Positions 1 through 64,000 of a DNA stretch of 64,000 bases are shown here, in pieces (positions within the stretch are counted from its first letter, which is position 1; every line of letters starts with the position of its first letter). Under the pieces are notes generated by a model. It saw nothing but the letters and a program-made list of their open reading frames with translations, had not been told where the DNA came from and searched no databases. Origin of the DNA: Myroides fluvii (GTDB taxonomy: Bacteria > Bacteroidota > Bacteroidia > Flavobacteriales > Flavobacteriaceae); the NCBI RefSeq assembly GCF_009792295.1, contig NZ_CP039934.1:3306501-3370500 (forward strand), in the 5' to 3' direction. The position numbers and the translations under genes were made by a program.

Positions 1-292
1 TATCCGTTAAATCAAAGGATTGTATTTGACCATAAATGGGAGCTCCTGCTGTATTACTAGGCTCCCCATCGTCATTGGCCCGATAATAAACAGGATCGGT
101 ACCTAACTGAAAAGCATAGCACCAGTGGCGTGCATTGTAGTGCACTTTTTTAATTTGATCAAGGTATTCCTTTACTTCTTCTTCTTTTTTAATAGGAAAA
201 GCATAGCCAAAGAATTTGCTGTTTTTTTCTTTGTACAATACTTCTTCAGTGGGCTCGCTTATGGTTTTATAAAAATCTTTCTCTTCCGACAT
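1..292 (-). CDS. YigZ/IMPACT-family protein, 5' part only (runs off the left edge)
   Basis: The first ~97 codons are present; the rest lies beyond base 1. Reading the minus strand from the ATG at 290-292 gives a protein with FFGYAFPI, HYNARHWCYAF and YRANDDGEPSNTAG. These are the conserved blocks of the YigZ/IMPACT (UPF0029) N-terminal domain. The family is widespread; eukaryotic IMPACT acts in translational control, while the bacterial role is poorly defined. The ATG overlaps the ribD stop by one base (TAATG), which suggests an operon and translational coupling. Family assignment is confident from the motifs; function is not established. Confidence 0.85.
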   Translation of the reverse strand, partial: MSEEKDFYKTISEPTEEVLYKEKNSKFFGYAFPIKKEEEVKEYLDQIKKVHYNARHWCYAFQLGTDPVYYRANDDGEPSNTAGAPIYGQIQSFDLTD

Positions 293-1365
293 TATGATTG
301 GGCGTGTAAAATCTGTAATTCATTATTGGCTATCGTATAGCGCTTGGTTAAATGGCTTTTTTTCAATTGAGGCGCTGCAATTCCTTCTTTGAGTACCACA
401 TCACTACTAAAGATGCGTGCTTCATCCCACAAACCTGCAGTAATGAAGTGCTGAATCGTTTGCGTTCCGCCTTCAATAACGACGGACATAATTTGAAGTT
501 CATAGAGAATCCTGCAAATTTGTTGCACCAAATCGCGCTCAAAATCAGCGTAATAGTATCTCGTATGGGCATTGGATATCAGAGCCTTATTGGCTGTAAT
601 ACAAATAGCAGGTTCTTTCTGTTGATTGATAGCAAAGGAGGTTGGAATTTGACCTTTTCGATCCAAATAGATGCGCACTGGGTTTTTGCCATACCAACTT
701 CTCGTTGTCAACGAAGGGTTATCTTCTAAAACCGTATTGGTTCCTACTAAAAAAGCCATTTCTTCACTTCTCCATTGGTGGACTATTTGTTTGGAATAGG
801 TGTTAGACAACCACACAGGCGCTTGTTCTTCTCGTTGTAGCGGGGCAATAAAACCATCTCTACTTTCGGCCCATTTTAAAATAATATAGGGGCGTTTCTT
901 TTGATGAAAGGTAAAGAATCGTTGGTTGCTTTCTTGACAGGCCTGTTCCAAAACACCGACAACAACATCAATGCCTGCATTCCTCATCTTTTGAATGCCC
1001 ATCCCGCAAACTTTCGCAAAAGGATCTATCGTTCCAACAACAACACGAGGAATTTGCTTTGCAATAATGAGGTCACTACAAGGAGGCGTTTTGCCAAAGT
1101 GGCTGCAAGGTTCTAAACTAACGTATAGCGTACTTTCTTTTAATAAGGCTTGATCTTTTACCTGGGCAATTGCATTTACTTCTGCATGAGAACCCCCATA
1201 GGCAGCGGTAAACCCCTCTCCTATGATGTTGTCATGATAAACAATCACAGCGCCAACCGAAGGATTGGGCATCGCGGCAAAGGTTCCTTGTTTTGCTAAT
1301 TGTAAGCATCGAGAAATATAGTATTCGTCTTTTTCCAACATTGATAAAACTGTATCTTTGAACAA
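292..1365 (-). CDS. ribD: Bifunctional riboflavin biosynthesis deaminase/reductase RibD
   Basis: 357 aa, normal for RibD. It catalyses deamination and then side-chain reduction of the pyrimidine intermediate of riboflavin synthesis in the cytosol. The N-terminal cytidine-deaminase-like domain shows the zinc site: H60-A-E62, then EPCSHFGKTPPC with C87 and C96. NPSVGAVIV is also typical. The C-terminal half (from about residue 160) is the RibD_C reductase domain, with LKWAESRDG and VVIEGGTQT. The N-terminus may really begin at Met9 (1341), because MLEKDEYYISRCLQLA fits family starts. It is co-directional and overlapping with the yigZ-like gene, and divergent from prmC with a 45-bp gap. Confidence 0.95.
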   Translation of the reverse strand: MFKDTVLSMLEKDEYYISRCLQLAKQGTFAAMPNPSVGAVIVYHDNIIGEGFTAAYGGSHAEVNAIAQVKDQALLKESTLYVSLEPCSHFGKTPPCSDLIIAKQIPRVVVGTIDPFAKVCGMGIQKMRNAGIDVVVGVLEQACQESNQRFFTFHQKKRPYIILKWAESRDGFIAPLQREEQAPVWLSNTYSKQIVHQWRSEEMAFLVGTNTVLEDNPSLTTRSWYGKNPVRIYLDRKGQIPTSFAINQQKEPAICITANKALISNAHTRYYYADFERDLVQQICRILYELQIMSVVIEGGTQTIQHFITAGLWDEARIFSSDVVLKEGIAAPQLKKSHLTKRYTIANNELQILHAQS

Positions 1366-1410
1366 ATTTAATTCTTTTTAGCTAATCTCAGAGAATTTAG
1401 CTTTCAAACT

Positions 1411-2253
1411 ATGTTTATAAAATTACTTCAAGACCAGTTTATATCAAAGCTCACTCCGATTTATGACGAGGGAGAAGCCCAGCAATTGTTCCTTTTTTGT
1501 CTATCAGAATTGGAGGGAAAGACGCGTATCGATTTGGCAATGAACCCCGAGTTGACTACAGTTAAGCTAGCACAATGGCAAACGACATTAGACAAGCTCG
1601 TTCAACAAAAACCCATTCAGCATATTTTCGGAAAAGCTTATTTCTATGGGTATACTTTTGAGGTGAATGAACATACGTTGATTCCCCGTCCCGAAACAGA
1701 AGAATTAGTAGAGTGGATTATCGCTTCTGTTCCTCTCAATCAACCGATTCGCATTTTGGATATTGGAACAGGCAGTGGTTGTATTGGTCTTACCCTAGCC
1801 AAGGAATTGCCGCAGAGTCAAGTTGCGCTCTTGGATATATCTTCAGAAGCGTTGCAAGTAGCACAGCGCAATGCAAAAGCTTTGGATGTCAAGGTTGATT
1901 TTATCCAACAAGACATTTTAGCTTTAAAACAGCTCTCTTCTTCTTATGATATCATTGTTTCCAATCCACCTTATATCCGTCAATTGGAAAAAGTGGAAAT
2001 AAAGAGCAATGTCATGGAATATGAACCGCATACTGCTTTGTTTGTAGACGATAGCGATCCACTTATCTTCTACCGAAAAATTGCGGAATTAGCCGTTGAA
2101 AATTTAAAACCTCAAGGTCAATTATTTTATGAAATAAACCAATATTTAGGTCAAGAAATGCTTGAACTATTAACGACTATAGGATTCAAAAACACCGAAT
2201 TACGCCGCGACATGATGCAGAACGACCGCATGACAAAATCAGTTGTTTTGTAG
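1411..2253 (+). CDS. prmC: Peptide chain release factor N5-glutamine methyltransferase PrmC
   Basis: 280 aa, full length for PrmC/HemK. It methylates the GGQ glutamine of peptide release factors using SAM. Residues 117-125 (DIGTGSGCI) form the SAM-binding glycine loop, and N185-PPY188 is the catalytic NPPY motif that positions the glutamine amide. The N-terminal ~90 residues match the helical release-factor-binding domain, followed by the conserved IPRPETEELV. The gene is divergent from ribD and is followed by a strong hairpin terminator, so it is probably monocistronic. Confidence 0.96.
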   Translation: MFIKLLQDQFISKLTPIYDEGEAQQLFLFCLSELEGKTRIDLAMNPELTTVKLAQWQTTLDKLVQQKPIQHIFGKAYFYGYTFEVNEHTLIPRPETEELVEWIIASVPLNQPIRILDIGTGSGCIGLTLAKELPQSQVALLDISSEALQVAQRNAKALDVKVDFIQQDILALKQLSSSYDIIVSNPPYIRQLEKVEIKSNVMEYEPHTALFVDDSDPLIFYRKIAELAVENLKPQGQLFYEINQYLGQEMLELLTTIGFKNTELRRDMMQNDRMTKSVVL

Positions 2254-2318
2254 GGTGTAAATCACTGTAATTATGTGTTCTACATAATATTAATTAAAGT
2301 AAAGCTTTAAGTATAAAT

Positions 2319-2353
2319 AAGGTATAAAATCACTTCGATTTTATACCTTTTTT
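2319..2353 (+). terminator. Rho-independent terminator after prmC
   Basis: A 13-bp perfect stem (AAGGTATAAAATC / GATTTTATACCTT) with a 5-nt loop is followed by a T run. It sits between the convergent prmC and dehydrogenase genes and may serve both strands. Confidence 0.85.
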
Positions 2354-2380
2354 ACAGCGCATTAAGCTCTGTATTGATAG

Positions 2381-3277
2381 CTATTTCAAGAAATCCTTAT
2401 CTAAATACGCGGGATTAGGATAGGTATAGAATCCTTCACCAGTTCCTACACCCAGTTTATTCGTATCAATAAATTCTTTCTTTAAGTATTCTACTGTTTT
2501 AATTTTCAGTGGATCTTGCGTGGCGTCGGCCGCCATTTTATTGATATTATAGGCTGTTGTGATCCCTACAATATCCAGGATGCCAAACGGTCCTGTTGGA
2601 GCACCTGTGGCTGCCATCCAAGTTTTATCAATGGTATGCGCATCTGATACTTCATTCACTAATAAGTTGGTTGCCGCGTCCAAGAAAGGGACGAGCAGGG
2701 AGTTTAAGATATACCCCGGTTGTTCTTTGTGCAACGGCAGGGTAATCATGCCTATCGCTTTAGCAAAGGCCACAACCTGATCAAACGTCTGTGGATCCGT
2801 TTGTGGATGCCCCATAATCTCAGCTGTATTATGCGTCCATATTTCATTGGCAAAATGCAAGGCGACAAACTGTTTGGGTCTTTGGGTGGCCTCAGCAAAT
2901 TGACTGGGCAATAAGGTAGAGGAATTGGTTGCAAAAAGCGTATGTGCGGGTGCTACGGCAGCAAGCTGTTGATAAAAACTGATCTTAATTTTAAGGCTTT
3001 CCGGAACAGCCTCAATTACTAGATCAGCTGCGGCCGTAGCGATTTTTAAATCGCTCGAATACGACAAATTTGCTCTTGTTTGTTCAATTTGCGCAGGGGT
3101 TGCGCCTAGATCTGCTTTATAGCGTTCACTCAGCGGATCGAATTTAGCCTTTGCCTTTGCAATAGCTTCGTCGTTAATATCGTAAACGGTAACGTTGAAT
3201 CCGTGAAAGGCAGTTTGAAAGGCAATTTGATAGCCTAAAACGCCACTTCCAGCGACGGTAACATGTTTTATATTCAT
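2381..3277 (-). CDS. Short 3-hydroxyacyl-CoA dehydrogenase
   Basis: 298 aa, the length of stand-alone 3-hydroxybutyryl-CoA-type dehydrogenases. It would oxidise or reduce a 3-hydroxyacyl-CoA with NAD(H) in the cytosol. The N-terminal Rossmann motif is GSGVLGYQIA (residues 10-19) with the NAD ribose-binding acid at D33. S119/S120, H141 and E153 match the catalytic Ser and His-Glu pair of the family. The usual HFFNP after the catalytic His is replaced by HFANEIW, a variant that suggests a diverged substrate preference. It has its own start region 228 bp away from the thioesterase gene; no operon is evident. Confidence 0.85.
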   Translation of the reverse strand: MNIKHVTVAGSGVLGYQIAFQTAFHGFNVTVYDINDEAIAKAKAKFDPLSERYKADLGATPAQIEQTRANLSYSSDLKIATAAADLVIEAVPESLKIKISFYQQLAAVAPAHTLFATNSSTLLPSQFAEATQRPKQFVALHFANEIWTHNTAEIMGHPQTDPQTFDQVVAFAKAIGMITLPLHKEQPGYILNSLLVPFLDAATNLLVNEVSDAHTIDKTWMAATGAPTGPFGILDIVGITTAYNINKMAADATQDPLKIKTVEYLKKEFIDTNKLGVGTGEGFYTYPNPAYLDKDFLK

Positions 3278-3455
3278 AATTTTTTTGATAAAAAGGGTTG
3301 TTCCTTAAAATTACGAATACGAGATCGAATTAACTAATTTTCAAAACTAATTCTTCTTCCTTTTTGATTGCATGCCGTTTTTTCCTTCTTTCATTTTAAC
3401 TATTGAAATGGAGGACTCCCCTAGCTTTCGGTTGTTTTGTACAACTTCTAAAAAC

Positions 3456-3489
3456 AAAAAAAGCTACTGAATATACAGTAGCTTTTTTT
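3456..3489 (-). terminator. Terminator after the thioesterase gene
   Basis: The stem AAAAAAAGCTACTG / CAGTAGCTTTTTTT has a 6-nt loop and lies 16 bp beyond the stop codon of the minus-strand thioesterase gene. On the minus strand the 3' arm ends in a T run. Confidence 0.85.
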
Positions 3490-3505
3490 GTTTATTTGCA
3501 ATAAT

Positions 3506-3934
3506 CTAAAATGTTTCAATTTCATCCATTACAGGTACTGGACGTTTACTTTCGTTGATGGCAACTAAGGTAAAATTACCCGAAATTGCTTTTTCACGTC
3601 CTTCTCTATACATGCTTTCTACAAAAACATCTACCTGAACATCTAAACTTGTGCGTCCTACGCGCACTACTGTTCCGATTAATTCAACTAAAGTTCCCAC
3701 CGGAATAGGTTGATTGAAATCGATTTTATCACTGGATACAGTAACAATTGGTTTGCGGCAAAAGCGAGTAGCGGTCATAAAGGCAATTTCATCCATAATA
3801 GCTAAAACAGCTCCCCCAAACATCGTTCCGTGGTGATTGGTTTGTCCTGGGAATACCGTTCTAAAAACGTGAGTTTCAGAATCTTTAATCTTTTTTTGAA
3901 TACGCAGCTCCTTACTTGTTAATTCACCTTCCAT
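3506..3934 (-). CDS. Acyl-CoA thioesterase, hotdog fold (YciA/ACOT-like)
   Basis: 142 aa, a single hotdog domain. It probably hydrolyses acyl-CoA to free acid and CoA. The block NHHGTMFGGAVLAIMDE (about residues 33-49) is the conserved active-site segment of the YciA/cytosolic acyl-CoA hydrolase group. It is followed by a conserved strand region with VSSDKIDFNQPI and VGRTSLDVQVDV. The gene is monocistronic, with a terminator immediately downstream. Exact acyl-chain preference cannot be read from sequence. Confidence 0.9.
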   Translation of the reverse strand: MEGELTSKELRIQKKIKDSETHVFRTVFPGQTNHHGTMFGGAVLAIMDEIAFMTATRFCRKPIVTVSSDKIDFNQPIPVGTLVELIGTVVRVGRTSLDVQVDVFVESMYREGREKAISGNFTLVAINESKRPVPVMDEIETF

Positions 3935-4253
3935 AGTTTTATCTTGAACAATTAAATAATAGACTTGTTGTTTGGAAAAATACGGACTCCTGCATGGATC
4001 AATTTCAACAGTTGTGAAGGATAATCCGGATTTTCATTACTTATTTAGAACTAAAAATCCTCCATGTATAACAATTCTAAAGCATCTAGCGGGAATTGCT
4101 ATACAATCCTTAATTGATCCAATTTTGAGATTGTAAATTTCGCAACAAATATACGGAGTAAAACTATTTTTTTAGGAATTTTTCAAATAATATTTGATTT
4201 TGGCATACTCTTAACAATCTAAAGTTCAAAGTATGCCAAAATATATATTTTGT
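3935..4253. other. Intergenic region upstream of the thioesterase gene
   Basis: AT-rich, with no open frame worth reporting and no clear hairpin. It must contain the promoter of the thioesterase gene and the 3' end of the neighbouring dehydrogenase transcript. Confidence 0.5.
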
Positions 4254-5459
4254 TTATTTGCCGTCTACGTAATTTTGTAGGTAACTAAAGCGCTCTGTTA
4301 AACGACCATTTTGAGTAATGGTTGCGCGCGCTAAGATTTGATCTTTATCCTCATTGAAGAAAGCGGGAAGAATATCATCTAAGAACACGGTTCCAAAACC
4401 TTCACTTGCATCTTTAGGTAATTCACAAGGTAAATTGTCAATCGCCATCACGGTAATAGCAGCAGGATGATCAAATTCTACCTCTATATTTTTACCTGGA
4501 TGATACCCATACAAAGGGTCTGAAATTGTCGAAGCTCTTAAGGTACAGTCAATTGGACCATGGTCTACATCACAAGAAACATCTCCTACAACTTGAATTT
4601 TGTTGTCAATTGCATTTAACATGTCTTGCGTTAAGATCTTTGGTGATCCATGTTTGAAGAAATGCCCCGTAATTAGTACGTCTGTTACCTTAGTAAAGCG
4701 TTCAAAGTTACTTTCGTACTGTTCTGGATTAGCATAAAAATCAGCTTTAGTCGCCTCTACTCCATCCTTGCGTTTATAGTAATCCATCACTTCAAGTTGG
4801 GTATAAACAGGTACATCGTATTTCTGTGTCAAGAAATGCTCGATCGAAACTTTTTTGGCTTTCATTCCCTCCAAAATTTCCATAATACCGTGACTTACCT
4901 TTCCATTTCCTGTTACTGCAATTTTAATAGGAGGAAAATATTGCTTTCTCAGTTGAGCGATCAAATCCTCCGTATGAAGCATGTTTTCTGCTTTTTTCAG
5001 GGTAAATAGCTCGTATTTTAAACCAAAAGCACGCATGGTGTTATAGGCACCGACAATACCTGCATAACGTCCAAAACCGATCAATCGCTTGTTGTTTTGG
5101 TTTACAAGTGTTTCATGATCAATAAGGCGAATGTTTTTTGCTAAACAAGTTTGTAAAATATTTCTATTGTATTCTTGTTCTTTGATCGTATGAGAGAAGA
5201 AAAAATAAGTTTTGTTGGGGATTAAAGCCTCTACAGGAACCTCTTTTACACCGACTAAAACATCACAATCGGATAAATCATCACTAAGTGTAAGGTTTAG
5301 GTCAGCATACGCTTGGTCCGAAAAGATTCTGATGGGTGAAGGTTCTACGACTGCTTCTAGGGTATCATACGTTTGTAAGGCCTTTGCTAGAATTTCAGGT
5401 GTAAACACAACACGTCTATCAGGAGGACTTTTTAGTTCCTTAATAATGCCAATTTTCAT
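4254..5459 (-). CDS. Saccharopine/lysine dehydrogenase-like NAD(P)-dependent oxidoreductase
   Basis: 401 aa. Family resemblance is to the alanine dehydrogenase/saccharopine dehydrogenase (NAD+, L-lysine-forming, LYS1-like) fold. The N-terminus MKIGIIKELKSPPDRRVVFTP with its RR pair is typical of the AlaDh_PNT N-domain. KEVPVEAL and FFFSHTIKEQ correspond to the catalytic Lys and His segments. A Rossmann glycine motif, VTGNGKVSHG, lies near residue 190. The C-terminal part has GDVSCDVDHGPID and YGYHPG. The enzyme would interconvert an amino acid and a 2-oxo acid adduct with NAD(P); the precise substrate is inferred, not shown. It is monocistronic and divergent from ssrA. Confidence 0.8.
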   Translation of the reverse strand: MKIGIIKELKSPPDRRVVFTPEILAKALQTYDTLEAVVEPSPIRIFSDQAYADLNLTLSDDLSDCDVLVGVKEVPVEALIPNKTYFFFSHTIKEQEYNRNILQTCLAKNIRLIDHETLVNQNNKRLIGFGRYAGIVGAYNTMRAFGLKYELFTLKKAENMLHTEDLIAQLRKQYFPPIKIAVTGNGKVSHGIMEILEGMKAKKVSIEHFLTQKYDVPVYTQLEVMDYYKRKDGVEATKADFYANPEQYESNFERFTKVTDVLITGHFFKHGSPKILTQDMLNAIDNKIQVVGDVSCDVDHGPIDCTLRASTISDPLYGYHPGKNIEVEFDHPAAITVMAIDNLPCELPKDASEGFGTVFLDDILPAFFNEDKDQILARATITQNGRLTERFSYLQNYVDGK

Positions 5460-5565
5460 AATGTATATAATAAATTAGTTGTTTCGTTTTTTGGGAGTGG
5501 TTCTTGCAAATATAGCTGTATTTCTCTGTTATTCCAAAAAACTCAACTTTTTTCAGCGTTAAAGG

Positions 5566-5596
5566 TTGTATTGTTTATTTTAAAATTGTAATTTTG
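5566..5596 (+). promoter_or_regulatory. Probable Bacteroidota promoter of ssrA
   Basis: TTG at 5566-5568 and TAATTTTG at 5589-5596 are separated by 20 nt. This matches the Bacteroidota -33 TTG / -7 TAnnTTTG consensus. Transcription would start near 5603, giving a ~20-nt leader before the mature 5' end at 5623. Confidence 0.55.
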
Positions 5597-5622
5597 CAAT
5601 CTCTTAAAAGCTAAGACTACAA

Positions 5623-6016
5623 GGGGTCGATCGGTTTTGACAGCGAGTGGAATTAGTCAGTAAGCACGTCGAGCGTGGTTGTTTAGCTCGTAAATATCAG
5701 ACAACGAACTTTTTAAACGGCGAAAATAATTACGCTTTAGCTGCTTAATCCGAATTACAGTAGGATTGCCTTAGTTTCCACCAGGTGGAAGAGCTAGATT
5801 CTCCTTAAGAGCCTTGGTTTGTGGCGCTTTGTTGAGGGGAACCGTAAAATAAACCTAGGAAGGTTAGTGTCTCGGACATCTTCCGAAATCACAGAGGCTA
5901 AGTTAGCAGTGGTTGTTTCAAACCAAGCTGCTGATCGAAAATTTAAGTTGAAACTAAGCGTGTAGAAAGCTCTCTGATTGCTTGTTTGGACCCGAGTTCG
6001 ATTCTCGGCGACTCCA
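5623..6016 (+). ncRNA. ssrA: Transfer-messenger RNA (tmRNA)
   Basis: The gene is 394 nt. The acceptor stem pairs GGGGTCG (5623-5629) with CGACTCC near 6009-6015, plus discriminator A; CCA is not encoded. The D-like segment ATCGGTTTTGACA and the T-arm/T-loop GAGTTCGATTCTC are present. The tag frame at 5719-5748 reads GGC...TAA and encodes GENNYALAA, a Bacteroidota-type proteolysis tag. The RNA rescues stalled ribosomes with SmpB. A strong terminator follows. The last 155 nt are duplicated at 15384-15539, so its 3' end appears to have served as an integration site. Confidence 0.98.
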
Positions 6017-6027
6017 CAGAAATAAAA

Positions 6028-6062
6028 AACAACCACCTGATTATCAGGTGGTTGTTTTTTTT
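6028..6062 (+). terminator. Rho-independent terminator of ssrA
   Basis: The perfect 13-bp stem AACAACCACCTGA / TCAGGTGGTTGTT has a TTA loop followed by eight or more T. A mutated copy of the same hairpin follows the second tmRNA 3' segment near 15546-15583. Confidence 0.95.
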
Positions 6063-6207
6063 ATGGTGCTATTTGTAGACATTGTTTTTTTAAATATTCT
6101 TTTGTATACTTTTTTGTAAAAAAGAAAATCATCCTTAAAATATGAATGGTTTTACTATATTAGAAGATAATTCTAATTTATAAAAGAACTTTAATCCATA
6201 AATTATT

Positions 6208-6675
6208 ATGAAAAGCATACTTTTTACTATATTACTATCATCGCTCTTTTTTTCTTGCAATTCTAAAGAACAATCAACAAATACTTCTACAGAATCTAAT
6301 AATGTTTTCTTAGAACATAGAACTAAAGAAGAAATATTAAATGCAGAAATAAAAGAGGTTTATTCATTATTGAATCAACCAATAAAAAGCAATGGAGATT
6401 TTTATTTTGATTCAGGCTCAGCTTCTGCAGGTAGAATAGCAGGTAATTTAAAAGACGTTGATATCACTATTGAATACCTACCTGAACAACCTGGATGCGC
6501 AGATATTTGTCCTGAAATGGCAATAATAAGTTTTAAATGTAAATTTAATAATAACTGTCTAATCGACCCCGCTTTTCCTGAACTTGAGAGAAATAGCGGA
6601 ATAACAACAATTGTCGATTTAGAGATAGCAAGCAAAGTTTTTGATTTGTTAAATAGAATTAAAAGCAAACTATAA
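6208..6675 (+). CDS. Hypothetical small lipoprotein
   Basis: 155 aa. The N-terminus MKSILFTILLSSLFFSC is a classic lipoprotein signal with Cys17, so the product should be lipid-anchored in the envelope. The mature part is acidic, with a CADIC...C...C cluster in the middle (four cysteines) that could form disulfides. I do not recognise the family. It is the first gene of the ssrA-bounded island and stands alone on the plus strand, with no partner gene close by. An immunity or envelope role is possible but unsupported. Confidence 0.65.
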   Translation: MKSILFTILLSSLFFSCNSKEQSTNTSTESNNVFLEHRTKEEILNAEIKEVYSLLNQPIKSNGDFYFDSGSASAGRIAGNLKDVDITIEYLPEQPGCADICPEMAIISFKCKFNNNCLIDPAFPELERNSGITTIVDLEIASKVFDLLNRIKSKL

Positions 6676-7107
6676 CCTAAAATTCTGCTTGGTATGAGCG
6701 TCATTATCCATTTTTTAAAGATCCCTTTTTATTTTGCCAAATATTCTTGGTAATTTCAACTTTTTGCCCCCTCTACCCTTTCGTTAAGATTTGCTTTTTT
6801 ACAAATTTTCTTGATAAAACGTTGTGTTTTTGATCAGATATTTCACGAGGAAACTTGCCTTCTCTTTTATCTAGGATATTATAAAACTAAAATTTGTTGA
6901 TGGAAATCTAGTACATAAATATTTCCTTTTCAGAAAAAGCGGGTAAATGAAAATATGCCAGTATAGGTAATGAAATATTTATCTCAAAAGATATTGATGC
7001 ATTTAAAGTTAAGAATCATATTAAAAATAATATAGGAAAAAAAATTAGAAGTTGGATATACTCTTAAAATCCGAAGCTAACAAAGAATAGCTGTATTTTA
7101 GTAAAAT
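6676..7107. other. Gene-poor stretch with a possible coding relic
   Basis: There is no intact gene. A plus-strand open frame from about 6951 to the stop at 7065-7067 (39 codons, no start codon, ending RSWIYS) reads like the C-terminal tail of a lost protein; family unknown. The rest is AT-rich with no clear signal. Confidence 0.35.
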
Positions 7108-7491
7108 TCACTTCATTCTTATCCATTTTTTTATATATTTTCTTGTTTCTTTCGCCTCAACAAGCTGTATACAACTCCAGCAGGTCATAGTAGCAAGGGA
7201 ATCATGACTTCCTTCTTGTGGAATTCCTCGATATTCTATTATTTTATTTTTATAATACGTATTTAAACTATCTATTACCTGTAAAGGCAAATTCGTCATT
7301 TGTATATAATAACTACCTGAATAATCTTTATTATAGGGAGCGTTTTCATTACTCTCTATACTGTTGTATTCTCTTGTAATACAATAATATAACAAATACC
7401 CCTGAGCTTCCTTAAAATTTGTTTTTTTTTGAGCAAACAAATTGAAAGAACACAAAAAAACTATTGCTGCTATTTTTAACTGATTTCCCAT
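7108..7491 (-). CDS. Secreted protein resembling the T6SS amidase immunity family Tai4
   Basis: 127 aa with an N-terminal signal peptide (about residues 1-20, ending LFAQ), so periplasmic. The mature sequence has a two-cysteine MTCWSC segment and a helical layout like Tai4, the periplasmic immunity proteins that block Tae4 peptidoglycan amidases. The similarity I see is weak, so the assignment rests mostly on context. The ATG overlaps by 16 bp the stop of a recognisable Tae4-like toxin frame (7476-7803), the usual arrangement for an effector followed by its immunity gene. If correct, it is now an orphan immunity gene, because the toxin is broken. Confidence 0.55.
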   Translation of the reverse strand: MGNQLKIAAIVFLCSFNLFAQKKTNFKEAQGYLLYYCITREYNSIESNENAPYNKDYSGSYYIQMTNLPLQVIDSLNTYYKNKIIEYRGIPQEGSHDSLATMTCWSCIQLVEAKETRKYIKKWIRMK

Positions 7492-7803
7492 AATCTTATT
7501 TTTGTAGTCTTAATCGTTTTTCCTCCTTGTGCGTAATTCATACTAAAATAATATCGATCAGAATTAGGATCATTATGCCTTAAATCAACTCCTACATTAG
7601 CTCCGTCCCAAAGTGTAAGATGTCCTGTTCCATTACTCCATCCAGACACATAGACACATCAAAGATAATAATTCCCTTTTTGTCTTTAAAACTATGTACT
7701 GCATCGATGCCCCCACCTTCCTTAATTAAAGGAAATCTATCTTCAAGTATTCCTACTAAATACTTCGTTAAATCTAAAAATCTATTCAATAACACCAACT
7801 TAA
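7476..7803 (-). pseudogene. Tae4-like T6SS amidase effector, truncated and frameshifted
   Basis: This is the C-terminal half of a peptidoglycan amidase effector. One frame encodes GGGIDAVHSFKDKKGIIIFDVS; the adjacent frame continues GWSNGTGHLTLWDGANV to the stop at 7476-7478. The Gly-His...Leu-Trp-Asp-Gly block is the conserved C-terminal His region of the Tae4 family (established family knowledge). The frames are separated by an 8-bp tandem duplication (AGACACAT twice on the plus strand, 7644-7659). Removing one copy restores a continuous reading frame. The N-terminal half with the catalytic Cys is missing: a stop lies just upstream of about 7803 and I find no Cys-containing remnant. Confidence 0.65.
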
Positions 7804-7969
7804 CTTATTTCAGTTCAGTTAGTTCAGCCAAATTATCGGGTGTAATCTAACTATCGGGCTACTTCTATTTTCAATGAAAATCAAGTTTTGTTTGTCTGTT
7901 CTATTGGTTTTCCTTTAGGAATATTTCTTTTGCTCTGTGGTTCCCTTATACAATCAAAAACAAAGAATT

Positions 7970-8003
7970 AAAAAACCAAGTACAAAGGTATACTTGGTTT
8001 TTT
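7970..8003 (-). terminator. Hairpin terminator, probably bidirectional
   Basis: AAAAAACCAAGTA / TACTTGGTTTTTT form a 13-bp perfect stem with an 8-nt loop. It lies 19 bp beyond the stop of the minus-strand gene at 8022-9086. Confidence 0.8.
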
Positions 8004-8021
8004 AGTCTAAATCAAATAGGG

Positions 8022-9086
8022 TTATTTGCTGTTCTTAGGTTTGTATTCGTTCATTTCTAAATCATAAAAAGTGTTTTTATCATTTAAAATATAGATATAA
8101 CTATGTTTTCTATTGTATGCTACTACTTCCGTTGAGATAGGAGTTTGTTCAGGATTACCCTCTAACTCTTTTAAGGTGCTATAAAACAAGGCTTTAAATT
8201 TATTTGCTTTTGAAGGTTTTATTTTCCATTCCATCGTTAGTAAATCCAGAACCCCATCTTGACCATTCACTCTGGCTATAGTATAACCTAAACCGGAATA
8301 ATTTTTATAAGATCCATTGTGAAATTCTTCATCAAATACGCCTTTCTCTTCTCCAGAAAACAGGCCTTTTATCTTAATTTTATCCCCTTCTTTTACATAC
8401 ATCCACACATCCTTTTGTGCAGTATACCGTATAACTGTTTCTGGATATACTGTGATATGTTCAAACCCTTTGATGGTTTCCCCTTCTTGGTTTATGATGG
8501 AATAGGTTCTTGTGTCATTTTGATGATGGTTGACAATAGCTCTATATTGGTTTTGAAATACAATAAGTTCTATAATGGTTTTCTTTTTTAGCTCCGAATC
8601 AAAATAAGCAGGACCAATTGCGCTTAGTTTGCCATGGTTATCAACATCAAAACCAACGATGCTCTCCTTTAGCAAATGGCTATCATCCGTTTTCGATCGA
8701 TCAATCCAACCTACTTCTGGTTCCATAAATCTAATTTTACCAAAATCACTACTATCATAATCAAACGTACTTCCTTTGATTGTTCCATAAGAATCTAAAT
8801 CCGTTAACTCTCTTTGAAAGATGGAAAGTTCAAAATTCGGATGAAAGAAAAGGGGTTCACTAGTAAAAGGTTTTGTTAGCTTTTTTTTCGAATTTCGATC
8901 CATATACCCCCATTTTTGATCTTTTGAAGCGTAATAGGGAATTAATTCATTAGAGGCATACGCTTTAATGGGATTGATTACGATTTCTTGGGCTTTTTTC
9001 TGATATTCATTTTCTTGTGCACAAAGTAGCAGGCCTTGTGCTAAAACGAGACATACTAGGATTTTCTTTTTCATCATGTGTTGCAA
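8022..9086 (-). CDS. Secreted WG-repeat-like protein of unknown function
   Basis: 354 aa. A signal peptide is visible (hydrophobic LVCLVLAQGLLLC then AQ). The likely start is Met4 or Met5 rather than Met1. The segments KWGYMDRNSKKKL and VGWIDRS resemble single WG (tryptophan-glycine) repeats, and the rest is beta-rich. Such proteins are exported or surface proteins with no defined activity. It is monocistronic with its own terminator. It lies inside the ssrA-bounded island beside other orphan secreted genes. No catalytic motif is seen. Confidence 0.65.
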   Translation of the reverse strand: MQHMMKKKILVCLVLAQGLLLCAQENEYQKKAQEIVINPIKAYASNELIPYYASKDQKWGYMDRNSKKKLTKPFTSEPLFFHPNFELSIFQRELTDLDSYGTIKGSTFDYDSSDFGKIRFMEPEVGWIDRSKTDDSHLLKESIVGFDVDNHGKLSAIGPAYFDSELKKKTIIELIVFQNQYRAIVNHHQNDTRTYSIINQEGETIKGFEHITVYPETVIRYTAQKDVWMYVKEGDKIKIKGLFSGEEKGVFDEEFHNGSYKNYSGLGYTIARVNGQDGVLDLLTMEWKIKPSKANKFKALFYSTLKELEGNPEQTPISTEVVAYNRKHSYIYILNDKNTFYDLEMNEYKPKNSK

Positions 9087-9489
9087 ATTTTTTTTAATAA
9101 TAAAACAAAGATAAAAAATATAGTAAGGAAAGCCCTTTCAACAAGAATCTCTGGATGCAATTGTAAAAATGTATATTGCTGATTAGTACCAAAATAAATC
9201 AACAGCATTGCATCTAAAATAAGACCCCCTAAGCGTTCAGCTTTGAGAAGTATATGCCGTTCCGTTTGTCTTTATATTAGGAGTTGTAGTAGACTTATTT
9301 TTTTAATATAATCTGTAAAGTTTTTTTGTTTTTTCTAAAAATGTATTTTTGCTTTTTCGCAAAGTGCCTTTTTGTTCAATTTCGTATAAAACCGAAGATT
9401 CTTGTTTCAAAGAGAATTGATATATAAACGGGTAACCACAAAAAAGCAAAGAAACAAAAGTGCGAAAAAACAACTACATAAAAGAAGAA
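9087..9489. other. Intergenic region holding one copy of the AT-rich repeat
   Basis: There is no gene. The right part (about 9320-9475) is a single copy of the repeat family described at 11535-12090, with the core GAGAATTGATATATAAACG at 9412-9430. The rest carries no recognisable signal. Confidence 0.6.
9320..9475. repeat. AT-rich interspersed repeat, copy 1
   Basis: A T-rich left end (TTTTTGCTTTTT), then CCGAAGATTCTTGTTTCAAAGA, the core AATTGATATATAAACG and a right end ACCACAAAAAAGCAAAG. The left and right ends are roughly inverted complements, so the unit could fold on itself. Confidence 0.75.
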
Positions 9490-11448
9490 CTAGTCTAAAT
9501 GAGCAGCTGTGGTCTTTGCATGATTGAAATCATCATCATAGCTTATAGCAAAAGAATGCAGCCCATAGGCATCTAATAAAGGTTTGATTTCACTAGGCGT
9601 TGCCAGTAAATAGATAACCGTTTGATCACCAGAATCAACTTGTACAAAGCGCAAAGAGGACTTAGAGTCCATCAGGCTTAGGTTTAGCATTTTAACTAAG
9701 CGTTGTGGTTGATACCAATCCGTTCCATGTTCAGTATAATCAAATAAATAGGTATTTACGCTATTTTTAATGTAAATCTCATACTGGTAATCATCCTCTT
9801 CTACTTGCTTTGATTGTTGACTAATTTGTATATCTGTTAGATTAGACGATTCCAATACAGGTAAAAAGTTCTCTTCAAAAAAGGCAACGTAATCCCCCGT
9901 AAAACCTTCTGCATCAAACCAAACAAGACGCTTGTTTTTCCTAAAGAAATCCAAAATAATACTTTCTACAGACTCTAACGATAGATAATATCCTGCTCTA
10001 TCTGTTACTTCAATTGGGTTCCAATTCATTTTTTTAGCAAAATGATTCAAATCAACCACTACTTGGTCTTTGTTTTGTTCATCTGCTCCCGTTCTATTTG
10101 GGTTACTTTCAAGCATATGATCGGGAATGGCTAAAGGAAAAGAATATGGAAGAACCTGATTCAGCTGCATGCGGTCAAAATCTTCCCGTGGAATTTTCCT
10201 ATCGGGATAAGCAGCCAATACCAATTGTAAAAAACGAGTATTTCTTTCTCCGTAATAATCACGTTGATTGAAGAATTGTTTTGTTTTTTCCGCTTGTATG
10301 AGGAAGTTTTTTTTCTCTTCTACCGTTAACGTAGCATCTTTAAAAGCACATTGGAGCATTGCCAATTGCTGGGTTTCAAAATTGTTTTTTATACTAATCC
10401 AGTACGGCATTGTTTCTACAAAAGTAGTCCAGATTTCTCTCCCTTTCCTTTCCCCAAGTTTCAAGGCATCGTTCCCCATAAAGCTAAAATAAAAATAAGC
10501 TTCAGGAACCCGTTTAGAATACCTGATATCCTCCCCCTCTTCTAGTTGATTTAAATCAATGGGTGAAAAATCAAAGGTCCTATAGTAATCAAATCGCTTC
10601 TCTAGCATCCTAAGATGGCGCTCTTGATCCAAATAGGAAGTCAACGGATATAGATTATACGATTCTAAATTGCTTCGCTCTAAGAGATAAAAAAGAAGAT
10701 GGGTTGCTTTTTGGGCTATTTCTTTATTTTCAGAAAAGCATAAAAATTCAAAAACATACCCATCATAGAGGGGCGGATTTTGACTTCCTAAATTCAACCG
10801 TTTTATCTTTTTTGCTAAGTAATCATCAACCAAAAGAGTTAAATAGGTAATGGCTTCCTCTTCTTTGTTGAGCTGAATCAGTCGATATACTAAATCGCCT
10901 TCGTCTGGATACTTTTGTTCTAATGTATCCCGTTCATTAAAGTATTGAACAATTAAGTCATACGCATCCGGGAGTAAGGATTTCGTTCTAAACTCAAAAT
11001 GCGTAAACCGTACATCAGGATCTTCTGATGCTTCAAAATTCTTTTGCTTGAAATAGCCCTCAATTAGATCTTCTGCCTCTTTAGACGCGCTCCAAAAGCG
11101 AATAGACCTTCTATTGATGGATTCGAATGCATCTCGACTCTCATCATTCAATGCTTCTTTTATAAAGGCTATCTTTTCTTGCGCAGTATAGTGGTCGTTG
11201 TCTAGAATTACCCTTAAATTATCATCCCACAGCTTTTGGGTGGGACTATACACTAATTTAGTTCCTGTTTGCTTTTGTTTAATCTCGCTAAGGGGAAAGA
11301 TATCTACCTTTTTTACAGGATAGCCCGAATCTTTTAGGATTACTTTATCAAATAAGGAATCAAGCTGACTGCCTTGTAAAGTAGAATTGGTTTGTCCCTT
11401 CCCTAAAAAAGGAAATAAGGCCAAAATTGAAGTCAATATTCTTTTCAT
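9490..11448 (-). CDS. Large secreted protein of unknown function
   Basis: 652 aa with a short N-terminal signal (MKRILTSILALFPFLGKG then Q). The mature protein is acidic and mostly helical, with many Leu/Glu/Lys-rich segments in the first 450 residues that look like a helical-repeat scaffold. The last ~150 residues are more beta-like. I recognise no enzyme motif. It is monocistronic on the minus strand. Its upstream region begins the segmental duplication at 11471. Function cannot be assigned. Confidence 0.65.
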   Translation of the reverse strand: MKRILTSILALFPFLGKGQTNSTLQGSQLDSLFDKVILKDSGYPVKKVDIFPLSEIKQKQTGTKLVYSPTQKLWDDNLRVILDNDHYTAQEKIAFIKEALNDESRDAFESINRRSIRFWSASKEAEDLIEGYFKQKNFEASEDPDVRFTHFEFRTKSLLPDAYDLIVQYFNERDTLEQKYPDEGDLVYRLIQLNKEEEAITYLTLLVDDYLAKKIKRLNLGSQNPPLYDGYVFEFLCFSENKEIAQKATHLLFYLLERSNLESYNLYPLTSYLDQERHLRMLEKRFDYYRTFDFSPIDLNQLEEGEDIRYSKRVPEAYFYFSFMGNDALKLGERKGREIWTTFVETMPYWISIKNNFETQQLAMLQCAFKDATLTVEEKKNFLIQAEKTKQFFNQRDYYGERNTRFLQLVLAAYPDRKIPREDFDRMQLNQVLPYSFPLAIPDHMLESNPNRTGADEQNKDQVVVDLNHFAKKMNWNPIEVTDRAGYYLSLESVESIILDFFRKNKRLVWFDAEGFTGDYVAFFEENFLPVLESSNLTDIQISQQSKQVEEDDYQYEIYIKNSVNTYLFDYTEHGTDWYQPQRLVKMLNLSLMDSKSSLRFVQVDSGDQTVIYLLATPSEIKPLLDAYGLHSFAISYDDDFNHAKTTAAHLD

Positions 11449-11470
11449 TCTATGCCATTTTAGTCGTTGA

Positions 11471-12692
11471 CTTACCTCCTATTTTGGATACAACCTGTGA
11501 ACATACCCATAGAGATAAAAGACGAATGTACTAAAAATAAAAGGGCTTTTTTTTAAGAAGTTTTTTTGTTTTTTTGTGTACTGCTTTTTTGCTGTATTTT
11601 GCGTCAAATTGAAGATTCTTCTTTTCAAAGAGAATTGATATATAAACGATCAACCACAAAAAAGCATAGAATCAAAAACACAAAACCACAAAAAAATTTT
11701 GCTTTATTTCGCATGAAACCGAAGATCCTTGTTTCAAAGAGAATTAAGGATATAAACGGGGAACCACAAAAAAGCAAAGAAACAAAAAAGCAAAAAAACA
11801 AAAACATTAAGGAGCTTTTTTGCTTTTTCGTACAGTGCATTTTTGCTTTATTCCGCGTGAAACTGAAGATTGTGCTTTCAAAGAGAATTGATATATAAAC
11901 GATCAACCACAAAAAAGCAAAGAAACAAAAAGATGAAAGGGCTTTTTTGTTGTTTTGTACACTGCCTTTTTGCTTTATTCCACGTCAAACCGAAGATTGT
12001 GCTTTCAAAGAGAATTGATATATAAACGGGGAACCACAAAAAAGCAAAGAAACAAAAAAGCAAAGAAACAAAAAAGCAAAAACACAAAAACACAAACCAC
12101 CTCCTATAGGCTCTAAAATATACTTTTTAGGACCTATTTTGTTATGATCCCGTAGTCTAGATTAGGCTAACAGTTATAGTAAGCTTCTGGTATCGAGACT
12201 CTTTTTTGGGTTAGTTGTTCCAACGGCTTTGCAAATGAATCAAAGAAATGCGTATCTGCCATAAAAATAGTGCGGTAATCCCCCTGTTTAAAATGAACGA
12301 TACAATCCGCATACCCTGCTCCTTTTGCAGGAAGAACATTCTGGAAAGTAAAATAGTCAAGCTGGTCCAGGTCTAAAATCAAGGCGGTATCTCGTCCAAC
12401 AAATCCAATTTTATGATTCACCTGATCAAGCCAAATACCACTGGTATCGCCCCAAACCTCTTTTACTTGTACCGGAATATGTTTTACCTCTTCCCTTTCC
12501 TTATATCCAATTTGTAAATCTAGGCAATCCGGAAAAGGGAGAAATTCAGCTAGCACCATAATTTCTTCATAGGCCTTATTTTCCAAGAAAGAATCGTATT
12601 CTCTTTTGTTGTAAAAATGAAGAGAAGTACTGCCATCATCATACCCATATTCCGTATCATAGGTATAACAAATGGAAGCGCTTATTCCTTCC
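11471..12692. repeat. Segmental duplication, copy A
   Basis: It matches 13437-14388 from CTTACCTCCTATTTT through the AT-rich repeat array into the 3' part of an acidic protein gene, ending exactly at ATTCCTTCC. Copy A is ~270 bp longer because it carries four AT-rich repeat units where copy B carries two. Identity in the coding part is high, with only a few amino-acid differences. Confidence 0.85.
11535..12090. repeat. Array of four AT-rich repeat units (copies 2-5)
   Basis: The core CAAAGAGAATTGATATATAAACG, or a variant of it, recurs near 11627, 11736, 11878 and 12005, spaced about 110-140 bp. Each core is preceded by TTTTTTGCTTTATTCC-like sequence with GAAGATT and followed by ACCACAAAAAAGCAAAGAAAC. 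The ends of each unit are inverted complements. The tail at 12036-12095 is a microsatellite-like run of CAAAAAAG/CAAAGAAA words. Open frames through the array are low-complexity Phe/Leu/Cys strings and are not genes. Confidence 0.85.
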
Positions 12693-12694
12693 AT
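12167..12694 (-). pseudogene. 5'-truncated duplicate of the 405-aa acidic protein gene
   Basis: 174 of its 175 codons are nearly identical to the C-terminal part of the protein at 13863-15080. Differences are single residues such as QLDY/QIDY, CIVHF/CIIHF and DTHFF/DTYFF. The apparent Met start is created at the duplication junction (MEGISAS versus AEGISAS in the parent). The N-terminal 230 residues are absent and the upstream DNA is unrelated, so there is probably no native promoter. I regard it as a relic of segmental duplication. Confidence 0.8.
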
Positions 12695-12832
12695 TCCAAT
12701 AAACCACTTACAAATTCAAGTGGGAAGTTTTGTTTTTACAGTAAAACTGTAATCTTAGTTAATATTTGAATTATATTTTTTTAATATTTTAAAAAAAATT
12801 AAATTACGATAACCAATTTTAAATTATTTATT

Positions 12833-13147
12833 ATGAAAAAATTACTTTTAGCATTAGCTTTTATGCTATCAATTGGAGTTTTTGCTCAGGATCAAACTTA
12901 CCCAAGAGATCCCAATTTGCAACTCTGTTTTTATTTGTATGATGTTACACCAACATGCCGAATAGGAACAGGGGTTATATACGTTTTTCCTGGAACATAT
13001 GATGTATTGGTATGCGGTCCTGAATCTTGGATTGGTTCTGTAAAACCTGCTGATTTAGAAAAAATGATTCAAGATTATATCTGTGAATACAATAAATTTC
13101 CTGATTGGGCATATCCTGAGAATTATAGACCTAAATGGAATCTTTAA
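12833..13147 (+). CDS. Small secreted protein, unknown function
   Basis: 104 aa with a clear signal peptide (MKKLLLALAFMLSIGVFAQ, cleaved after Ala/Gln). The mature ~85 residues contain four Cys (LCFYL, PTCRIG, LVCGP, YICEYN) that could form two disulfides. The gene stands alone between the two copies of the segmental duplication, is preceded by a very AT-rich promoter region and is followed by a hairpin terminator. The family is not recognised. Confidence 0.7.
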   Translation: MKKLLLALAFMLSIGVFAQDQTYPRDPNLQLCFYLYDVTPTCRIGTGVIYVFPGTYDVLVCGPESWIGSVKPADLEKMIQDYICEYNKFPDWAYPENYRPKWNL

Positions 13148-13154
13148 TTTATTT

Positions 13155-13190
13155 AAAAAAGCATTCTTAATTCATTAAGGATGCTTTTTT
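13155..13190. terminator. Bidirectional hairpin terminator
   Basis: AAAAAAGCAT-CTTAA pairs with TTAAG-ATGCTTTTTT, with one bulge-like mismatch, flanked by A and T runs. It follows the small secreted protein gene and faces the minus-strand fragment at 13194. Confidence 0.75.
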
Positions 13191-13193
13191 TAT

Positions 13194-13440
13194 TTAAAAC
13201 GGTGTATCATCTCCAAAAGCTTCAACTACACTTACAGTCGGAACATACTCGCCAGGATTACCATATACATTTGTTTCTTGCTGATTGCTTCCATTCTCGT
13301 TACTATCTGTTGGATCAATAAACTTTGTCTTATCGCCAATCTGTTTTAGATAAGTTGTTCCAACGGAACCAGCACGATACTTAGCGAAGATTATTTCCGT
13401 ATCTGCTCCCTGCCTAGTCATTTCTTCATACTCAGGCTTA
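13194..13440 (-). pseudogene. C-terminal fragment of an unidentified protein, cut at the duplication junction
   Basis: About 80 codons starting GGKPEYEEMTRQGADTEI and ending GDDTPF. Reading upstream past 13437 enters the duplicated non-coding segment, so the open frame to 13499 is a chimera and the true N-terminus has been lost. The tail is Asn/Gln/Gly-rich, like the C-terminus of an exported or structural protein. The family is not recognised. Confidence 0.45.
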
Positions 13441-14388
13441 CCTCCTATTTTAGATACAACGTGTGAACATACCCATAGAGATAAAAGACGAATGTACAAA
13501 AAATAAAAGGGCTTTTTTTTAAGGAGCTTTTTTGTTTTTTTGTGTACTGCTTTTTTGCTGTATTTTGCGTCAAATCGAAGATTCTTCTTTCAAAGAGAAT
13601 TGATATATAAACGATCAACCACAAAAAAGCAAAGAAACAAAAAGATGAAAGGGCTTTTTTGTTGTTTTGTACACTGCCTTTTTGCTTTATTCCACGTCAA
13701 ACCGAAGATTGTGCTTTCAAAGAGAATTGATATATAAACGGGGAACCACAAAAAAGCAAAGAAACAAAAAAGCAAAAAAGCAAAAACACAAACCACCTCC
13801 TATAGGCTCTAAAATATACTTTTTAGGACCTATTTTGTTATGATCCAGTAGTCTAGATTAGGCTAACAGTTATAGTAAGCTTCTGGTATCGAGACTCTTT
13901 TTTGGGTTAGTTGTTCCAACGGCTTTGCAAATGAATCAAAGAAATACGTATCTGCCATAAAAATAGAGCGGTAATCTCCCTGTTTAAAATGAATGATACA
14001 ATCCGCATACCCTGCTCCTTTTGCGGGAAGAACATTCTGGAAAGTAAAATAGTCAATCTGGTCCAGGTCTAAAATCAAGGCGGTATCTCGTCCAACAAAT
14101 CCAATTTTATGATTCACCTGATCAAGCCAAATACCACTGGTATCGCCCCAAACCTCTTTTACTTGTACCGGAATATGTTTTACCTCTTCCCTTTCCTTAT
14201 ATCCAATTTGTAAATCTAGGCAATCCGGAAAAGGGAGAAATTCAGCTAGCACCATAATTTCTTCATAGGCCTTATTTTCCAAGAAAGAATCGTATTCTCT
14301 TTTGTTGTAAAAATGAAGAGAAGTACTGCCATCATCATACCCATATTCCGTATCATAGGTATAACAAATGGAAGCGCTTATTCCTTCC
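13437..14388. repeat. Segmental duplication, copy B
   Basis: The counterpart of 11471-12692. It contains two AT-rich repeat units and the 3' ~525 bp of the intact 405-aa gene. Because the gene here is complete, copy B is probably the source. Confidence 0.85.
13500..13790. repeat. Array of two AT-rich repeat units (copies 6-7)
   Basis: Cores CAAAGAGAATTGATATATAAACG lie near 13590-13612 and 13718-13740, 127 bp apart, with the same T-rich and A-rich ends as the other copies. Confidence 0.85.
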
Positions 14389-15080
14389 GCCAGCATCAAT
14401 TGCACATGGCATTGATCCTCTCTCTCATATCCATATTGGTCTATATCAATGGAATCATCAATCCAGAGTTCACGCAATTGTTTATAGCTTTGGTCGGTAT
14501 TGGTTTCATCGTATAAGTCTACAAAGTATTCTTCCACCGGGAGATTGGCCCGTACCTGATCGGCATAGATTTCCAATTGATGAATCAAAATGCCTTCTAC
14601 GCGAACAGCATATTTAAATCGCAAATATTTAGAACTGTAATCGGTATAATAGGCTTCTACCAATCCCGAGGCTTCCAACTGCTCATAGGTGATGTCCCAA
14701 GACACTTTTTGTTTCGGTTCTGTATATACTTCATAGCCGAAATCACCATCGTCTAAATAGGGATCTAAGATTTGATAATTTTGCTGGATTGCTTTGGTCC
14801 AAATTTTAGCTTTATGGCCTTCTATATTCGTTTGACACACAGCAAAAAAGGTTGCATCATCCAAGTGAAACTGCTTGGACAACGCTTCATACATGGATTC
14901 AAACCCGTTTAACTCCGTAGAGATATAGTGCTGATGATCAGCAAATAGAAAGAGAAAAGGTACCTCGCCCAAAATTTGAACATAGGTATATTTTAGCTTA
15001 TCCAAGGCTATTTCCTCCATCGCTTGTCGATCAATGTAAAAAAGGATATTTCCTTCGATCCAGGTTTCTTTCTTTTCCAT
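13863..15080 (-). CDS. Acidic cytosolic protein of unknown function
   Basis: 405 aa, with no signal peptide and no membrane segment. It is strongly acidic and rich in Tyr and Asp (for example YLDDGDFGYEVYTEP, YTYDTEYGYDDGS). Sequence texture suggests alternating beta/alpha domains: about residues 1-110 and 200-405. No catalytic motif is recognised. Its last 174 codons are duplicated at 12167-12694. It sits in the island with T6SS effector/immunity relics, so an immunity-type role is conceivable but not shown. Confidence 0.65.
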   Translation of the reverse strand: MEKKETWIEGNILFYIDRQAMEEIALDKLKYTYVQILGEVPFLFLFADHQHYISTELNGFESMYEALSKQFHLDDATFFAVCQTNIEGHKAKIWTKAIQQNYQILDPYLDDGDFGYEVYTEPKQKVSWDITYEQLEASGLVEAYYTDYSSKYLRFKYAVRVEGILIHQLEIYADQVRANLPVEEYFVDLYDETNTDQSYKQLRELWIDDSIDIDQYGYEREDQCHVQLMLAEGISASICYTYDTEYGYDDGSTSLHFYNKREYDSFLENKAYEEIMVLAEFLPFPDCLDLQIGYKEREEVKHIPVQVKEVWGDTSGIWLDQVNHKIGFVGRDTALILDLDQIDYFTFQNVLPAKGAGYADCIIHFKQGDYRSIFMADTYFFDSFAKPLEQLTQKRVSIPEAYYNC

Positions 15081-15347
15081 CTTCTTTTTTTTAAACTCAG
15101 TGGTAAAATTAGAGATTCTATCGGAGTAAGCATACCCTATTTTTGGCCATTTTTAAGGGGTGTTTTGAAGTTTTTCTAGATAACTCGCTAGGAATGGCTA
15201 TTTCTGGTTTAAAAAGTAGAAAACGCCTGGAAAGGCGTTTTTATGTGGGTTTGGGTTGTTTGACTTGAAAAAGTGTCTTATATTCCTTTGTTTATAAGGG
15301 GTTGTGAGGATTGAGTGTTGCGGATGTAGTAAATTTTTTATAACTAC

Positions 15348-15382
15348 GATTGCGCGGATTTAAGGTTCAAATCCGCGCAATC
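15348..15382. repeat. Perfect 14-bp inverted repeat at the island junction
   Basis: GATTGCGCGGATTT / AAATCCGCGCAATC with a 7-nt spacer ends 1-2 bp before the ssrA-derived repeat begins. It is GC-rich compared with its surroundings and is not followed by a T run, so it is not a standard terminator. Confidence 0.8.
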
Positions 15383-15383
15383 G

Positions 15384-15583
15384 GGTTAGTGTCTCGGACA
15401 TCTTCCAAAATCTTAGAGGCTAAGTTAGCAGTGGTTGTTTCAAACTAAGCTGCTGATCGAAAATTCAAGTTGAAACTAAGCGTGTAGAAAGCTCTCTGAT
15501 TGCTTGTTTGCACCCGAGTTAGATTCTCGGCGATTCCACAGAAACAAAAAATATCCATCTAATTATCAGGCGGTTGCTTTTTT
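15384..15583 (+). repeat. Decayed copy of the ssrA 3' end plus terminator (island boundary)
   Basis: It matches 5862-6060. Over the 155 bp of tmRNA sequence there are about eight differences. These include the T-loop (GTTCGA to GTTAGA) and the acceptor stem (CGACTCC to CGATTCC), so this copy cannot form a functional tRNA-like end. The terminator stem is mutated too. It lacks the 5' half and the tag region. It is best read as the displaced original 3' end, or an att remnant, left by integration of an element into ssrA. Confidence 0.9.
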
Positions 15584-16037
15584 TGTGAGTGATTTTTGTA
15601 CAGTTTTTGTTTTCTAACTTTTGGATACTAGACTAATTTCCGCTTTTAAGAAACAATAAAACTATCAATGAAAGTTTAATAAAGGAGATTATTCCCCCCA
15701 ACCAATTAAACTGCTCCTGCTCTACCTTCTTCTTTTCTTCTTGCTCTGATTTCTCCTCCTGCTGGCCACGACGTTAACTCAGGAAATATCACCATTCACT
15801 CATTAAATCGGCTGTTTGAAAATAATGTGTTAAATTTATCCCACATTGACAAGTTATTTAACGTTGTCAAAGTAATGAGAGATGGGAGAAGATAATTAAA
15901 ACACCTTACTAATCATGATAGAACTAAAATCTTGCAAAGAAGTAAAAATACATAGATTTTGAAATAAAGAAAAAGGCTAAGAAAATAGTTTAGGAGACGT
16001 TTAAATGGACAGTTGATAAATTAAAAGAAATACAGTA

Positions 16038-17390
16038 ATGAAAATTAATAGAATAGTTTTAATTGGAAATGGTTTTGATTTAGCTCATGGTTTAAAAACC
16101 ACATATGGAGATTTTTGTAACCACTTAATAAATAAAGAATTAGAACAACTAAAAGAAGAATTTTATTATGAAGCAAACAACGTTTCACAACAAAATAAAA
16201 AAACAACACTAGAAAGTTCTTTAATACTTATAACAAATATTACAGGTCAGAGAAAAAAAAGAATCATGACATATTTTAAAAATGATACCAAAAGATCTCC
16301 AAAGGATACTTTTAAATCAATAAAAAATATGTTTCCAGAGTCTAATTTTTATTTCAAAAATTCTTTTTTCGGAAAAATTGCATTACTTCATCTGTCAAGC
16401 TGGATAGATATAGAAGAGCTTTATTTCAAAGAATTGATACAACAAAATAACGAACAAGTGTCTAAACTAAATGAGGAGTTTGATTTTATAAAAAAAGAGT
16501 TTGAATTGTATCTAAAAAATGAAGTAATTGAAAAGAATGAAAAACCAGAAAAAAAGGTTTTAATAGAAAGTATAATAAAAGATATCATCAAAACGGATGA
16601 TATTACAATTTCTTTTAACACTGAGTTTGTTGCAAAACAAATAGATTTTATGCAAAAAGAAATAAATCTTATAGTTGAAGATCAAAGCAATTCTCAACTT
16701 ATAGAAAACTTAAAACGTGAAGCACAAATACTAACAGAACATTACAATTCAAATGATTATTCTAAAAAACAAGACCTAAATAAAATACAAACTCAGCTGA
16801 ACGAAATTTTAATAAAAACAGCTGATATATCAAAGAGAATAAACAAGAATAGAGAAGAGAGTAAGGAGTTCGATGAGTTAGAATTAAACAAAACAATTTT
16901 TTTAAATTTTAATTATACAAATACTCATTCTCTCTATTCAGACCCAAATAATAGTAAAAATATCGTAGTTAATATTCACGGAGAAGTATCAAACTCTAAA
17001 AATCCTATTATATTTGGTTATGGTGATGAAAGAGATGACGAATTCGATAAGCTGTTAAAGAAGAATAATAATTTTTTAAAAAACATTAAATCTTATTGGT
17101 ATTTAAATAATGACAACTACAGAACCCTCCTATCTTTACTTGATGAAAATAAATATCAGATTATAATTTTAGGATTATCATGTGGGGTGTCTGATCGAGT
17201 CTTACTTAGTACTTTATTTGAACATAAAAATTGTATCTCAATCAAACCTTACTTTTACGCAAACAATAAAAATAAATATGACAATTATCAAGATACAGTT
17301 ATGAATATATCAAGAAGCTTTGTTAATAAAATAAATATGCGAGAACTTGTGGTAAATAAAAGCAAAACAAGCACTTACTCGATATCTTAA
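16038..17390 (+). CDS. AbiH-family phage abortive-infection protein
   Basis: 450 aa. The N-terminus IVLIGNGFDLAHGLKTTYGDF (residues 6-26) is the hallmark of the AbiH family, with a Rossmann-like glycine motif. The C-terminal FLNFNYTNTHSLY, VVNIHGEV and IIFGYGDE also match. The 160-280 region is a charged coiled coil. Family members give abortive-infection immunity in lactococci; the mechanism is not settled. The gene is followed by a 3' flank shared with the next two genes, and its 5' flank (16014-16044) is nearly identical to that of the next gene (17475-17505). Confidence 0.85.
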   Translation: MKINRIVLIGNGFDLAHGLKTTYGDFCNHLINKELEQLKEEFYYEANNVSQQNKKTTLESSLILITNITGQRKKRIMTYFKNDTKRSPKDTFKSIKNMFPESNFYFKNSFFGKIALLHLSSWIDIEELYFKELIQQNNEQVSKLNEEFDFIKKEFELYLKNEVIEKNEKPEKKVLIESIIKDIIKTDDITISFNTEFVAKQIDFMQKEINLIVEDQSNSQLIENLKREAQILTEHYNSNDYSKKQDLNKIQTQLNEILIKTADISKRINKNREESKEFDELELNKTIFLNFNYTNTHSLYSDPNNSKNIVVNIHGEVSNSKNPIIFGYGDERDDEFDKLLKKNNNFLKNIKSYWYLNNDNYRTLLSLLDENKYQIIILGLSCGVSDRVLLSTLFEHKNCISIKPYFYANNKNKYDNYQDTVMNISRSFVNKINMRELVVNKSKTSTYSIS

Positions 17391-17433
17391 TTAATCAAAA
17401 AAACTCACCAAAGTTCCATTGTCAAATCATCGG
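17389..17433 (+). repeat. Shared 3'-flank repeat, copy 1
   Basis: Beginning at the AbiH stop codon: TTAATCAAAAAAACTCACC then AAAGTTCCATTGTCAAATCATCGG. Copies follow the next two genes. Confidence 0.7.
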
Positions 17434-17498
17434 AATTCTTCGAACATTATTTTAAAAACATTTCAAATAACTTCTGATAAATTAAAAGAAATATAGTA

Positions 17499-18332
17499 AT
17501 GAAAAAGCATAATCAAATCCTAATATATGTTTTAAGCTCATTGATAGGAATCTTATTTGTAATATCATATACACTATATTCCAGATTAAATAATTTAAAC
17601 AAGACACTAGACCAACTATATATTACCAATAGCGAAAAAGATTTAAGACAAATCAATAGCTTAATTTTTGAATCACATTTTAAAGATGATCTAGTCTTAT
17701 CAAGTTTTAATATTTCAACTACAATTATAATTGCGTTTTTTACTGTTTTAATTGCTCTAGGAGCTGTTTTTTCATTTAAACGAGTTGATGATGAAATGAA
17801 CAAGAACAAACTAGAGATTAAAAGAGTGATGCAAAATTCTAAAGAATATCATAATAAATTAAAAGAACAAATTGAAGAAAATAAATCATTAAAAAATACT
17901 CTTTCTCAACAAATTGCCACTACTGAAACAATTAAAAATGAATTAATAAATAGTCAAGAAGAGTACTATTTAACAAAAATACAAGAAAAGCAAGGTAGAA
18001 TCATACTCCTTACACATAAAACAAGAGAAGAAGAACATCTACAATCAAATGTCCTTTATGAATTAATTTACACAATAACCAACATTATAGACCATATTGA
18101 GAATTGGGGAAAAATTAACCAAAGACTAAATATCAGTCAAAATCAAAATTACTTTAATACTTTAAAATATGAATTCAAACTTATTGAATCCGAATTTAAA
18201 GTAGTTAAAAACTTCCTTACACATACACAAATACAACTATTAAAAAAAACATACCCAAATACAGAGCAACTACCTGCACACTATAAAAAATATTTCGATA
18301 ATATAAAAAGTATTCTAACTAAAGACAATTAA
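17499..18332 (+). CDS. Two-TM membrane protein with cytoplasmic coiled coil
   Basis: 277 aa. TM1 is about residues 7-29 and TM2 about 70-92, separated by a short external loop. A long Glu/Lys-rich coiled coil (about 98-165) follows, then a helical C-terminal domain. I recognise no family. A diverged paralogue follows directly (18426-19193, nonsense-mutated). The position between AbiH and a type I R-M operon, with 5' and 3' flanks shared with AbiH, suggests a membrane-linked defence component, but that is inference from context only. Confidence 0.65.
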   Translation: MKKHNQILIYVLSSLIGILFVISYTLYSRLNNLNKTLDQLYITNSEKDLRQINSLIFESHFKDDLVLSSFNISTTIIIAFFTVLIALGAVFSFKRVDDEMNKNKLEIKRVMQNSKEYHNKLKEQIEENKSLKNTLSQQIATTETIKNELINSQEEYYLTKIQEKQGRIILLTHKTREEEHLQSNVLYELIYTITNIIDHIENWGKINQRLNISQNQNYFNTLKYEFKLIESEFKVVKNFLTHTQIQLLKKTYPNTEQLPAHYKKYFDNIKSILTKDN

Positions 18333-18371
18333 TCAAAATACTCACTAAAATCCATTGTTAAATCATTGAAG
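18330..18371 (+). repeat. Shared 3'-flank repeat, copy 2
   Basis: TAATCAAAATACTCACTAAA then ATCCATTGTTAAATCATTGAAG, starting at the stop codon of the two-TM gene. Confidence 0.7.
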
Positions 18372-18425
18372 CCTTTTCTAAGCATCAAAAAAAATAGAAT
18401 CTATCACGAAAGCCATTAAACCTCT

Positions 18426-19193
18426 ATGAAAAAACTACTAACTATAGTATACGCCACTATTATTTTCTGTTTACTATCCATAACCTATAGCCTCTATATA
18501 CACAACGAAATAAAAGCGCTTCAGCTACAATTATATACAGAGGAAAGTGTGACTGAAAAAACTCAATCCAAAGATGATTTAATACTAAATTAATTTAGCA
18601 ATAACACAGTAATTATACTTACTTCAGTAACCTTAATATTAGGGTTAGGTAGCCTTTTATCATATAAGTCATTTGAGCTAAGTTTAGAAAAAATTGAAAA
18701 CAATTTATCCAACAGCAATAATGGATTAATAGAATTAAAAGAAACTATTAAAGATTCAAAACTAACCACTTTACATGCAATTGAAAAGCTTTTTAAATTA
18801 ACTAAAATAGAATCTGAAAGAGAAGGACAGTTATCCCCTAATATTTACCCCACATTATTTGATTTATTCTTATATGGAGAAACACTGTATAAAGAAACAG
18901 AGAATGAATTGTTAAAAAATGAAATAATTGGAACAATTGAAAAATTCACTAATTTATTAGTAAAAGACAATGTACGATATGACGAAGAACTAAGTATTGA
19001 ATTAAATATAAATAAAAGCAAATATTTAGAGAAATATTTTACTTTTTCAGAGATAGAAGTAATTGAAAAATTATATCAATGTCAAGAAATAAGCTCTCAA
19101 GTATTTAAAAACCCTAACATTACAGACAATTTAAAAATTATATTTAAAAGTAGCATAAAACCATCTATTACAGATGCTTATGATACAAACTAA
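18426..19193 (+). pseudogene. Paralogue of the two-TM coiled-coil gene, broken by one in-frame stop
   Basis: The frame opens at ATG 18426 (MKKLLTIVYATIIFCLLSI, TM1) and meets TAA at 18591-18593. It then continues in the same frame without interruption through TM2, a coiled coil and a C-terminal domain to 19193 (255 residues in total). Aligned to the upstream paralogue, DDLVLSSF corresponds to DDLILN-stop-F, so a single change from a Ser codon (TCA to TAA) explains the break. Downstream internal starts (for example TTG 18909) look unlikely to give a product with both TM helices. Confidence 0.75.
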
Positions 19194-19231
19194 TCAAAAT
19201 ACTTAAGTTCCATCGCTAGATCATTGGAGTG
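19191..19231 (+). repeat. Shared 3'-flank repeat, copy 3
   Basis: TAATCAAAATACTTAAGTTCC then ATCGCTAGATCATTGGAGT, starting at the stop of the paralogue pseudogene. It is the most diverged of the three copies. Confidence 0.65.
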
Positions 19232-19266
19232 CTATTTGTCGGAATTAATGGTATACTTTGATGGAA

Positions 19267-19543
19267 TTAATGGTGCAGTATAGAGTGGAATATCCACTCC
19301 GAAATCACTGGCACAAATCGAACCGAAATATCCAACATCTGTTTGAGCTTGCGATTTTCTTCTTCAAGTTCTTTTAAACGCTTCAACTCTTGTTTTTCCA
19401 TTCCACCATACTTCTTTCTCCAATAGTAAAACGTACTCTTATCGATACCTAATTGTCGAGAGATTTCACTTACTGATCTTCCTTGTTCATTTTTTTTTGA
19501 GAGCTTTAATGATTTGGTTCTCACTAAAATTACTTATTTTCAT
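19267..19543 (-). mobile_element. IS3-family transposase OrfA remnant
   Basis: Starting at the ATG 19541-19543 the frame reads MKISNFSENQIIKALKK and then hits a stop after a run of nine A (T run 19490-19498 on the plus strand). Shifting by one base continues NEQGRSVSEISRQLGIDKSTFYYWRKKYGGM and a leucine-zipper-like ELEEENRKLKQM. This is a typical IS3 OrfA HTH plus zipper. Similarity stops at KQM, so the 3' end and all of OrfB are missing. It is an inactive relic marking past IS activity in the island. Confidence 0.8.
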
Positions 19544-19890
19544 AATTGACAGTTTTGTTTAAAGTTAATAATTTCGAATTAACAACTGTCCGATTTTTAG
19601 GGAAGCCTACAAAATAGGGAAGCCTACAGAAATATCCAACTTCTTGATCAAAGAAAGCTAAACATTGTTTGCTTTGTCTAAATGGAGTGTTTTCTTATCT
19701 TATTCTAAGTTTCATACAAAACATAAACCTACACCTACACCAGTATTTTACACTAATTCTTCTTGTGTTAACTTAAATTCTTTACACTTATGTTTTACAA
19801 ATAATCATCTCGTATTTATACCTTTTTGATATATAAAACCTTAATAGTGTAGGTAATTAAAACTTTTCGGCTATTCTATTTCTGAAAAAA
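19544..19890. other. Intergenic region with a possible IS end
   Basis: There is no gene. AACTGTCCGATTTTTAGGG at about 19582-19600 resembles the outer end of the IS3 relic; AGGGAAGCCTACA is repeated in tandem just after it. The remainder up to the DUF6615-like gene shows no signal. Confidence 0.45.
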
Positions 19891-20934
19891 TTAGAAAGCA
19901 TAATTTATTGCGTCTTCAGTTTTAGATTCAATTTGATCGATTTCCTTATCTTTTTTTGTTAAATCTGTGTACTCATAATCTCCTAAATTTTTACCAGGAG
20001 CGCCTGTATTTACATATCCATTATTATCCTTTTTTGGTGATTGAGGTTCAGAAAGTAAAACAATACGATATCTTGGATTAAAAATTGTTTCATCTTTGGA
20101 ACCATTATTAATTATATAAGATTTATTTTCTTTTGTAAATATTTGAGCGATGTCATTAAGCTTTATTTCTTCTAGATCTTTTTTTTCTAAAGAAATACCA
20201 AACAATTTATAGAATTCTTTAAGTATTTCAAAATTTTCAACCATAGGAGTTTTTGGACCATCTGATCCATCTGGTCCATCTGGTCCACTATTTCCTTTTT
20301 TTCTAATTCTATCAAAAAAATCAAATAATTTATAAAAAGGTATTGCTGTTTCAGTGTGTAAATCAGAAAATTTAACCGTTTTCTGATTGTTAGTAAACGT
20401 ATTAATATTCATAACAGAGCACCCAAATAACTCTTCCGCATCATTAGATTTTTTTAAATTTGGACTATTTGAAGTATAATTGTATAATAAATAAAGAGGT
20501 AGATTACTTCCTAAATTTTTAGAATATTCCTTGAGTAATTCACTTTGTAAACCATTTTTATTATTATGTACAAAACATTTGTAGCTTCCATCCTCTTTAT
20601 TATTTTTATAAACTGTTAGTTTTTTTGCTTGAATAGGGATACTAATATATTGATCTCCTATAGGGAAATCTAAAATTAAATCAGCGCCGTTTGTTTTTTC
20701 GTCTTCACTTTCGAAAATTTTAAAAAATTTTAATTTAGTTTCATCTTCAAATTTATGTAATTCGTATATCAAATTTTCGGTTAAAGTAACTTCTCCCATT
20801 CTTGAAAAATTACTATCTTTTTTGTTATGTACAAAACCAATTCTATTATATACATCTACAGAAACATATTTAATTAGACTTGCTGATGAGTCATTTTTCT
20901 CAGCATCTTTTTTATAATTTATATTTGAAATCAT
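19891..20934 (-). CDS. DUF6615-like protein, candidate PD-(D/E)XK nuclease; last gene of the hsd operon
   Basis: 347 aa. The N-terminal ~110 residues carry MGEVTLTENLIYEL (E54), TNGADLILDF (D85) and IPIQAKKL (Q102-x-K104). That spacing resembles a PD-(D/E)XK fold with a Q-x-K variant and resembles DUF6615 proteins (GAD...QAK). Nuclease activity is inferred, not shown. A short collagen-like linker GPDGPDGSDGP lies near residue 220, encoded by a 9-bp tandem repeat around 20259-20285. The start lies 11 bp after the hsdR stop, so it is very likely co-transcribed with the type I R-M genes. Confidence 0.6.
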   Translation of the reverse strand: MISNINYKKDAEKNDSSASLIKYVSVDVYNRIGFVHNKKDSNFSRMGEVTLTENLIYELHKFEDETKLKFFKIFESEDEKTNGADLILDFPIGDQYISIPIQAKKLTVYKNNKEDGSYKCFVHNNKNGLQSELLKEYSKNLGSNLPLYLLYNYTSNSPNLKKSNDAEELFGCSVMNINTFTNNQKTVKFSDLHTETAIPFYKLFDFFDRIRKKGNSGPDGPDGSDGPKTPMVENFEILKEFYKLFGISLEKKDLEEIKLNDIAQIFTKENKSYIINNGSKDETIFNPRYRIVLLSEPQSPKKDNNGYVNTGAPGKNLGDYEYTDLTKKDKEIDQIESKTEDAINYAF

Positions 20935-20945
20935 TTTATTATTTT

Positions 20946-23900
20946 TTACCTTAAATATCTCTGTGTACCCGATTTAAAATCTTGTTTAAAAAAACTATCT
21001 GTCCATTGTTTAGCAAAATCTAATTGTAATTTTCTCATAGAGAGTGCTACTTGCTCCATAATTTTATCATAAGCTAATTCACGTGTGTAGGTGTCTTGAT
21101 TATTTAAATATTTTGATTCATAATCTGGGTGTTGCTGAATCTTCTCAATAAAAGTTTGAAAAAACTGTCTCTTATCCTCATTTGTTGCATCCCAATCGGC
21201 AAACCAACGTGTATTAAAATCACTAATGATGGTTTCTAATAAATCATTTTCGTCATCTGAATGTGCTCCACGTGGGTTACTATTTGCTGGATCAAGTTGA
21301 GATTCTTCTTTATCTAGAATTAAAGTTTCATTTAATCGTACACGTTCAATCCCGTAAGTAGATAAATCAACACTATTTAATATTTCATCTAATAAATCTG
21401 CTTCAGTTTTTTTGACAATCATTTTAGGAATTAAAAACTTTAAAAACCAATAAAGTTTTTCCCAATTCATATTATCAAATGAGATGATAGCGGCTAATTG
21501 TCCGTAAACTTTTACAAAATGCTTTGCTTTAATTTTTAAATCAGCCTTTGTGTTTTCATCTAATTCTAATGATTTATTAAAGCGATCTTCAACCTTTCCT
21601 AAAATAGGACTTAAATCATCTGCAATTACGCCTTTAAAGAACAGCGTATTAAATTCTTCAACCTCACTCCATTCATATATTCCAGAATCATCTAAGGCAT
21701 CTTTTAAATCATGTAATACGTTTACATCAGTAGCAGTGCTAAGACTTGTAGCAGTATAAAACGGATCAAAAGATGCTTTAATATCGTTACTATCATTAAA
21801 GAAATCAAGAACAAATAAACTCTCTGTACGTTTATTTAATTTATCAGCAGCACGATTTAAACGAGATAAAGCCTGAACACACAAAACTCCTTGTAGCTTT
21901 TTATCTACATACATTGTAGTTAGTTTTGGCTGATCAAATCCAGTTAAATATTTATTAGCTACAACCAATAAACGATATTCATCTGTATTAAATTGATCTT
22001 TAGTTTCTGTTTCAGCAAAACCATTTAATTTTGCTTCAGTAAGTTCATTACCATCAATTGTTTTTTCACCAGAAAAAGCAATGATTATTTTAAACGGGGT
22101 ATCTCGTTCTTTTAAAAGCTGTTTTAATTCATCATAATAACGAATAGCAGATTCAATACTTTGTGTTACTACCATTCCTTTTGCTTTCCCTTTAAGTAGT
22201 TTTTTATTAACCACTTGTTCCATGAAATGGTCAAGCATAATTTCTGCTTTAGCTTTAATTGTACGTTTATCACGTTCTACAAACGCTTTCAGTTTTTTTT
22301 GAGCTTTTTTAGTATTAAACTCTGGATTATCTTCAATTGATTTTTGAAGTTGATAGTAACTACGATACGTAGTATAATTTGCTAATACATCTAAAATAAA
22401 CTTTTCTTCAATAGCTTGTTTCATTGTGTATAAATGAAACGGTTTAAATGAACCATCTTCCTGACGAGTTCCAAAACGTTCTAAAGTGGTATTCTTAGGC
22501 GTAGCAGTAAAAGCAAAATAAGATGCATTATTACGCATTTTACGAGCTTGCATTGAACTAATAATTAAATCTTGAGCATCGACCTCTCCTTCCTCATTGG
22601 TTTCTAATTTACCCAAAACCTGATTCATTTTGTCTGCAGCTGTTCCGCCTTGACTACTATGTGCTTCATCAATAATAATTGCGAAGCGTTTGTCTCCCAT
22701 TTCATCAATATCTTTAACTATATGTGGGAATTTTTGTATAGTTGTAATAATGATACGTTTACCCGATTCTAATGAAAGTTTCAAATCTTTAGAAGAATTA
22801 GCCGCACCAATGATGTTTTTTATATCAGAAAAACTTTTGATATTATCTCTTAATTGTCTATCTAGGATTCTGCGATCGGTTACCACAATTACTGAATCAA
22901 ACATTGGATTTTGATTCTCATCTTCAATTTCTATTAATTGAAAAGCTGCCCAGGTAATCGAATTCGATTTTCCAGAACCTGCCGAATGTTGAATTAAATA
23001 AGTTTTACCAACTCCATTTTCTTTAACATCAGTAATTAAATTTTTAACGACTTCTAACTGATGATATCGAGGAAAAATATAAAACTTTTTAGAAAGTTGA
23101 TCTTTCTCCTTTCCTTCTAACAACATAAAATGTTGAATGATACTTGACCAAGAATTTTTAGAAAAAATTTCTTCCCATAAATATGCTGTTCTGTGCCCAT
23201 TTAGATTGATTGGATTTCCTTTTCCAAAATTATCTCCTTTGTTCAATGGCAAAAAGAAAGTATTCACGCCATCTAATTTAGTGGTCATATAAACTTCATC
23301 CGTATCAACTGCAAAATGTACCAAACAACGCCCAAACTGTAATAATGCTTGATTATTATCGCGTGACTTTTTGTATTGTTCAATACCATGAACCGCAGCT
23401 GTTTGATATGTCCACGGGTTTTTTAATTCCATTGTGGCCAATGAGATTCCATTAACAAAAAGAACCATATCAATTTCTTCGCCTGGATTTATAGAAGAAT
23501 ATCTTAATTGGCGCGTAACTGAAAATTGATTTTTTTCAAAGTTTTCTTTTATAGATTGCGCGCTACTTGCACTTGGAGCTTCATAGAACAAAGTGAAGTG
23601 CGCATTATCAACTTCTAAACCTTTCTTAAGTAATTTTAAAATACCCTCTTTCTTGACTTTACGGTCAAAGCGTTCTAATATTTTTAATTTCCAATCACTA
23701 TAAATTTTAATTTTTTCTAATTCTTTCGGTTGTGTATTTTCAAGAAAGTCCCAAAAACGAAAGGTATCCAATGCGTACTTTTTATCAAAATCTGAAGGAA
23801 ATCCCATATAATAACCAGTGCCCTTCAAATATTGTGCTTGATTTTCTTGCAATGCATCGATAGAAACTTTTTCTTCCTTAAGTTCTTCTAATCTATAGCC

Positions 23901-23957
23901 AGTTAACGATTTTTCGATTAATGATTCTAAAGCTTGTTCGTTATATTGTGTTGTCAT
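20946..23957 (-). CDS. hsdR: Type I restriction endonuclease subunit HsdR
   Basis: 1003 aa, normal length. It is the motor and nuclease subunit that translocates and cuts unmethylated DNA as part of R2M2S. The N-terminal nuclease motif is E161-I-D163 ... E177-L-K179. Walker A is AGSGKS (residues 326-331), DEAH at 430-433, and motif III-like FTATP follows. The C-terminal helical domain contacts HsdM. It overlaps the end of the upstream 1478-aa gene by 17 bp and is followed 11 bp later by the DUF6615-like gene. All key residues are intact, so it is predicted active. Confidence 0.95.
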   Translation of the reverse strand: MTTQYNEQALESLIEKSLTGYRLEELKEEKVSIDALQENQAQYLKGTGYYMGFPSDFDKKYALDTFRFWDFLENTQPKELEKIKIYSDWKLKILERFDRKVKKEGILKLLKKGLEVDNAHFTLFYEAPSASSAQSIKENFEKNQFSVTRQLRYSSINPGEEIDMVLFVNGISLATMELKNPWTYQTAAVHGIEQYKKSRDNNQALLQFGRCLVHFAVDTDEVYMTTKLDGVNTFFLPLNKGDNFGKGNPINLNGHRTAYLWEEIFSKNSWSSIIQHFMLLEGKEKDQLSKKFYIFPRYHQLEVVKNLITDVKENGVGKTYLIQHSAGSGKSNSITWAAFQLIEIEDENQNPMFDSVIVVTDRRILDRQLRDNIKSFSDIKNIIGAANSSKDLKLSLESGKRIIITTIQKFPHIVKDIDEMGDKRFAIIIDEAHSSQGGTAADKMNQVLGKLETNEEGEVDAQDLIISSMQARKMRNNASYFAFTATPKNTTLERFGTRQEDGSFKPFHLYTMKQAIEEKFILDVLANYTTYRSYYQLQKSIEDNPEFNTKKAQKKLKAFVERDKRTIKAKAEIMLDHFMEQVVNKKLLKGKAKGMVVTQSIESAIRYYDELKQLLKERDTPFKIIIAFSGEKTIDGNELTEAKLNGFAETETKDQFNTDEYRLLVVANKYLTGFDQPKLTTMYVDKKLQGVLCVQALSRLNRAADKLNKRTESLFVLDFFNDSNDIKASFDPFYTATSLSTATDVNVLHDLKDALDDSGIYEWSEVEEFNTLFFKGVIADDLSPILGKVEDRFNKSLELDENTKADLKIKAKHFVKVYGQLAAIISFDNMNWEKLYWFLKFLIPKMIVKKTEADLLDEILNSVDLSTYGIERVRLNETLILDKEESQLDPANSNPRGAHSDDENDLLETIISDFNTRWFADWDATNEDKRQFFQTFIEKIQQHPDYESKYLNNQDTYTRELAYDKIMEQVALSMRKLQLDFAKQWTDSFFKQDFKSGTQRYLR

Positions 23958-26900
23958 TGATATCTATCTTAATTTTAACTTTATAATTTGCAGGTGATAA
24001 ATCTCCTAGTTCTCTTATATCCCTTATTGGATATATTTTCAAATCTTTATCAACTAACCAAATCTCATATTGTTCAATATTAGCATCAGCAAACTGTTTT
24101 TCCTCTCTAGATAGTAGGAAGTTATACCCATTAAAATATTTACATTCTACATATTTTACAATATTCAGATCAGTGTCAAAGTACTTTATATCATAATGTA
24201 ACCCTTCGTTGGTTTTTGAAACGTGATCTACATCTTTTGTATTCAACGCCTTATTAAGATAGTTAACAACAATTTTCTCAACATCATTTCCTAGCTCTTT
24301 TTTTCCACTATTTGAAAGTTCACTAGAGGTTTTACCTAACCAAGGTCCAGAATCAAATTTAGTTTCTTGAGAAAGAATAGAACTATTTATAATAACTGAG
24401 AAGTCATTTATACATTCTGGTTCAGTGCTATTAAGTATAGTAAATTCTTTCTTTGTGTTTTCTTTTATTAAAAGCGTATCATTTTTATGACTTTCTAACC
24501 ATTTTCGTATGAAATCTATATTTCCATCAAAATATTTGAGGCTTTCAATCGATAAATTTGATTTTAATAACTGTAATTCATCAAAATTAAAATTAGCATC
24601 AGTATTCAACTGTATAGAATCATAATCTAATTTACTTTCAGAGGTTAAATCAAATTTATAGTCAGGTAATAAAACATATAGTTTATCAACTATATATTTA
24701 TTATAATCTAAAGTATTTTCTTTAATTTCATAATCTAGGGTGATATCCAAAGTTTCGATATCCTTGAGCTGATTCAAAAATATAGACTGATGATCTCTAT
24801 TTTTATTTTTTAATTGATGCCACAATTGATTTTTAACTTCTTTTTTCTTTGTAGCCCAATAACTATTTAATTCTTTAAGAAATAAATTATTAAAAGAAAT
24901 CGGCGTATCACTAATGTTGTTATATGTTTTTAGATTAACTCCTAACACTTCGAAGACATTTCGAATTTTACTTAATTCTTCAATATTTTGAGCTGAGTTG
25001 AAAAGCTCAAATGTATCAAGATTAGGGAATTGAGTACGAATCCAAACATCTAGACTATTTTCATTTGTATCACTAAAGTCAATATCCAAAACTTTAGAAA
25101 TAGATTTCCAAATTGATAAACGAGAACTAATTTCACCAAGTAGAATTAGTGCTTCTTCGTATAATCCGTCAGCTATATTATTTAAATCATATAAATTATC
25201 TTCTTTAGACTGTCTAATTACACTTTCAAAAATCCTTTTTTCTTCCTGAGTATCAAATAATTTCAAAAACAGATCAGATAAATTATCCGCAAATATTTTC
25301 TTGGATTTTAACTCGTCTATTTTAATATTATTAGGAATTTTGAAATAAAAAATATCATCTGCTATTACATAATTAAAGTCTTCAATATAAAAAGGATTAT
25401 TATTTAAGCTACAACTCAAATATGAACATATTTTAATGGAAAGTTTGTTAAGCAATAGGGCTTGATTTTCTTTGACTTTTGAACTCGATATTTTGTCTAA
25501 TCTATGTGCTAAAATAAAAGGTTTTATTTCCTTTATAAAAGCCTCAAATAAGCTCGAAGCCTCTACGTTATCTTTGGTGTCTATGATTTTCAAATCTAAA
25601 TCATTCAAATCTACTAGGCTAAATAATTCAATTGCCGTCATCCCCCCCGATCTAGCTGGATAATATAAAATGGGAAACTCATTGGTTAAATTTTCTGGTA
25701 ACTGTATTCTATCACTATAGTATATCCTTCTACTTTCTTCAACTACAATTGTATTTCCTTTTTTTGCATAAAGTTTTATATCATTTATTTGTTGTTGATT
25801 TTGCTTATAATGTCCTACAAGATTTTTATAAAATACTTGAGCTCCCTTATGATTATTTTTCTCAGATAATTCAATTGTTTTTGATCTTAAATGACCTATA
25901 GAAAGGTCATTAAAATTATCCTTTGCACCAAAAAACTTCAAAATCCTTTCTATTTCTCTTCTTTCTAAACCGCTAGACTCAAGTAGATACTCATAATCTA
26001 CTTTAAAAGGGTTAAACCATTCTTCATCACGTTTTGTAGTGATTAAGTAATCTGAAATATTGAATTTTTGATTAATTTGAAAGAATATGTAGTTCTGAAA
26101 TGAATAAACAATTTTAGTAGTACGATAAAAATAACTTAAGCGCTCTTCATGAGATTTAGTATTTTGAAACCCGTTAAAAATTTCTTTAATTGTTTCATCC
26201 AAACTTAAAAATTGTAATAGCTTACTAATTGTTAACTTATCATTTGACAGAAACCTCTCAAATAACTTTATATCGTATATTTCAAATGAAGGACTGATCA
26301 ATTCACATTTAGAAAGTAGATACGATTTATATGCAGAAGAGACATTATTATTAGTAAGATAAATTACAAAGTTTTTATTTATCCCTAACCAAACTAAAAA
26401 GGACTGAATATGCTCTTTATCACCAGTTAAGCCCAAATCACTAATAGAAGTAATTATATCCTCATCTTTATATAATTCTTCAAATATGGATAAAAATCTC
26501 TTTCTATCCTCAAATTCATCTGAAAGAACAAGTTTTTTAATATCTACAATTTCTCCTTTTACATTCAAACAAGGAATGATTGAATCATATTCTAACTTCG
26601 GATTTTCATCTCTTAGGGAATAGTTATGAAATAAGACTATGTAGAACTCTTTAATAATCTCATTAGAATTCCCTCCATTTTCTAAAAGGTTGTTTGTTTC
26701 GCTAATTATCTTCTTCACAACCACCTGTGGTTCAAAAGAATGTGCATTCGACAATTTAGATAATTTATCGGCTAATGCTCTTGATTTATTATTTTCCTCA
26801 TTAAGGTCTAATGCAATGACCAGTGCGGCAAATAATTCACTTTTAATAAACTTAATACTAGAGTATTTAGGAACTTTCAAGTTTATATTATCATTTGTTT

Positions 26901-28377
26901 TAGAAGTATAAACAAAATCTTTTTTATCAATTAAAACTCCATTATTATCAAGTAATACACTTAACTGTAAACCAGAATAATGAACAATCAATAATACAAT
27001 ATATTGTGCCCTAACACTGTAAGAGCTAATTAAACTTCCTGTTTTTTCTAAAACACTAGCTTTATCATTTATCTCTGATATATAATCAAGAGCTTTAAGA
27101 TCCTCATCACATGGAATTACAATAGAGTTTAAATTACTATCCGTAAGTTTATTTTCATCAATAAAAGATGTTATTACATTATTTAATTTAAATACGTTTT
27201 GTTTATTATTATAGTTAAGAGAGAATGTTGGATAAACCTCTAAATTTTCGAACTCATTATTAACTATTTCTTCATAATCATTAAAAACATGATAAGTTTC
27301 TGTTGCAATAGTTCTATAAGGTAACCAAGACTTTTTATCTTCTTTCTTTAAAATTTCTATTAATCGACAATGAAGTTTAAATAATTTTTTAAAAACGAAA
27401 TCATTAATTGGTGATTCCGTACTATGGTTTCTGTTTTGGTCAAGTTCTAAACTTGCATGTGCTACAAATGGAAGTTCAAAAGGAATTTGGGTTTTAAAAA
27501 AATTATAAAGTACTTTATCACATAAAGATAAGTCCTTTGTAAAAGCTATTTTAACAGAATAGTGCTTAGCATCTAAGCCTTCATATTTACCTAATATTTC
27601 CTCATCAATAACTCCCTCATCTTCTATTATGTAATTTGCTTGATTTCCATGATAAACTACACCTACATCATGCGCTATACTTCTCGAAACTTCTATAACT
27701 TTTTCAAAACCATCTATTATAATGACAACTTTATTGATGTTTTTTAAAAACAATAATGTCATTACACTTATATCTTCTAATTGAAGCTTAATATCTTTTT
27801 CATAATTTTCATCATAATTTATTGATACCGTTGTTGTATAATTATGAGTTGTCTTGAGGTCTTCTATAATTCCACAATTCAACAATGGGATTGGATATAT
27901 ACTAGACTTTAGTCTACGTTTTTCTCTAATTGTATTTAAATCATCTTCAGAGTATTTTAAGGTTTCTAAAAGTACTTCCTTCTTATTAGATTCTTTAAAT
28001 GCAACTACAAAACCATTACTGATTATATTAATTCCTTTTGCCCAGTTTACAATAGAGCGAAACCCCAATCCTTTATTACCAATATAGCCAGAAGAAACCT
28101 TGGATGACAATCCTGGATATAATAATGAGTCATAACCCTCTAAAGAAAATGGATTTCCTCCGATATTGCTTATTTCTAAATAGCAATTTTCAGTATCAAG
28201 ATTTATCACAACTGTATGTGCTCCTTCATCTTCACAATTTTGAAACATCTCCAACAATTGTCTACCATTATAGCCCTTATTTGTGTCTAGTTCTGTTTTG
28301 TAAAGGCTTAAAAGTGACTTTATGTCTGTAAAGCTTTCTAGTCGTTTATTAATAGCATCTTGTACTTTTTGTCTCAT
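23941..28377 (-). CDS. Sacsin-like GHKL ATPase with C-terminal DUF3883, nested in the hsd operon
   Basis: 1478 aa. The N-terminus is a GHKL/Hsp90-type ATPase of the Sacsin kind: the N-box LLEMFQNCEDEGA (residues 41-53) has E43, N47 and D50, and GYIGNKGLGFRSIVNWA (97-113) is the lid/G-rich segment. The next ~1200 residues are helical with no clear motif. The C-terminus (about 1358-1455) is a DUF3883-type, nuclease-like domain with E1367, HYD1396 and YVE1411-C-K1413, the PD-(D/E)XK pattern. It lies 36 bp after hsdS and overlaps hsdR by 17 bp, so it must be co-expressed with the R-M enzyme. A defence role is likely; the mechanism is unknown. Confidence 0.8.
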   Translation of the reverse strand: MRQKVQDAINKRLESFTDIKSLLSLYKTELDTNKGYNGRQLLEMFQNCEDEGAHTVVINLDTENCYLEISNIGGNPFSLEGYDSLLYPGLSSKVSSGYIGNKGLGFRSIVNWAKGINIISNGFVVAFKESNKKEVLLETLKYSEDDLNTIREKRRLKSSIYPIPLLNCGIIEDLKTTHNYTTTVSINYDENYEKDIKLQLEDISVMTLLFLKNINKVVIIIDGFEKVIEVSRSIAHDVGVVYHGNQANYIIEDEGVIDEEILGKYEGLDAKHYSVKIAFTKDLSLCDKVLYNFFKTQIPFELPFVAHASLELDQNRNHSTESPINDFVFKKLFKLHCRLIEILKKEDKKSWLPYRTIATETYHVFNDYEEIVNNEFENLEVYPTFSLNYNNKQNVFKLNNVITSFIDENKLTDSNLNSIVIPCDEDLKALDYISEINDKASVLEKTGSLISSYSVRAQYIVLLIVHYSGLQLSVLLDNNGVLIDKKDFVYTSKTNDNINLKVPKYSSIKFIKSELFAALVIALDLNEENNKSRALADKLSKLSNAHSFEPQVVVKKIISETNNLLENGGNSNEIIKEFYIVLFHNYSLRDENPKLEYDSIIPCLNVKGEIVDIKKLVLSDEFEDRKRFLSIFEELYKDEDIITSISDLGLTGDKEHIQSFLVWLGINKNFVIYLTNNNVSSAYKSYLLSKCELISPSFEIYDIKLFERFLSNDKLTISKLLQFLSLDETIKEIFNGFQNTKSHEERLSYFYRTTKIVYSFQNYIFFQINQKFNISDYLITTKRDEEWFNPFKVDYEYLLESSGLERREIERILKFFGAKDNFNDLSIGHLRSKTIELSEKNNHKGAQVFYKNLVGHYKQNQQQINDIKLYAKKGNTIVVEESRRIYYSDRIQLPENLTNEFPILYYPARSGGMTAIELFSLVDLNDLDLKIIDTKDNVEASSLFEAFIKEIKPFILAHRLDKISSSKVKENQALLLNKLSIKICSYLSCSLNNNPFYIEDFNYVIADDIFYFKIPNNIKIDELKSKKIFADNLSDLFLKLFDTQEEKRIFESVIRQSKEDNLYDLNNIADGLYEEALILLGEISSRLSIWKSISKVLDIDFSDTNENSLDVWIRTQFPNLDTFELFNSAQNIEELSKIRNVFEVLGVNLKTYNNISDTPISFNNLFLKELNSYWATKKKEVKNQLWHQLKNKNRDHQSIFLNQLKDIETLDITLDYEIKENTLDYNKYIVDKLYVLLPDYKFDLTSESKLDYDSIQLNTDANFNFDELQLLKSNLSIESLKYFDGNIDFIRKWLESHKNDTLLIKENTKKEFTILNSTEPECINDFSVIINSSILSQETKFDSGPWLGKTSSELSNSGKKELGNDVEKIVVNYLNKALNTKDVDHVSKTNEGLHYDIKYFDTDLNIVKYVECKYFNGYNFLLSREEKQFADANIEQYEIWLVDKDLKIYPIRDIRELGDLSPANYKVKIKIDINDNTI

Positions 28378-28413
28378 TCTAAAACTAATCTCTGGTTAAT
28401 ATACTTTGTTAAT

Positions 28414-29646
28414 CTAAAAAACCTTTACTTTACCTGTAACTACATCGTTAATTAAGCTTTGTTTGTATTCTTTTAGTTTGGTTATTTGCTCTTGCTTTTG
28501 CACAATGGCTTGGTCTATTTTAGATATTACTTCGTCCAAATAAGCAACAATTTGTTCTTGTTCTTGAATTGGGGGAAATGCTAATAAACTATTAGCTATA
28601 TGATTAAAGTTAATAGTTTGTCTAACACCAGAACCTAATAATTTCATATATGAAACATCATATTGATGTAAAAACCATCTGTAAAATTCTTTATTTATTC
28701 CTTTAACATCTTGCAAAACGATATACCCTGAACTTACAACAACATTTATTGCAGAGAGAGCAATTCTTAGACTAATTAAATCATAATTTAAATTTAAAGG
28801 ATTAATTAAGAAATCGCCTTCTAATACTTCTTGATATGAAGCTTTCGTTGATTCAAGAATTTTTTCGTCATTTTTATAAATAACTTTACCAAAACTTATT
28901 GACCCAGCCGATAAAGTGGAATTTAATGTTTTAGGCTTCTCTCTAAAAATATGTTTAAGTTTAACTATTTCCCAATGCTCAGGAATTTCACCAATCCATT
29001 CTACACCAGAATCTTTTGTTGGAGCACTAGTATCAAAACCTTTGGTAACAGCTTGATGTATTTTGGCTTGGCGCAGTTCTTTCAGCTTTTCTATTTGTTG
29101 CTCTTTGGTTTGCACTAAGGCTTCAATTTTAGCTATTTTTTCATCTAAGAAACTGGCAATGGCTTCTTGTTCTTGGATTGGGGGAAATGCTAATAAACTA
29201 TTAGCTATATGATTAAAGTTAATAGTTTGTCTAACACCAGAACCTAATAATTTCATATATGAAACATCATATTGATGTAAAAACCATCTGTAAAATTCTT
29301 TATTTATTCCTTTAACATCTTGCAAAACGATATACCCTGAACTTACAACAACATTTATTGCAGAGAGAGCAATCCTTAGACTAATTAAATCATAATTTAA
29401 ATTTAAAGGATTAATTAAGAAATCACCTTCTAATACTTCTTGATATGAAGCTTTCGTTGATTCAAGAATTTTTTCGTCATTTTTATAAATAACTTTACCA
29501 AAACTTATTGACCCAGCCGATAAAGTGGAATTTAATGTTTTAGGCTTCTCTCTAAAAATATGTTTAAGTTTAACTATTTCCCAATGCTCAGGGACATTTC
29601 CAATCCAGTCAATGCCGCTATCTTTATAGTGTTTGTACTTTTGCAT
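28414..29646 (-). CDS. hsdS: Type I specificity subunit HsdS with two identical target-recognition domains
   Basis: 410 aa. It directs the type I enzyme to its bipartite DNA site. The layout is: N-terminal KDSGIDWIGNVPEHW; TRD1 about residues 20-157; a central coiled coil (IAKIEALVQTKEQQIEKL); TRD2 about 223-360; and a C-terminal coiled coil (ISKIDQAIVQKQEQITKL). TRD1 and TRD2 are identical in amino-acid sequence (offset 203 residues) from EHWEIVKLKH to FPPIQEQE. Most HsdS have different TRDs and an asymmetric site; this one should read the same half-site twice. It starts 2 bp after hsdM. Confidence 0.93.
   Translation of the reverse strand: MQKYKHYKDSGIDWIGNVPEHWEIVKLKHIFREKPKTLNSTLSAGSISFGKVIYKNDEKILESTKASYQEVLEGDFLINPLNLNYDLISLRIALSAINVVVSSGYIVLQDVKGINKEFYRWFLHQYDVSYMKLLGSGVRQTINFNHIANSLLAFPPIQEQEAIASFLDEKIAKIEALVQTKEQQIEKLKELRQAKIHQAVTKGFDTSAPTKDSGVEWIGEIPEHWEIVKLKHIFREKPKTLNSTLSAGSISFGKVIYKNDEKILESTKASYQEVLEGDFLINPLNLNYDLISLRIALSAINVVVSSGYIVLQDVKGINKEFYRWFLHQYDVSYMKLLGSGVRQTINFNHIANSLLAFPPIQEQEQIVAYLDEVISKIDQAIVQKQEQITKLKEYKQSLINDVVTGKVKVF
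28571..28983. repeat. TRD2-coding direct repeat inside hsdS
   Basis: A 413-bp block repeated at 29180-29592 (offset 609 bp) with only two differences, both synonymous (CAATTC versus CAATCC; AATCGC versus AATCAC). Confidence 0.95.
29180..29592. repeat. TRD1-coding direct repeat inside hsdS
   Basis: The partner of 28571-28983. The two silent differences show that the copies have existed separately for some time or that conversion is incomplete. Confidence 0.95.
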
Positions 29647-29648
29647 GA

Positions 29649-31988
29649 TTAGAATTTAAGAATTTCACTTAATAAACCATCACCTTGTTCTTCTAAAGCT
29701 AATAAATCGGTTTTAATAGCTTTAATACTTCGCAACGGTGTATGCTGGTAGAAGTATTTGTTGAACGAAATTTCGTAACCAATTTTCACCGAATCTAAAT
29801 TAATCCAAGCTTCATCTACGTACGGAATTACTTCACGATTGAAATACTTTAAGATTTCTTCGTTTAACGAAATTTGTTCGCTATCACGTAGATCGGTTTC
29901 TGTTTCGTAGGTGACAAATTCCCCCACTTTTGTAGTTGGATAATAACCAAAAAATGATAAGTCATTTTCTTTACATCCTAATCTATCTAATAATTGAGTT
30001 AATTTATCTCCTGAAAGCTTTTCAACTTTCTTAACTACTTTTTCTGCTTGTGCATCGTAGGTAGAAATGGCATTTAAAATAACTTTCTTATCTGTTGCTG
30101 AAAGATTCAATTTATTTTTCTTTACAACATCATCTATTAAAGCAGAAAATGCATTGAAGTTTGTAAATACTTCATTACCGATTAACTTCCAAAGCGATTG
30201 AGCTGCATCATAAATTGCCTTTGGTTTTTCCCAAGTTACTTTATCAACTAATCTATTAAGCTGTTTTTTATTTAAGTCCCAATCTTCTTTTTCGGCACGT
30301 TTATAAATCGCTGTTTCCTCAGCAACTAAATCTTCGTAAATAGCTTCTCCATAAGTTTCATAAAGCATTTTCATAGGCGTAGCCAACGATTTTTCGAAAC
30401 GTAAATCAGCCATTGCTTCTGCTGTAAATTGTGAACGTAAACGTTTAGGTCGTTCAATATTTACTTTATAATAACCAAAATCGCTATTTTTAAAACGTTT
30501 TATTTTAAGATCTGATTCTTCTGTGCTTTTAGAAAGATTATTTAAATATGCTTTAGCTATTTCTTGAATTTGTTGACTTGTTAATTCACAATTTTTTAAA
30601 CCTAAATTTTTTCTTAGTTTTTGATACAGGTTGTTAGCATCTAATAACTGAACATACCCTTGGCGGTCTTTAGGTTTATTGTTATTTAATAACCAGATAT
30701 AAGTTGTAATACCTGTATTGTAAAACATATTATTAGGTAATTGTACAATAGCATCTAATAAATCGTTTTCAATAATATAACGACGAATGTTAGATTCTCC
30801 TGAACCAGCATCACCTGTAAATAAAGATGAACCGTTATGAACTGATGCAATTTTACTTCCTACCTTATTAGCAGAGGCAGGTTTCATTTTATCAACCATT
30901 TCCATCAAAAACAACAACTGTCCGTCAGAAGTTCTTGGTGTAGCATCAACAGTTTCCCAGTTTCCCCAATAATCTTTTAATTTAAATTGGAAGCGGCTGT
31001 CAATAACTTCCTTTCCGTCTTTTATATATTTAACTTCTGTTGCCCAAGATTTTCCGTACGGAGGATTAGATAACATAAAGTCGAATTTCATATTTGAGAA
31101 TTCATTGGTGCTCAAAGTAGAACCTACACGAATGTTTTCAGGATCTTTACCTTTAATCATCATATCTGATTTACAGATAGCGTAGGTTTCATCATTGATT
31201 TCTTTTCCATACAAATACACGTCACCCGCATATTTAATATGAGATTCTTCTACCAAATAATTTTCACTTTCAGTTAGCATTCCACCACTTCCACAAGCTG
31301 GATCATAAATGGTAATAATGCTTGGTAAAGAATTTTTTAAAGGTTCAAAGACCAAAGTAGTCATTAACTGAATTACTTCACGTGGCGTAAAGTGCTCGCC
31401 AGCTTCTTCGTTATTTTCTTCGTTAAATTTTCGAATTAACTCTTCAAAAACATAACCCATTCCTAAATTTGATAAGGCTGGAAGCATTCTTCCTTCTGGA
31501 TCATTCTTTTCAAAAGGAGTTAAATTAATATATGGTGAAGTGAATTTCTCTAGCACATCCAGTAAAACATCTTTACTTGCCATGTGTTGAATTTGAGAAG
31601 ATAACTTAAACTTTTCTATGATTTCCTTTACATTCGAAGAAAATCCGTTTAAGTATTCTTCGAAATTAGCTACTAATTTTTGTTGCGAATTTGTTGCCGT
31701 ACCACGCAATTTTTCCATGGTCCAAGTTGAAGTATTATAAAATACATAACCTGTGGAAGATTCAAGTCCTTTAGGATCGAGTTCAATCTGATCTAAATCT
31801 TCTCTTTGAAAACGAACTTCTTCTAGTACTTTATCCTTTGTTGGTTCTAATAGCGCATCAATACGGCGTAAAACTACAAAAGGTAAAATAATATCGCGGT
31901 ACTTACCGCGTACGTAAACATCTCTTAAACAATCATCGGCTATAGACCAGATGAAACTAACTAATTTATTATGGGAATTATGAGTCAT
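29649..31988 (-). CDS. hsdM: Type I DNA adenine methyltransferase subunit HsdM
   Basis: 779 aa, longer than classic ~500-aa HsdM because of a C-terminal extension (about residues 540-779). The extension carries charged helices and is common in this subgroup. It methylates N6-adenine in the HsdS-specified site. The N-terminal HsdM_N helical domain is about residues 10-150. The SAM motif is DPACGSGG (229-236), and the catalytic motif NPPY (308-311) is intact. It is the first gene of the operon hsdM-hsdS-ATPase-hsdR-DUF6615-like. The terminator at 32368-32414 separates it from the XRE gene, so it needs a promoter within 31989-32367. Confidence 0.95.
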   Translation of the reverse strand: MTHNSHNKLVSFIWSIADDCLRDVYVRGKYRDIILPFVVLRRIDALLEPTKDKVLEEVRFQREDLDQIELDPKGLESSTGYVFYNTSTWTMEKLRGTATNSQQKLVANFEEYLNGFSSNVKEIIEKFKLSSQIQHMASKDVLLDVLEKFTSPYINLTPFEKNDPEGRMLPALSNLGMGYVFEELIRKFNEENNEEAGEHFTPREVIQLMTTLVFEPLKNSLPSIITIYDPACGSGGMLTESENYLVEESHIKYAGDVYLYGKEINDETYAICKSDMMIKGKDPENIRVGSTLSTNEFSNMKFDFMLSNPPYGKSWATEVKYIKDGKEVIDSRFQFKLKDYWGNWETVDATPRTSDGQLLFLMEMVDKMKPASANKVGSKIASVHNGSSLFTGDAGSGESNIRRYIIENDLLDAIVQLPNNMFYNTGITTYIWLLNNNKPKDRQGYVQLLDANNLYQKLRKNLGLKNCELTSQQIQEIAKAYLNNLSKSTEESDLKIKRFKNSDFGYYKVNIERPKRLRSQFTAEAMADLRFEKSLATPMKMLYETYGEAIYEDLVAEETAIYKRAEKEDWDLNKKQLNRLVDKVTWEKPKAIYDAAQSLWKLIGNEVFTNFNAFSALIDDVVKKNKLNLSATDKKVILNAISTYDAQAEKVVKKVEKLSGDKLTQLLDRLGCKENDLSFFGYYPTTKVGEFVTYETETDLRDSEQISLNEEILKYFNREVIPYVDEAWINLDSVKIGYEISFNKYFYQHTPLRSIKAIKTDLLALEEQGDGLLSEILKF

Positions 31989-32367
31989 GGAGTATATTCT
32001 ACTTTAATAAAAGGTAAATGTATGACTTGTTAAAGATTTTAAAAAGATAAAACATAGAAAAACAAAGGAAAGTTAATAGTTATTCATTATAAGAAAGAAA
32101 AACGGGACTTTCTGCATAACGGTTTTTCTCTACATCGCATCTGAAAATATCTACAAACAGAAGCTACCATTTTCGTAACAAAAAACTAAGAATCTTCTCA
32201 ATACACCCAAAAGCCATAAACTTGCGTCTGTATCTAATACTGTTTTAACAAATGATCAAAACGTATAATAAAACACTCCATCCATAAAAGAAATTCTGTA
32301 CGAGAAGAAAAGGATTGATAGAAAAGAACATAAAATCGAAATAAAGAGTAATAGGCCTATAACAAAA
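31989..32367. other. Intergenic region upstream of hsdM, with a short coding relic
   Basis: It should contain the hsdM promoter, which I cannot place. A minus-strand frame ending with TAG at 32234-32236 encodes RTEFLLWMECFIIRFDHLL, homologous to the relic at 33013-33228. Confidence 0.5.
32234..32345 (-). pseudogene. Short coding relic (FLLW...RFDHLL), copy 1
   Basis: About 35 open codons, with no convincing start, ending FDHLLKQY-stop. DNA and protein resemble 33013-33228. The family is unknown. Confidence 0.4.
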
Positions 32368-32414
32368 ATTAAATAAAAGAGCACTGTTTTTTGAACAGTG
32401 CTCTTTTATTTAAT
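32368..32414 (-). terminator. Very long terminator stem overlapping the XRE gene stop
   Basis: A perfect 21-bp stem (ATTAAATAAAAGAGCACTGTT and its complement) with a 5-nt loop. The stop codon of the 88-aa regulator (32406-32408) lies inside the stem. It separates the regulator transcript from hsdM. Confidence 0.9.
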
Positions 32415-32672
32415 TTCAAAATTCTTTATAAAAATAGGATCTTTAAAAAAATCTGTTAGACTTATTTTCATTGCATCACAGAAATCAGACAAGGTATAAA
32501 TCGTTATTCCACGATTCTCACCTAGATTTGTCCATCGATTAATAGCCTGTCTATCTTTTTCAGAAAGATTTGCTAACTCAACTTTCGTCAAGTTCTTTTC
32601 TTTAATTAGAAAATTAATCCTACTCTTAATCTTGTCACGTAATTCTTTATCTCTATCCTTTAATTTCGCCAT
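32406..32672 (-). CDS. Small XRE-family regulator upstream of the type I R-M operon
   Basis: 88 aa. The HTH spans about residues 20-65 (LIKEKNLTKVELANLSEKD...INRW...ITIYTLSDFCDAMKISLTDFF), the typical Cro/C1 pattern ending in SLTDFF. Its size and position resemble R-M controller (C) proteins, but control of hsdM is inference. A perfect 11-bp inverted repeat with a 2-nt spacer lies 31 bp upstream of the start (32703-32726) and is a likely autoregulatory operator. The gene ends in its own strong terminator. Confidence 0.8.
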   Translation of the reverse strand: MAKLKDRDKELRDKIKSRINFLIKEKNLTKVELANLSEKDRQAINRWTNLGENRGITIYTLSDFCDAMKISLTDFFKDPIFIKNFEIK

Positions 32673-33012
32673 GAAACAATATTAAAATTAATTCTTCTTT
32701 ACATTGTAAACCATTTGGTTTACAATTTTTTTTATATTACATTTGTAATAGTCATCCTTTCTTACTTCTTTGTAAGCTAAAGAAATAGTCTCGATGACAT
32801 ACATAATATTACCTAAAGCTTATCTATTTCTCTACTCGAAAACTGGCACTTTTCATTTAACAACGAGGCAATAAGTAATTTAGTTATGAGCTTTGCTTAT
32901 AAAATATCCGAAATTTTCACTTTCAAAACCTGATTCCTCCCTCCATTTTTTTCCTCAATTTCAATTAAAAGTACTTGCTTATCCAACAGGGTAAACTGAT
33001 CTAACATAAAAA
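32673..33012. other. Intergenic region carrying regulator operator sites
   Basis: It contains the palindromes at 32703-32726 and 32735-32750 (see separate entry). No gene is seen in the remainder. Confidence 0.5.
32703..32750. promoter_or_regulatory. Two palindromic operator candidates upstream of the XRE gene
   Basis: ATTGTAAACCA-TT-TGGTTTACAAT (32703-32726) is a perfect 11-bp inverted repeat. TATTACA-TT-TGTAATA (32735-32750) is a perfect 7-bp inverted repeat with the same 2-nt spacer. Both lie within 80 bp upstream of the 88-aa regulator start. Confidence 0.7.
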
Positions 33013-33228
33013 TCAACTTCCTTTCCAATCCTCTACATGAGAATAGATGATTTGCTGTTTGTTCATCTCTTTAGTATTTGAAGTAAACTTACTATAGTTT
33101 GAGTTTATAGGGAGATTTTTTATATGTTCTAACAAATGATCAAAGCGCATCATAATACGCTCAATCCATAAAAGGAATTCAGTGCCAGAAGAAAAGAATT
33201 GAAAGAAAGTAATAGAAATTAAAAACAG
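33013..33228 (-). pseudogene. Short coding relic (FLLW...RFDHLL), copy 2
   Basis: An open minus-strand frame of ~70 codons without a clear start: SSGTEFLLWIERIMMRFDHLL ... IIYSHVEDWKGS-stop (33013-33015). It is homologous to 32234-32345. Each copy lies just downstream of an XRE gene, so the regulator plus relic unit appears duplicated. The family is unknown. Confidence 0.45.
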
Positions 33229-33305
33229 CGCTCCTTTAACAGTGCTTTTTCAATTATTTCTTTATGAAAGATATACAAATACAATTATGAGTTATTTATA
33301 TTCAG

Positions 33306-33650
33306 TTACTCAATAATGCCTAATATTTCATTTAATGGAAATTCGTTATTAGAATATTCCTCTAGCTGTTTAAAAAAACTAGATAGGCTAATATTCTCAT
33401 AATGTAATATCACGTATAAAACTGATAGAGGAATATTATATCCCTCCTCTCTTACAAGCTTTTGTATGGTTGAATGAGAAATACCGCATTTAGCTTGATA
33501 TTTTCTTTGCGACACCTTATTATTTTCCTCATCTGTACTAAACTTATAAATATATTTTTGAGTAATAAAATTGCATACAAGTTTATTAGCAAATTTAAAT
33601 AAATCTTTATTATCAACTTTATTTTTAATATTCTGTTGCTCTTTATCCAT
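33306..33650 (-). CDS. XRE-family transcriptional regulator
   Basis: 114 aa from the ATG at 33648-33650 (MDKEQQNIKNK). A longer frame from TTG at 33686 exists but would run up to the palindrome. The HTH is about residues 55-100 (VSQRKYQAKCGISHSTIQKLV ... LYVILHYENISLSSFF), the Cro/C1 layout seen in the 88-aa regulator. The 13-bp-arm palindrome at 33689-33716 lies 38 bp upstream of the ATG. Target genes are unknown; autoregulation and control of the island are plausible. Confidence 0.75.
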   Translation of the reverse strand: MDKEQQNIKNKVDNKDLFKFANKLVCNFITQKYIYKFSTDEENNKVSQRKYQAKCGISHSTIQKLVREEGYNIPLSVLYVILHYENISLSSFFKQLEEYSNNEFPLNEILGIIE

Positions 33651-33688
33651 AATAGTATATTTTTTCAAAAGAGCACTTTTTTTCAAAC

Positions 33689-33716
33689 ATTATTGGAGTC
33701 GAACGACTCCAATAAT
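33689..33716. promoter_or_regulatory. Perfect palindromic operator candidate
   Basis: ATTATTGGAGTCG-AA-CGACTCCAATAAT has 13-bp arms and a 2-nt spacer. It overlaps the expected -33 region of the minus-strand regulator promoter. T-rich DNA is on the wrong side for a minus-strand terminator, so an operator is preferred. Confidence 0.7.
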
Positions 33717-34757
33717 AAAAAAAAGCTTATATTTGTGTATTATTGTTCGTTTTTAAAGGCGCAATATTTGAAATATTCTTTTAAAAATCAGAAGCTATTA
33801 CTTATAATCTAACTCTGAAAACTGATAATTTACAAGCAACGAGTGGATAAGTTAATCTATCTGTTATATGGTATACCAATACCTCAAAGCAGTAATAAGG
33901 AGTACTCATCGAAAGTAATCTTTAAAACATACCACATCCCTCTTCTTCCTACCGTCTCCCAATTAGGTCTATAGAAGTTTAAAAACAAAGGTAGATTTGT
34001 TTAGTCTTGGCATTTTGATAAATCCTTGCAATACCCTATCGATCCTTACTGAACTTATTCCAATGTTCGATTCGAGATTTTGTCAGGTAGTACATTGGAT
34101 GAAACAACAAAAAAGTAGCTACTACACTTACGTTTAACCGATCATTCCATTTTAGTTGAACTAAATCGTATCGATGTAGATTGGTTTTACATTCATGCTT
34201 TAATGTTAGCCGCCTACCCTATTCCCTATTTAGTTCGCCTTATAACAGCTGTTGCGCTAGATCTAAAACAGTTTTTAGATGCGTACAGGATCACGATTGC
34301 CTTTGAGTCTCAGTATGTATTATTCCTCTCATTCAACTAAAAAAGCAGGAGGCCTGGATTAGTTCGTACCACGCAAAGGCAATGAAATAAGTCTCCCCGA
34401 CTGTTTATGTAGTAATCACCCCTTAAAACAATTCAATATGGAAGAAAATCGCTTGCTCAAGGGCTTTACCCGGGTTGGTTTATCTAGGCTTAGCCCGTAG
34501 TGAGCATGTAAACAAAAACAAAAAAATAGGATGGCTTAAAGGGATTTTAAGTGGTGCTATCCATCTAGGACTATCTCCTTGCGCTAGTTTGCAATTTGGG
34601 AGATCGGCTTTAGCGCTTGGGGATAGTTTGGATCAAAAACAGGTATGAATCACATCATACCCATTCACTAACCGTTTGATAAAAGCTTGTTTACGCACTA
34701 GGGCCATAAGAGTTTTTATGCCTTACAAGCAGGTATATCAAAATTCATTATACTAGC
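33717..34757. other. Decayed coding DNA between the defence island and the SusC operon
   Basis: There is no intact gene in ~1 kb. Plus-strand open stretches look like protein fragments: around 34130-34340 a frame with VELNRIDVDWFYIHALML ending LSFN-stop; around 34440-34500 MEENRLLKGFTRVGLSRL-stop; and around 34530-34647 IGWLKGILSGAIHLGLS ending at TGA. They are in different frames and have no recognised family. GC content is higher than in the defence island, as in the following operon. The promoter of the SusC operon should be near the right end. Confidence 0.5.
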
Positions 34758-37700
34758 ATGAAAATTCATTTTACAACGCTAACGGGTTATCGGATCGCCC
34801 TGTTACTGATTCCCTTAGTGGGCTTAAGCAGCAGTCCAAGCTATGCCGTATCGCGTGATACACACTTGCTCTTTCGTATCTCTGGTTCGTTACAAGAGGT
34901 AAAACAAAAGATTCAACTAAAAGGAACGGTAAAAGATTCCTTTGGTGTCCTTGAAGGAGTTATGGTTACTGTTGGAAACAACGTAGTTACAACAGATGTA
35001 AATGGAAAATATACCCTTGATATTACGCCTGGTGATACGATTACCTTTTCCATGATGGGGTATAAAGATCAGTCTAGGGTGTACACGGGTGAAAAGGTAC
35101 TAAATATTACGCTTACTGAAGGTAATAGCACCCTGGACGAGATTGTTGTCAATGCAGGATATTACAGCGTTAAAGATCGGGAGCGTACAGGAAGTATTGC
35201 CCGTGTAACGGCTAAAGACATCGAGTTTCAGCCTGTTATCAATCCACTTCAGGCCATTCAAGGAAGAGTGGCTGGGGTTGATATTACTCAAAGTAGCGGA
35301 GTTGCTGGTGGTAATATGGATATCGAAATACGGGGAACAAATTTTATGGGGAACAAATTTTCTGGACGAAATAATCCACTCTATATCATTGATGGTGTTC
35401 CGTTTCTTTCAAATGCGCTTGGGTTATCCAGTGGTAATATTGGTATTGAAATCTTGCAAAATGGTATTTCACCGCTTAATGCTATAAATCCAAATGATAT
35501 AGAAAGTATTGAAATTTTAAAAGATGCTGATGCAACAGCCATCTATGGATCTCGTGGGGCTAACGGAGTTGTATTACTAACAATGAAAAAAGGAAAATCA
35601 GAAAAAACAAGCTTCACGGTATCCTCTGCAACGAGTTTTAGCAAAGTTCCCAAGTTTTTAGCCCTAATGAATACGGAGCAATATGTACAGATGCGTGAAG
35701 AAGCCTTTGCTAATAGTGGTATTACTGATCTTCCTGCAAATGCCTATGATTTAAATGGTGCTTGGGATAGCAATCGCTATACCAATTGGCAAAAAGAATT
35801 AATTGGAAAAACAGCAATAGCTGAAGATATTGCTCTAGGAATAAATGGAGGTAGTAATCAAACCCATTTTAATATCAATCTAGCTCATAACAATTCCAAT
35901 ACAGTATTTCCTATTGATAAGGGATATAAAAGAGACGCTGTTTTACTAGGAGTTAATCACCAAAGTAAAGACAATAGATTACAGCTTAACTTTTCTACCT
36001 CCTATTCCAACCAGAGCAATAATTTACCCACAATGGATCTAACAAGACAAGCATTGACCTTAGCGCCCAATGCACCTGCCTTATATGATCAAAAGGGAAA
36101 TCTTAACTGGCAAGAGGGTACATTTTTAAATCCCTTAGCTCAACTAGAAGGAGCATATGAAAACAATACTAACTCGTTAATTCTGAATATGAATCTTTCA
36201 TACAATATCTTTAAAAATCTTGATTTTAAAGTAAATACAGGACTAACCTCAACTAATCTTGAAGAGAGAAATATTATTCCTCATACGGTTTTCAACCCTA
36301 GTGATGGATATACGAGTGAAATGTCTGAGTCTTCAAAGGCTACAAACCAATCCAAAACCTATATCATAGAACCTCAAGTAAATTTCAAGAAGAGTTGGAA
36401 TAAACACGCTTTTGAAATCTTGGTAGGATCAACACTACAATCCTCCGAATCAAATAGCTTCAATAGTAGTGGTAGAAACTTTTCTTCTAATGCGCTAATA
36501 AGAAATATAAGTGCTGCTAAAGATAAATACATTGGCATATCATCCGATTCACAATATAAATATGCAGCTATATTCTCACGTATCAACTATCAATATGACA
36601 GTAAATACTTTTTAAACTTAACAGGAAGAAGAGATGGTTCTTCTCGTTTTGCAGAAAATAATCGCTTTGGTAATTTTGGTGCTGTTGGAGCTGCTTGGAT
36701 TTTTTCGGAAGAATCGTTTCTTAAAGATATCGCCTGGTTTTCTTTTGGAAAAATTCGCGCGAGTTATGGAGTTACAGGTAGTGATAATATTGGAGATTAT
36801 GCTTATTTGGATTCTTATACCGTATTTCCGCCTCAATACAATGGAGAAACGGGTTTATATCCTACTGCTTTGTACAATGCTAATTACAAATGGGAAAAAA
36901 CAACCAAACTTGAGACAGCAGTAGAACTTAGTTTTTTGCAAAATAGAATCAATACCTCGCTTGCTTATTATAACAATCGTTCTACGGATCAACTAATCGG
37001 AATGACACTTCCAACAACTACAGGATTCTCTACTATTTTAATGAATTCTCCTGCGGTGGTTGAAAATACAGGATGGGAATTTACACTTAATACGACTAAT
37101 ATTAACACTACGGATTGGAAATGGTTTACAAATTTTAATCTCTCTTTTCCTAAAAATAAATTAGTGGCCTATCCGGGTCTTGAAGAAGGAACTCAAAGTA
37201 GTTTTTATATCATCGGGAAATCATTAAACCTTGTGAAACTTTATCAATATGAAGGTATTGACCCAAATACTGGAGCATTTACTTTTAAAGATTTTGATGC
37301 TAACGGAATTATAAATGCTCAAGATAAACAAGTAGCAAAAAACCTAAATCCTGAATTCTACGGAGGTATACAAAACACCATTACGTATAAAAAATTTGCA
37401 TTAGATTTTCTGTTTTACTTTAAAAAACAAGAGAATTATAATCTAAATCAATACTACAATGTTGCTGGTGCAGCCCTAATTAATCAACCTGAAGAAATGA
37501 CGGACAGATGGTCACAATCGAATCCTAACGGAGCCTATATGCCTGCAGGTTATAAAAACAGTGACCTTAATAATCGCTCAACTCCATTTAGAGAAAGTGA
37601 TGCTGCCATTAGTGATGCTTCCTATATAAGGTTAAAAAACGTATCTCTTTCTTATGTTTTAAAAATACCTAGACTTCATATCGAATCATTAAGACTATAC

Positions 37701-37820
37701 CTACAAGGGCAAAACCTCTGGACCATTACTTCTTATAAAGGAATGGATCCCGAATTTACAACTTTTGGATACCTACCTCCCCTTCTTACTTATGCCTTTG
37801 GAATGCAATTAATTTTTTAA
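34758..37820 (+). CDS. SusC/RagA-family TonB-dependent outer-membrane transporter
   Basis: 1020 aa. It has a signal peptide (about residues 1-30), then a carboxypeptidase-D-like N-terminal domain (LKGTVKDSFGVLEGVMV ... ITFSMMGYKD). A TonB-box-like DEIVVNAGYY precedes the plug, with IQGRVAGVDI, IEIRGTN and GSRGANGVVLLTMKKGK, the SusC signature, and a C-terminal beta-barrel ending AFGMQLIF with a final aromatic. It imports large nutrients across the outer membrane with its SusD lid. It is the first gene of a four-gene operon with SusD, a lipoprotein and an S9 peptidase, which points to a peptide or glycopeptide substrate (inference). Confidence 0.93.
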   Translation: MKIHFTTLTGYRIALLLIPLVGLSSSPSYAVSRDTHLLFRISGSLQEVKQKIQLKGTVKDSFGVLEGVMVTVGNNVVTTDVNGKYTLDITPGDTITFSMMGYKDQSRVYTGEKVLNITLTEGNSTLDEIVVNAGYYSVKDRERTGSIARVTAKDIEFQPVINPLQAIQGRVAGVDITQSSGVAGGNMDIEIRGTNFMGNKFSGRNNPLYIIDGVPFLSNALGLSSGNIGIEILQNGISPLNAINPNDIESIEILKDADATAIYGSRGANGVVLLTMKKGKSEKTSFTVSSATSFSKVPKFLALMNTEQYVQMREEAFANSGITDLPANAYDLNGAWDSNRYTNWQKELIGKTAIAEDIALGINGGSNQTHFNINLAHNNSNTVFPIDKGYKRDAVLLGVNHQSKDNRLQLNFSTSYSNQSNNLPTMDLTRQALTLAPNAPALYDQKGNLNWQEGTFLNPLAQLEGAYENNTNSLILNMNLSYNIFKNLDFKVNTGLTSTNLEERNIIPHTVFNPSDGYTSEMSESSKATNQSKTYIIEPQVNFKKSWNKHAFEILVGSTLQSSESNSFNSSGRNFSSNALIRNISAAKDKYIGISSDSQYKYAAIFSRINYQYDSKYFLNLTGRRDGSSRFAENNRFGNFGAVGAAWIFSEESFLKDIAWFSFGKIRASYGVTGSDNIGDYAYLDSYTVFPPQYNGETGLYPTALYNANYKWEKTTKLETAVELSFLQNRINTSLAYYNNRSTDQLIGMTLPTTTGFSTILMNSPAVVENTGWEFTLNTTNINTTDWKWFTNFNLSFPKNKLVAYPGLEEGTQSSFYIIGKSLNLVKLYQYEGIDPNTGAFTFKDFDANGIINAQDKQVAKNLNPEFYGGIQNTITYKKFALDFLFYFKKQENYNLNQYYNVAGAALINQPEEMTDRWSQSNPNGAYMPAGYKNSDLNNRSTPFRESDAAISDASYIRLKNVSLSYVLKIPRLHIESLRLYLQGQNLWTITSYKGMDPEFTTFGYLPPLLTYAFGMQLIF

Positions 37821-37830
37821 ACCTGTAATC

Positions 37831-39222
37831 ATGAAAACGACCCAAAAAAATACAACTATAAGAGCTACAATCTTAGTCTCCATGACGATGATCTTACTTG
37901 CAAGTACGTTGATTTCTTGTGAGCGTATGATTGAAGTAGACTCCCCAACCAATATAGTTAAAAAAGAGGATGTCTATAAAGATATTGCTACAACAAAAGC
38001 AGCGCTCGCCTATTTATACTCCAATATTAGAGCTAATTCTTTTTTATCCAAAAAACCAACAGGCTTACATCATGGATTAAGTCTATACACGGATGAACTG
38101 GAGCATATTGGAACAACAGATAACAATTTTTTTTTAAATACTATACAAGCAAATAGTGCTGAAACCGCGCTATGGTGGAATAATGCATACCAAGATATTT
38201 ATGCTATTAATGCATTTATAGAAGGATTAACCCAATCATCCTATATTGAGCAAGAAATAAAAAAAACACTCTTAGGAGAAGCCTATACACTTAGAGCCTT
38301 ATACTACCAAAATCTAGCCCAACTCTATGGGGATATTCCCTATACAACTTCAACAGATTTCAAGTTAAATACAATTATTTCTAAAAAACCGTATCCGTTG
38401 GTATTAGTTGATATAGAACAAGACTTACTCCAAGCTATAGAATACCTAAATTACTCCTTTAGAAGCCCTGACAAATACTACGTGAACAAAGCTGTAGCAG
38501 AATTACTTCTAAGTGAAAATTATTTACTTCAGAAAAAATATGATTTAGCTGAATTATACAGTAAAAATGTAATAGACAGTAATTTATATTTTATAGAAGA
38601 TGATCTAACTAAGACTTTCAAAAAAGATGCTAAAAGTACGATTTGGCAAATTAGCCCAGAACAAGGTAGTTATATAACACCAGAGGCTAATAACTATATT
38701 TTTACAACGATTGCGGCTAATACTTCAGTTATTAGTGATAAGCTATTAAAAAGTTTTGATACGAGCGACTTAAGAAAACAGTATTGGCTTAAAGAAGTAG
38801 AGGTAAATGGACAAGTATTTTATGGGGTTTACAAGTATAAAAACAAAACGGATAATACAGATGAAAATTCCATTTTCTTTAGAATAGAACAGGTCTACTC
38901 CATTTTAGCTGAAAGTCTTTTAAACCAAAATAAACTTCCTCAAGCCATTCAGATAATAAATAAAATAAGAACGAAAAGAGGTCTATTACCACTTGGTGCA
39001 AGTATGGGGAAACAAGAAGTAGAGCAGCACTTTTTACAAGAAATGTACAAAGAGTTTTTTACCGAAAATGGACATCGCTTTTTCACCCTAAAACGGCTAA
39101 ATCAATTCGATCAAATAAAAGAAATAAAACCTAATTGGAAAGATTACAACAATCTATTTCCAATTCCTGAAAAACAGTTACTAATTAATCCAAACCTTAA
39201 TCCTCAAAACAATGGTTACTAA
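37831..39222 (+). CDS. SusD/RagB-family substrate-binding lipoprotein
   Basis: 463 aa. The lipoprotein signal ends in LISC (Cys30), so the protein is anchored on the outer-membrane surface. Helical TPR-like segments include AYTLRALYYQNLAQLYGDIPY, the conserved SusD block. The C-terminal region has INKIRTKRGL, EMYKEFFTENGHRFFTLKR and LFPIPEKQLLINPNL, all typical of SusD/RagB. It pairs with the SusC 10 bp upstream and overlaps the next gene by 11 bp. It would capture the substrate and close over the SusC barrel. Confidence 0.93.
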   Translation: MKTTQKNTTIRATILVSMTMILLASTLISCERMIEVDSPTNIVKKEDVYKDIATTKAALAYLYSNIRANSFLSKKPTGLHHGLSLYTDELEHIGTTDNNFFLNTIQANSAETALWWNNAYQDIYAINAFIEGLTQSSYIEQEIKKTLLGEAYTLRALYYQNLAQLYGDIPYTTSTDFKLNTIISKKPYPLVLVDIEQDLLQAIEYLNYSFRSPDKYYVNKAVAELLLSENYLLQKKYDLAELYSKNVIDSNLYFIEDDLTKTFKKDAKSTIWQISPEQGSYITPEANNYIFTTIAANTSVISDKLLKSFDTSDLRKQYWLKEVEVNGQVFYGVYKYKNKTDNTDENSIFFRIEQVYSILAESLLNQNKLPQAIQIINKIRTKRGLLPLGASMGKQEVEQHFLQEMYKEFFTENGHRFFTLKRLNQFDQIKEIKPNWKDYNNLFPIPEKQLLINPNLNPQNNGY

Positions 39223-39934
39223 AACAAAACACATCCTATTACCTAGTAGTAGTATCCTTATTCTATTTCTTTTCTATGCATGCTCCTCTATGCGAAGTAA
39301 CAAGATTCAGCATGATTCAATCGTGATTCAAGGCCGAGTGACGCTTCAGGGAACAGATGCTGTTCCTTTGGGAATAACATCAGTCAACATAAAAAACAAA
39401 TGGGTATGGAAAGATGAAAACCTTGAAGCTTATGGAGAAAACAAAAGAGTATTCGTTGATAAGAAAGGATATTACAAAATTCATATTCAAAAAAACGACA
39501 CCTTAGTTTTTATACCCAATCACATACTTTATGGAAACAATATCGATCAATATACGTATTCCAATCTCAACGAAAGTCAAACTTTAAATGTGCAAATAAA
39601 AAAAGACACAAACACCTATGAAGCTCTTACAAAAAACAATCCTGTGCTTAAAGCTAATTTAGAAAAACACCTAAAAGATCTAGATCTTGAAACTCTTGTT
39701 ACTGTTTCTGGCACCATATTTAGCAAAGAGACACATAAACCTTTAAAAAATGTAGATGTAAGCTCTGCCTTTAACAACAGTACTTTTGGTACAGCAACCT
39801 ACCACTTAACAGATGAAAAAGGAGAATTTAAATTTCAACTACACAAAGGAAGTTTGTTTAGTGTGCTTTCTCTTTCCCCAAATTCTATTGAATTTTATCC
39901 GCAAAGAGACACAATTATTAACCTTTATCTATAA
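39212..39934 (+). CDS. Lipoprotein with two carboxypeptidase-regulatory-like domains
   Basis: 240 aa. The lipobox FYAC puts Cys24 as the lipidated residue. Two beta-sandwich-like domains are visible: about residues 38-115 (IVIQGRVTLQGTDAVPLGI ... GYYKIHI) and about 165-240 (VTVSGTIFSKETHKPLKNVDV ... GEFKFQLHKG). Both resemble the CarboxypepD_reg/CarbopepD-like fold that begins SusC proteins. It overlaps susD by 11 bp and ends 4 bp before the peptidase gene. A surface accessory subunit of the SusCD complex is likely; the function is not demonstrated. Confidence 0.7.
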   Translation: MVTKTKHILLPSSSILILFLFYACSSMRSNKIQHDSIVIQGRVTLQGTDAVPLGITSVNIKNKWVWKDENLEAYGENKRVFVDKKGYYKIHIQKNDTLVFIPNHILYGNNIDQYTYSNLNESQTLNVQIKKDTNTYEALTKNNPVLKANLEKHLKDLDLETLVTVSGTIFSKETHKPLKNVDVSSAFNNSTFGTATYHLTDEKGEFKFQLHKGSLFSVLSLSPNSIEFYPQRDTIINLYL

Positions 39935-39938
39935 CAGC

Positions 39939-42500
39939 ATGAGTAAATTAAGTAAAATACTAGCTTTGATTGGATTTTTAACTACATCACTTCTATCGTA
40001 TGCTTACGTACAGCAGGACGGCATACCTGTGGATAGGAGATGGAATATTTTATTGGCCTCTAAAATTAGTCCTGATGGAAATTGGACATTAGTTTATAAC
40101 TGGAATACTTTTGATACAACACTTAATTCTACGTATTATGTCAATACCCAAAGTGGTCAAAAAGTTGATATTACAAAGTTAGATGGTGCACATAATCATC
40201 TGTTATACAATGATATTATTGTAGGAAAAAAACAAAATAAAATAGAGGTTGTAAATCTTCACAAGGCTCAACAGTCCATTTTGTTTGAAAATATAAAAAG
40301 CTTTGAAACTAGAGCTAAGCTAGATCACAATCTACTATTAACTATATCCAATGACTCAGTTTTAGAAGTTCGAAATCTCAATAAAAAAAACAAAGTGGTA
40401 TTCTGGGACGCAGATATAAGTGAATTCGCTTTAAATCCAAACAAAAACACGCTTCTTTATCGCAAATCGAATACAAAAGACATCTTATTTACGGTAGACT
40501 TAAATACAACTAAAAAACAAGCAATAAACCTCGCAACAGAAAGCTTAAAATCGCTATACTGGAATACCAATCAAGATATTTTTGCTTTTTTAACCCATGA
40601 TAATAATTTGAAAATTGTCAATATTAAGGTACAATCGGTAAGAGAATTAGCTCTTGACAAGGAAAAATTAGAACGTTTCGAGTTGAAATTCTATAGCAAC
40701 AACGATATTTTTATTAAGTATAACATCAAAACGGATCAAATAATTGAAAGCTCTGATTATCTTGACATTTGGAATGGAAATTCTAAATTTCTATCACCTA
40801 GCGAATTCAACCTAAAACATAAGCTAAAGTACAAAGCTCTTGTATATAAATACAAGGAAGAAGTTGTACAGGAGATTAATCGTTCTAGAGAGAACGACTG
40901 TGAATTCGTGAATATCCCAAATCACATTTTAACGTATAATCCTTTTTTATTGATTGATTATCAGGATTTCGTTAAAAGAGCTAAGTATACTTTAGTCGAG
41001 CTTTCAACAAATAAAAAAGTGCTCTCAACTACAGCCAGAGGAAAATGGGACTTCATTCCCTCCAAAAATTCCAAGCACTTGCTATACTTAATGGATGAGA
41101 AATTAGCTCAATGGGGAGTTTATACAATACAGACTCAAGAAATAGTAGACCTATATGCTCATAATGATTACTCATCTAAACCTAGATGGAGTTTAGATTC
41201 AAAAAACATATATTATACGAAAGAAAATGAGCTTTGGGACTTGAATCTTACTAAAAATCAACATAAAAAAATATCCGATTTTAAATTGAAAAACAAAATA
41301 GATCCGATAAATGATGTTCGTTTTGAAAACTATGATAATGCCTTTATTCATACGGATAAACCAGTTCTTTTTGTTTCAGCAAGTATAAAGGGAACTGCTA
41401 TTTATTCTTTACAGAAAGATAGATTCGAGCTTCAAAAAAACGTCAATAATACATCGCTGACCAATACTTCAAAAATTCATGATTTAGTAAGTCAAGATGC
41501 TAAAACCATGGTATATACAGAAGAGAATCTTTTAACACCTCCTACAGTTAAGTTGCTTAAGAACAAAAAAGAAAGTACAATCCTCTCACCTAGCCTACCA
41601 CAAGAATTATACAACTGGTATAAATATGAAACCATTGACTTTACAGATAAATACGACGTTCCACTAAAGGCTTTGCTATATTATCCTAAAGATTATGATC
41701 CAAATAAGAAGTATCCAATGATTGTATACATTTATAACAAAGTTCATACAGTAAAAACCTTTTCTGACCGTTCATTTAAAAGCCCTGAGCCTCTAAATTC
41801 AGTGGGATTTAATCATTTTAAATTAAATGAGGAGGGTTATTTTATTTGCTATATTGATACCTATGTTTCCGATGAGGGACCTGGACTATCAGCAGTTGAA
41901 TGTGTAACCAAAGGGGTTGAAGCTGTAACTGTAGCACAGCCCAGTATTGACAAAACTAAACTAGGGCTTATCGGACACTCTTTTGGAGGATATAAAACCA
42001 GTTTTATTGCAACCCATTCAAATCTGTTTGCAGCAATTGTTAGTGGGGCTGGAGCGCATGATTTTATTGGTGGTTTTACTTATAGATTCAGTAACTATAG
42101 ATATTACCCAGAATGGTTTATGGCTGAAAGCTCTCAATATAATATGAAGCAGAGTTATGCAGAGAACCCAAAAAAATATATCGATAACTCTCCTATTTTA
42201 CATGCGCAAAATGTCAACACACCTCTTCTGATTTGGACTGGGCTTTTGGATGAAAATGTATATTGGGAAAACACCCGTAAAATGTATATTGCACTACTAC
42301 GATATAAAAAGCCTACGATTGCTCTTTTTTATAACGATATGGATCACGGAGGAGGTCCTGATGTTCCCAAACAAACATTAGACCTCAATCATCGTGTTAA
42401 GGATTGGTTTGATTATTTCTTAAAAGGCAAACAAGATAGAAATTGGATTATAGAAGGTATTAAAAATCCTTATTCATGGAATCAATTAGATAATTTTTAA
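39939..42500 (+). CDS. Secreted S9-family (prolyl-oligopeptidase-like) serine peptidase
   Basis: 853 aa from the ATG at 39939. The frame is open upstream to 39813, but MSKLSKILALIGFLTTSLLSYAY is an evident signal peptide, so this start is chosen. The N-terminal ~590 residues resemble a beta-propeller (repeated WD/YWN-like strands). The C-terminal alpha/beta-hydrolase domain has the nucleophile GHS681FGG, a downstream Asp in GLLDENV and His in DMDHGGG. S9 enzymes trim short peptides, often after proline. As the last gene of the SusCD operon it probably degrades the imported or surface-bound peptide. A palindromic terminator follows. Confidence 0.88.
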   Translation: MSKLSKILALIGFLTTSLLSYAYVQQDGIPVDRRWNILLASKISPDGNWTLVYNWNTFDTTLNSTYYVNTQSGQKVDITKLDGAHNHLLYNDIIVGKKQNKIEVVNLHKAQQSILFENIKSFETRAKLDHNLLLTISNDSVLEVRNLNKKNKVVFWDADISEFALNPNKNTLLYRKSNTKDILFTVDLNTTKKQAINLATESLKSLYWNTNQDIFAFLTHDNNLKIVNIKVQSVRELALDKEKLERFELKFYSNNDIFIKYNIKTDQIIESSDYLDIWNGNSKFLSPSEFNLKHKLKYKALVYKYKEEVVQEINRSRENDCEFVNIPNHILTYNPFLLIDYQDFVKRAKYTLVELSTNKKVLSTTARGKWDFIPSKNSKHLLYLMDEKLAQWGVYTIQTQEIVDLYAHNDYSSKPRWSLDSKNIYYTKENELWDLNLTKNQHKKISDFKLKNKIDPINDVRFENYDNAFIHTDKPVLFVSASIKGTAIYSLQKDRFELQKNVNNTSLTNTSKIHDLVSQDAKTMVYTEENLLTPPTVKLLKNKKESTILSPSLPQELYNWYKYETIDFTDKYDVPLKALLYYPKDYDPNKKYPMIVYIYNKVHTVKTFSDRSFKSPEPLNSVGFNHFKLNEEGYFICYIDTYVSDEGPGLSAVECVTKGVEAVTVAQPSIDKTKLGLIGHSFGGYKTSFIATHSNLFAAIVSGAGAHDFIGGFTYRFSNYRYYPEWFMAESSQYNMKQSYAENPKKYIDNSPILHAQNVNTPLLIWTGLLDENVYWENTRKMYIALLRYKKPTIALFYNDMDHGGGPDVPKQTLDLNHRVKDWFDYFLKGKQDRNWIIEGIKNPYSWNQLDNF

Positions 42501-42508
42501 AAAAAATA

Positions 42509-42541
42509 GTAGAAGACGCCAATTGGCGTCTTCTACCTTTT
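42509..42541. terminator. Bidirectional terminator between convergent genes
   Basis: GTAGAAGACGCCAA/TTGGCGTCTTCTAC is a perfect 28-bp palindrome flanked by an A run and T-rich DNA. It lies 9 bp after the peptidase gene and just beyond the minus-strand gene at 42564. Confidence 0.9.
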
Positions 42542-42563
42542 AATAAATATCTATCAAACTCTT

Positions 42564-42890
42564 TTATTCAATGATCTCAAAAAGCGGAAGATATTTCCCT
42601 TGATCAGAGTTCCAACCATACATGCGCTCAATTTGGCCACCTACATTCTCATAATAAGGATTAATGGTTACTTCAAAAGTACATTTTTCAAGATTTACAA
42701 TATGAGCTTCTGGATACGAATTGCCTACTTTATAATAAAGCGTTCCTGTATAGGGAACTTGTGCCAATGTTACAGTTTCTACTTTAACAGCTTTATCTGT
42801 ATTATTACTAGCATTCACGGTGAATGCACCTACACTTAGCATTGCAACAACGGCTAATGACAGGAGTAGGATTTTTATTGATTTTTTCAT
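42564..42890 (-). CDS. Small secreted protein, unknown function
   Basis: 108 aa with an N-terminal signal peptide (LLLSLAVVAMLSVGAFTVNA). The mature ~80 residues contain YYKVGNSYPEAHIV and NPYYENVGG. No family is recognised with confidence; small exported proteins of this kind are common in Bacteroidota. It is monocistronic, with the shared palindromic terminator at its 3' end. Confidence 0.7.
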   Translation of the reverse strand: MKKSIKILLLSLAVVAMLSVGAFTVNASNNTDKAVKVETVTLAQVPYTGTLYYKVGNSYPEAHIVNLEKCTFEVTINPYYENVGGQIERMYGWNSDQGKYLPLFEIIE

Positions 42891-43539
42891 GATCTTATTG
42901 TTTTGAAATTAAATAACAAACCTCGTGCTTGTTACATCTAATGGTCTCTTTTTAGGGTTAATCAGTTGTAATGAATTTAAAAGTCAATTTACTATAGCTA
43001 ATTGAAATCGAACGGGCTACTTATCTTGTATCTCTAGAAAAAACAAGATTTTTTTTCTTTTTGTATTGCTCTATTCTAAGAGTAATACCAACAGAAGTAA
43101 AAGTACAAACCATTATTTTTAAAAACAATACGTGTTTTCACGGTATTTTCATTTTTTTTTCGCTCATACCAATTAATTATAATGCCAACGCATAGTAAAA
43201 AGAAGGATTCCTCTTAATTTTTTGAATGAGTTCTTTACAGTTTTATATCATACAGAAAAGTATTTATTACTTTTATGAATGCGAGTAATCATAGTATTAT
43301 TACAAAGCAGCTGGAAGTAAGCAGTTACACCTTTTTATCATCGCTTTTGGACTACCTATTCTATTGTATACCTTGGACTTTTTAGGGTATCAGGTGTATT
43401 ACTTTTTTAACCCTTACCAGATTTGATATTCTGCCATTTTTAGTGGTTCTTGCTTTTTAATATAAAAAACACCATCAAACACATCCAACCACAACCCCGG
43501 TTTAGAATCGTAACCAAACAACATACTAGTAAACTTCGT
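42891..43539. other. Long AT-rich intergenic region
   Basis: It contains the promoter side of the small secreted gene. A 34-codon frame beginning MNASNHSIITKQLEVSS at 43275 shows no family resemblance and is probably not a gene. Nothing else is recognisable. Confidence 0.5.
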
Positions 43540-44667
43540 TTACTTGAGTGTAGGTTCTTTGGCTTTTACTTCATTAAAATCTAGGTAACCAAAAGGCGTA
43601 TTGCGCTGATGCAAATAATATTCTAACGCGTTTTCAGGGGTGTAAATTTGACGAAGTGTACTATTTTCATGAATCTCTTTTGCCTCTCCTGATGAGGATA
43701 TAAAGGCGATACTATACACCTTTGTATCAAACGCATCGACTAAATATTCTGCAAATAGCTTAAAACGTTGATATAAATCAGGATCATTTTCTCTATATCG
43801 TACGTTTTGTGCTTGTTTGGCTCCATGAAAATTAGCAATCCAAACAATAATTTTCGCTTCTGGATTATTCTTTTTATACCAAATCACATTTTCAGCCATC
43901 CTTTTATCGCGAATGTTTACATATTTATTTTCATTTTCATATCCGCCTAAAATACCAGTGTATTTATAATCTTCTAGCCCTCCTTTGATATTAACTAAAG
44001 CTTGTTTAATAAACCCATTTTTAGTTTGATCCTGTACATTTTCAATAATAAAGGTCATCGTTTCTAAAATAAAGTCAACCTCTTCAACAGTTATGCCTTT
44101 TTCATCATACTGAATCATTTTTTTATAGGTTTCAATAAACTGATTCTTGGTCTTGGTATCAAGCTTTCCTTTTTCTAGTTCTGCATAAAGAAAATCATGC
44201 ACAGGAACATGGTGATCATATCCTTCAATGCCAATATACTTCCAATTTAAATGCTGATTGTGTAGCATATCGCGTACAAGTCCTGTAGTTTGCACAACAT
44301 TCCCCCAATGGGGTTTCCATTTGCTCACATCTGCATGTGGAAAAAGATCAGGATAGCCATTATTTTTGATTTCCATTTGAATAAATCCCTCCCCCTCTAG
44401 TGCTAAGGTATTAAATCCCTTTTCTTTCATTAAATACTGCACAAGCTCTGCTTTCACTTCATAAGTTGTACCATCGCCATGTCCAGATTCTCCCAAAATA
44501 ACAAGATCACAATCTCCTATTCTATTTGCTATTTCTTCAAATGAAGCGGTATCAACCTGCTCAAATGGAATGAGATAAGCGGCTATTTGTTCTTCTACAG
44601 TTGCTTTTTGACAGCTTGAAAACAAAGCAACTACAGCAAATAAAGACAGTGAAACCTGTTTCATCAT
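43540..44667 (-). CDS. Erythromycin-esterase-like lipoprotein
   Basis: 375 aa. The signal ends in LFSSC (Cys19), so it is a predicted lipoprotein. The motif ILGESGHGDGTTYEVKAELV (residues 57-76) with E60 and H63 matches the core of the erythromycin esterase (Ere) family. YIGIEGYDHH and WIANFHGAK are the later conserved blocks. Ere enzymes hydrolyse macrolide lactones, but most chromosomal family members have unknown substrates. Its extracytoplasmic location also argues against assuming macrolide resistance. It is monocistronic. Confidence 0.85.
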   Translation of the reverse strand: MMKQVSLSLFAVVALFSSCQKATVEEQIAAYLIPFEQVDTASFEEIANRIGDCDLVILGESGHGDGTTYEVKAELVQYLMKEKGFNTLALEGEGFIQMEIKNNGYPDLFPHADVSKWKPHWGNVVQTTGLVRDMLHNQHLNWKYIGIEGYDHHVPVHDFLYAELEKGKLDTKTKNQFIETYKKMIQYDEKGITVEEVDFILETMTFIIENVQDQTKNGFIKQALVNIKGGLEDYKYTGILGGYENENKYVNIRDKRMAENVIWYKKNNPEAKIIVWIANFHGAKQAQNVRYRENDPDLYQRFKLFAEYLVDAFDTKVYSIAFISSSGEAKEIHENSTLRQIYTPENALEYYLHQRNTPFGYLDFNEVKAKEPTLK

Positions 44668-45101
44668 AATTAGAATCCTTTAGTTATTTTTTAAATCCTG
44701 TTTTAACCTTACTAAACTACATTTTTTAAAATACTTAACAAGCATATCGGTGTTATTTTAGACCAAATACGATCCTCAATGCCCTTTTAAAACAAAAAAT
44801 CCAGAAGAGTTTTTCTTCTGGATTAGTATAGTATGCTTGCAGATGCTAAAAGGCATATCAAACTTTAAGTCCCGTTCGAAAATAGAAAGCTAGGTTTTAC
44901 AGCGTATAAAAAGAGTCGAAATTCTTTTATACCCTTATTGGAGCAACTAAAAACGAGAGAAGATTATTCCTTAATTAACGCTGTGTACGTAATTAATTTG
45001 TACTGATTTATAGTAAATTTGTACCCAATATTAAATCGCAATAGTGTCTGTTGCGTTCTTTTCTTCGTTGAGGGGGTGGAATCAAATGGCATACAATAGA
45101 G
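44668..45101. other. Intergenic region with an orphan terminator
   Basis: There is no gene. It holds the minus-strand terminator-like hairpin at 44798-44824 and must hold divergent promoters for the flanking genes. Confidence 0.5.
44798..44824 (-). terminator. Orphan hairpin terminator (minus strand)
   Basis: AATCCAGAAGA / TCTTCTGGATT with a 5-nt loop. On the minus strand it is followed by TTTTTTG. No minus-strand gene precedes it, so it may end an unrecognised small RNA or be left from a deleted gene. Confidence 0.6.
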
Positions 45102-46595
45102 ATGGAAAGAACAGAAATAAACCAGGTAAGTTGGGTCATTTGCAAAGCGTGTCAAGGCCTTGGAAAAAAAAGTAAGGGACGCAGTAAAAAAGTAAAATAC
45201 AAATCTCCGAAGTTGACCAACCCGTTGAAGGAAGAAACGGATGCAGAAATAGACACAAAAATAGACAAGGAAGTAGGCGCTACTCCCCTTACCCCCCATT
45301 TATATACCTGTTCGAAGTGTTTAGGATCGGGGATACTCCCTTGCGAAAGTCCTCCCGTTGCAGATGGTAACAGGTATCCGCATGTTGCTATTGTTGGTGG
45401 TGGCATTGGCGGAATGGCTCTTGCCGTTGCTTGTTTACACCGTGGAATTCCGTTTACACTTTATGAGCGCGATACTAATTTTTATGCGCGAGCACAAGGA
45501 TATGGACTTACCCTGCAGCAAGCAAGTAAAGCCATTAAGGGATTGGGTATTTTAGCCCTAGAAGATCAAGTCGTTTCTACCAAACATGTGGTTCACAATA
45601 CGGAAGGAAAAGTACTTGCAGCCTGGGGACTCCGAAAATGGAATCCATCTACCCCATCAAAAACACCTAAAAAAACGAATATACATATCGCGCGTCAGTC
45701 TTTGCGCTTGGCCTTATACAATCAGCTCAAAAGTCAGCCCGGAGAGCATCAACTGATACAATGGGGCCATCAATTTATGGATTATAAGGAAATTTCAGCA
45801 GAAAACTACGAATTGAACTTTCGAGTAAAGGGAGAGATAAAAACGGCTAAAGCCAATCTTATCGTTGGCGCTGATGGAATTCGCAGTGCGGTGAGAACAT
45901 TATTAATCGGTGAAGCGGTGGCGCCTTTGCGTTATTTGGACTGTATGGTTATCTTGGGAATTTGCCCTTTAACGGCTATAGAAGGTTTTGCAGCAAGTGT
46001 TTTACTCGATTCGGCAACGGTGTTTCAAACGGCCAATGGCAAAGAGCGCATTTATGTAATGCCTTATACGAAAGATTCCGTGATGTGGCAACTTAGTTTT
46101 CCCATTGCTGAGAAAGAGGCTATGGCTTTAAGTGCTTTAGGAACTGATGCACTCAAAGAAGAAGCCTGCCGTAGAACCCCATGGCACGATCCGATTCCGC
46201 AGCTCTTAAAAGCTACGCTACCCGCTCAAATCTCAGGTTATCCCGTTTATGATCGAGAATTACTTAACTTGGAATTCCTTGAAAAAAGAAATGCAATTAC
46301 TTTACTTGGGGATGCCGCTCACCCCATGAGCCCTTTTAAAGGACAAGGAGCAAATCAGGCTTTATTAGATGCTTTGCTCTTGGCACGTGCGATAACCAAA
46401 GGCTGTGATTCCAACTTACAAGGAAAAAAAAAGGGATTACGAGCAGCTGTGTTAACTCCCTTTGAGTCCGCGATGTTTGAACGCAGTGCTTCAAAAGTAA
46501 GAGATTCGGCAGAAGCAGCTAAATTACTGCATTCTGACCTTGTACTACAAGAACGAGATGAGCCCAGAGGTTCCTTAGTAAAGGCACAGATGTAA
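45102..46595 (+). CDS. FAD-dependent monooxygenase with an N-terminal DnaJ-like zinc-ribbon
   Basis: 497 aa. Residues 14-21 (CKACQGLG) and 70-77 (CSKCLGSG) form a CxxCxGxG pair like the DnaJ zinc-finger, separated by a ~50-residue charged insert. From residue 94 a class A flavoprotein monooxygenase follows: VGGGIGG (98-104, FAD), the DG motif VGADGIRSAV, and the GD motif LLGDAAHPMSPFKGQGANQAL. The substrate is unknown; the C-terminal domain resembles TetX-type and PHBH-type hydroxylases. The zinc-ribbon extension is unusual and argues against simply calling it tetracycline-inactivating. It is monocistronic with a downstream terminator. Confidence 0.85.
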   Translation: MERTEINQVSWVICKACQGLGKKSKGRSKKVKYKSPKLTNPLKEETDAEIDTKIDKEVGATPLTPHLYTCSKCLGSGILPCESPPVADGNRYPHVAIVGGGIGGMALAVACLHRGIPFTLYERDTNFYARAQGYGLTLQQASKAIKGLGILALEDQVVSTKHVVHNTEGKVLAAWGLRKWNPSTPSKTPKKTNIHIARQSLRLALYNQLKSQPGEHQLIQWGHQFMDYKEISAENYELNFRVKGEIKTAKANLIVGADGIRSAVRTLLIGEAVAPLRYLDCMVILGICPLTAIEGFAASVLLDSATVFQTANGKERIYVMPYTKDSVMWQLSFPIAEKEAMALSALGTDALKEEACRRTPWHDPIPQLLKATLPAQISGYPVYDRELLNLEFLEKRNAITLLGDAAHPMSPFKGQGANQALLDALLLARAITKGCDSNLQGKKKGLRAAVLTPFESAMFERSASKVRDSAEAAKLLHSDLVLQERDEPRGSLVKAQM

Positions 46596-46711
46596 GCGAA
46601 GTCAACTGCTAGATGGAGAAACGAAATACGAAAAGATCATGCCAAAATAGAACATAGTTCAACGCTTCTTCAATCATTTTACGGACGCTATTTTAAAGCT
46701 GATTTTAGATA

Positions 46712-46750
46712 AAAAAAAAGAGTAGATATTGCAATAAACTACTCTTTTTT
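46712..46750. terminator. Bidirectional hairpin terminator
   Basis: AAAAAAGAGTAG / CTACTCTTTTTT with a 13-nt loop. It lies between the converging monooxygenase and DUF1266 genes. Confidence 0.8.
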
Positions 46751-46836
46751 AGTAAACTTGTATTAATTTAAACATTGCATTACTAGCTCCTGACAGAATT
46801 AACTTGAGGCTATAGGCGTGCAAAGTATGACTTTGA

Positions 46837-47550
46837 TTAAAAAAACGTTTTGTTTTTCAATGGGCTTGTCTCATTTTCTAATAAGTCTTGGGCAATCTGG
46901 ATCATTCCATTGTTATTCGCACCACTCCATAAAGCTCTTCCAAAAATATAACTAACTGTATATTCTTTCCAAGAACTGCAATAGGTTTTTATTCCGATAT
47001 AGGATTGTTCTAAGTAGTCCTTTATTTCTTCTTCTGTAAGATACCCCATGTCAAAACAACAGCGCGCAAGAAATGCACCTCTTCCATAATTCCAACCCGC
47101 ATCTTTTATTTGACGCAAAATTGCAAAATTTTGGACTACTCCCTCTTCTATCAGCTCAGGCACAAGATTATTTAAATCCTTATAAATCGCTAAATAATAG
47201 TTAAAAACCTCTTCCTCAGCTGGTAAATTTGACTTTAAAATAGCTACATAATTTTCTTTATCTTCAAATGCTCGATAGACAATATCGATGTATTTATCTT
47301 GATTTCTATTTTGCAAATCTGATAGAATCTCAAGGGCATCAGCCTTGTCAAAGAGTTGCCAATAGTCTTCTAAAAGGGTTTTTATTGTAGCCGTACTAAG
47401 CCCTGTTTCATAGGAATTGAGATAAGCCGATTGTTGTTCTGCATACATTGAACTGAGTAAGAGGTGATCCAATCGCTGTCCCGTTACTCCATTTTTTGGA
47501 TTTAATCGAATACTTTTAAACGCATTTAAAATTTTTGAAAAGAAACTCAT
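46837..47550 (-). CDS. DUF1266-domain protein
   Basis: 237 aa. The C-terminal half matches DUF1266: AGWNYGRGAFLARCCFDMGYLTEEE, then SWKEYTVSYIFGRALWSG. No signal peptide, so cytosolic. The family's function is unknown; members often occur in immunity-type neighbourhoods. It is the third gene of a minus-strand operon (48725 to 46837), only 8 bp after its upstream neighbour, which is membrane-anchored. Confidence 0.8.
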   Translation of the reverse strand: MSFFSKILNAFKSIRLNPKNGVTGQRLDHLLLSSMYAEQQSAYLNSYETGLSTATIKTLLEDYWQLFDKADALEILSDLQNRNQDKYIDIVYRAFEDKENYVAILKSNLPAEEEVFNYYLAIYKDLNNLVPELIEEGVVQNFAILRQIKDAGWNYGRGAFLARCCFDMGYLTEEEIKDYLEQSYIGIKTYCSSWKEYTVSYIFGRALWSGANNNGMIQIAQDLLENETSPLKNKTFF

Positions 47551-47558
47551 ACTTGCGC

Positions 47559-48257
47559 TTATTTCAAAGTTAAGTTAGCAAACTTAGCTTGTAGCGCTGG
47601 TATAAATCGCTCACCAACAACCTGATACTTCGCTCTTGTTCTAAATTGTTTTTCTACATTTAAAAGGTCCATTGGATCCGGTACATAATTTAATCTATCG
47701 TGAATTTCAAGCGTTAACTCCGTACCCTCTATATTAAATGTAATGAGATGTACTTTAGGTAAATACTCTGCTGAAGATTTTGAATATACGCCCAATACCG
47801 ATTTTAAAATACCATTGTATTGAAGTTTAGCTGCTTCAATCCTAAACGCATCAAAAATAATATGCTCACTTAATTCACCCGCTGTATCCGTACTGAAAAA
47901 ATGTAAATCACTTCCGCTTAAAACCCAGAAACAGGCTGTTTCAATGCTTGTTAATTTCAGGCCAATTGCCGACAAAGCAACATTTTGTATGCCTTCACTT
48001 ACAAGATGCTCAACCTTGGTAGCCGTTGATTCAGGAACAGATGCTGAAGTAAAAGCATCGATCGACTTTCCCTTCATCCATACGTTTAATTGAGAAAAAT
48101 CTTCTGCTAATACAGCTTGTTTATAAACCTCATACTTGCCTCTTTCAACCTCTAAGTCGATGGCTGTAGCTACTGTTTTGTGTTTTTTATTCATATAAAT
48201 CATAAAACACACGCCTGCAATGACTAAAACAATGGGGATTAAAAATAGTGGATTCAT
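47559..48257 (-). CDS. Membrane-anchored protein of unknown function
   Basis: 232 aa. One N-terminal TM helix (LFLIPIVLVIAGVCFMIYM) is followed by a cytosolic or periplasmic domain of mixed alpha/beta character (for example VHLITFNIEGTELTLEIHD). No family is recognised. It lies 12 bp after the upstream membrane-protein gene and 8 bp before the DUF1266 gene, so the three are co-transcribed and may form one envelope-linked unit. Confidence 0.65.
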   Translation of the reverse strand: MNPLFLIPIVLVIAGVCFMIYMNKKHKTVATAIDLEVERGKYEVYKQAVLAEDFSQLNVWMKGKSIDAFTSASVPESTATKVEHLVSEGIQNVALSAIGLKLTSIETACFWVLSGSDLHFFSTDTAGELSEHIIFDAFRIEAAKLQYNGILKSVLGVYSKSSAEYLPKVHLITFNIEGTELTLEIHDRLNYVPDPMDLLNVEKQFRTRAKYQVVGERFIPALQAKFANLTLK

Positions 48258-48269
48258 AACTTAATACAG

Positions 48270-48725
48270 TTAAACAGTAGTTGGTTGTACCTTCTTTTTC
48301 TTTGAGGGAAGTGATCCCCAAATTATCAAGGCTATTACAAGTATAAAAACTAGTTTTCCTCCTATTTTTTTCCAGAAAGACAAAGGACTTTCCGCTGTTT
48401 TTACATCAAAATTGTGTTCTTCCTTTAATATTGTAGCGATTTGATCGTCAATTTCAAAATATGTGTTATTTGAAATATCAGCCAACACAAATCGTCCATT
48501 CTCATTCCAAATAGACATTGTCAATGCACCATACTCCGTATTTAGATAAGCCAGGTTCACTTTTTGACCTACGATCTTTTGAATTTCAGAATCAGTAGGT
48601 AACTCTAGGGTTGTTTCTATTGTTTCACAAGGTAAACAAACTGGAATTTTTGCTTTTGCAGTTACCATATTCATGGTAAAAAACGTAAGCGCTGTAAGTA
48701 AAAATACTTTTTTTGTCATATTCAT
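48270..48725 (-). CDS. Exported membrane protein of unknown function (first gene of DUF1266 operon)
   Basis: About 151 aa from MNMTKK; a longer start (48749) is possible but gives an odd N-terminus. Signal peptide KVFLLTALTFFTMNMVTAKA. The mature domain contains CLPCET and then a beta-rich region. A C-terminal TM helix (LVFILVIALIIWGSL) with a basic KKKK end puts the tail in the cytosol. The family is not recognised. Confidence 0.65.
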   Translation of the reverse strand: MNMTKKVFLLTALTFFTMNMVTAKAKIPVCLPCETIETTLELPTDSEIQKIVGQKVNLAYLNTEYGALTMSIWNENGRFVLADISNNTYFEIDDQIATILKEEHNFDVKTAESPLSFWKKIGGKLVFILVIALIIWGSLPSKKKKVQPTTV

Positions 48726-48966
48726 TTTTTTTAAATTATTTCCCTCCATTATTAGAGGATTTTCGACAGCGAAAGTATTATTTTTTAAATAAAAATAATA
48801 TTGTTAAAAAAAATATTCTTAAATATTTTATAATTATATTGCAAAATGTTAAAAATACGCGTCTAAAAATTAAGAATAGATATTAAGCAAGCTCCAAAGG
48901 GCAATCAATTGAACTGAAAATGAATGATTATGAGGTTGTTTTTATTCGAAACGACCTATTTACTAG

Positions 48967-50049
48967 TTAATTGTACCGCTTAAAAAAAGCTTTAAGTGCT
49001 TCATAATAAACCTCAGGTGCTTCAAAAGGGGTATTATGTGATGCGTCTTTGATATAAATTAATTCTTTATCCTTTTCAGGAATATTTATAAGGGCGTTAA
49101 ATATGGTTTTGCCTTGTTCAGTTCCGATTGCGTAATCATATTCTCCTTGAATAACTAAGGTTGGTGTGCTTATGCTGCTGAGCTCTTTTACAATATTTAA
49201 ATTGTTATAAGCTTCCGTATTCATAAATACCTCATTTACGTATTCCAATCTTTCAATCGCTTTTTCGAGTAGTTCTGGGGTATATTTTACTCGGGCAAAA
49301 AAATCATCTCCCTGAAATAAGGCATCCTTTTTTTCTTTCAAAGCTGGATTGGCCCAATAAACATCGAAACCCAAATCTTTGGGAATTTCATATCGTATGG
49401 TATTCATATCTAAAAAGAAGTTTTTAAAACCACTTTTTTCAATTGCATCTAATTGCTCCAAAATTTCTTTATATCTCTTTCTTTTATGCTGATCCGTATC
49501 GCGTTTTAAAAGAGCTTGTGCTAATTTGCGTTCATGCGCTATTAAGGCAAAATTTCGTTGTGGACTATCTACAAATCCAGAGCTACTAATAAAGGAATTA
49601 ATTTCATTTTGATGTTTAATTAAATACAAAAAACCATAAGTACCACCCCAAGAAGTGCCGAGTAGATTGATTTTTTTATTTGGATATTTGTTTTTAACGT
49701 AATCTACAACTAGAGCTAAATCAGCAACAAATTGATCCGTTGTAAGCTTTGATTTATCTGTAAAATTTTCCGATTTACCTCCTCCTCGTTGATCAAAATA
49801 GACAACTAAATACTCTTTTTCAAATACATCTCTATAGAATTCGTGGTCAATAGAAAACGCACCTGGTCCTCCATGAAGTACAATAATAATGGGCTTTTCA
49901 ATATTGCCAACAACACGAGTATAAAGCTTGGATTGTTCAACAGGGATAAAGAATTCATCGTCAATTTGATTTTCATTTGATTTTTGTGCGTTACAAGAAG
50001 TTATTCCTGCAAAAAAAAAGACCATGAGAGTATAAAGTACTGTTTTCAT
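48967..50049 (-). CDS. Alpha/beta-hydrolase lipoprotein (proline iminopeptidase-like)
   Basis: 360 aa. The lipoprotein signal ends ITSC (Cys19). HGGPG (59-63) is the oxyanion segment typical of the proline iminopeptidase group (S33), DQRGGGKS follows at 86-93, and the nucleophile elbow is GTS133WGG. A C-terminal His lies in DASHNTPFEAPE. It would hydrolyse a small peptide or ester outside the cytosol. Substrate is not determinable. It lies downstream of the lipoprotein/TM gene pair at 50120-51753 but is separated from it by ~70 bp. Confidence 0.85.
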   Translation of the reverse strand: MKTVLYTLMVFFFAGITSCNAQKSNENQIDDEFFIPVEQSKLYTRVVGNIEKPIIIVLHGGPGAFSIDHEFYRDVFEKEYLVVYFDQRGGGKSENFTDKSKLTTDQFVADLALVVDYVKNKYPNKKINLLGTSWGGTYGFLYLIKHQNEINSFISSSGFVDSPQRNFALIAHERKLAQALLKRDTDQHKRKRYKEILEQLDAIEKSGFKNFFLDMNTIRYEIPKDLGFDVYWANPALKEKKDALFQGDDFFARVKYTPELLEKAIERLEYVNEVFMNTEAYNNLNIVKELSSISTPTLVIQGEYDYAIGTEQGKTIFNALINIPEKDKELIYIKDASHNTPFEAPEVYYEALKAFFKRYN

Positions 50050-50119
50050 GTATTTAGTCAGCGTTTTAAGTTCGTTTTCATTTTTGAAAAGAAGGCTATT
50101 CTATGCTCACCTATTCTGA

Positions 50120-50542
50120 TTAAGAACCAAAATGGCGTTGAATCAAAGACCTATACTTTTTCGTTTTATATTCAATAATAGGTTTGTTTTTTCCATCAAA
50201 CAGAATCAAGGCTGTTCTTTTCTTCAATTTTGTAATATCAATCAAGTAAGTTTTGTCTTTGAGTATAAATTTTAGCTGTTTGGCATCCGTTCTTCCTACC
50301 ACTCGTTTATCCGTTGCGGGGCCATATTGGTTGTACAGCGAATTGGCTAGATTGGTATGCCTTTCATTGTCTCCTGTAACGTTTACATTTTCAACAAAGA
50401 AAATAGCTTGAGCAGGCGCTTTCAATGTTATGCCAAATGCTGTTTTTGTATCAGGGTTAACCACTTTAATATAACGAGAAGAACAGGAACTGATGACAAG
50501 GAACAGGACCAAAAAAAGGGGCAATCGATTTAAATTTTTCAT
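50120..50542 (-). CDS. Small lipoprotein of unknown function
   Basis: 140 aa. Lipobox VISSC near Cys20. The mature part is basic and beta-rich (FGITLKAPAQAIFFVENVNV; FILKDKTYLIDITKL). No family is recognised. Its start overlaps the stop of the upstream 404-aa gene by 4 bp, so the two are translationally coupled. Confidence 0.65.
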   Translation of the reverse strand: MKNLNRLPLFLVLFLVISSCSSRYIKVVNPDTKTAFGITLKAPAQAIFFVENVNVTGDNERHTNLANSLYNQYGPATDKRVVGRTDAKQLKFILKDKTYLIDITKLKKRTALILFDGKNKPIIEYKTKKYRSLIQRHFGS

Positions 50543-51753
50543 TTATTTTTAATTAGGTATAGTTTTCTTAAATCATTGGAAAACAATTGATAGTGCAGAC
50601 TTGAATGCGCATAGTATAAATAAGGCAAAAAATCAGATTGTCCGGCTCGGTATAGATTGCCCACAAGTTTATTGTTGATCTTAACTTGGTCATTCTTCCA
50701 CGTATCACTCATACTTAATGCTTCCTTAATTTTTAAGGTATCTTGATCAATACGCACAGTTGTATATAAAAATCCCCGCCATAGGTCGTTCTCTTCCAAT
50801 TTTATTTTTTGAAAATATTGGTATTGGATAGTTGGATTTTCATTAACTACCCACTCATACTTGTCCGTCGAATAGGATCGAAATAATTCGTTGCTCACCT
50901 TTTTTTGAATTCCACGATATGCTTTGGTATCATTAAAAAGAATATTCCACGTATTATCTTGCCAAAAGACCACTTTTTCAAAGATCTTATACGTTCCATC
51001 AGCTAAACTGTAATAATTCTCAGCAAAGAAAAAAGTAGCTTTTTTCTCTATATTTCCAATGAATTCAATCTGCTTTTGGCTATCAAAGTTGAAATCGGCA
51101 TTGTGTATTTCAATTTTTCTCTTTAGCGTATCTCCATCTAAAGCCCAGGTTTTATAATAACTTTCCTCTAGATTGATTATATAGCCCTCAAAAAATAGTT
51201 CATCCTCCGTCGAAGATTTGTATAGAGCAAGTAAATTACCGTAGGTATCGAATTTATAGAATTCCTTTTTTAATCTTTGCTCCCTGTCTGCTCCTTCAAA
51301 TTTGGCTTTAGTTAGAATTAAGTGTCGTTCAGGTGTTAGATACGGATTCAAAGGAACATCGCCTTCCATTAAGAGACTCATTTCTTTGTTTTTAAAATGC
51401 AATAGGGGCTCGTTTATCTCTTGATAATCCAAATACTGTTTTGGTAGCTTATTACTAGTAAATAAGTTTATAAAATAAAGATCCAAATTGGTACTTGCTA
51501 TGCCCGTAATCGCAAGATAAATAGCAAGTCCACCGAAGAGCCATTTTAATTTTTTTATCGATTTAAAATAGATAAATAAGAAATAAAAAACAACACTTCC
51601 TATGAATAGACCTACAGCAACAAAAAAGTGAAAAAGCTCAGCATAGGCTCCTTTTAACAAAGCATTACCCAGAATAAAATAAACAACAGCAAGGATAAAA
51701 GCAAGTAAAAAGGATTTTGCGCTATGTTTTAAAATTTGTTTTTTTCTGCTCAT
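50539..51753 (-). CDS. Membrane protein with large extracytoplasmic domain, unknown function
   Basis: 404 aa. Three hydrophobic helices are seen in the first ~115 residues (FLLAFILAVVYFIL; FFVAVGLFIGSVVFYFLFI; WLFGGLAIYLAITGIA). A soluble ~290-residue domain with many Tyr/Trp/Glu residues follows. No motif is recognised. It is coupled to the downstream lipoprotein gene, which suggests a shared envelope role. Confidence 0.65.
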   Translation of the reverse strand: MSRKKQILKHSAKSFLLAFILAVVYFILGNALLKGAYAELFHFFVAVGLFIGSVVFYFLFIYFKSIKKLKWLFGGLAIYLAITGIASTNLDLYFINLFTSNKLPKQYLDYQEINEPLLHFKNKEMSLLMEGDVPLNPYLTPERHLILTKAKFEGADREQRLKKEFYKFDTYGNLLALYKSSTEDELFFEGYIINLEESYYKTWALDGDTLKRKIEIHNADFNFDSQKQIEFIGNIEKKATFFFAENYYSLADGTYKIFEKVVFWQDNTWNILFNDTKAYRGIQKKVSNELFRSYSTDKYEWVVNENPTIQYQYFQKIKLEENDLWRGFLYTTVRIDQDTLKIKEALSMSDTWKNDQVKINNKLVGNLYRAGQSDFLPYLYYAHSSLHYQLFSNDLRKLYLIKNK

Positions 51754-51814
51754 TTACACTGTTTTAACTACTGTTATTTAAATAATTACGCACTATTTTT
51801 TTTAGTACTTATTT

Positions 51815-51875
51815 TTAACGATAAAAAAAGCATTGTAGGTTGTACAACGCTTTTTTTATCGTTAAATCGTATAGC
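51815..51875. terminator. Long hairpin terminator
   Basis: AACGATAAAAAAAGC pairs with GCTTTTTTTATCGTT, with an inner TTGT/ACAA stem and a short loop. It lies just beyond the stop of the minus-strand gene at 51882. Confidence 0.85.
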
Positions 51876-51881
51876 TATAAA

Positions 51882-52433
51882 CTAATTTATCTTCCAGTTA
51901 TACCCTACACCTATAGCAACTGGTAGCAATTCGTTGTTCATCACCACGCGGTAATCCTCTTTAGCGGCATCGTAATTATCCATAAATTTTTTAGAACGAA
52001 TAGGTACATAGAGTCCCGTGCTAATTTTATTGCCCTTTTTGCCTACGTAAATATCTAGATTGACACCGAAAGTAACACCATAAGAAACCATATCGTATTC
52101 AGAAATTCCGTCTACTTTAAGCACTCCGTTATACCCATACATAGCCATCGGATTAATAGACAAGCGCTCGCTCGCCCACAGTTTATAAGAAGCACCTACA
52201 TTCCACCCTGCTGTTTCTAAATTGTAACCTAAACCAGCAAAAACGCCAAAATTTTCAACAGGCAAGTATTCAATTTTAGCCCCCATTCCACCGTAATCCA
52301 ATCCCAGTCCCAATCCCATATAAACGTTATTAGGCTCTTTAGGGGTTTGAGTAGGTGTGTCTTGTGCGAAAGCTGTAGAAGTAGCAGCCATAAAAAGTAA
52401 ACTAAAACTTAGTTTTTTAAAAAATAGATTCAT
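51882..52433 (-). CDS. Outer-membrane beta-barrel-like protein
   Basis: 183 aa from MNLFFKKLSF. A longer frame to 52511 exists, but the signal peptide (LLFMAATSTAFAQ) fixes this start. The mature protein has alternating hydrophobic strands such as YMGLGLGLDYGGMGAKIEY and GLGYNLETAGWNVGASYKL. It ends with an aromatic-containing strand, VGYNWKIN, consistent with a small outer-membrane beta-barrel. The role is unknown. Confidence 0.7.
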   Translation of the reverse strand: MNLFFKKLSFSLLFMAATSTAFAQDTPTQTPKEPNNVYMGLGLGLDYGGMGAKIEYLPVENFGVFAGLGYNLETAGWNVGASYKLWASERLSINPMAMYGYNGVLKVDGISEYDMVSYGVTFGVNLDIYVGKKGNKISTGLYVPIRSKKFMDNYDAAKEDYRVVMNNELLPVAIGVGYNWKIN

Positions 52434-52698
52434 AATAAAGTCCAATTGATTTTTAATCAAAGAATACGGTTTTCTGTTGCTTGACAGTCCTAGTTTTAGG
52501 GTCAATAGCAAGAGACAAAGTTAATAATTTTAACACACTGATAACATTTTTACTTCTTAAAATGTTAATGAAAAATTCCTGAAAAGTTAAGTCGTTTTTT
52601 TATAGGCCCTACGTCTTTAAAAACCAAGGTAGAGCGCTACGTGCAATCCAACTACTACAGACCCAGCTTACGTTTTGGATATGAAATAAAATCCATTT

Positions 52699-52980
52699 CT
52701 ATTTGATTATACAAGCTTTTCCAATTCGTATTCCCAATTCGTATTCCCTATAACGATGCCGTTTATCGTTGGTTTTATTTTGCACGTTGATACGATAGTC
52801 ATCGGAAAATCTCCCCAAAACGCTATTATCTTCAAATTGATACTCCATACTAACTTGTAAACGAGTACCTTGCTGCGATAAAGAAAAAGAAGTGGATGTT
52901 CTTTGCGCTACTATATCAGTAGAGCTAAATAAAACGATTAGCCCAACTAAGCTTCCTATGCTTTTTACAATCAATTTCAT
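52699..52980 (-). CDS. Small secreted protein, unknown function
   Basis: 93 aa. Signal peptide about residues 1-25 (IGSLVGLIVLFSSTDIVAQ). The mature ~68 residues are basic and Tyr/Arg-rich (TSFSLSQQGTRLQVSMEYQF). It is divergent from the PAS-LuxR regulator across a 113-bp region that contains a perfect 15-bp inverted repeat, so it may be a target of that regulator (inference). Confidence 0.65.
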   Translation of the reverse strand: MKLIVKSIGSLVGLIVLFSSTDIVAQRTSTSFSLSQQGTRLQVSMEYQFEDNSVLGRFSDDYRINVQNKTNDKRHRYREYELGIRIGKACIIK

Positions 52981-53005
52981 AAAGAACTATTCAATGTGTT
53001 AATTT

Positions 53006-53040
53006 TTTTAACAAAAATATTTTTTATATTTTTGTTAAAA
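53006..53040. promoter_or_regulatory. Perfect 15-bp inverted repeat in a divergent promoter
   Basis: TTTTAACAAAAATAT - TTTTT - ATATTTTTGTTAAAA. It lies midway between the starts of the small secreted gene (minus) and the PAS-LuxR gene (plus). It is a candidate operator, although AT-rich palindromes can arise by chance. Confidence 0.55.
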
Positions 53041-53093
53041 ATAAACACACCGAACCATGTTGTTGATTATATAACACTTAGCACCTACTAACT

Positions 53094-53852
53094 ATGGATA
53101 ACAGCATTGACAAATTGCGCGATATTTGGGACGATATTCCCGAAGGACTAACCGAACCCATCGATCTCTCGCAAGAGGAATTTATTAACCGCTACATGGA
53201 TGTGTTTCACTTTGGAAATTATTTTTATTTAATCTTCAATACACTAAAGGCCGAAATCGAATACGTGAGCCCCTCTATTGAACATGTTTTAGGTTATACA
53301 GCTGAGGAGTTTTACCTGCCATTTGTTATAGATCGTATACACCCAGAAGATCTACCTTATTTTTATCATTATGAGCAAAGTGCAGTTCGCTTTTTTTCTG
53401 GTTTAACAAAGGATTTAGTTTTTAAATATAAATTTGCTTATGACTATCGTTTTAAAACAAAGAGTGGCGCAATAAAAAGAATACAACAACAAACAATTCC
53501 TCTTCTTTATTTTCCAGAAGGAGGTGTACGCACCTTAACGATCTTAACGGATATCTCCCACTTAAATGTTACGGGAATTCCCAAATTATCCTTTATCGGC
53601 ATGCAAGGTGCCCCCTCTTATTACAATGTTCCTTTAACACAAGAGTTTACTACAGCAAATCGGTTATTTACTCCTAGAGAACGGGAGATATTGCGCTATA
53701 TGGTACAAGGAAAAAAAAGTGAGGAGATAGCTACTCTTTTAGGTCGTAGTATCTTTACTATTCGGAATCACCGCAAAAATATTTTACTAAAATCAGGGTG
53801 TAAGAATTTGCAGGAATTACTAGTTAAATCAATTCGAGAAGGATGGGTATAA
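53094..53852 (+). CDS. PAS-domain LuxR-type transcriptional regulator
   Basis: 252 aa. A PAS domain at about residues 38-160 (YVSPSIEHVLGYTAEEF, IDRIHPEDL) is followed by a LuxR/GerE HTH at about 195-250 (FTPREREILRYMVQGKKSEEIA, SIFTIRNHRKNIL). It is a one-component sensor that would couple a small-molecule or redox signal to transcription. It is followed 127 bp later by the hybrid kinase gene, which may belong to the same circuit. No ligand can be inferred. Confidence 0.88.
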   Translation: MDNSIDKLRDIWDDIPEGLTEPIDLSQEEFINRYMDVFHFGNYFYLIFNTLKAEIEYVSPSIEHVLGYTAEEFYLPFVIDRIHPEDLPYFYHYEQSAVRFFSGLTKDLVFKYKFAYDYRFKTKSGAIKRIQQQTIPLLYFPEGGVRTLTILTDISHLNVTGIPKLSFIGMQGAPSYYNVPLTQEFTTANRLFTPREREILRYMVQGKKSEEIATLLGRSIFTIRNHRKNILLKSGCKNLQELLVKSIREGWV

Positions 53853-53979
53853 CACCAATAACATTGCCTTTCCTCAAACGCTAAAAAAACAAAGGTTAAG
53901 TTAGTTACTAAATTGAAGGAGAACATGGCTTAGGTATCTAATTCTTTTCTCTACTTTTGACCTTTTTTAAAAACAAATC

Positions 53980-56871
53980 ATGTTTAATCACCACACGATC
54001 CCCTATCGAATTATCCTTGTTACTTTTTTAATTAATCTGGTGCTTTTTGCACAAGAAAAAAAGCAGATGCAGCAAATAAAAATAGACTCGCTTACAACTA
54101 TTCTGCAGAAACAAACCGCTCCTGATACCTTAACGGTAAACCATATGAATGAGTTAGCTATTCTTTTGTTAAGAGTATCTCAATTTGATCTAGCGATTAA
54201 CTATGCTCAAAAATCAAAAAAAATATCGGAAAAGCTAAATTTTAAAAGCGGTGAAGCAAGAGCTTACAACATTATCGGAATCATCAATACATTTAAAGGC
54301 AATTATACAGAAGCAATAGAAAGTCACCACGCTGGTTTGGAGATAACTGAAGAGCTCGGAGACAAAAAAGGAATTGCAAATTCATACAATTATATAGGCA
54401 TTATTTTTTTATATCAAGGAAACTATCCCCAAGCGCTGGAAAATCATTTCAAAGCTTTAAAAATATTTGAAGAAATCGAGTATAAAAAGGGAATTGTAAA
54501 TTCGCTTAACAATATCGGTATTATTTATAAAAATCAAAAAAAATATCCCGAAGCATTGAAAAACTACTTCAAAACCTTGAAAATAGTTAAAGAAATTGAT
54601 GATAAACAAGGGATTGGAATGACTTACAATAACATTGGGGTTGTTTATCACCTTCAAGGTAAATACCCCGAAGCATTAAAAAGTCACTTCGCAGCCTTGA
54701 AAATAAAAGAAGAACTAGAAAATAAACATGAAATTTCGGGTTCTTATAACAACATAGGTGTTATCTATAAAGAGCAAGGTAAGTACACTGAAGCACTGGA
54801 AAATTATTTTAAATTTTTAGAATTAGCAACAGAAATTGGTGATAAATATGGCATCGCACAAGCTCATAACAATATTGGGCTTGTTGAATTTGAATTAAAT
54901 CGACCGAATTCTGCTAAAACTAACTACGAAAAATCCTTGACCCTTGCCAGAGAAATAGGAATGAATAGCCTACTTAGAGACCTGTATTACAATTTTACAC
55001 TAGTAGACAGCACGCTGGGAAATTACAAAGATGCTTACCAAAACTACAAACACTATATCGTTTATCGCGACAGCCTGATCAACGAAGAAAAAGAAAAGAA
55101 AAGCCTAGAATTATCCATGGGCTATGAATTCGATAAAAAAGCAGCCGTTATCCAAGCCGAACTTAAAACAAAAAAATTACAGCGCAATGTAGCTTTTGCT
55201 GGATTTGGAGGGATGCTGATATTAACCACTTTAATTGTTTATTTTTTTAAGTTGAGAAATAAAAAATTGAAAGTTGAAAAGCAAAACCTAGAGTTGCAAC
55301 GCAGAGAGGTAGAAATTATAAAGGAAAATGAACAGTTTAAAACTCGATTTTTGGCTAATATTTCACATGAATTCAGAACTCCACTCACTTTAATCAACGG
55401 GCATATCGAAGTATTGAAAGAGAACGGACGTCAGGAAGATTTTTCTCGTTTTAATGAAATTGAACAAAATGGAAAAAGACTTCTTACTTTAATCAATCAG
55501 TTGCTTGATCTCTCAAAAATGGAAAGTGGCCAATACAAGTTGGAATACAAAAATGCAAATGTGCTAAACGAAGTCAATATGTTGGTACAATCTTTTCATT
55601 CTTATGCTGAACAGCAAGGTATTTCACTCCTACTTCAGCAAACCGAAAATGCAAAAAAATTAGCAGCGTCTCCATTTGGCTATTCTTCGGAAGCTTTGAC
55701 TATTATTATTGCCAATTTAGTATCCAATGCAATCAAATATACACCTTCGGGAGGAAGTATAACGGCTACTATAGATTATCTAGAAGGCAAAATGACTGTT
55801 ACCCTTGCAGATACGGGAGAAGGTATTGCCCCGGAGCATTTGCCTAAAATTTTTGAACGCTTTTATCAAGTGGACGACCCCGGACAACGTACTTATGCTG
55901 GCTCGGGCATTGGATTGGCATTGGTCAAAGAATTAGTCACACTACACGGAGGTGATATTGTTCTAGAATCTCCCATCGAGGGCGGTTGTATTTTTACCTT
56001 TTGGATCATGAGCGCGCAAATAGAAAATATCGATCGCACAGACGATGTCGAATTAAATACGGACTTCCCGATTAGGCAAGAAGCAGAAGCTACAAACAAG
56101 GAAAAGGAACTGCAAAATGCAGAGCTTCCTTTACTTCTTATTATAGAAGACCAATCGGAATTGCGTTCTTTTATCGTGCAGAATCTAGGAAACGAATATC
56201 GTTATGAACAAGCCTCAAATGGTAAGGATGGTATAAAACTAGCAAAAGAAATACTACCTGATTTGATTATTAGCGATGTTATGATGCCCAATATAGGCGG
56301 ATTTGAATTGTGTGAAACACTCAAAAACAATGTCGCTACTTCCCATATCCCGATTGTATTACTTACGGCAAAAGCCGAACAAAATGATAAACTGGTTGGT
56401 TTGGGAACTGGAGCTGACGATTATCTGACCAAACCCTTTTCCCTTCAAGAGCTCAAGCTCCGCGTGAAAAATATTTTGGCCTTTAAAGAATTGCTCCGCA
56501 AAAAGTTTAAAGGCAACACCCTCCCAACGGCCGAAGAAACGCCAGAATTAAACAGTCGAGATAGAAAATTTGTAGATGATGTGACAGCATTAGTAGAGAA
56601 AAACATTTCCAATTTACAGTTTGGAGTAAATATTCTCGCTGAGGGGGTATTCCTATCGGTCAGTCAGCTTACTCGAAAGCTTAAAACCATCACCGGAAAA
56701 ACACCTGCAGAGTTTATCCGAAATATTCGACTGGAGAAGGCAATTGAACTATTGAAAAAAGGGGAAACTGTTGCTGATGTTGCTTGGGCCGTTGGTTTCG
56801 AAGATCCCGTTTACTTTAGTAAAGTATTCAAAAAACATTTCGGTTTTTCTCCTTCTTCAATCAAAAGATAA
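53980..56871 (+). CDS. TPR hybrid two-component regulator (sensor kinase, receiver, AraC output)
   Basis: 963 aa. A signal or N-terminal TM comes first, then about seven TPR repeats (residues ~60-340; NNIGVVYxxQGxYPEAL pattern) outside the membrane. A TM helix lies near 403-425 (VAFAGFGGMLILTTLIVYFF) and a HisKA with SH463EFRTPLTL follows. The HATPase has NLVSNAIKY, DTGEGI and GSGIGLAL. The receiver has phospho-acceptor D766 in ISDVMMPN, and the C-terminal AraC HTH has VADVAWAVGFEDPVYFSKVFKKHFG. This combines sensing, phosphotransfer and transcription in one protein, a class well known in Bacteroidota. Signal and target are unknown. Confidence 0.92.
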   Translation: MFNHHTIPYRIILVTFLINLVLFAQEKKQMQQIKIDSLTTILQKQTAPDTLTVNHMNELAILLLRVSQFDLAINYAQKSKKISEKLNFKSGEARAYNIIGIINTFKGNYTEAIESHHAGLEITEELGDKKGIANSYNYIGIIFLYQGNYPQALENHFKALKIFEEIEYKKGIVNSLNNIGIIYKNQKKYPEALKNYFKTLKIVKEIDDKQGIGMTYNNIGVVYHLQGKYPEALKSHFAALKIKEELENKHEISGSYNNIGVIYKEQGKYTEALENYFKFLELATEIGDKYGIAQAHNNIGLVEFELNRPNSAKTNYEKSLTLAREIGMNSLLRDLYYNFTLVDSTLGNYKDAYQNYKHYIVYRDSLINEEKEKKSLELSMGYEFDKKAAVIQAELKTKKLQRNVAFAGFGGMLILTTLIVYFFKLRNKKLKVEKQNLELQRREVEIIKENEQFKTRFLANISHEFRTPLTLINGHIEVLKENGRQEDFSRFNEIEQNGKRLLTLINQLLDLSKMESGQYKLEYKNANVLNEVNMLVQSFHSYAEQQGISLLLQQTENAKKLAASPFGYSSEALTIIIANLVSNAIKYTPSGGSITATIDYLEGKMTVTLADTGEGIAPEHLPKIFERFYQVDDPGQRTYAGSGIGLALVKELVTLHGGDIVLESPIEGGCIFTFWIMSAQIENIDRTDDVELNTDFPIRQEAEATNKEKELQNAELPLLLIIEDQSELRSFIVQNLGNEYRYEQASNGKDGIKLAKEILPDLIISDVMMPNIGGFELCETLKNNVATSHIPIVLLTAKAEQNDKLVGLGTGADDYLTKPFSLQELKLRVKNILAFKELLRKKFKGNTLPTAEETPELNSRDRKFVDDVTALVEKNISNLQFGVNILAEGVFLSVSQLTRKLKTITGKTPAEFIRNIRLEKAIELLKKGETVADVAWAVGFEDPVYFSKVFKKHFGFSPSSIKR

Positions 56872-56905
56872 ACCCATGATATAGTTTACCTATCATATCC
56901 CTTTT

Positions 56906-56944
56906 AAGCCTGTTAAGTATTTCTACTTGACAGGTTTTTTTTTG
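56906..56944 (+). terminator. Terminator after the hybrid regulator
   Basis: AAGCCTGTTAAGTA / TACTTGACAGGTTT (with G-U pairs) and a 4-nt loop, then a T run. Confidence 0.8.
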
Positions 56945-57031
56945 AGTCTACCTCTAAACTTTATCTACTTTTAAGTTGCTTTTACTAGTGTGATCTTCAT
57001 TCATTCAGCATAAAAAGAAGCTAAAGAGGTT

Positions 57032-57613
57032 CTATTTTCGTCTTTTTATTCGGTGGAATAAAATAAACGATTTTACAGGATATTGTCGTTTGTGTGGAAT
57101 ATTATTAAAAATAAGAGCCGCAATAAACAAAATGATAACCCCAGTTAATACAGGTGAAAATACATAGGTATAGCCCAAGTTGGTTATACTACTACCCCCT
57201 GTTACAGCAATCAGCGCAGTTGCACCACCTGGTGGATGTAGGGATTTAGCCATTTGCATCCCAATAATAGATAAGGATACTGCTAAGGGAGCTGCAATCC
57301 AAATGTAGCTGCCTAGTAGTTTAAAAATGGTAACTCCAATCACAGCTGAAATAAGGTGACCAAAGAATAAATTTTTAGGTTGTGCCAACGGACTGCCAAT
57401 GGCGCCATAAATCAAAACACAACTTGCTCCAAAAGAACCAATGAGCAAGGTTAGGTCGTATTGAGAAAATGCCTCGAAATGAAGATAACAAATCATTCCT
57501 AACCCAACAAATGAGCCGATAAAAGCCCAAAAATGCTCTTTAAAATCAACGAGTGTTTCTTTATACAACAAATAACGCGTTCTGCGGTATACTTTATTTT
57601 TTTTAATTGACAT
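57032..57613 (-). CDS. HPP-family integral membrane protein
   Basis: 193 aa with four to five TM helices. The family signature HPPGGATALIAVTGG (about residues 125-140) contains the HPP motif, and SFGASCVLIYGAIGSPLAQPKN is also conserved. HPP proteins are inner-membrane proteins; plant and cyanobacterial members have been linked to nitrite transport, and others are uncharacterised. The gene is monocistronic and lies upstream of a cyanophycin locus, but no functional link is established. Confidence 0.85.
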   Translation of the reverse strand: MSIKKNKVYRRTRYLLYKETLVDFKEHFWAFIGSFVGLGMICYLHFEAFSQYDLTLLIGSFGASCVLIYGAIGSPLAQPKNLFFGHLISAVIGVTIFKLLGSYIWIAAPLAVSLSIIGMQMAKSLHPPGGATALIAVTGGSSITNLGYTYVFSPVLTGVIILFIAALIFNNIPHKRQYPVKSFILFHRIKRRK

Positions 57614-58088
57614 TTGCTCGATTGCTATAGAATGGCAAATATATTACATCTAGACTAGATAAGAGGGGGATTTTTATTTTATATCCTCCGCTGGTTTACT
57701 CGCTTTTTATCTATTGCTATAGAAGATTTGGTTGAGGCTTGCAGTATGCTAAAAAGAATTTAAATTTGCCTGTATATTTAGTAAATCTAATTTTAATCCC
57801 ATGATGGAGTACCTCTTTTTTTATTTTGGACTTTCTTTTATGATCATGCATGAAATTGATGCCGTTCGCTGCAAAGAATGGGGAAAGAAGGTTTTGCCTT
57901 TCAAACTAAAATCTTAGTACGAAAAAGATTTTAAACCTAAATATGTACGTAGTTTGTGTCTTATCTGAATCAGATGTAAATCCGATCATAAGCCGATATC
58001 ACGAACTGTTCAGAGATAAGATTGGATATTATTTTCGAATGCATAAAGCAAATGGTACTTAGTTCGATTTGAATAAATTACAATCTTG
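57614..58088. other. Intergenic region with a DUF6713-like relic
   Basis: Besides the fragment at 57801-57917, a second open stretch ends at about 58062 (SRYHELFRDKIGYYFRMHK then stop) and may be the tail of the same or another lost protein. No intact gene. Confidence 0.5.
57801..57917 (+). pseudogene. DUF6713-like fragment
   Basis: 38 codons: MMEYLFFYFGLSFMIMHEID, then AVRCKEWGKKVLPFKLKS. This matches the start of small membrane proteins of the DUF6713 type (L..THE.DA.R..EW) but stops after the first third, so it is probably a relic. The homology is from memory of the family pattern. Confidence 0.45.
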
Positions 58089-60698
58089 CTATTGATCATT
58101 TTCAAGATAGGACTGAATAAGATTTAGGGCATTGGATACCACATCGCTTAAGGCAACGATGTAATTTCCTTCTTTTGCAATAGAAATGGCATGTTTAATC
58201 GCTTCAATCTCCTTTGGAATTACTTGATAAGTGACTTGTTTATCTACGCTTGTTATCCCTATTAATAACAATTGTATTATCTCTTCTTCTGTTCTTCCGC
58301 GTAGATTAGTTTCTTGACGAATAATAATGTGATCAAACATTCGCGCAGCAATTTTACCACATTGAATGATATCTTCATCTCGTCGGTCTCCTACTCCTGC
58401 TATTATCCCAATTTTCCTAGAGGCTTCTATAAAAGTTAAATAGTCTTCAATAGCTAAGTATCCTGCAGGGTTATGAGCGAAATCAACCATGATTTTAAAC
58501 TTTTTAAATTCAAAGACATTCATTCTTCCTGGGGTTTGCGTGACGCTAGGAAGAAAAGATTGTAGGGATATTCTGATATGTGCTAGTTCAAATCCATATA
58601 CATAACTGGCTAAGGTAGCTGCCAAAACATTTTGCACCATAAATTTCGCCTTTCCTTGCATGGTAAGTGGAACATGACGCACTTTTTCAATTCGAATTTT
58701 CCAATTCTCTTTTTTAATGGTGATGTATCCATTTTCATAAACAGCAACTATTTCGCCTCTTTTCAGGCATGCCTCTATAATAGGGCTATTTTCATCTAGT
58801 GAAAAATAAGCAACTTGACAGTGTAATGTTGCTGAGATTTTCATACAATAAGGATCATCTGCATTTAAGATAGCCCAACCTTCACTTTTTACACTTTCAA
58901 CAACAACCGCTTTTACTTTTGCCAAATCACTCAAGGTATGAATATCATCTAAATCTAAGTGATCTTCTTTTATATTTGTAATAATAGCAATATCGCAACT
59001 AGTAAACCCTAATCCTGCACGTAAAATTCCTCCTCTAGCAGTCTCTAATATAGCGAGTTCTACTGTTGGATCTCGCAGTACATACTGAGCACTAATTGGC
59101 CCCGTAGTATCTCCTTTTTCCATTAATTGATGATCGATGTATATTCCATCAGATGTTGTAAAACCTACTTTTAAACCATGCCCTTTAGCAATATGCGCCA
59201 GTAAGCGAGTTGTTGTTGTTTTTCCATTTGTTCCTGTCACTGCTAGTATAGGAATCCTAGATTCTTTTCCTTGAGGATACAACATATCCAATACAGGTGC
59301 TGCTACATTCCGTGGCATTCCTTCACTAGGAGCTAAATGCATTCTAAATCCGGGCGCTGCATTTACTTCTAAGATCATACCTCCATTTTCTTTTATTGGC
59401 GTGGTAAGATTAACAGCCATTATATCAATACCACAAATATCTAATCCGATGACTCTTGCAATCCTTTCTGCTAGTAACATGTTCTCCGGGTGGATTTGAT
59501 CGGTTACATCTAGGGCTGTGCCTCCTGTACTTAAATTAGCCGTGGATTTTAAATCAACAATTACAGCATCCTCAACAATAGAATCCAATTGAAGTCCCCT
59601 TTTTGACAAAAGATTGAGCGTATCTCGATCGACTTCAATCTTAGTTAAAAGATTCTCATGCCCCTTTCCCCGCAAAGAATCTTTATTTGTTAGCTCTATG
59701 AGCTTTTCTATTGTACGAACTCCATCCCCAACAATATGAGCAGGAACCCTTTTGGATGCAGCCACAACTTTGTTGTTGATGACTAAAATCCTAAAATCAT
59801 AGCCTGTAATGAATTGCTCTACGATGACCCTTTCACTGTATTGTTGTGCATGGATCAACCCTTGACTAGCCGAATCAAAATCTAGAATATTGATAGAGAC
59901 ACCTTTCCCCTGATTTCCATCAAGAGGCTTTAGCACTAGTGGATATCCGATTTTTTTGATAAGTTGTTTGAGTTGGTTTTGGTTGATGCAAACTCCTCCC
60001 TCTGCAACAGGTATAGCGGATTGTTTGAGCATCAACTTAGTCTTTTCTTTATCGCATGCTAAACCTACAGCGATGTGACTCGTTTTGCAAGTGATGGTCG
60101 CTTGAATGCGCATTTGATTCACTCCATAGCCCAATTGAATGAGCGATTGATTGTCCAATCGTGTCCAGGGAATATTTCTAATTTCGGCTTCTTTTACAAT
60201 ACTCAAAGTAGAAGGCCCTAGTGTAAAACGTTGATACATTTCCTTCATTTTTTGGATTGTTACATCCAAGTCATAAGGAACCCCATCTACTAGGGCTTGG
60301 CCAATTTCCACTGCTGCGCTAGCAGCGAATAGACCTGCATTTTCTTCTTCATAGTCAAACACAACATGATAGGTACCTGAAACGCTAGTTTCTCTCGTTC
60401 TACCGAATCCCGTTTGCATGCCTGCTAAAGACTGAATTTCAATGGCTATATGCTCTACTACATGCCCCATCCAAGTGCCTGTACTAACTCTACTAAAAAA
60501 GCCACCTGGAGTTCCTTCAGAACAACGGTGACTGTACAGTGAAGGCAATAGCGCTTGGAGTCGATCTGAGAACCCGTCAATTACATCTGTGGGACTTTGT
60601 TCTAATTCTTCTAAATTTAATCTCATTTGAATGAGTTTAACTCTTGTTTTACTCCAAATATTAGGGCCTCTTAAAACTGATGTTTTTTCTATAATCAT
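58089..60698 (-). CDS. cphA: Cyanophycin synthetase
   Basis: 869 aa, normal CphA1 length. It polymerises aspartate and arginine into cyanophycin, a nitrogen/carbon reserve granule, using ATP. It has an N-terminal CphA domain (GGFFSRVSTGTWMGHVVEHIA), then an ATP-grasp (LKPLDGNQGKGVSI; ICGIDIMAVNL; LEVNAAPGFRMH). The C-terminal Mur-ligase-like domain begins with the P-loop GTNGKTTTTRLL (about residues 487-498) and has ETARGGILR and NIKEDHLDLDDI. All signature motifs are present. It is divergent from cyanophycinase and isoaspartyl peptidase, making a complete make-and-break module. Confidence 0.93.
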   Translation of the reverse strand: MIIEKTSVLRGPNIWSKTRVKLIQMRLNLEELEQSPTDVIDGFSDRLQALLPSLYSHRCSEGTPGGFFSRVSTGTWMGHVVEHIAIEIQSLAGMQTGFGRTRETSVSGTYHVVFDYEEENAGLFAASAAVEIGQALVDGVPYDLDVTIQKMKEMYQRFTLGPSTLSIVKEAEIRNIPWTRLDNQSLIQLGYGVNQMRIQATITCKTSHIAVGLACDKEKTKLMLKQSAIPVAEGGVCINQNQLKQLIKKIGYPLVLKPLDGNQGKGVSINILDFDSASQGLIHAQQYSERVIVEQFITGYDFRILVINNKVVAASKRVPAHIVGDGVRTIEKLIELTNKDSLRGKGHENLLTKIEVDRDTLNLLSKRGLQLDSIVEDAVIVDLKSTANLSTGGTALDVTDQIHPENMLLAERIARVIGLDICGIDIMAVNLTTPIKENGGMILEVNAAPGFRMHLAPSEGMPRNVAAPVLDMLYPQGKESRIPILAVTGTNGKTTTTRLLAHIAKGHGLKVGFTTSDGIYIDHQLMEKGDTTGPISAQYVLRDPTVELAILETARGGILRAGLGFTSCDIAIITNIKEDHLDLDDIHTLSDLAKVKAVVVESVKSEGWAILNADDPYCMKISATLHCQVAYFSLDENSPIIEACLKRGEIVAVYENGYITIKKENWKIRIEKVRHVPLTMQGKAKFMVQNVLAATLASYVYGFELAHIRISLQSFLPSVTQTPGRMNVFEFKKFKIMVDFAHNPAGYLAIEDYLTFIEASRKIGIIAGVGDRRDEDIIQCGKIAARMFDHIIIRQETNLRGRTEEEIIQLLLIGITSVDKQVTYQVIPKEIEAIKHAISIAKEGNYIVALSDVVSNALNLIQSYLENDQ

Positions 60699-60840
60699 AG
60701 TTCTTACTTTATTTTTATTAAGTTACCATTAAATAGGGACTACTGCTATTTTAATTAAAAATATTATTAATAAATTATGACAATTATTTAATGAAATAAT
60801 GATTTAATTTGATTACATTACAAAATCAATAATTTTACTC

Positions 60841-61713
60841 ATGAGTATTAAAGGAAAATTAATTATCATTGGTGGAGGAATAGATGTGGGAGATTCTATA
60901 GCGAATGAGAAAGAAATAAACAGGAGTTACTTTTGCAGTTGTGGTATTTTGAAAAATATTATAGAGGAATCGAAATACAAGGAAGAATCCCGAATTGAAA
61001 TTATAACCACCGCCTCCAAAATACCAAAAGAAGTAAGTGAGATGTATATACGTGCTTTTAAACTTCTTGGAGCTAAAAACGTAGCTCATCTGCCTATCAA
61101 TAGTAGATTAGAAGCTAATAATCCCGACAATTTACAACGGCTCACTCAAGCAAACGCTGTGCTAGTTACAGGAGGCGATCAATTGCGCTTAACTTCTGTA
61201 ATAGGAGGAACTCCCTTTCAGCAAATGTTGTTGAATAAATATAACCAGGAAGAGTTTTTATATGCAGGGACCTCTGCAGGAGCTGCCGCAGTATCATCTA
61301 GTATGATTTATCAAGGAAATAGCTCAGATGCTTTATTAAAAGGTTTGGTAGAAATAAATAGTGGGTTAGGCCTGATTGATTCTGTCATTATTGATACTCA
61401 TTTTATTCAACGAGGTAGAATCGGTCGATTGTTCCAAGTTGTTGTGGGAAATCCCATGAAAATAGGTATAGGTTTAGGCGAGGATACAGGTTTAATCATC
61501 ACGGATAACAATGATACCATGATTGCCATTGGTTCTGGTAGCATTATCCTTGTCGATGGACGACAAATTACAGATACCAATCTAACGCAAATAGAGATTG
61601 GAAGCCCCATTTCCATTAGTAATATAATTACCCATGTTATGACTCAAAATGATATCTTTTACTTTAAAAAAAATAAAATAGTTATAAAGGATTCTCAATA
61701 TAATAACGAATAA
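60841..61713 (+). CDS. cphB: Cyanophycinase (S51 family)
   Basis: 290 aa. It cleaves cyanophycin to beta-Asp-Arg dipeptides. The serine nucleophile sits in AGTS145AGAAA, and TGGDQLRL (110-117) is the conserved cyanophycinase motif. ITTASKIPKEVSEMY and DTHFIQRGRIGRL also match. No signal peptide is seen, so it acts on intracellular granules. It is divergent from cphA with a 142-bp shared promoter region, and 11 bp upstream of the isoaspartyl peptidase gene, so the two degradative genes are co-transcribed. Confidence 0.93.
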   Translation: MSIKGKLIIIGGGIDVGDSIANEKEINRSYFCSCGILKNIIEESKYKEESRIEIITTASKIPKEVSEMYIRAFKLLGAKNVAHLPINSRLEANNPDNLQRLTQANAVLVTGGDQLRLTSVIGGTPFQQMLLNKYNQEEFLYAGTSAGAAAVSSSMIYQGNSSDALLKGLVEINSGLGLIDSVIIDTHFIQRGRIGRLFQVVVGNPMKIGIGLGEDTGLIITDNNDTMIAIGSGSIILVDGRQITDTNLTQIEIGSPISISNIITHVMTQNDIFYFKKNKIVIKDSQYNNE

Positions 61714-61724
61714 AAATAAGCACC

Positions 61725-62579
61725 ATGAAATTAATTATACATGGGGGATTTTTTTCAGAATCCCATACCCATGACAAAACAAAAAGCCAAAAACAAGCAG
61801 CGCTAAAACGCATTGTTCACCAAGGTTTCCAATACTTAAAAAACCATACTTCGATTCAAACCGTTGCGTATGTTGTTCAGCTTTTAGAAGATGATCCTCT
61901 TTTTAATGCTGGGACAGGGTCTCAGATACAAGCGGATGGAAGGATTAGGATGAGTGCCGCACTAATGGATGGTAGTTCTTTAAAAATGGCAGGGGTTGTT
62001 AATATTGAACATGTAAAAAATCCAATTTTGGTAGCTGAGAAATTGATGTCTTATGAGGATAAGATACTTGGTGGAACCGGAGCTATTGAATTTGCTAGAA
62101 CACATCATTTCCCTTTTTTTGACCCACAAACTAAAGAGCGAAAAGAGGAATATGATAAGAAAAAAGACAATAAGAATCACGCTACAACAAGAACAAGCAC
62201 CGTAGGATGCGTTTGTATAGACAAGTTAGGTAAACTTGCAACGGCAACCTCTACTGGCGGTAAAGGATATGAAAGGCCAGGAAGAATCTCTGATTCTGCA
62301 ACAGTAGCAGGGAATTATGCCAATGCGCATTGTGGCGTTAGTCTAACTGGTATTGGTGAGGATATTGTAAGCCTTGCCATGGCAGCAAAAATTGCAACAC
62401 GAGTTAGTGATGGAATGACTTTGGCTCATGCTTTTGAAAAAAGCTTCCTGGAGTTGAAACAAATAGACGGATTAGCTGGAGCTATAGGAATTGATGACAA
62501 GGGAAATATACAGCATCAAGAATCACACCCCACCATGGTGTATGCTAGTTATGATGGAATTCTATTGGATATTTTCTAA
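61725..62579 (+). CDS. Isoaspartyl peptidase / plant-type asparaginase (Ntn-hydrolase)
   Basis: 284 aa. It belongs to the IaaA/EcAIII family and would split beta-Asp-Arg, the product of cyanophycinase, into Asp and Arg. The autocleavage site is TST159VGCV, with Thr159 the expected new N-terminal nucleophile. FNAGTGSQIQADG and GRISDSATVAGNYA (substrate Arg/Asp binding) follow the family. It is a bit shorter than E. coli IaaA (~320 aa), mainly in the linker before Thr159. It follows cyanophycinase by 11 bp. Confidence 0.92.
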   Translation: MKLIIHGGFFSESHTHDKTKSQKQAALKRIVHQGFQYLKNHTSIQTVAYVVQLLEDDPLFNAGTGSQIQADGRIRMSAALMDGSSLKMAGVVNIEHVKNPILVAEKLMSYEDKILGGTGAIEFARTHHFPFFDPQTKERKEEYDKKKDNKNHATTRTSTVGCVCIDKLGKLATATSTGGKGYERPGRISDSATVAGNYANAHCGVSLTGIGEDIVSLAMAAKIATRVSDGMTLAHAFEKSFLELKQIDGLAGAIGIDDKGNIQHQESHPTMVYASYDGILLDIF

Positions 62580-62675
62580 ATGAAGTTAGCAACCTCCACC
62601 CTCCTGATTAAGCCTACCTGAAGGGAGTAAAAAGAGAACGTGTAACATATCAAGCACTTGATCTATTACAGTCAT

Positions 62676-62712
62676 TAAAAAACCACCTGACGACAAATAT
62701 CAAGTGGTTTTA
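62676..62712 (+). terminator. Hairpin terminator after the cyanophycin degradation operon
   Basis: AAAACCAC(C) / (A)GTGGTTTT enclose an imperfect loop, ~100 bp beyond the isoaspartyl peptidase stop. It is moderate as a terminator because the T run is short. Confidence 0.55.
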
Positions 62713-62797
62713 GAAAGAAGCAACAAATCATTAATAAAGTTGTAAAATTCAGTAAAGAACTTATCTTGTTAGCGTTTAATCTCTTATTTCAATAACG

Positions 62798-63031
62798 TTA
62801 AAGCCTAGTACGCATTCTTTTAGTTGTTTCGCTAATTGCTTTTTCTGTACAGGCTTGTGCTTTTGTATGACTTTCTATCGCTTTCTCAGGTAATCCATCT
62901 TCATAGTGTCTAGCAGCATCTAAATGGTATTTTACAGCTGATTCTAAATGACCAGCAGCTTCGCGATGACCTTTGATTTCCTTTTCAGAATTCAGAGCTA
63001 CAGCTTTGTTTTTTTCCTCTTTTCTATCCAT
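62798..63031 (-). CDS. Small His/Ala-rich helical protein
   Basis: 77 aa, hydrophilic and entirely helical in texture: GHREAAGHLESAVKYHLDAARHYEDG then KAIESHTKAQACTEKA. It resembles a family of small Bacteroidota proteins with repeated HLEAAAKHH-like helices, often upregulated under stress; that is recalled, not tested. It has no signal peptide. It is monocistronic. Confidence 0.65.
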   Translation of the reverse strand: MDRKEEKNKAVALNSEKEIKGHREAAGHLESAVKYHLDAARHYEDGLPEKAIESHTKAQACTEKAISETTKRMRTRL

Positions 63032-63129
63032 TTTTTTATGTGTTATCTTATAGCTTTATTACTACCCTACAAAGGTTGTATTTATTGATATAGAAAGTAT
63101 TACACAATAAACATAATAGATTACATGAT

Positions 63130-63690
63130 TCACACATCTTCCCTATTTATCCTTTTTTTATCTTTGAGCTTTTTAAAAAAGGTAGGTGTTAAACCAGTGA
63201 CTTTTTTAAATTGAGCAGATAAATGGGCTACACTGCTGTAATTAAGTTTATACGAAATCTCAGATAAGTTTAACTCATCATAGATCAACAGTTCTTTTAC
63301 ACGTTCAATTTTGTGAACAATACCAAATTGCTCTATCGTAGTACCCGTTGCCTCGGAGAATATATTGGCGAGATAGGTATAATCATAATCTAGTTGCTTA
63401 CTGATGTAGTCTGATTTTTTTATTTTTAAATTTTCAATATCTCCATACACCTGTTCTATGACTACTTTTTTAATCTTTTCAATTAAAATGGCTCTTTTAC
63501 TCTCCATGAGCTCTAATCCTGTTTTAAGTAATGCGCTTTTTAGTTTTGAAAACTCCTCAGAAGTAAGTTCTTGTTTTATTTCAATTTCCCCAAGATCAAC
63601 TGAGCCATAGGCAATTCCGAGTTTTTCTAACTCCATCTTCACTATCATTTTGCAACGAAAACTTACCATATATTTTATAAAAATATTCAT
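63130..63690 (-). CDS. AraC-family helix-turn-helix regulator
   Basis: 186 aa. The N-terminal MNIFIKYMVSFRCKMIVKMEL matches the usual start of this Bacteroidota AraC subgroup (MxIxIKxMVxxRCKMIV), so the full-length start is kept. The C-terminal ~100 residues form an AraC DNA-binding domain: ISKQLDYDYTYLANIFSE, then LNLSEISYKLNYSSVAHLSAQFKKVTGLTPTFFKK. The target is unknown. Confidence 0.85.
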   Translation of the reverse strand: MNIFIKYMVSFRCKMIVKMELEKLGIAYGSVDLGEIEIKQELTSEEFSKLKSALLKTGLELMESKRAILIEKIKKVVIEQVYGDIENLKIKKSDYISKQLDYDYTYLANIFSEATGTTIEQFGIVHKIERVKELLIYDELNLSEISYKLNYSSVAHLSAQFKKVTGLTPTFFKKLKDKKRINREDV

Positions 63691-64000
63691 ACTTAAGGTA
63701 AAAGCTATTTGTTTAAAGGTAAACTAAATATCTAACTAATTGGCATTCAATTATAAGCTATAAAATAAGAAACTAACGATGCTAGGCTAAAAAGAGAAAG
63801 CTCAATAAAGAACTTTCTCTTTTAGCAAAACGCTGATTAGTTAAAACCCCTAGGTTGAGGTTTTGCGAAAAAAATGTTTGTGGTTTAGCCTTGTAAGTCA
63901 TAAAATAAAACGAAGAGAAGGAATACTGAATAAAACTACCTTTTGGGCATTCAATATCAACGTCTGTTTCTTCCCTTCGCCTTACTTTATCCCCTCATTC
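63691..64000. other. Right-end intergenic region
   Basis: No gene is recognised. It contains the hairpin at 63789-63823. An open minus-strand frame near the edge begins after a stop at about 63995 and shows no family resemblance. Confidence 0.5.
63789..63823. terminator. Hairpin terminator
   Basis: AAAAGAGAAAG / CTTTCTCTTTT around a 12-nt loop, with flanking T and A runs. It has no clear associated gene inside the window; it may end a transcript from beyond the right edge. Confidence 0.65.

Follow-up and report, generated by a model that had tools for sequence, protein, structure and literature searches.

The hsdS locus and its duplicated target recognition domain

The window, a 64,000-nucleotide stretch of the Myroides fluvii contig NZ_CP039934.1, harbors a Type I specificity gene, hsdS, that is encoded together with hsdM and hsdR (Table 1). 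The hsdS product matches the Pfam family Methylase_S (PF01420; E = 9.9e-15) in two stretches and the PADLOC profile Specificity_I, and contains two target recognition domains (TRDs) parted by conserved helices, as is characteristic of Type I HsdS proteins. Comparison of the gene with itself revealed an ungapped match of 429 bp at an offset of 609 nt. The two copies show three mismatches, all of them synonymous, and the encoded segments are identical at 143/143 residues; the same TRD is thus present in both positions of one chain. The first-pass annotation had described identical TRD proteins encoded by 413-bp blocks (29180-29592 and 28571-28983) with two silent differences; the protein identity is borne out, and the blocks are correct and contained in the 429-bp repeat. 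Three random transitions would all be synonymous with a probability of 0.042 (0.12 for two of two), and three random changes of any kind with a probability of 0.008. The silent differences may hint weakly at constraint, and a reading of them as selection for TRD identity was rejected because the changes are too few.

Table 1. Features of the hsdS locus (positions in the window)
Feature	Position	Strand	Description	Basis
hsdS	28414..29646	-	Type I specificity subunit, 410 aa, two identical TRDs	ORF list, Pfam, PADLOC, AF2 model
TRD1 copy	29164..29592	-	429-bp direct repeat, residues 19-161	gene self-comparison
TRD2 copy	28555..28983	-	429-bp direct repeat, residues 222-364, 3 synonymous differences	gene self-comparison
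Central conserved region	28984..29163	-	between TRDs, residues 162-221, non-repeated	sequence comparison, model
Synonymous mismatch	29425/28816	-	Gly	
Synonymous mismatch	29374/28765	-	Arg	
Synonymous mismatch	29176/28567	-	Ile, in conserved PPIQEQE motif, 3' edge of repeat	
hsdM	29649..31988	-	779 aa, motifs DPACGSG and NPPY	ORF list, Pfam, motif check
hsdR	20946..23957	-	1003 aa, nuclease motif (D...ELK), Walker A, DEAH, TAT	ORF list, Pfam, motif check
TmtA-like gene	23941..28377	-	NO VEIN C-terminal domain, 1478 aa, between hsdS and hsdR	ORF list, Pfam, PADLOC

The genome forms one contig of 3,766,904 bases. Used as a DNA query against it, the TRD repeat matched exactly the two hsdS copies, with no third copy found in the whole genome, and a PF01420 search of the genome identified one other HsdS gene, ~350 kb from hsdS. 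Because neither search revealed further copies at the locus, we rejected, as regards extra copies, the notion that hsdS belongs to a phase-variable shuffling locus.

The catalytic motifs of HsdM and HsdR, which the first-pass annotation had called intact, are indeed all present (Table 1). The gene situated between hsdS and hsdR matches the TmtA profile of PADLOC with an E value of 7.1e-237, and its last 17 bp are shared with the beginning of hsdR. In two related loci, L010 and L013, hsdR lies within ~100 bp after hsdS and no TmtA match is listed. As hsdR directly trails hsdS in these loci, the arrangement suggests that the TmtA-like gene is a second likely defence gene, inserted in the operon. 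TmtA matches covering almost the entire profile were present in 3 of 199 genus genomes, including this one; in the two others, no match to HsdS, HsdM or HsdR was obtained in the fetched flanks of ~1.5 kb. Two small ORFs upstream of hsdM (32406-32672 and 33306-33686, both on the minus strand; 88 and 126 aa) resemble, by eye, helix-turn-helix regulators, and 11 bp beyond hsdR lies a further minus-strand ORF of 347 aa (19891-20934).

The AF2 model of HsdS (mean pLDDT 90.0) shows the overall fold of solved HsdS proteins, with long helices at residues 157-202 and 360-403, the first of which lies mostly within the central region. Foldseek comparison gave TM-scores of 0.68 to 5ybb_D and 0.48 to 1yf2_A; these scores are modest, and the model therefore does not firmly fix how its halves are positioned relative to each other.

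Internal identity among HsdS-like proteins and the origin of the second TRD copy

Internal identity was compared among HsdS-like ORFs of 300-900 aa, collected from fetched loci by iterated profile search. Before the comparison, 31 of 242 loci were set aside (27 short DNA-match loci, L079-L105, plus four additional loci of the gene itself), and the remaining 211 yielded 198 distinct ORFs, the M. fluvii hsdS included. The sample is non-random, with 52 loci obtained by similarity search with the M. fluvii HsdS and the rest by own-genome, HsdM, TRD-DNA and Pfam searches; 80 loci are further rows of two of the search lists, mostly high-ranking, and half-HsdS proteins fall outside the sample owing to the 300-aa lower limit. 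The M. fluvii HsdS has an internal identity of 87% over 194 aa, flanks included, and the best value among the other 197 ORFs was at most 52%, over 66 aa. Internal alignments of at least 100 aa were obtained for 153 ORFs, and there the M. fluvii HsdS alone reached at least 50% identity. Thus, the TRD identity exceeds chance. We also compared the 119 other proteins among the best 120 of 7,970 hits. Both halves are at least 55% identical to the M. fluvii TRD in 20 of these 119, a figure that is biased because the list ranks hits by similarity to a symmetric query, and nothing was drawn from it as to whether TRDs of this class tend to pair with their own kind. Plasmid records matching hsdS numbered 18; the matches listed were 69-80% identical, and no single place accounted for more than 17% of the gene.

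Four proteins from source lgn (P0006, P0007, P0016 and P0020; longest contigs 4,981 to 10,736 bases) have a backbone in common with the M. fluvii HsdS, matching it at 50-53/60 residues of the central region and 38-41/46 residues of the C-terminal tail. Their TRD1 is 130/143 (91%) identical to that of M. fluvii, but their TRD2s match at only 33-44/143 residues and are also mutually different. Because four same-backbone relatives carry this TRD1 with four different TRD2s, the second copy most likely arose within hsdS by copying of TRD1 from position 1 into position 2, in place of the former TRD2, and hsdS provides a case in which the direction of TRD copying is readable from its relatives. This finding supports the proposal of the first-pass annotation that the repeat arose by TRD duplication or gene conversion between the halves. 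The locus from a Faecalibacter macacae record (L010) has the highest HsdM identity among the compared loci besides the locus itself (83%; HsdR, 74%), and its HsdS matches at 50/60 central and 41/46 tail residues and harbors two other TRDs. In the final 24 nt of the comparison, the right edge of its position 2 is identical to that of M. fluvii, consistent with a copied block that would end in the PPIQEQE motif.

Predicted recognition site and competing explanations

HsdS usually carries two different TRDs that read an asymmetric bipartite site, and in the folded subunit the TRDs are oppositely oriented on antiparallel helices. Two copies of one TRD would then read the same half-site on each strand, and the predicted site would be a bipartite palindrome composed of a half-site, an N-spacer and the reverse complement of the half-site. 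The complex of HsdM, HsdR and HsdS would methylate and restrict this site. Given the HsdS geometry and the close precedents (half-HsdS proteins, M.BstXI and engineered duplicates), a palindromic bipartite site is probably the best prediction for HsdS, with the presumed enzyme activity and two-fold reading following from the known family rather than from the model. As a whole, the evidence is best explained by an HsdS that contains one TRD twice, in a complex whose predicted target for methylation and restriction is a palindromic bipartite site, to which explanation we assign a probability of about 0.82. Palindrome reading is best known from half-HsdS proteins and Type II enzymes; here it is predicted for a naturally occurring Type I specificity subunit of full length. 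For this TRD class, the open-licence PMC literature on Haemophilus influenzae HsdS motifs and Flavobacterium methylomes yielded no member whose motif has been published, and we therefore propose no motif letters.

The 429-bp repeat is longer than short reads, and an assembly or consensus artefact could have disguised a gene that in reality has a single TRD or a different TRD2. Such an error is very improbable, as the genome assembled as one contig, three base substitutions tell the copies apart, and the copies sit in unique flanking sequences that correspond to those of position 1 and position 2 in relatives. If both copies are real, TRD2 might still have been donated by another HsdS gene, allelic or horizontal, rather than by the TRD1 of the same gene. 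TRDs of the same class do occur in position 2 elsewhere (e.g., P0027, 97/143; P0065, 104/143), and TRD movement between loci has been reported in H. pylori (PMC3077401). However, the DNA search of the genome found no further copy, the long DNA matches ranking next among 397 family genomes were 73% and 71%, and the C-terminal halves of the 119 others among the best 120 of 7,970 hits are at most 73% identical to the M. fluvii TRD, making an outside donor unlikely compared with copying of TRD1 over TRD2.

The duplication might also be a dead-end by-product of recombination, leaving an HsdS that is made but is inactive or a poor enzyme. Its occurrence in 1 of the 198 sampled ORFs would fit this explanation, as would an engineered BsaXI duplicate, a counterpoint to our preferred reading, which was only partly active and had irregular cut sites (PMC9159934). 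Yet the hsdS frame is open, the HsdM and HsdR motifs are present, non-synonymous changes between the copies number zero, and further perfectly repeated proteins exist (P0019, P0022 and P0025). We consider a dead end distinctly unlikely.

Repeated-TRD proteins, half-HsdS forms and known systems

Perfectly repeated TRDs were present in 3 of the 119 other proteins among the best 120 of 7,970 hits, as an identical run of 155 aa in P0019 and of 166 aa each in P0022 and P0025. The latter two differ at 23 positions, 11 of them outside the repeat and 12 inside it; these 12 form six pairs, with each change in both copies, which in sequence terms is a concerted-evolution pattern. Removal of one 203-residue unit from P0022 gives a sequence that differs from the 215-aa P0186 at 2 positions; against the N-terminal and C-terminal stretches of P0022 of equal length, P0186 shows 20 and 19 mismatches. 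P0186 hence appears to match an in-frame repeat deletion of P0022. P0022, P0025 and P0186 derive from short contigs (2,508, 3,877 and 1,100 bases), and since assemblers can merge or skip repeats, the perfect identity in the first two and the deletion form of the third need read checks. A query with the first 207 residues of the M. fluvii HsdS retrieved 185 shorter relatives. Among the best 120 of these, 38 are 185-260 aa in length and extend across the TRD, and a simple pattern recognized an HsdS-type tail at the end of 9 of them. Of these nine, P0155, P0181 and P0213 start late and are possibly incomplete, and P0175 (212 aa; longest contig 63,350 bases) has the appearance of a complete half-HsdS. 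P0026, P0038 and P0086, HsdS-like proteins of 628-639 aa, contain internal repeats of 44-71% identity over 111-201 aa and possibly have three TRDs.

The repeat unit of hsdS is 609 bp, or 203 codons, so that its loss would be in frame and would leave 207 aa. We raise, tentatively, the possibility that symmetric HsdS proteins are recurrent and self-maintaining: gene conversion would keep the TRDs identical, while recombination between the repeats would delete one unit and yield a dimerising half-HsdS that reads the same palindrome. If so, fused and half HsdS would be genetically interconvertible at unchanged specificity, providing a live intermediate for models that derive Type I enzymes from fused half-subunits. 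The single-TRD version left by repeat deletion would keep the TRD and would thus be a natural test of what fusion in one chain does for assembly and restriction; PMC3874165 leaves the selective advantage of fusing two TRDs in one chain as a suggestion.

The same-TRD-twice arrangement is uncommon, yet previously reported. The novelty implied by the first-pass annotation therefore does not hold, as such subunits are in print for Type I (PMC8597746) and Type IIG (PMC3077401) enzymes. In Streptococcus pyogenes (Group A Streptococcus), an F/F form of HsdS, in which TRD_F fills both positions, is described for four emm types; as in the M. fluvii HsdS, one TRD allele occupies positions 1 and 2 of a single Type I HsdS, though the TRD and the host are different (PMC8597746). 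Of the motifs that Table 3 of that paper gives for 15 strains, none is palindromic, so the table does not document the F/F site. The H. pylori allele HPV225_1544 likewise has one TRD sequence in both positions but is Type IIG; its cause is given as recombination at flanking repeats, and single-TRD genes are also observed (PMC3077401). In line with DOMO, the movement of domains within hsdS, a TRD confined to position 1 in four same-backbone relatives is present in both positions of the M. fluvii HsdS. As for flanking repeats, the PEHWE and PPIQEQE motifs are common to the TRD edges, and the relatives' flanks are only partly alike between positions. Other H. pylori work (PMC3983042) states that a TRD recognizes the reverse complement once it has changed position, and Table 6 of that paper lists, for strain F32, an unassigned palindromic Type I-like motif, RGAN7TCY, which could be explained by an identical-TRD HsdS or a half-HsdS. 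Near-identical TRDs occur in the first versus second position of different S. aureus subunits (PMC5399793). The relevant sections of that paper and of four others in the open-licence PMC literature (PMC5608340, PMC13335696, PMC10423294 and PMC12429846) describe no individual HsdS that combines identical TRDs with a motif determined by measurement.

Palindromic sites are documented for several systems that read one half-site twice. Truncated EcoR124I (delta50) and EcoDXXI and the natural NgoAV read palindromic bipartite sites with two copies of one TRD (PMC3874165). EcoR124INT, which recognizes GAAN7TTC, is an active methyltransferase and has also been studied as an endonuclease (PMC3320862), and the S. 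aureus CC398 half-HsdS recognizes ACCN5GGT (PMC6158711). As predicted for the M. fluvii HsdS, the half-HsdS systems bring two copies of one TRD to each site, but they do so with two separate chains of one TRD each; a half-HsdS (NgoAV-like) identity was rejected for the M. fluvii protein, which has two TRDs in one open frame. The engineered 2xTRD1 BsaXI S subunit has the same TRD1-CR1-TRD1-CR2 layout and a symmetric site, AC N5 GT, but is Type IIB, engineered and partially active (PMC9159934). M.BstXI, placed among Type I relatives, also combines M and S subunits with two TRDs that read one half-site, giving a symmetric overall site, but its TRDs are similar rather than identical (PMC3874165).
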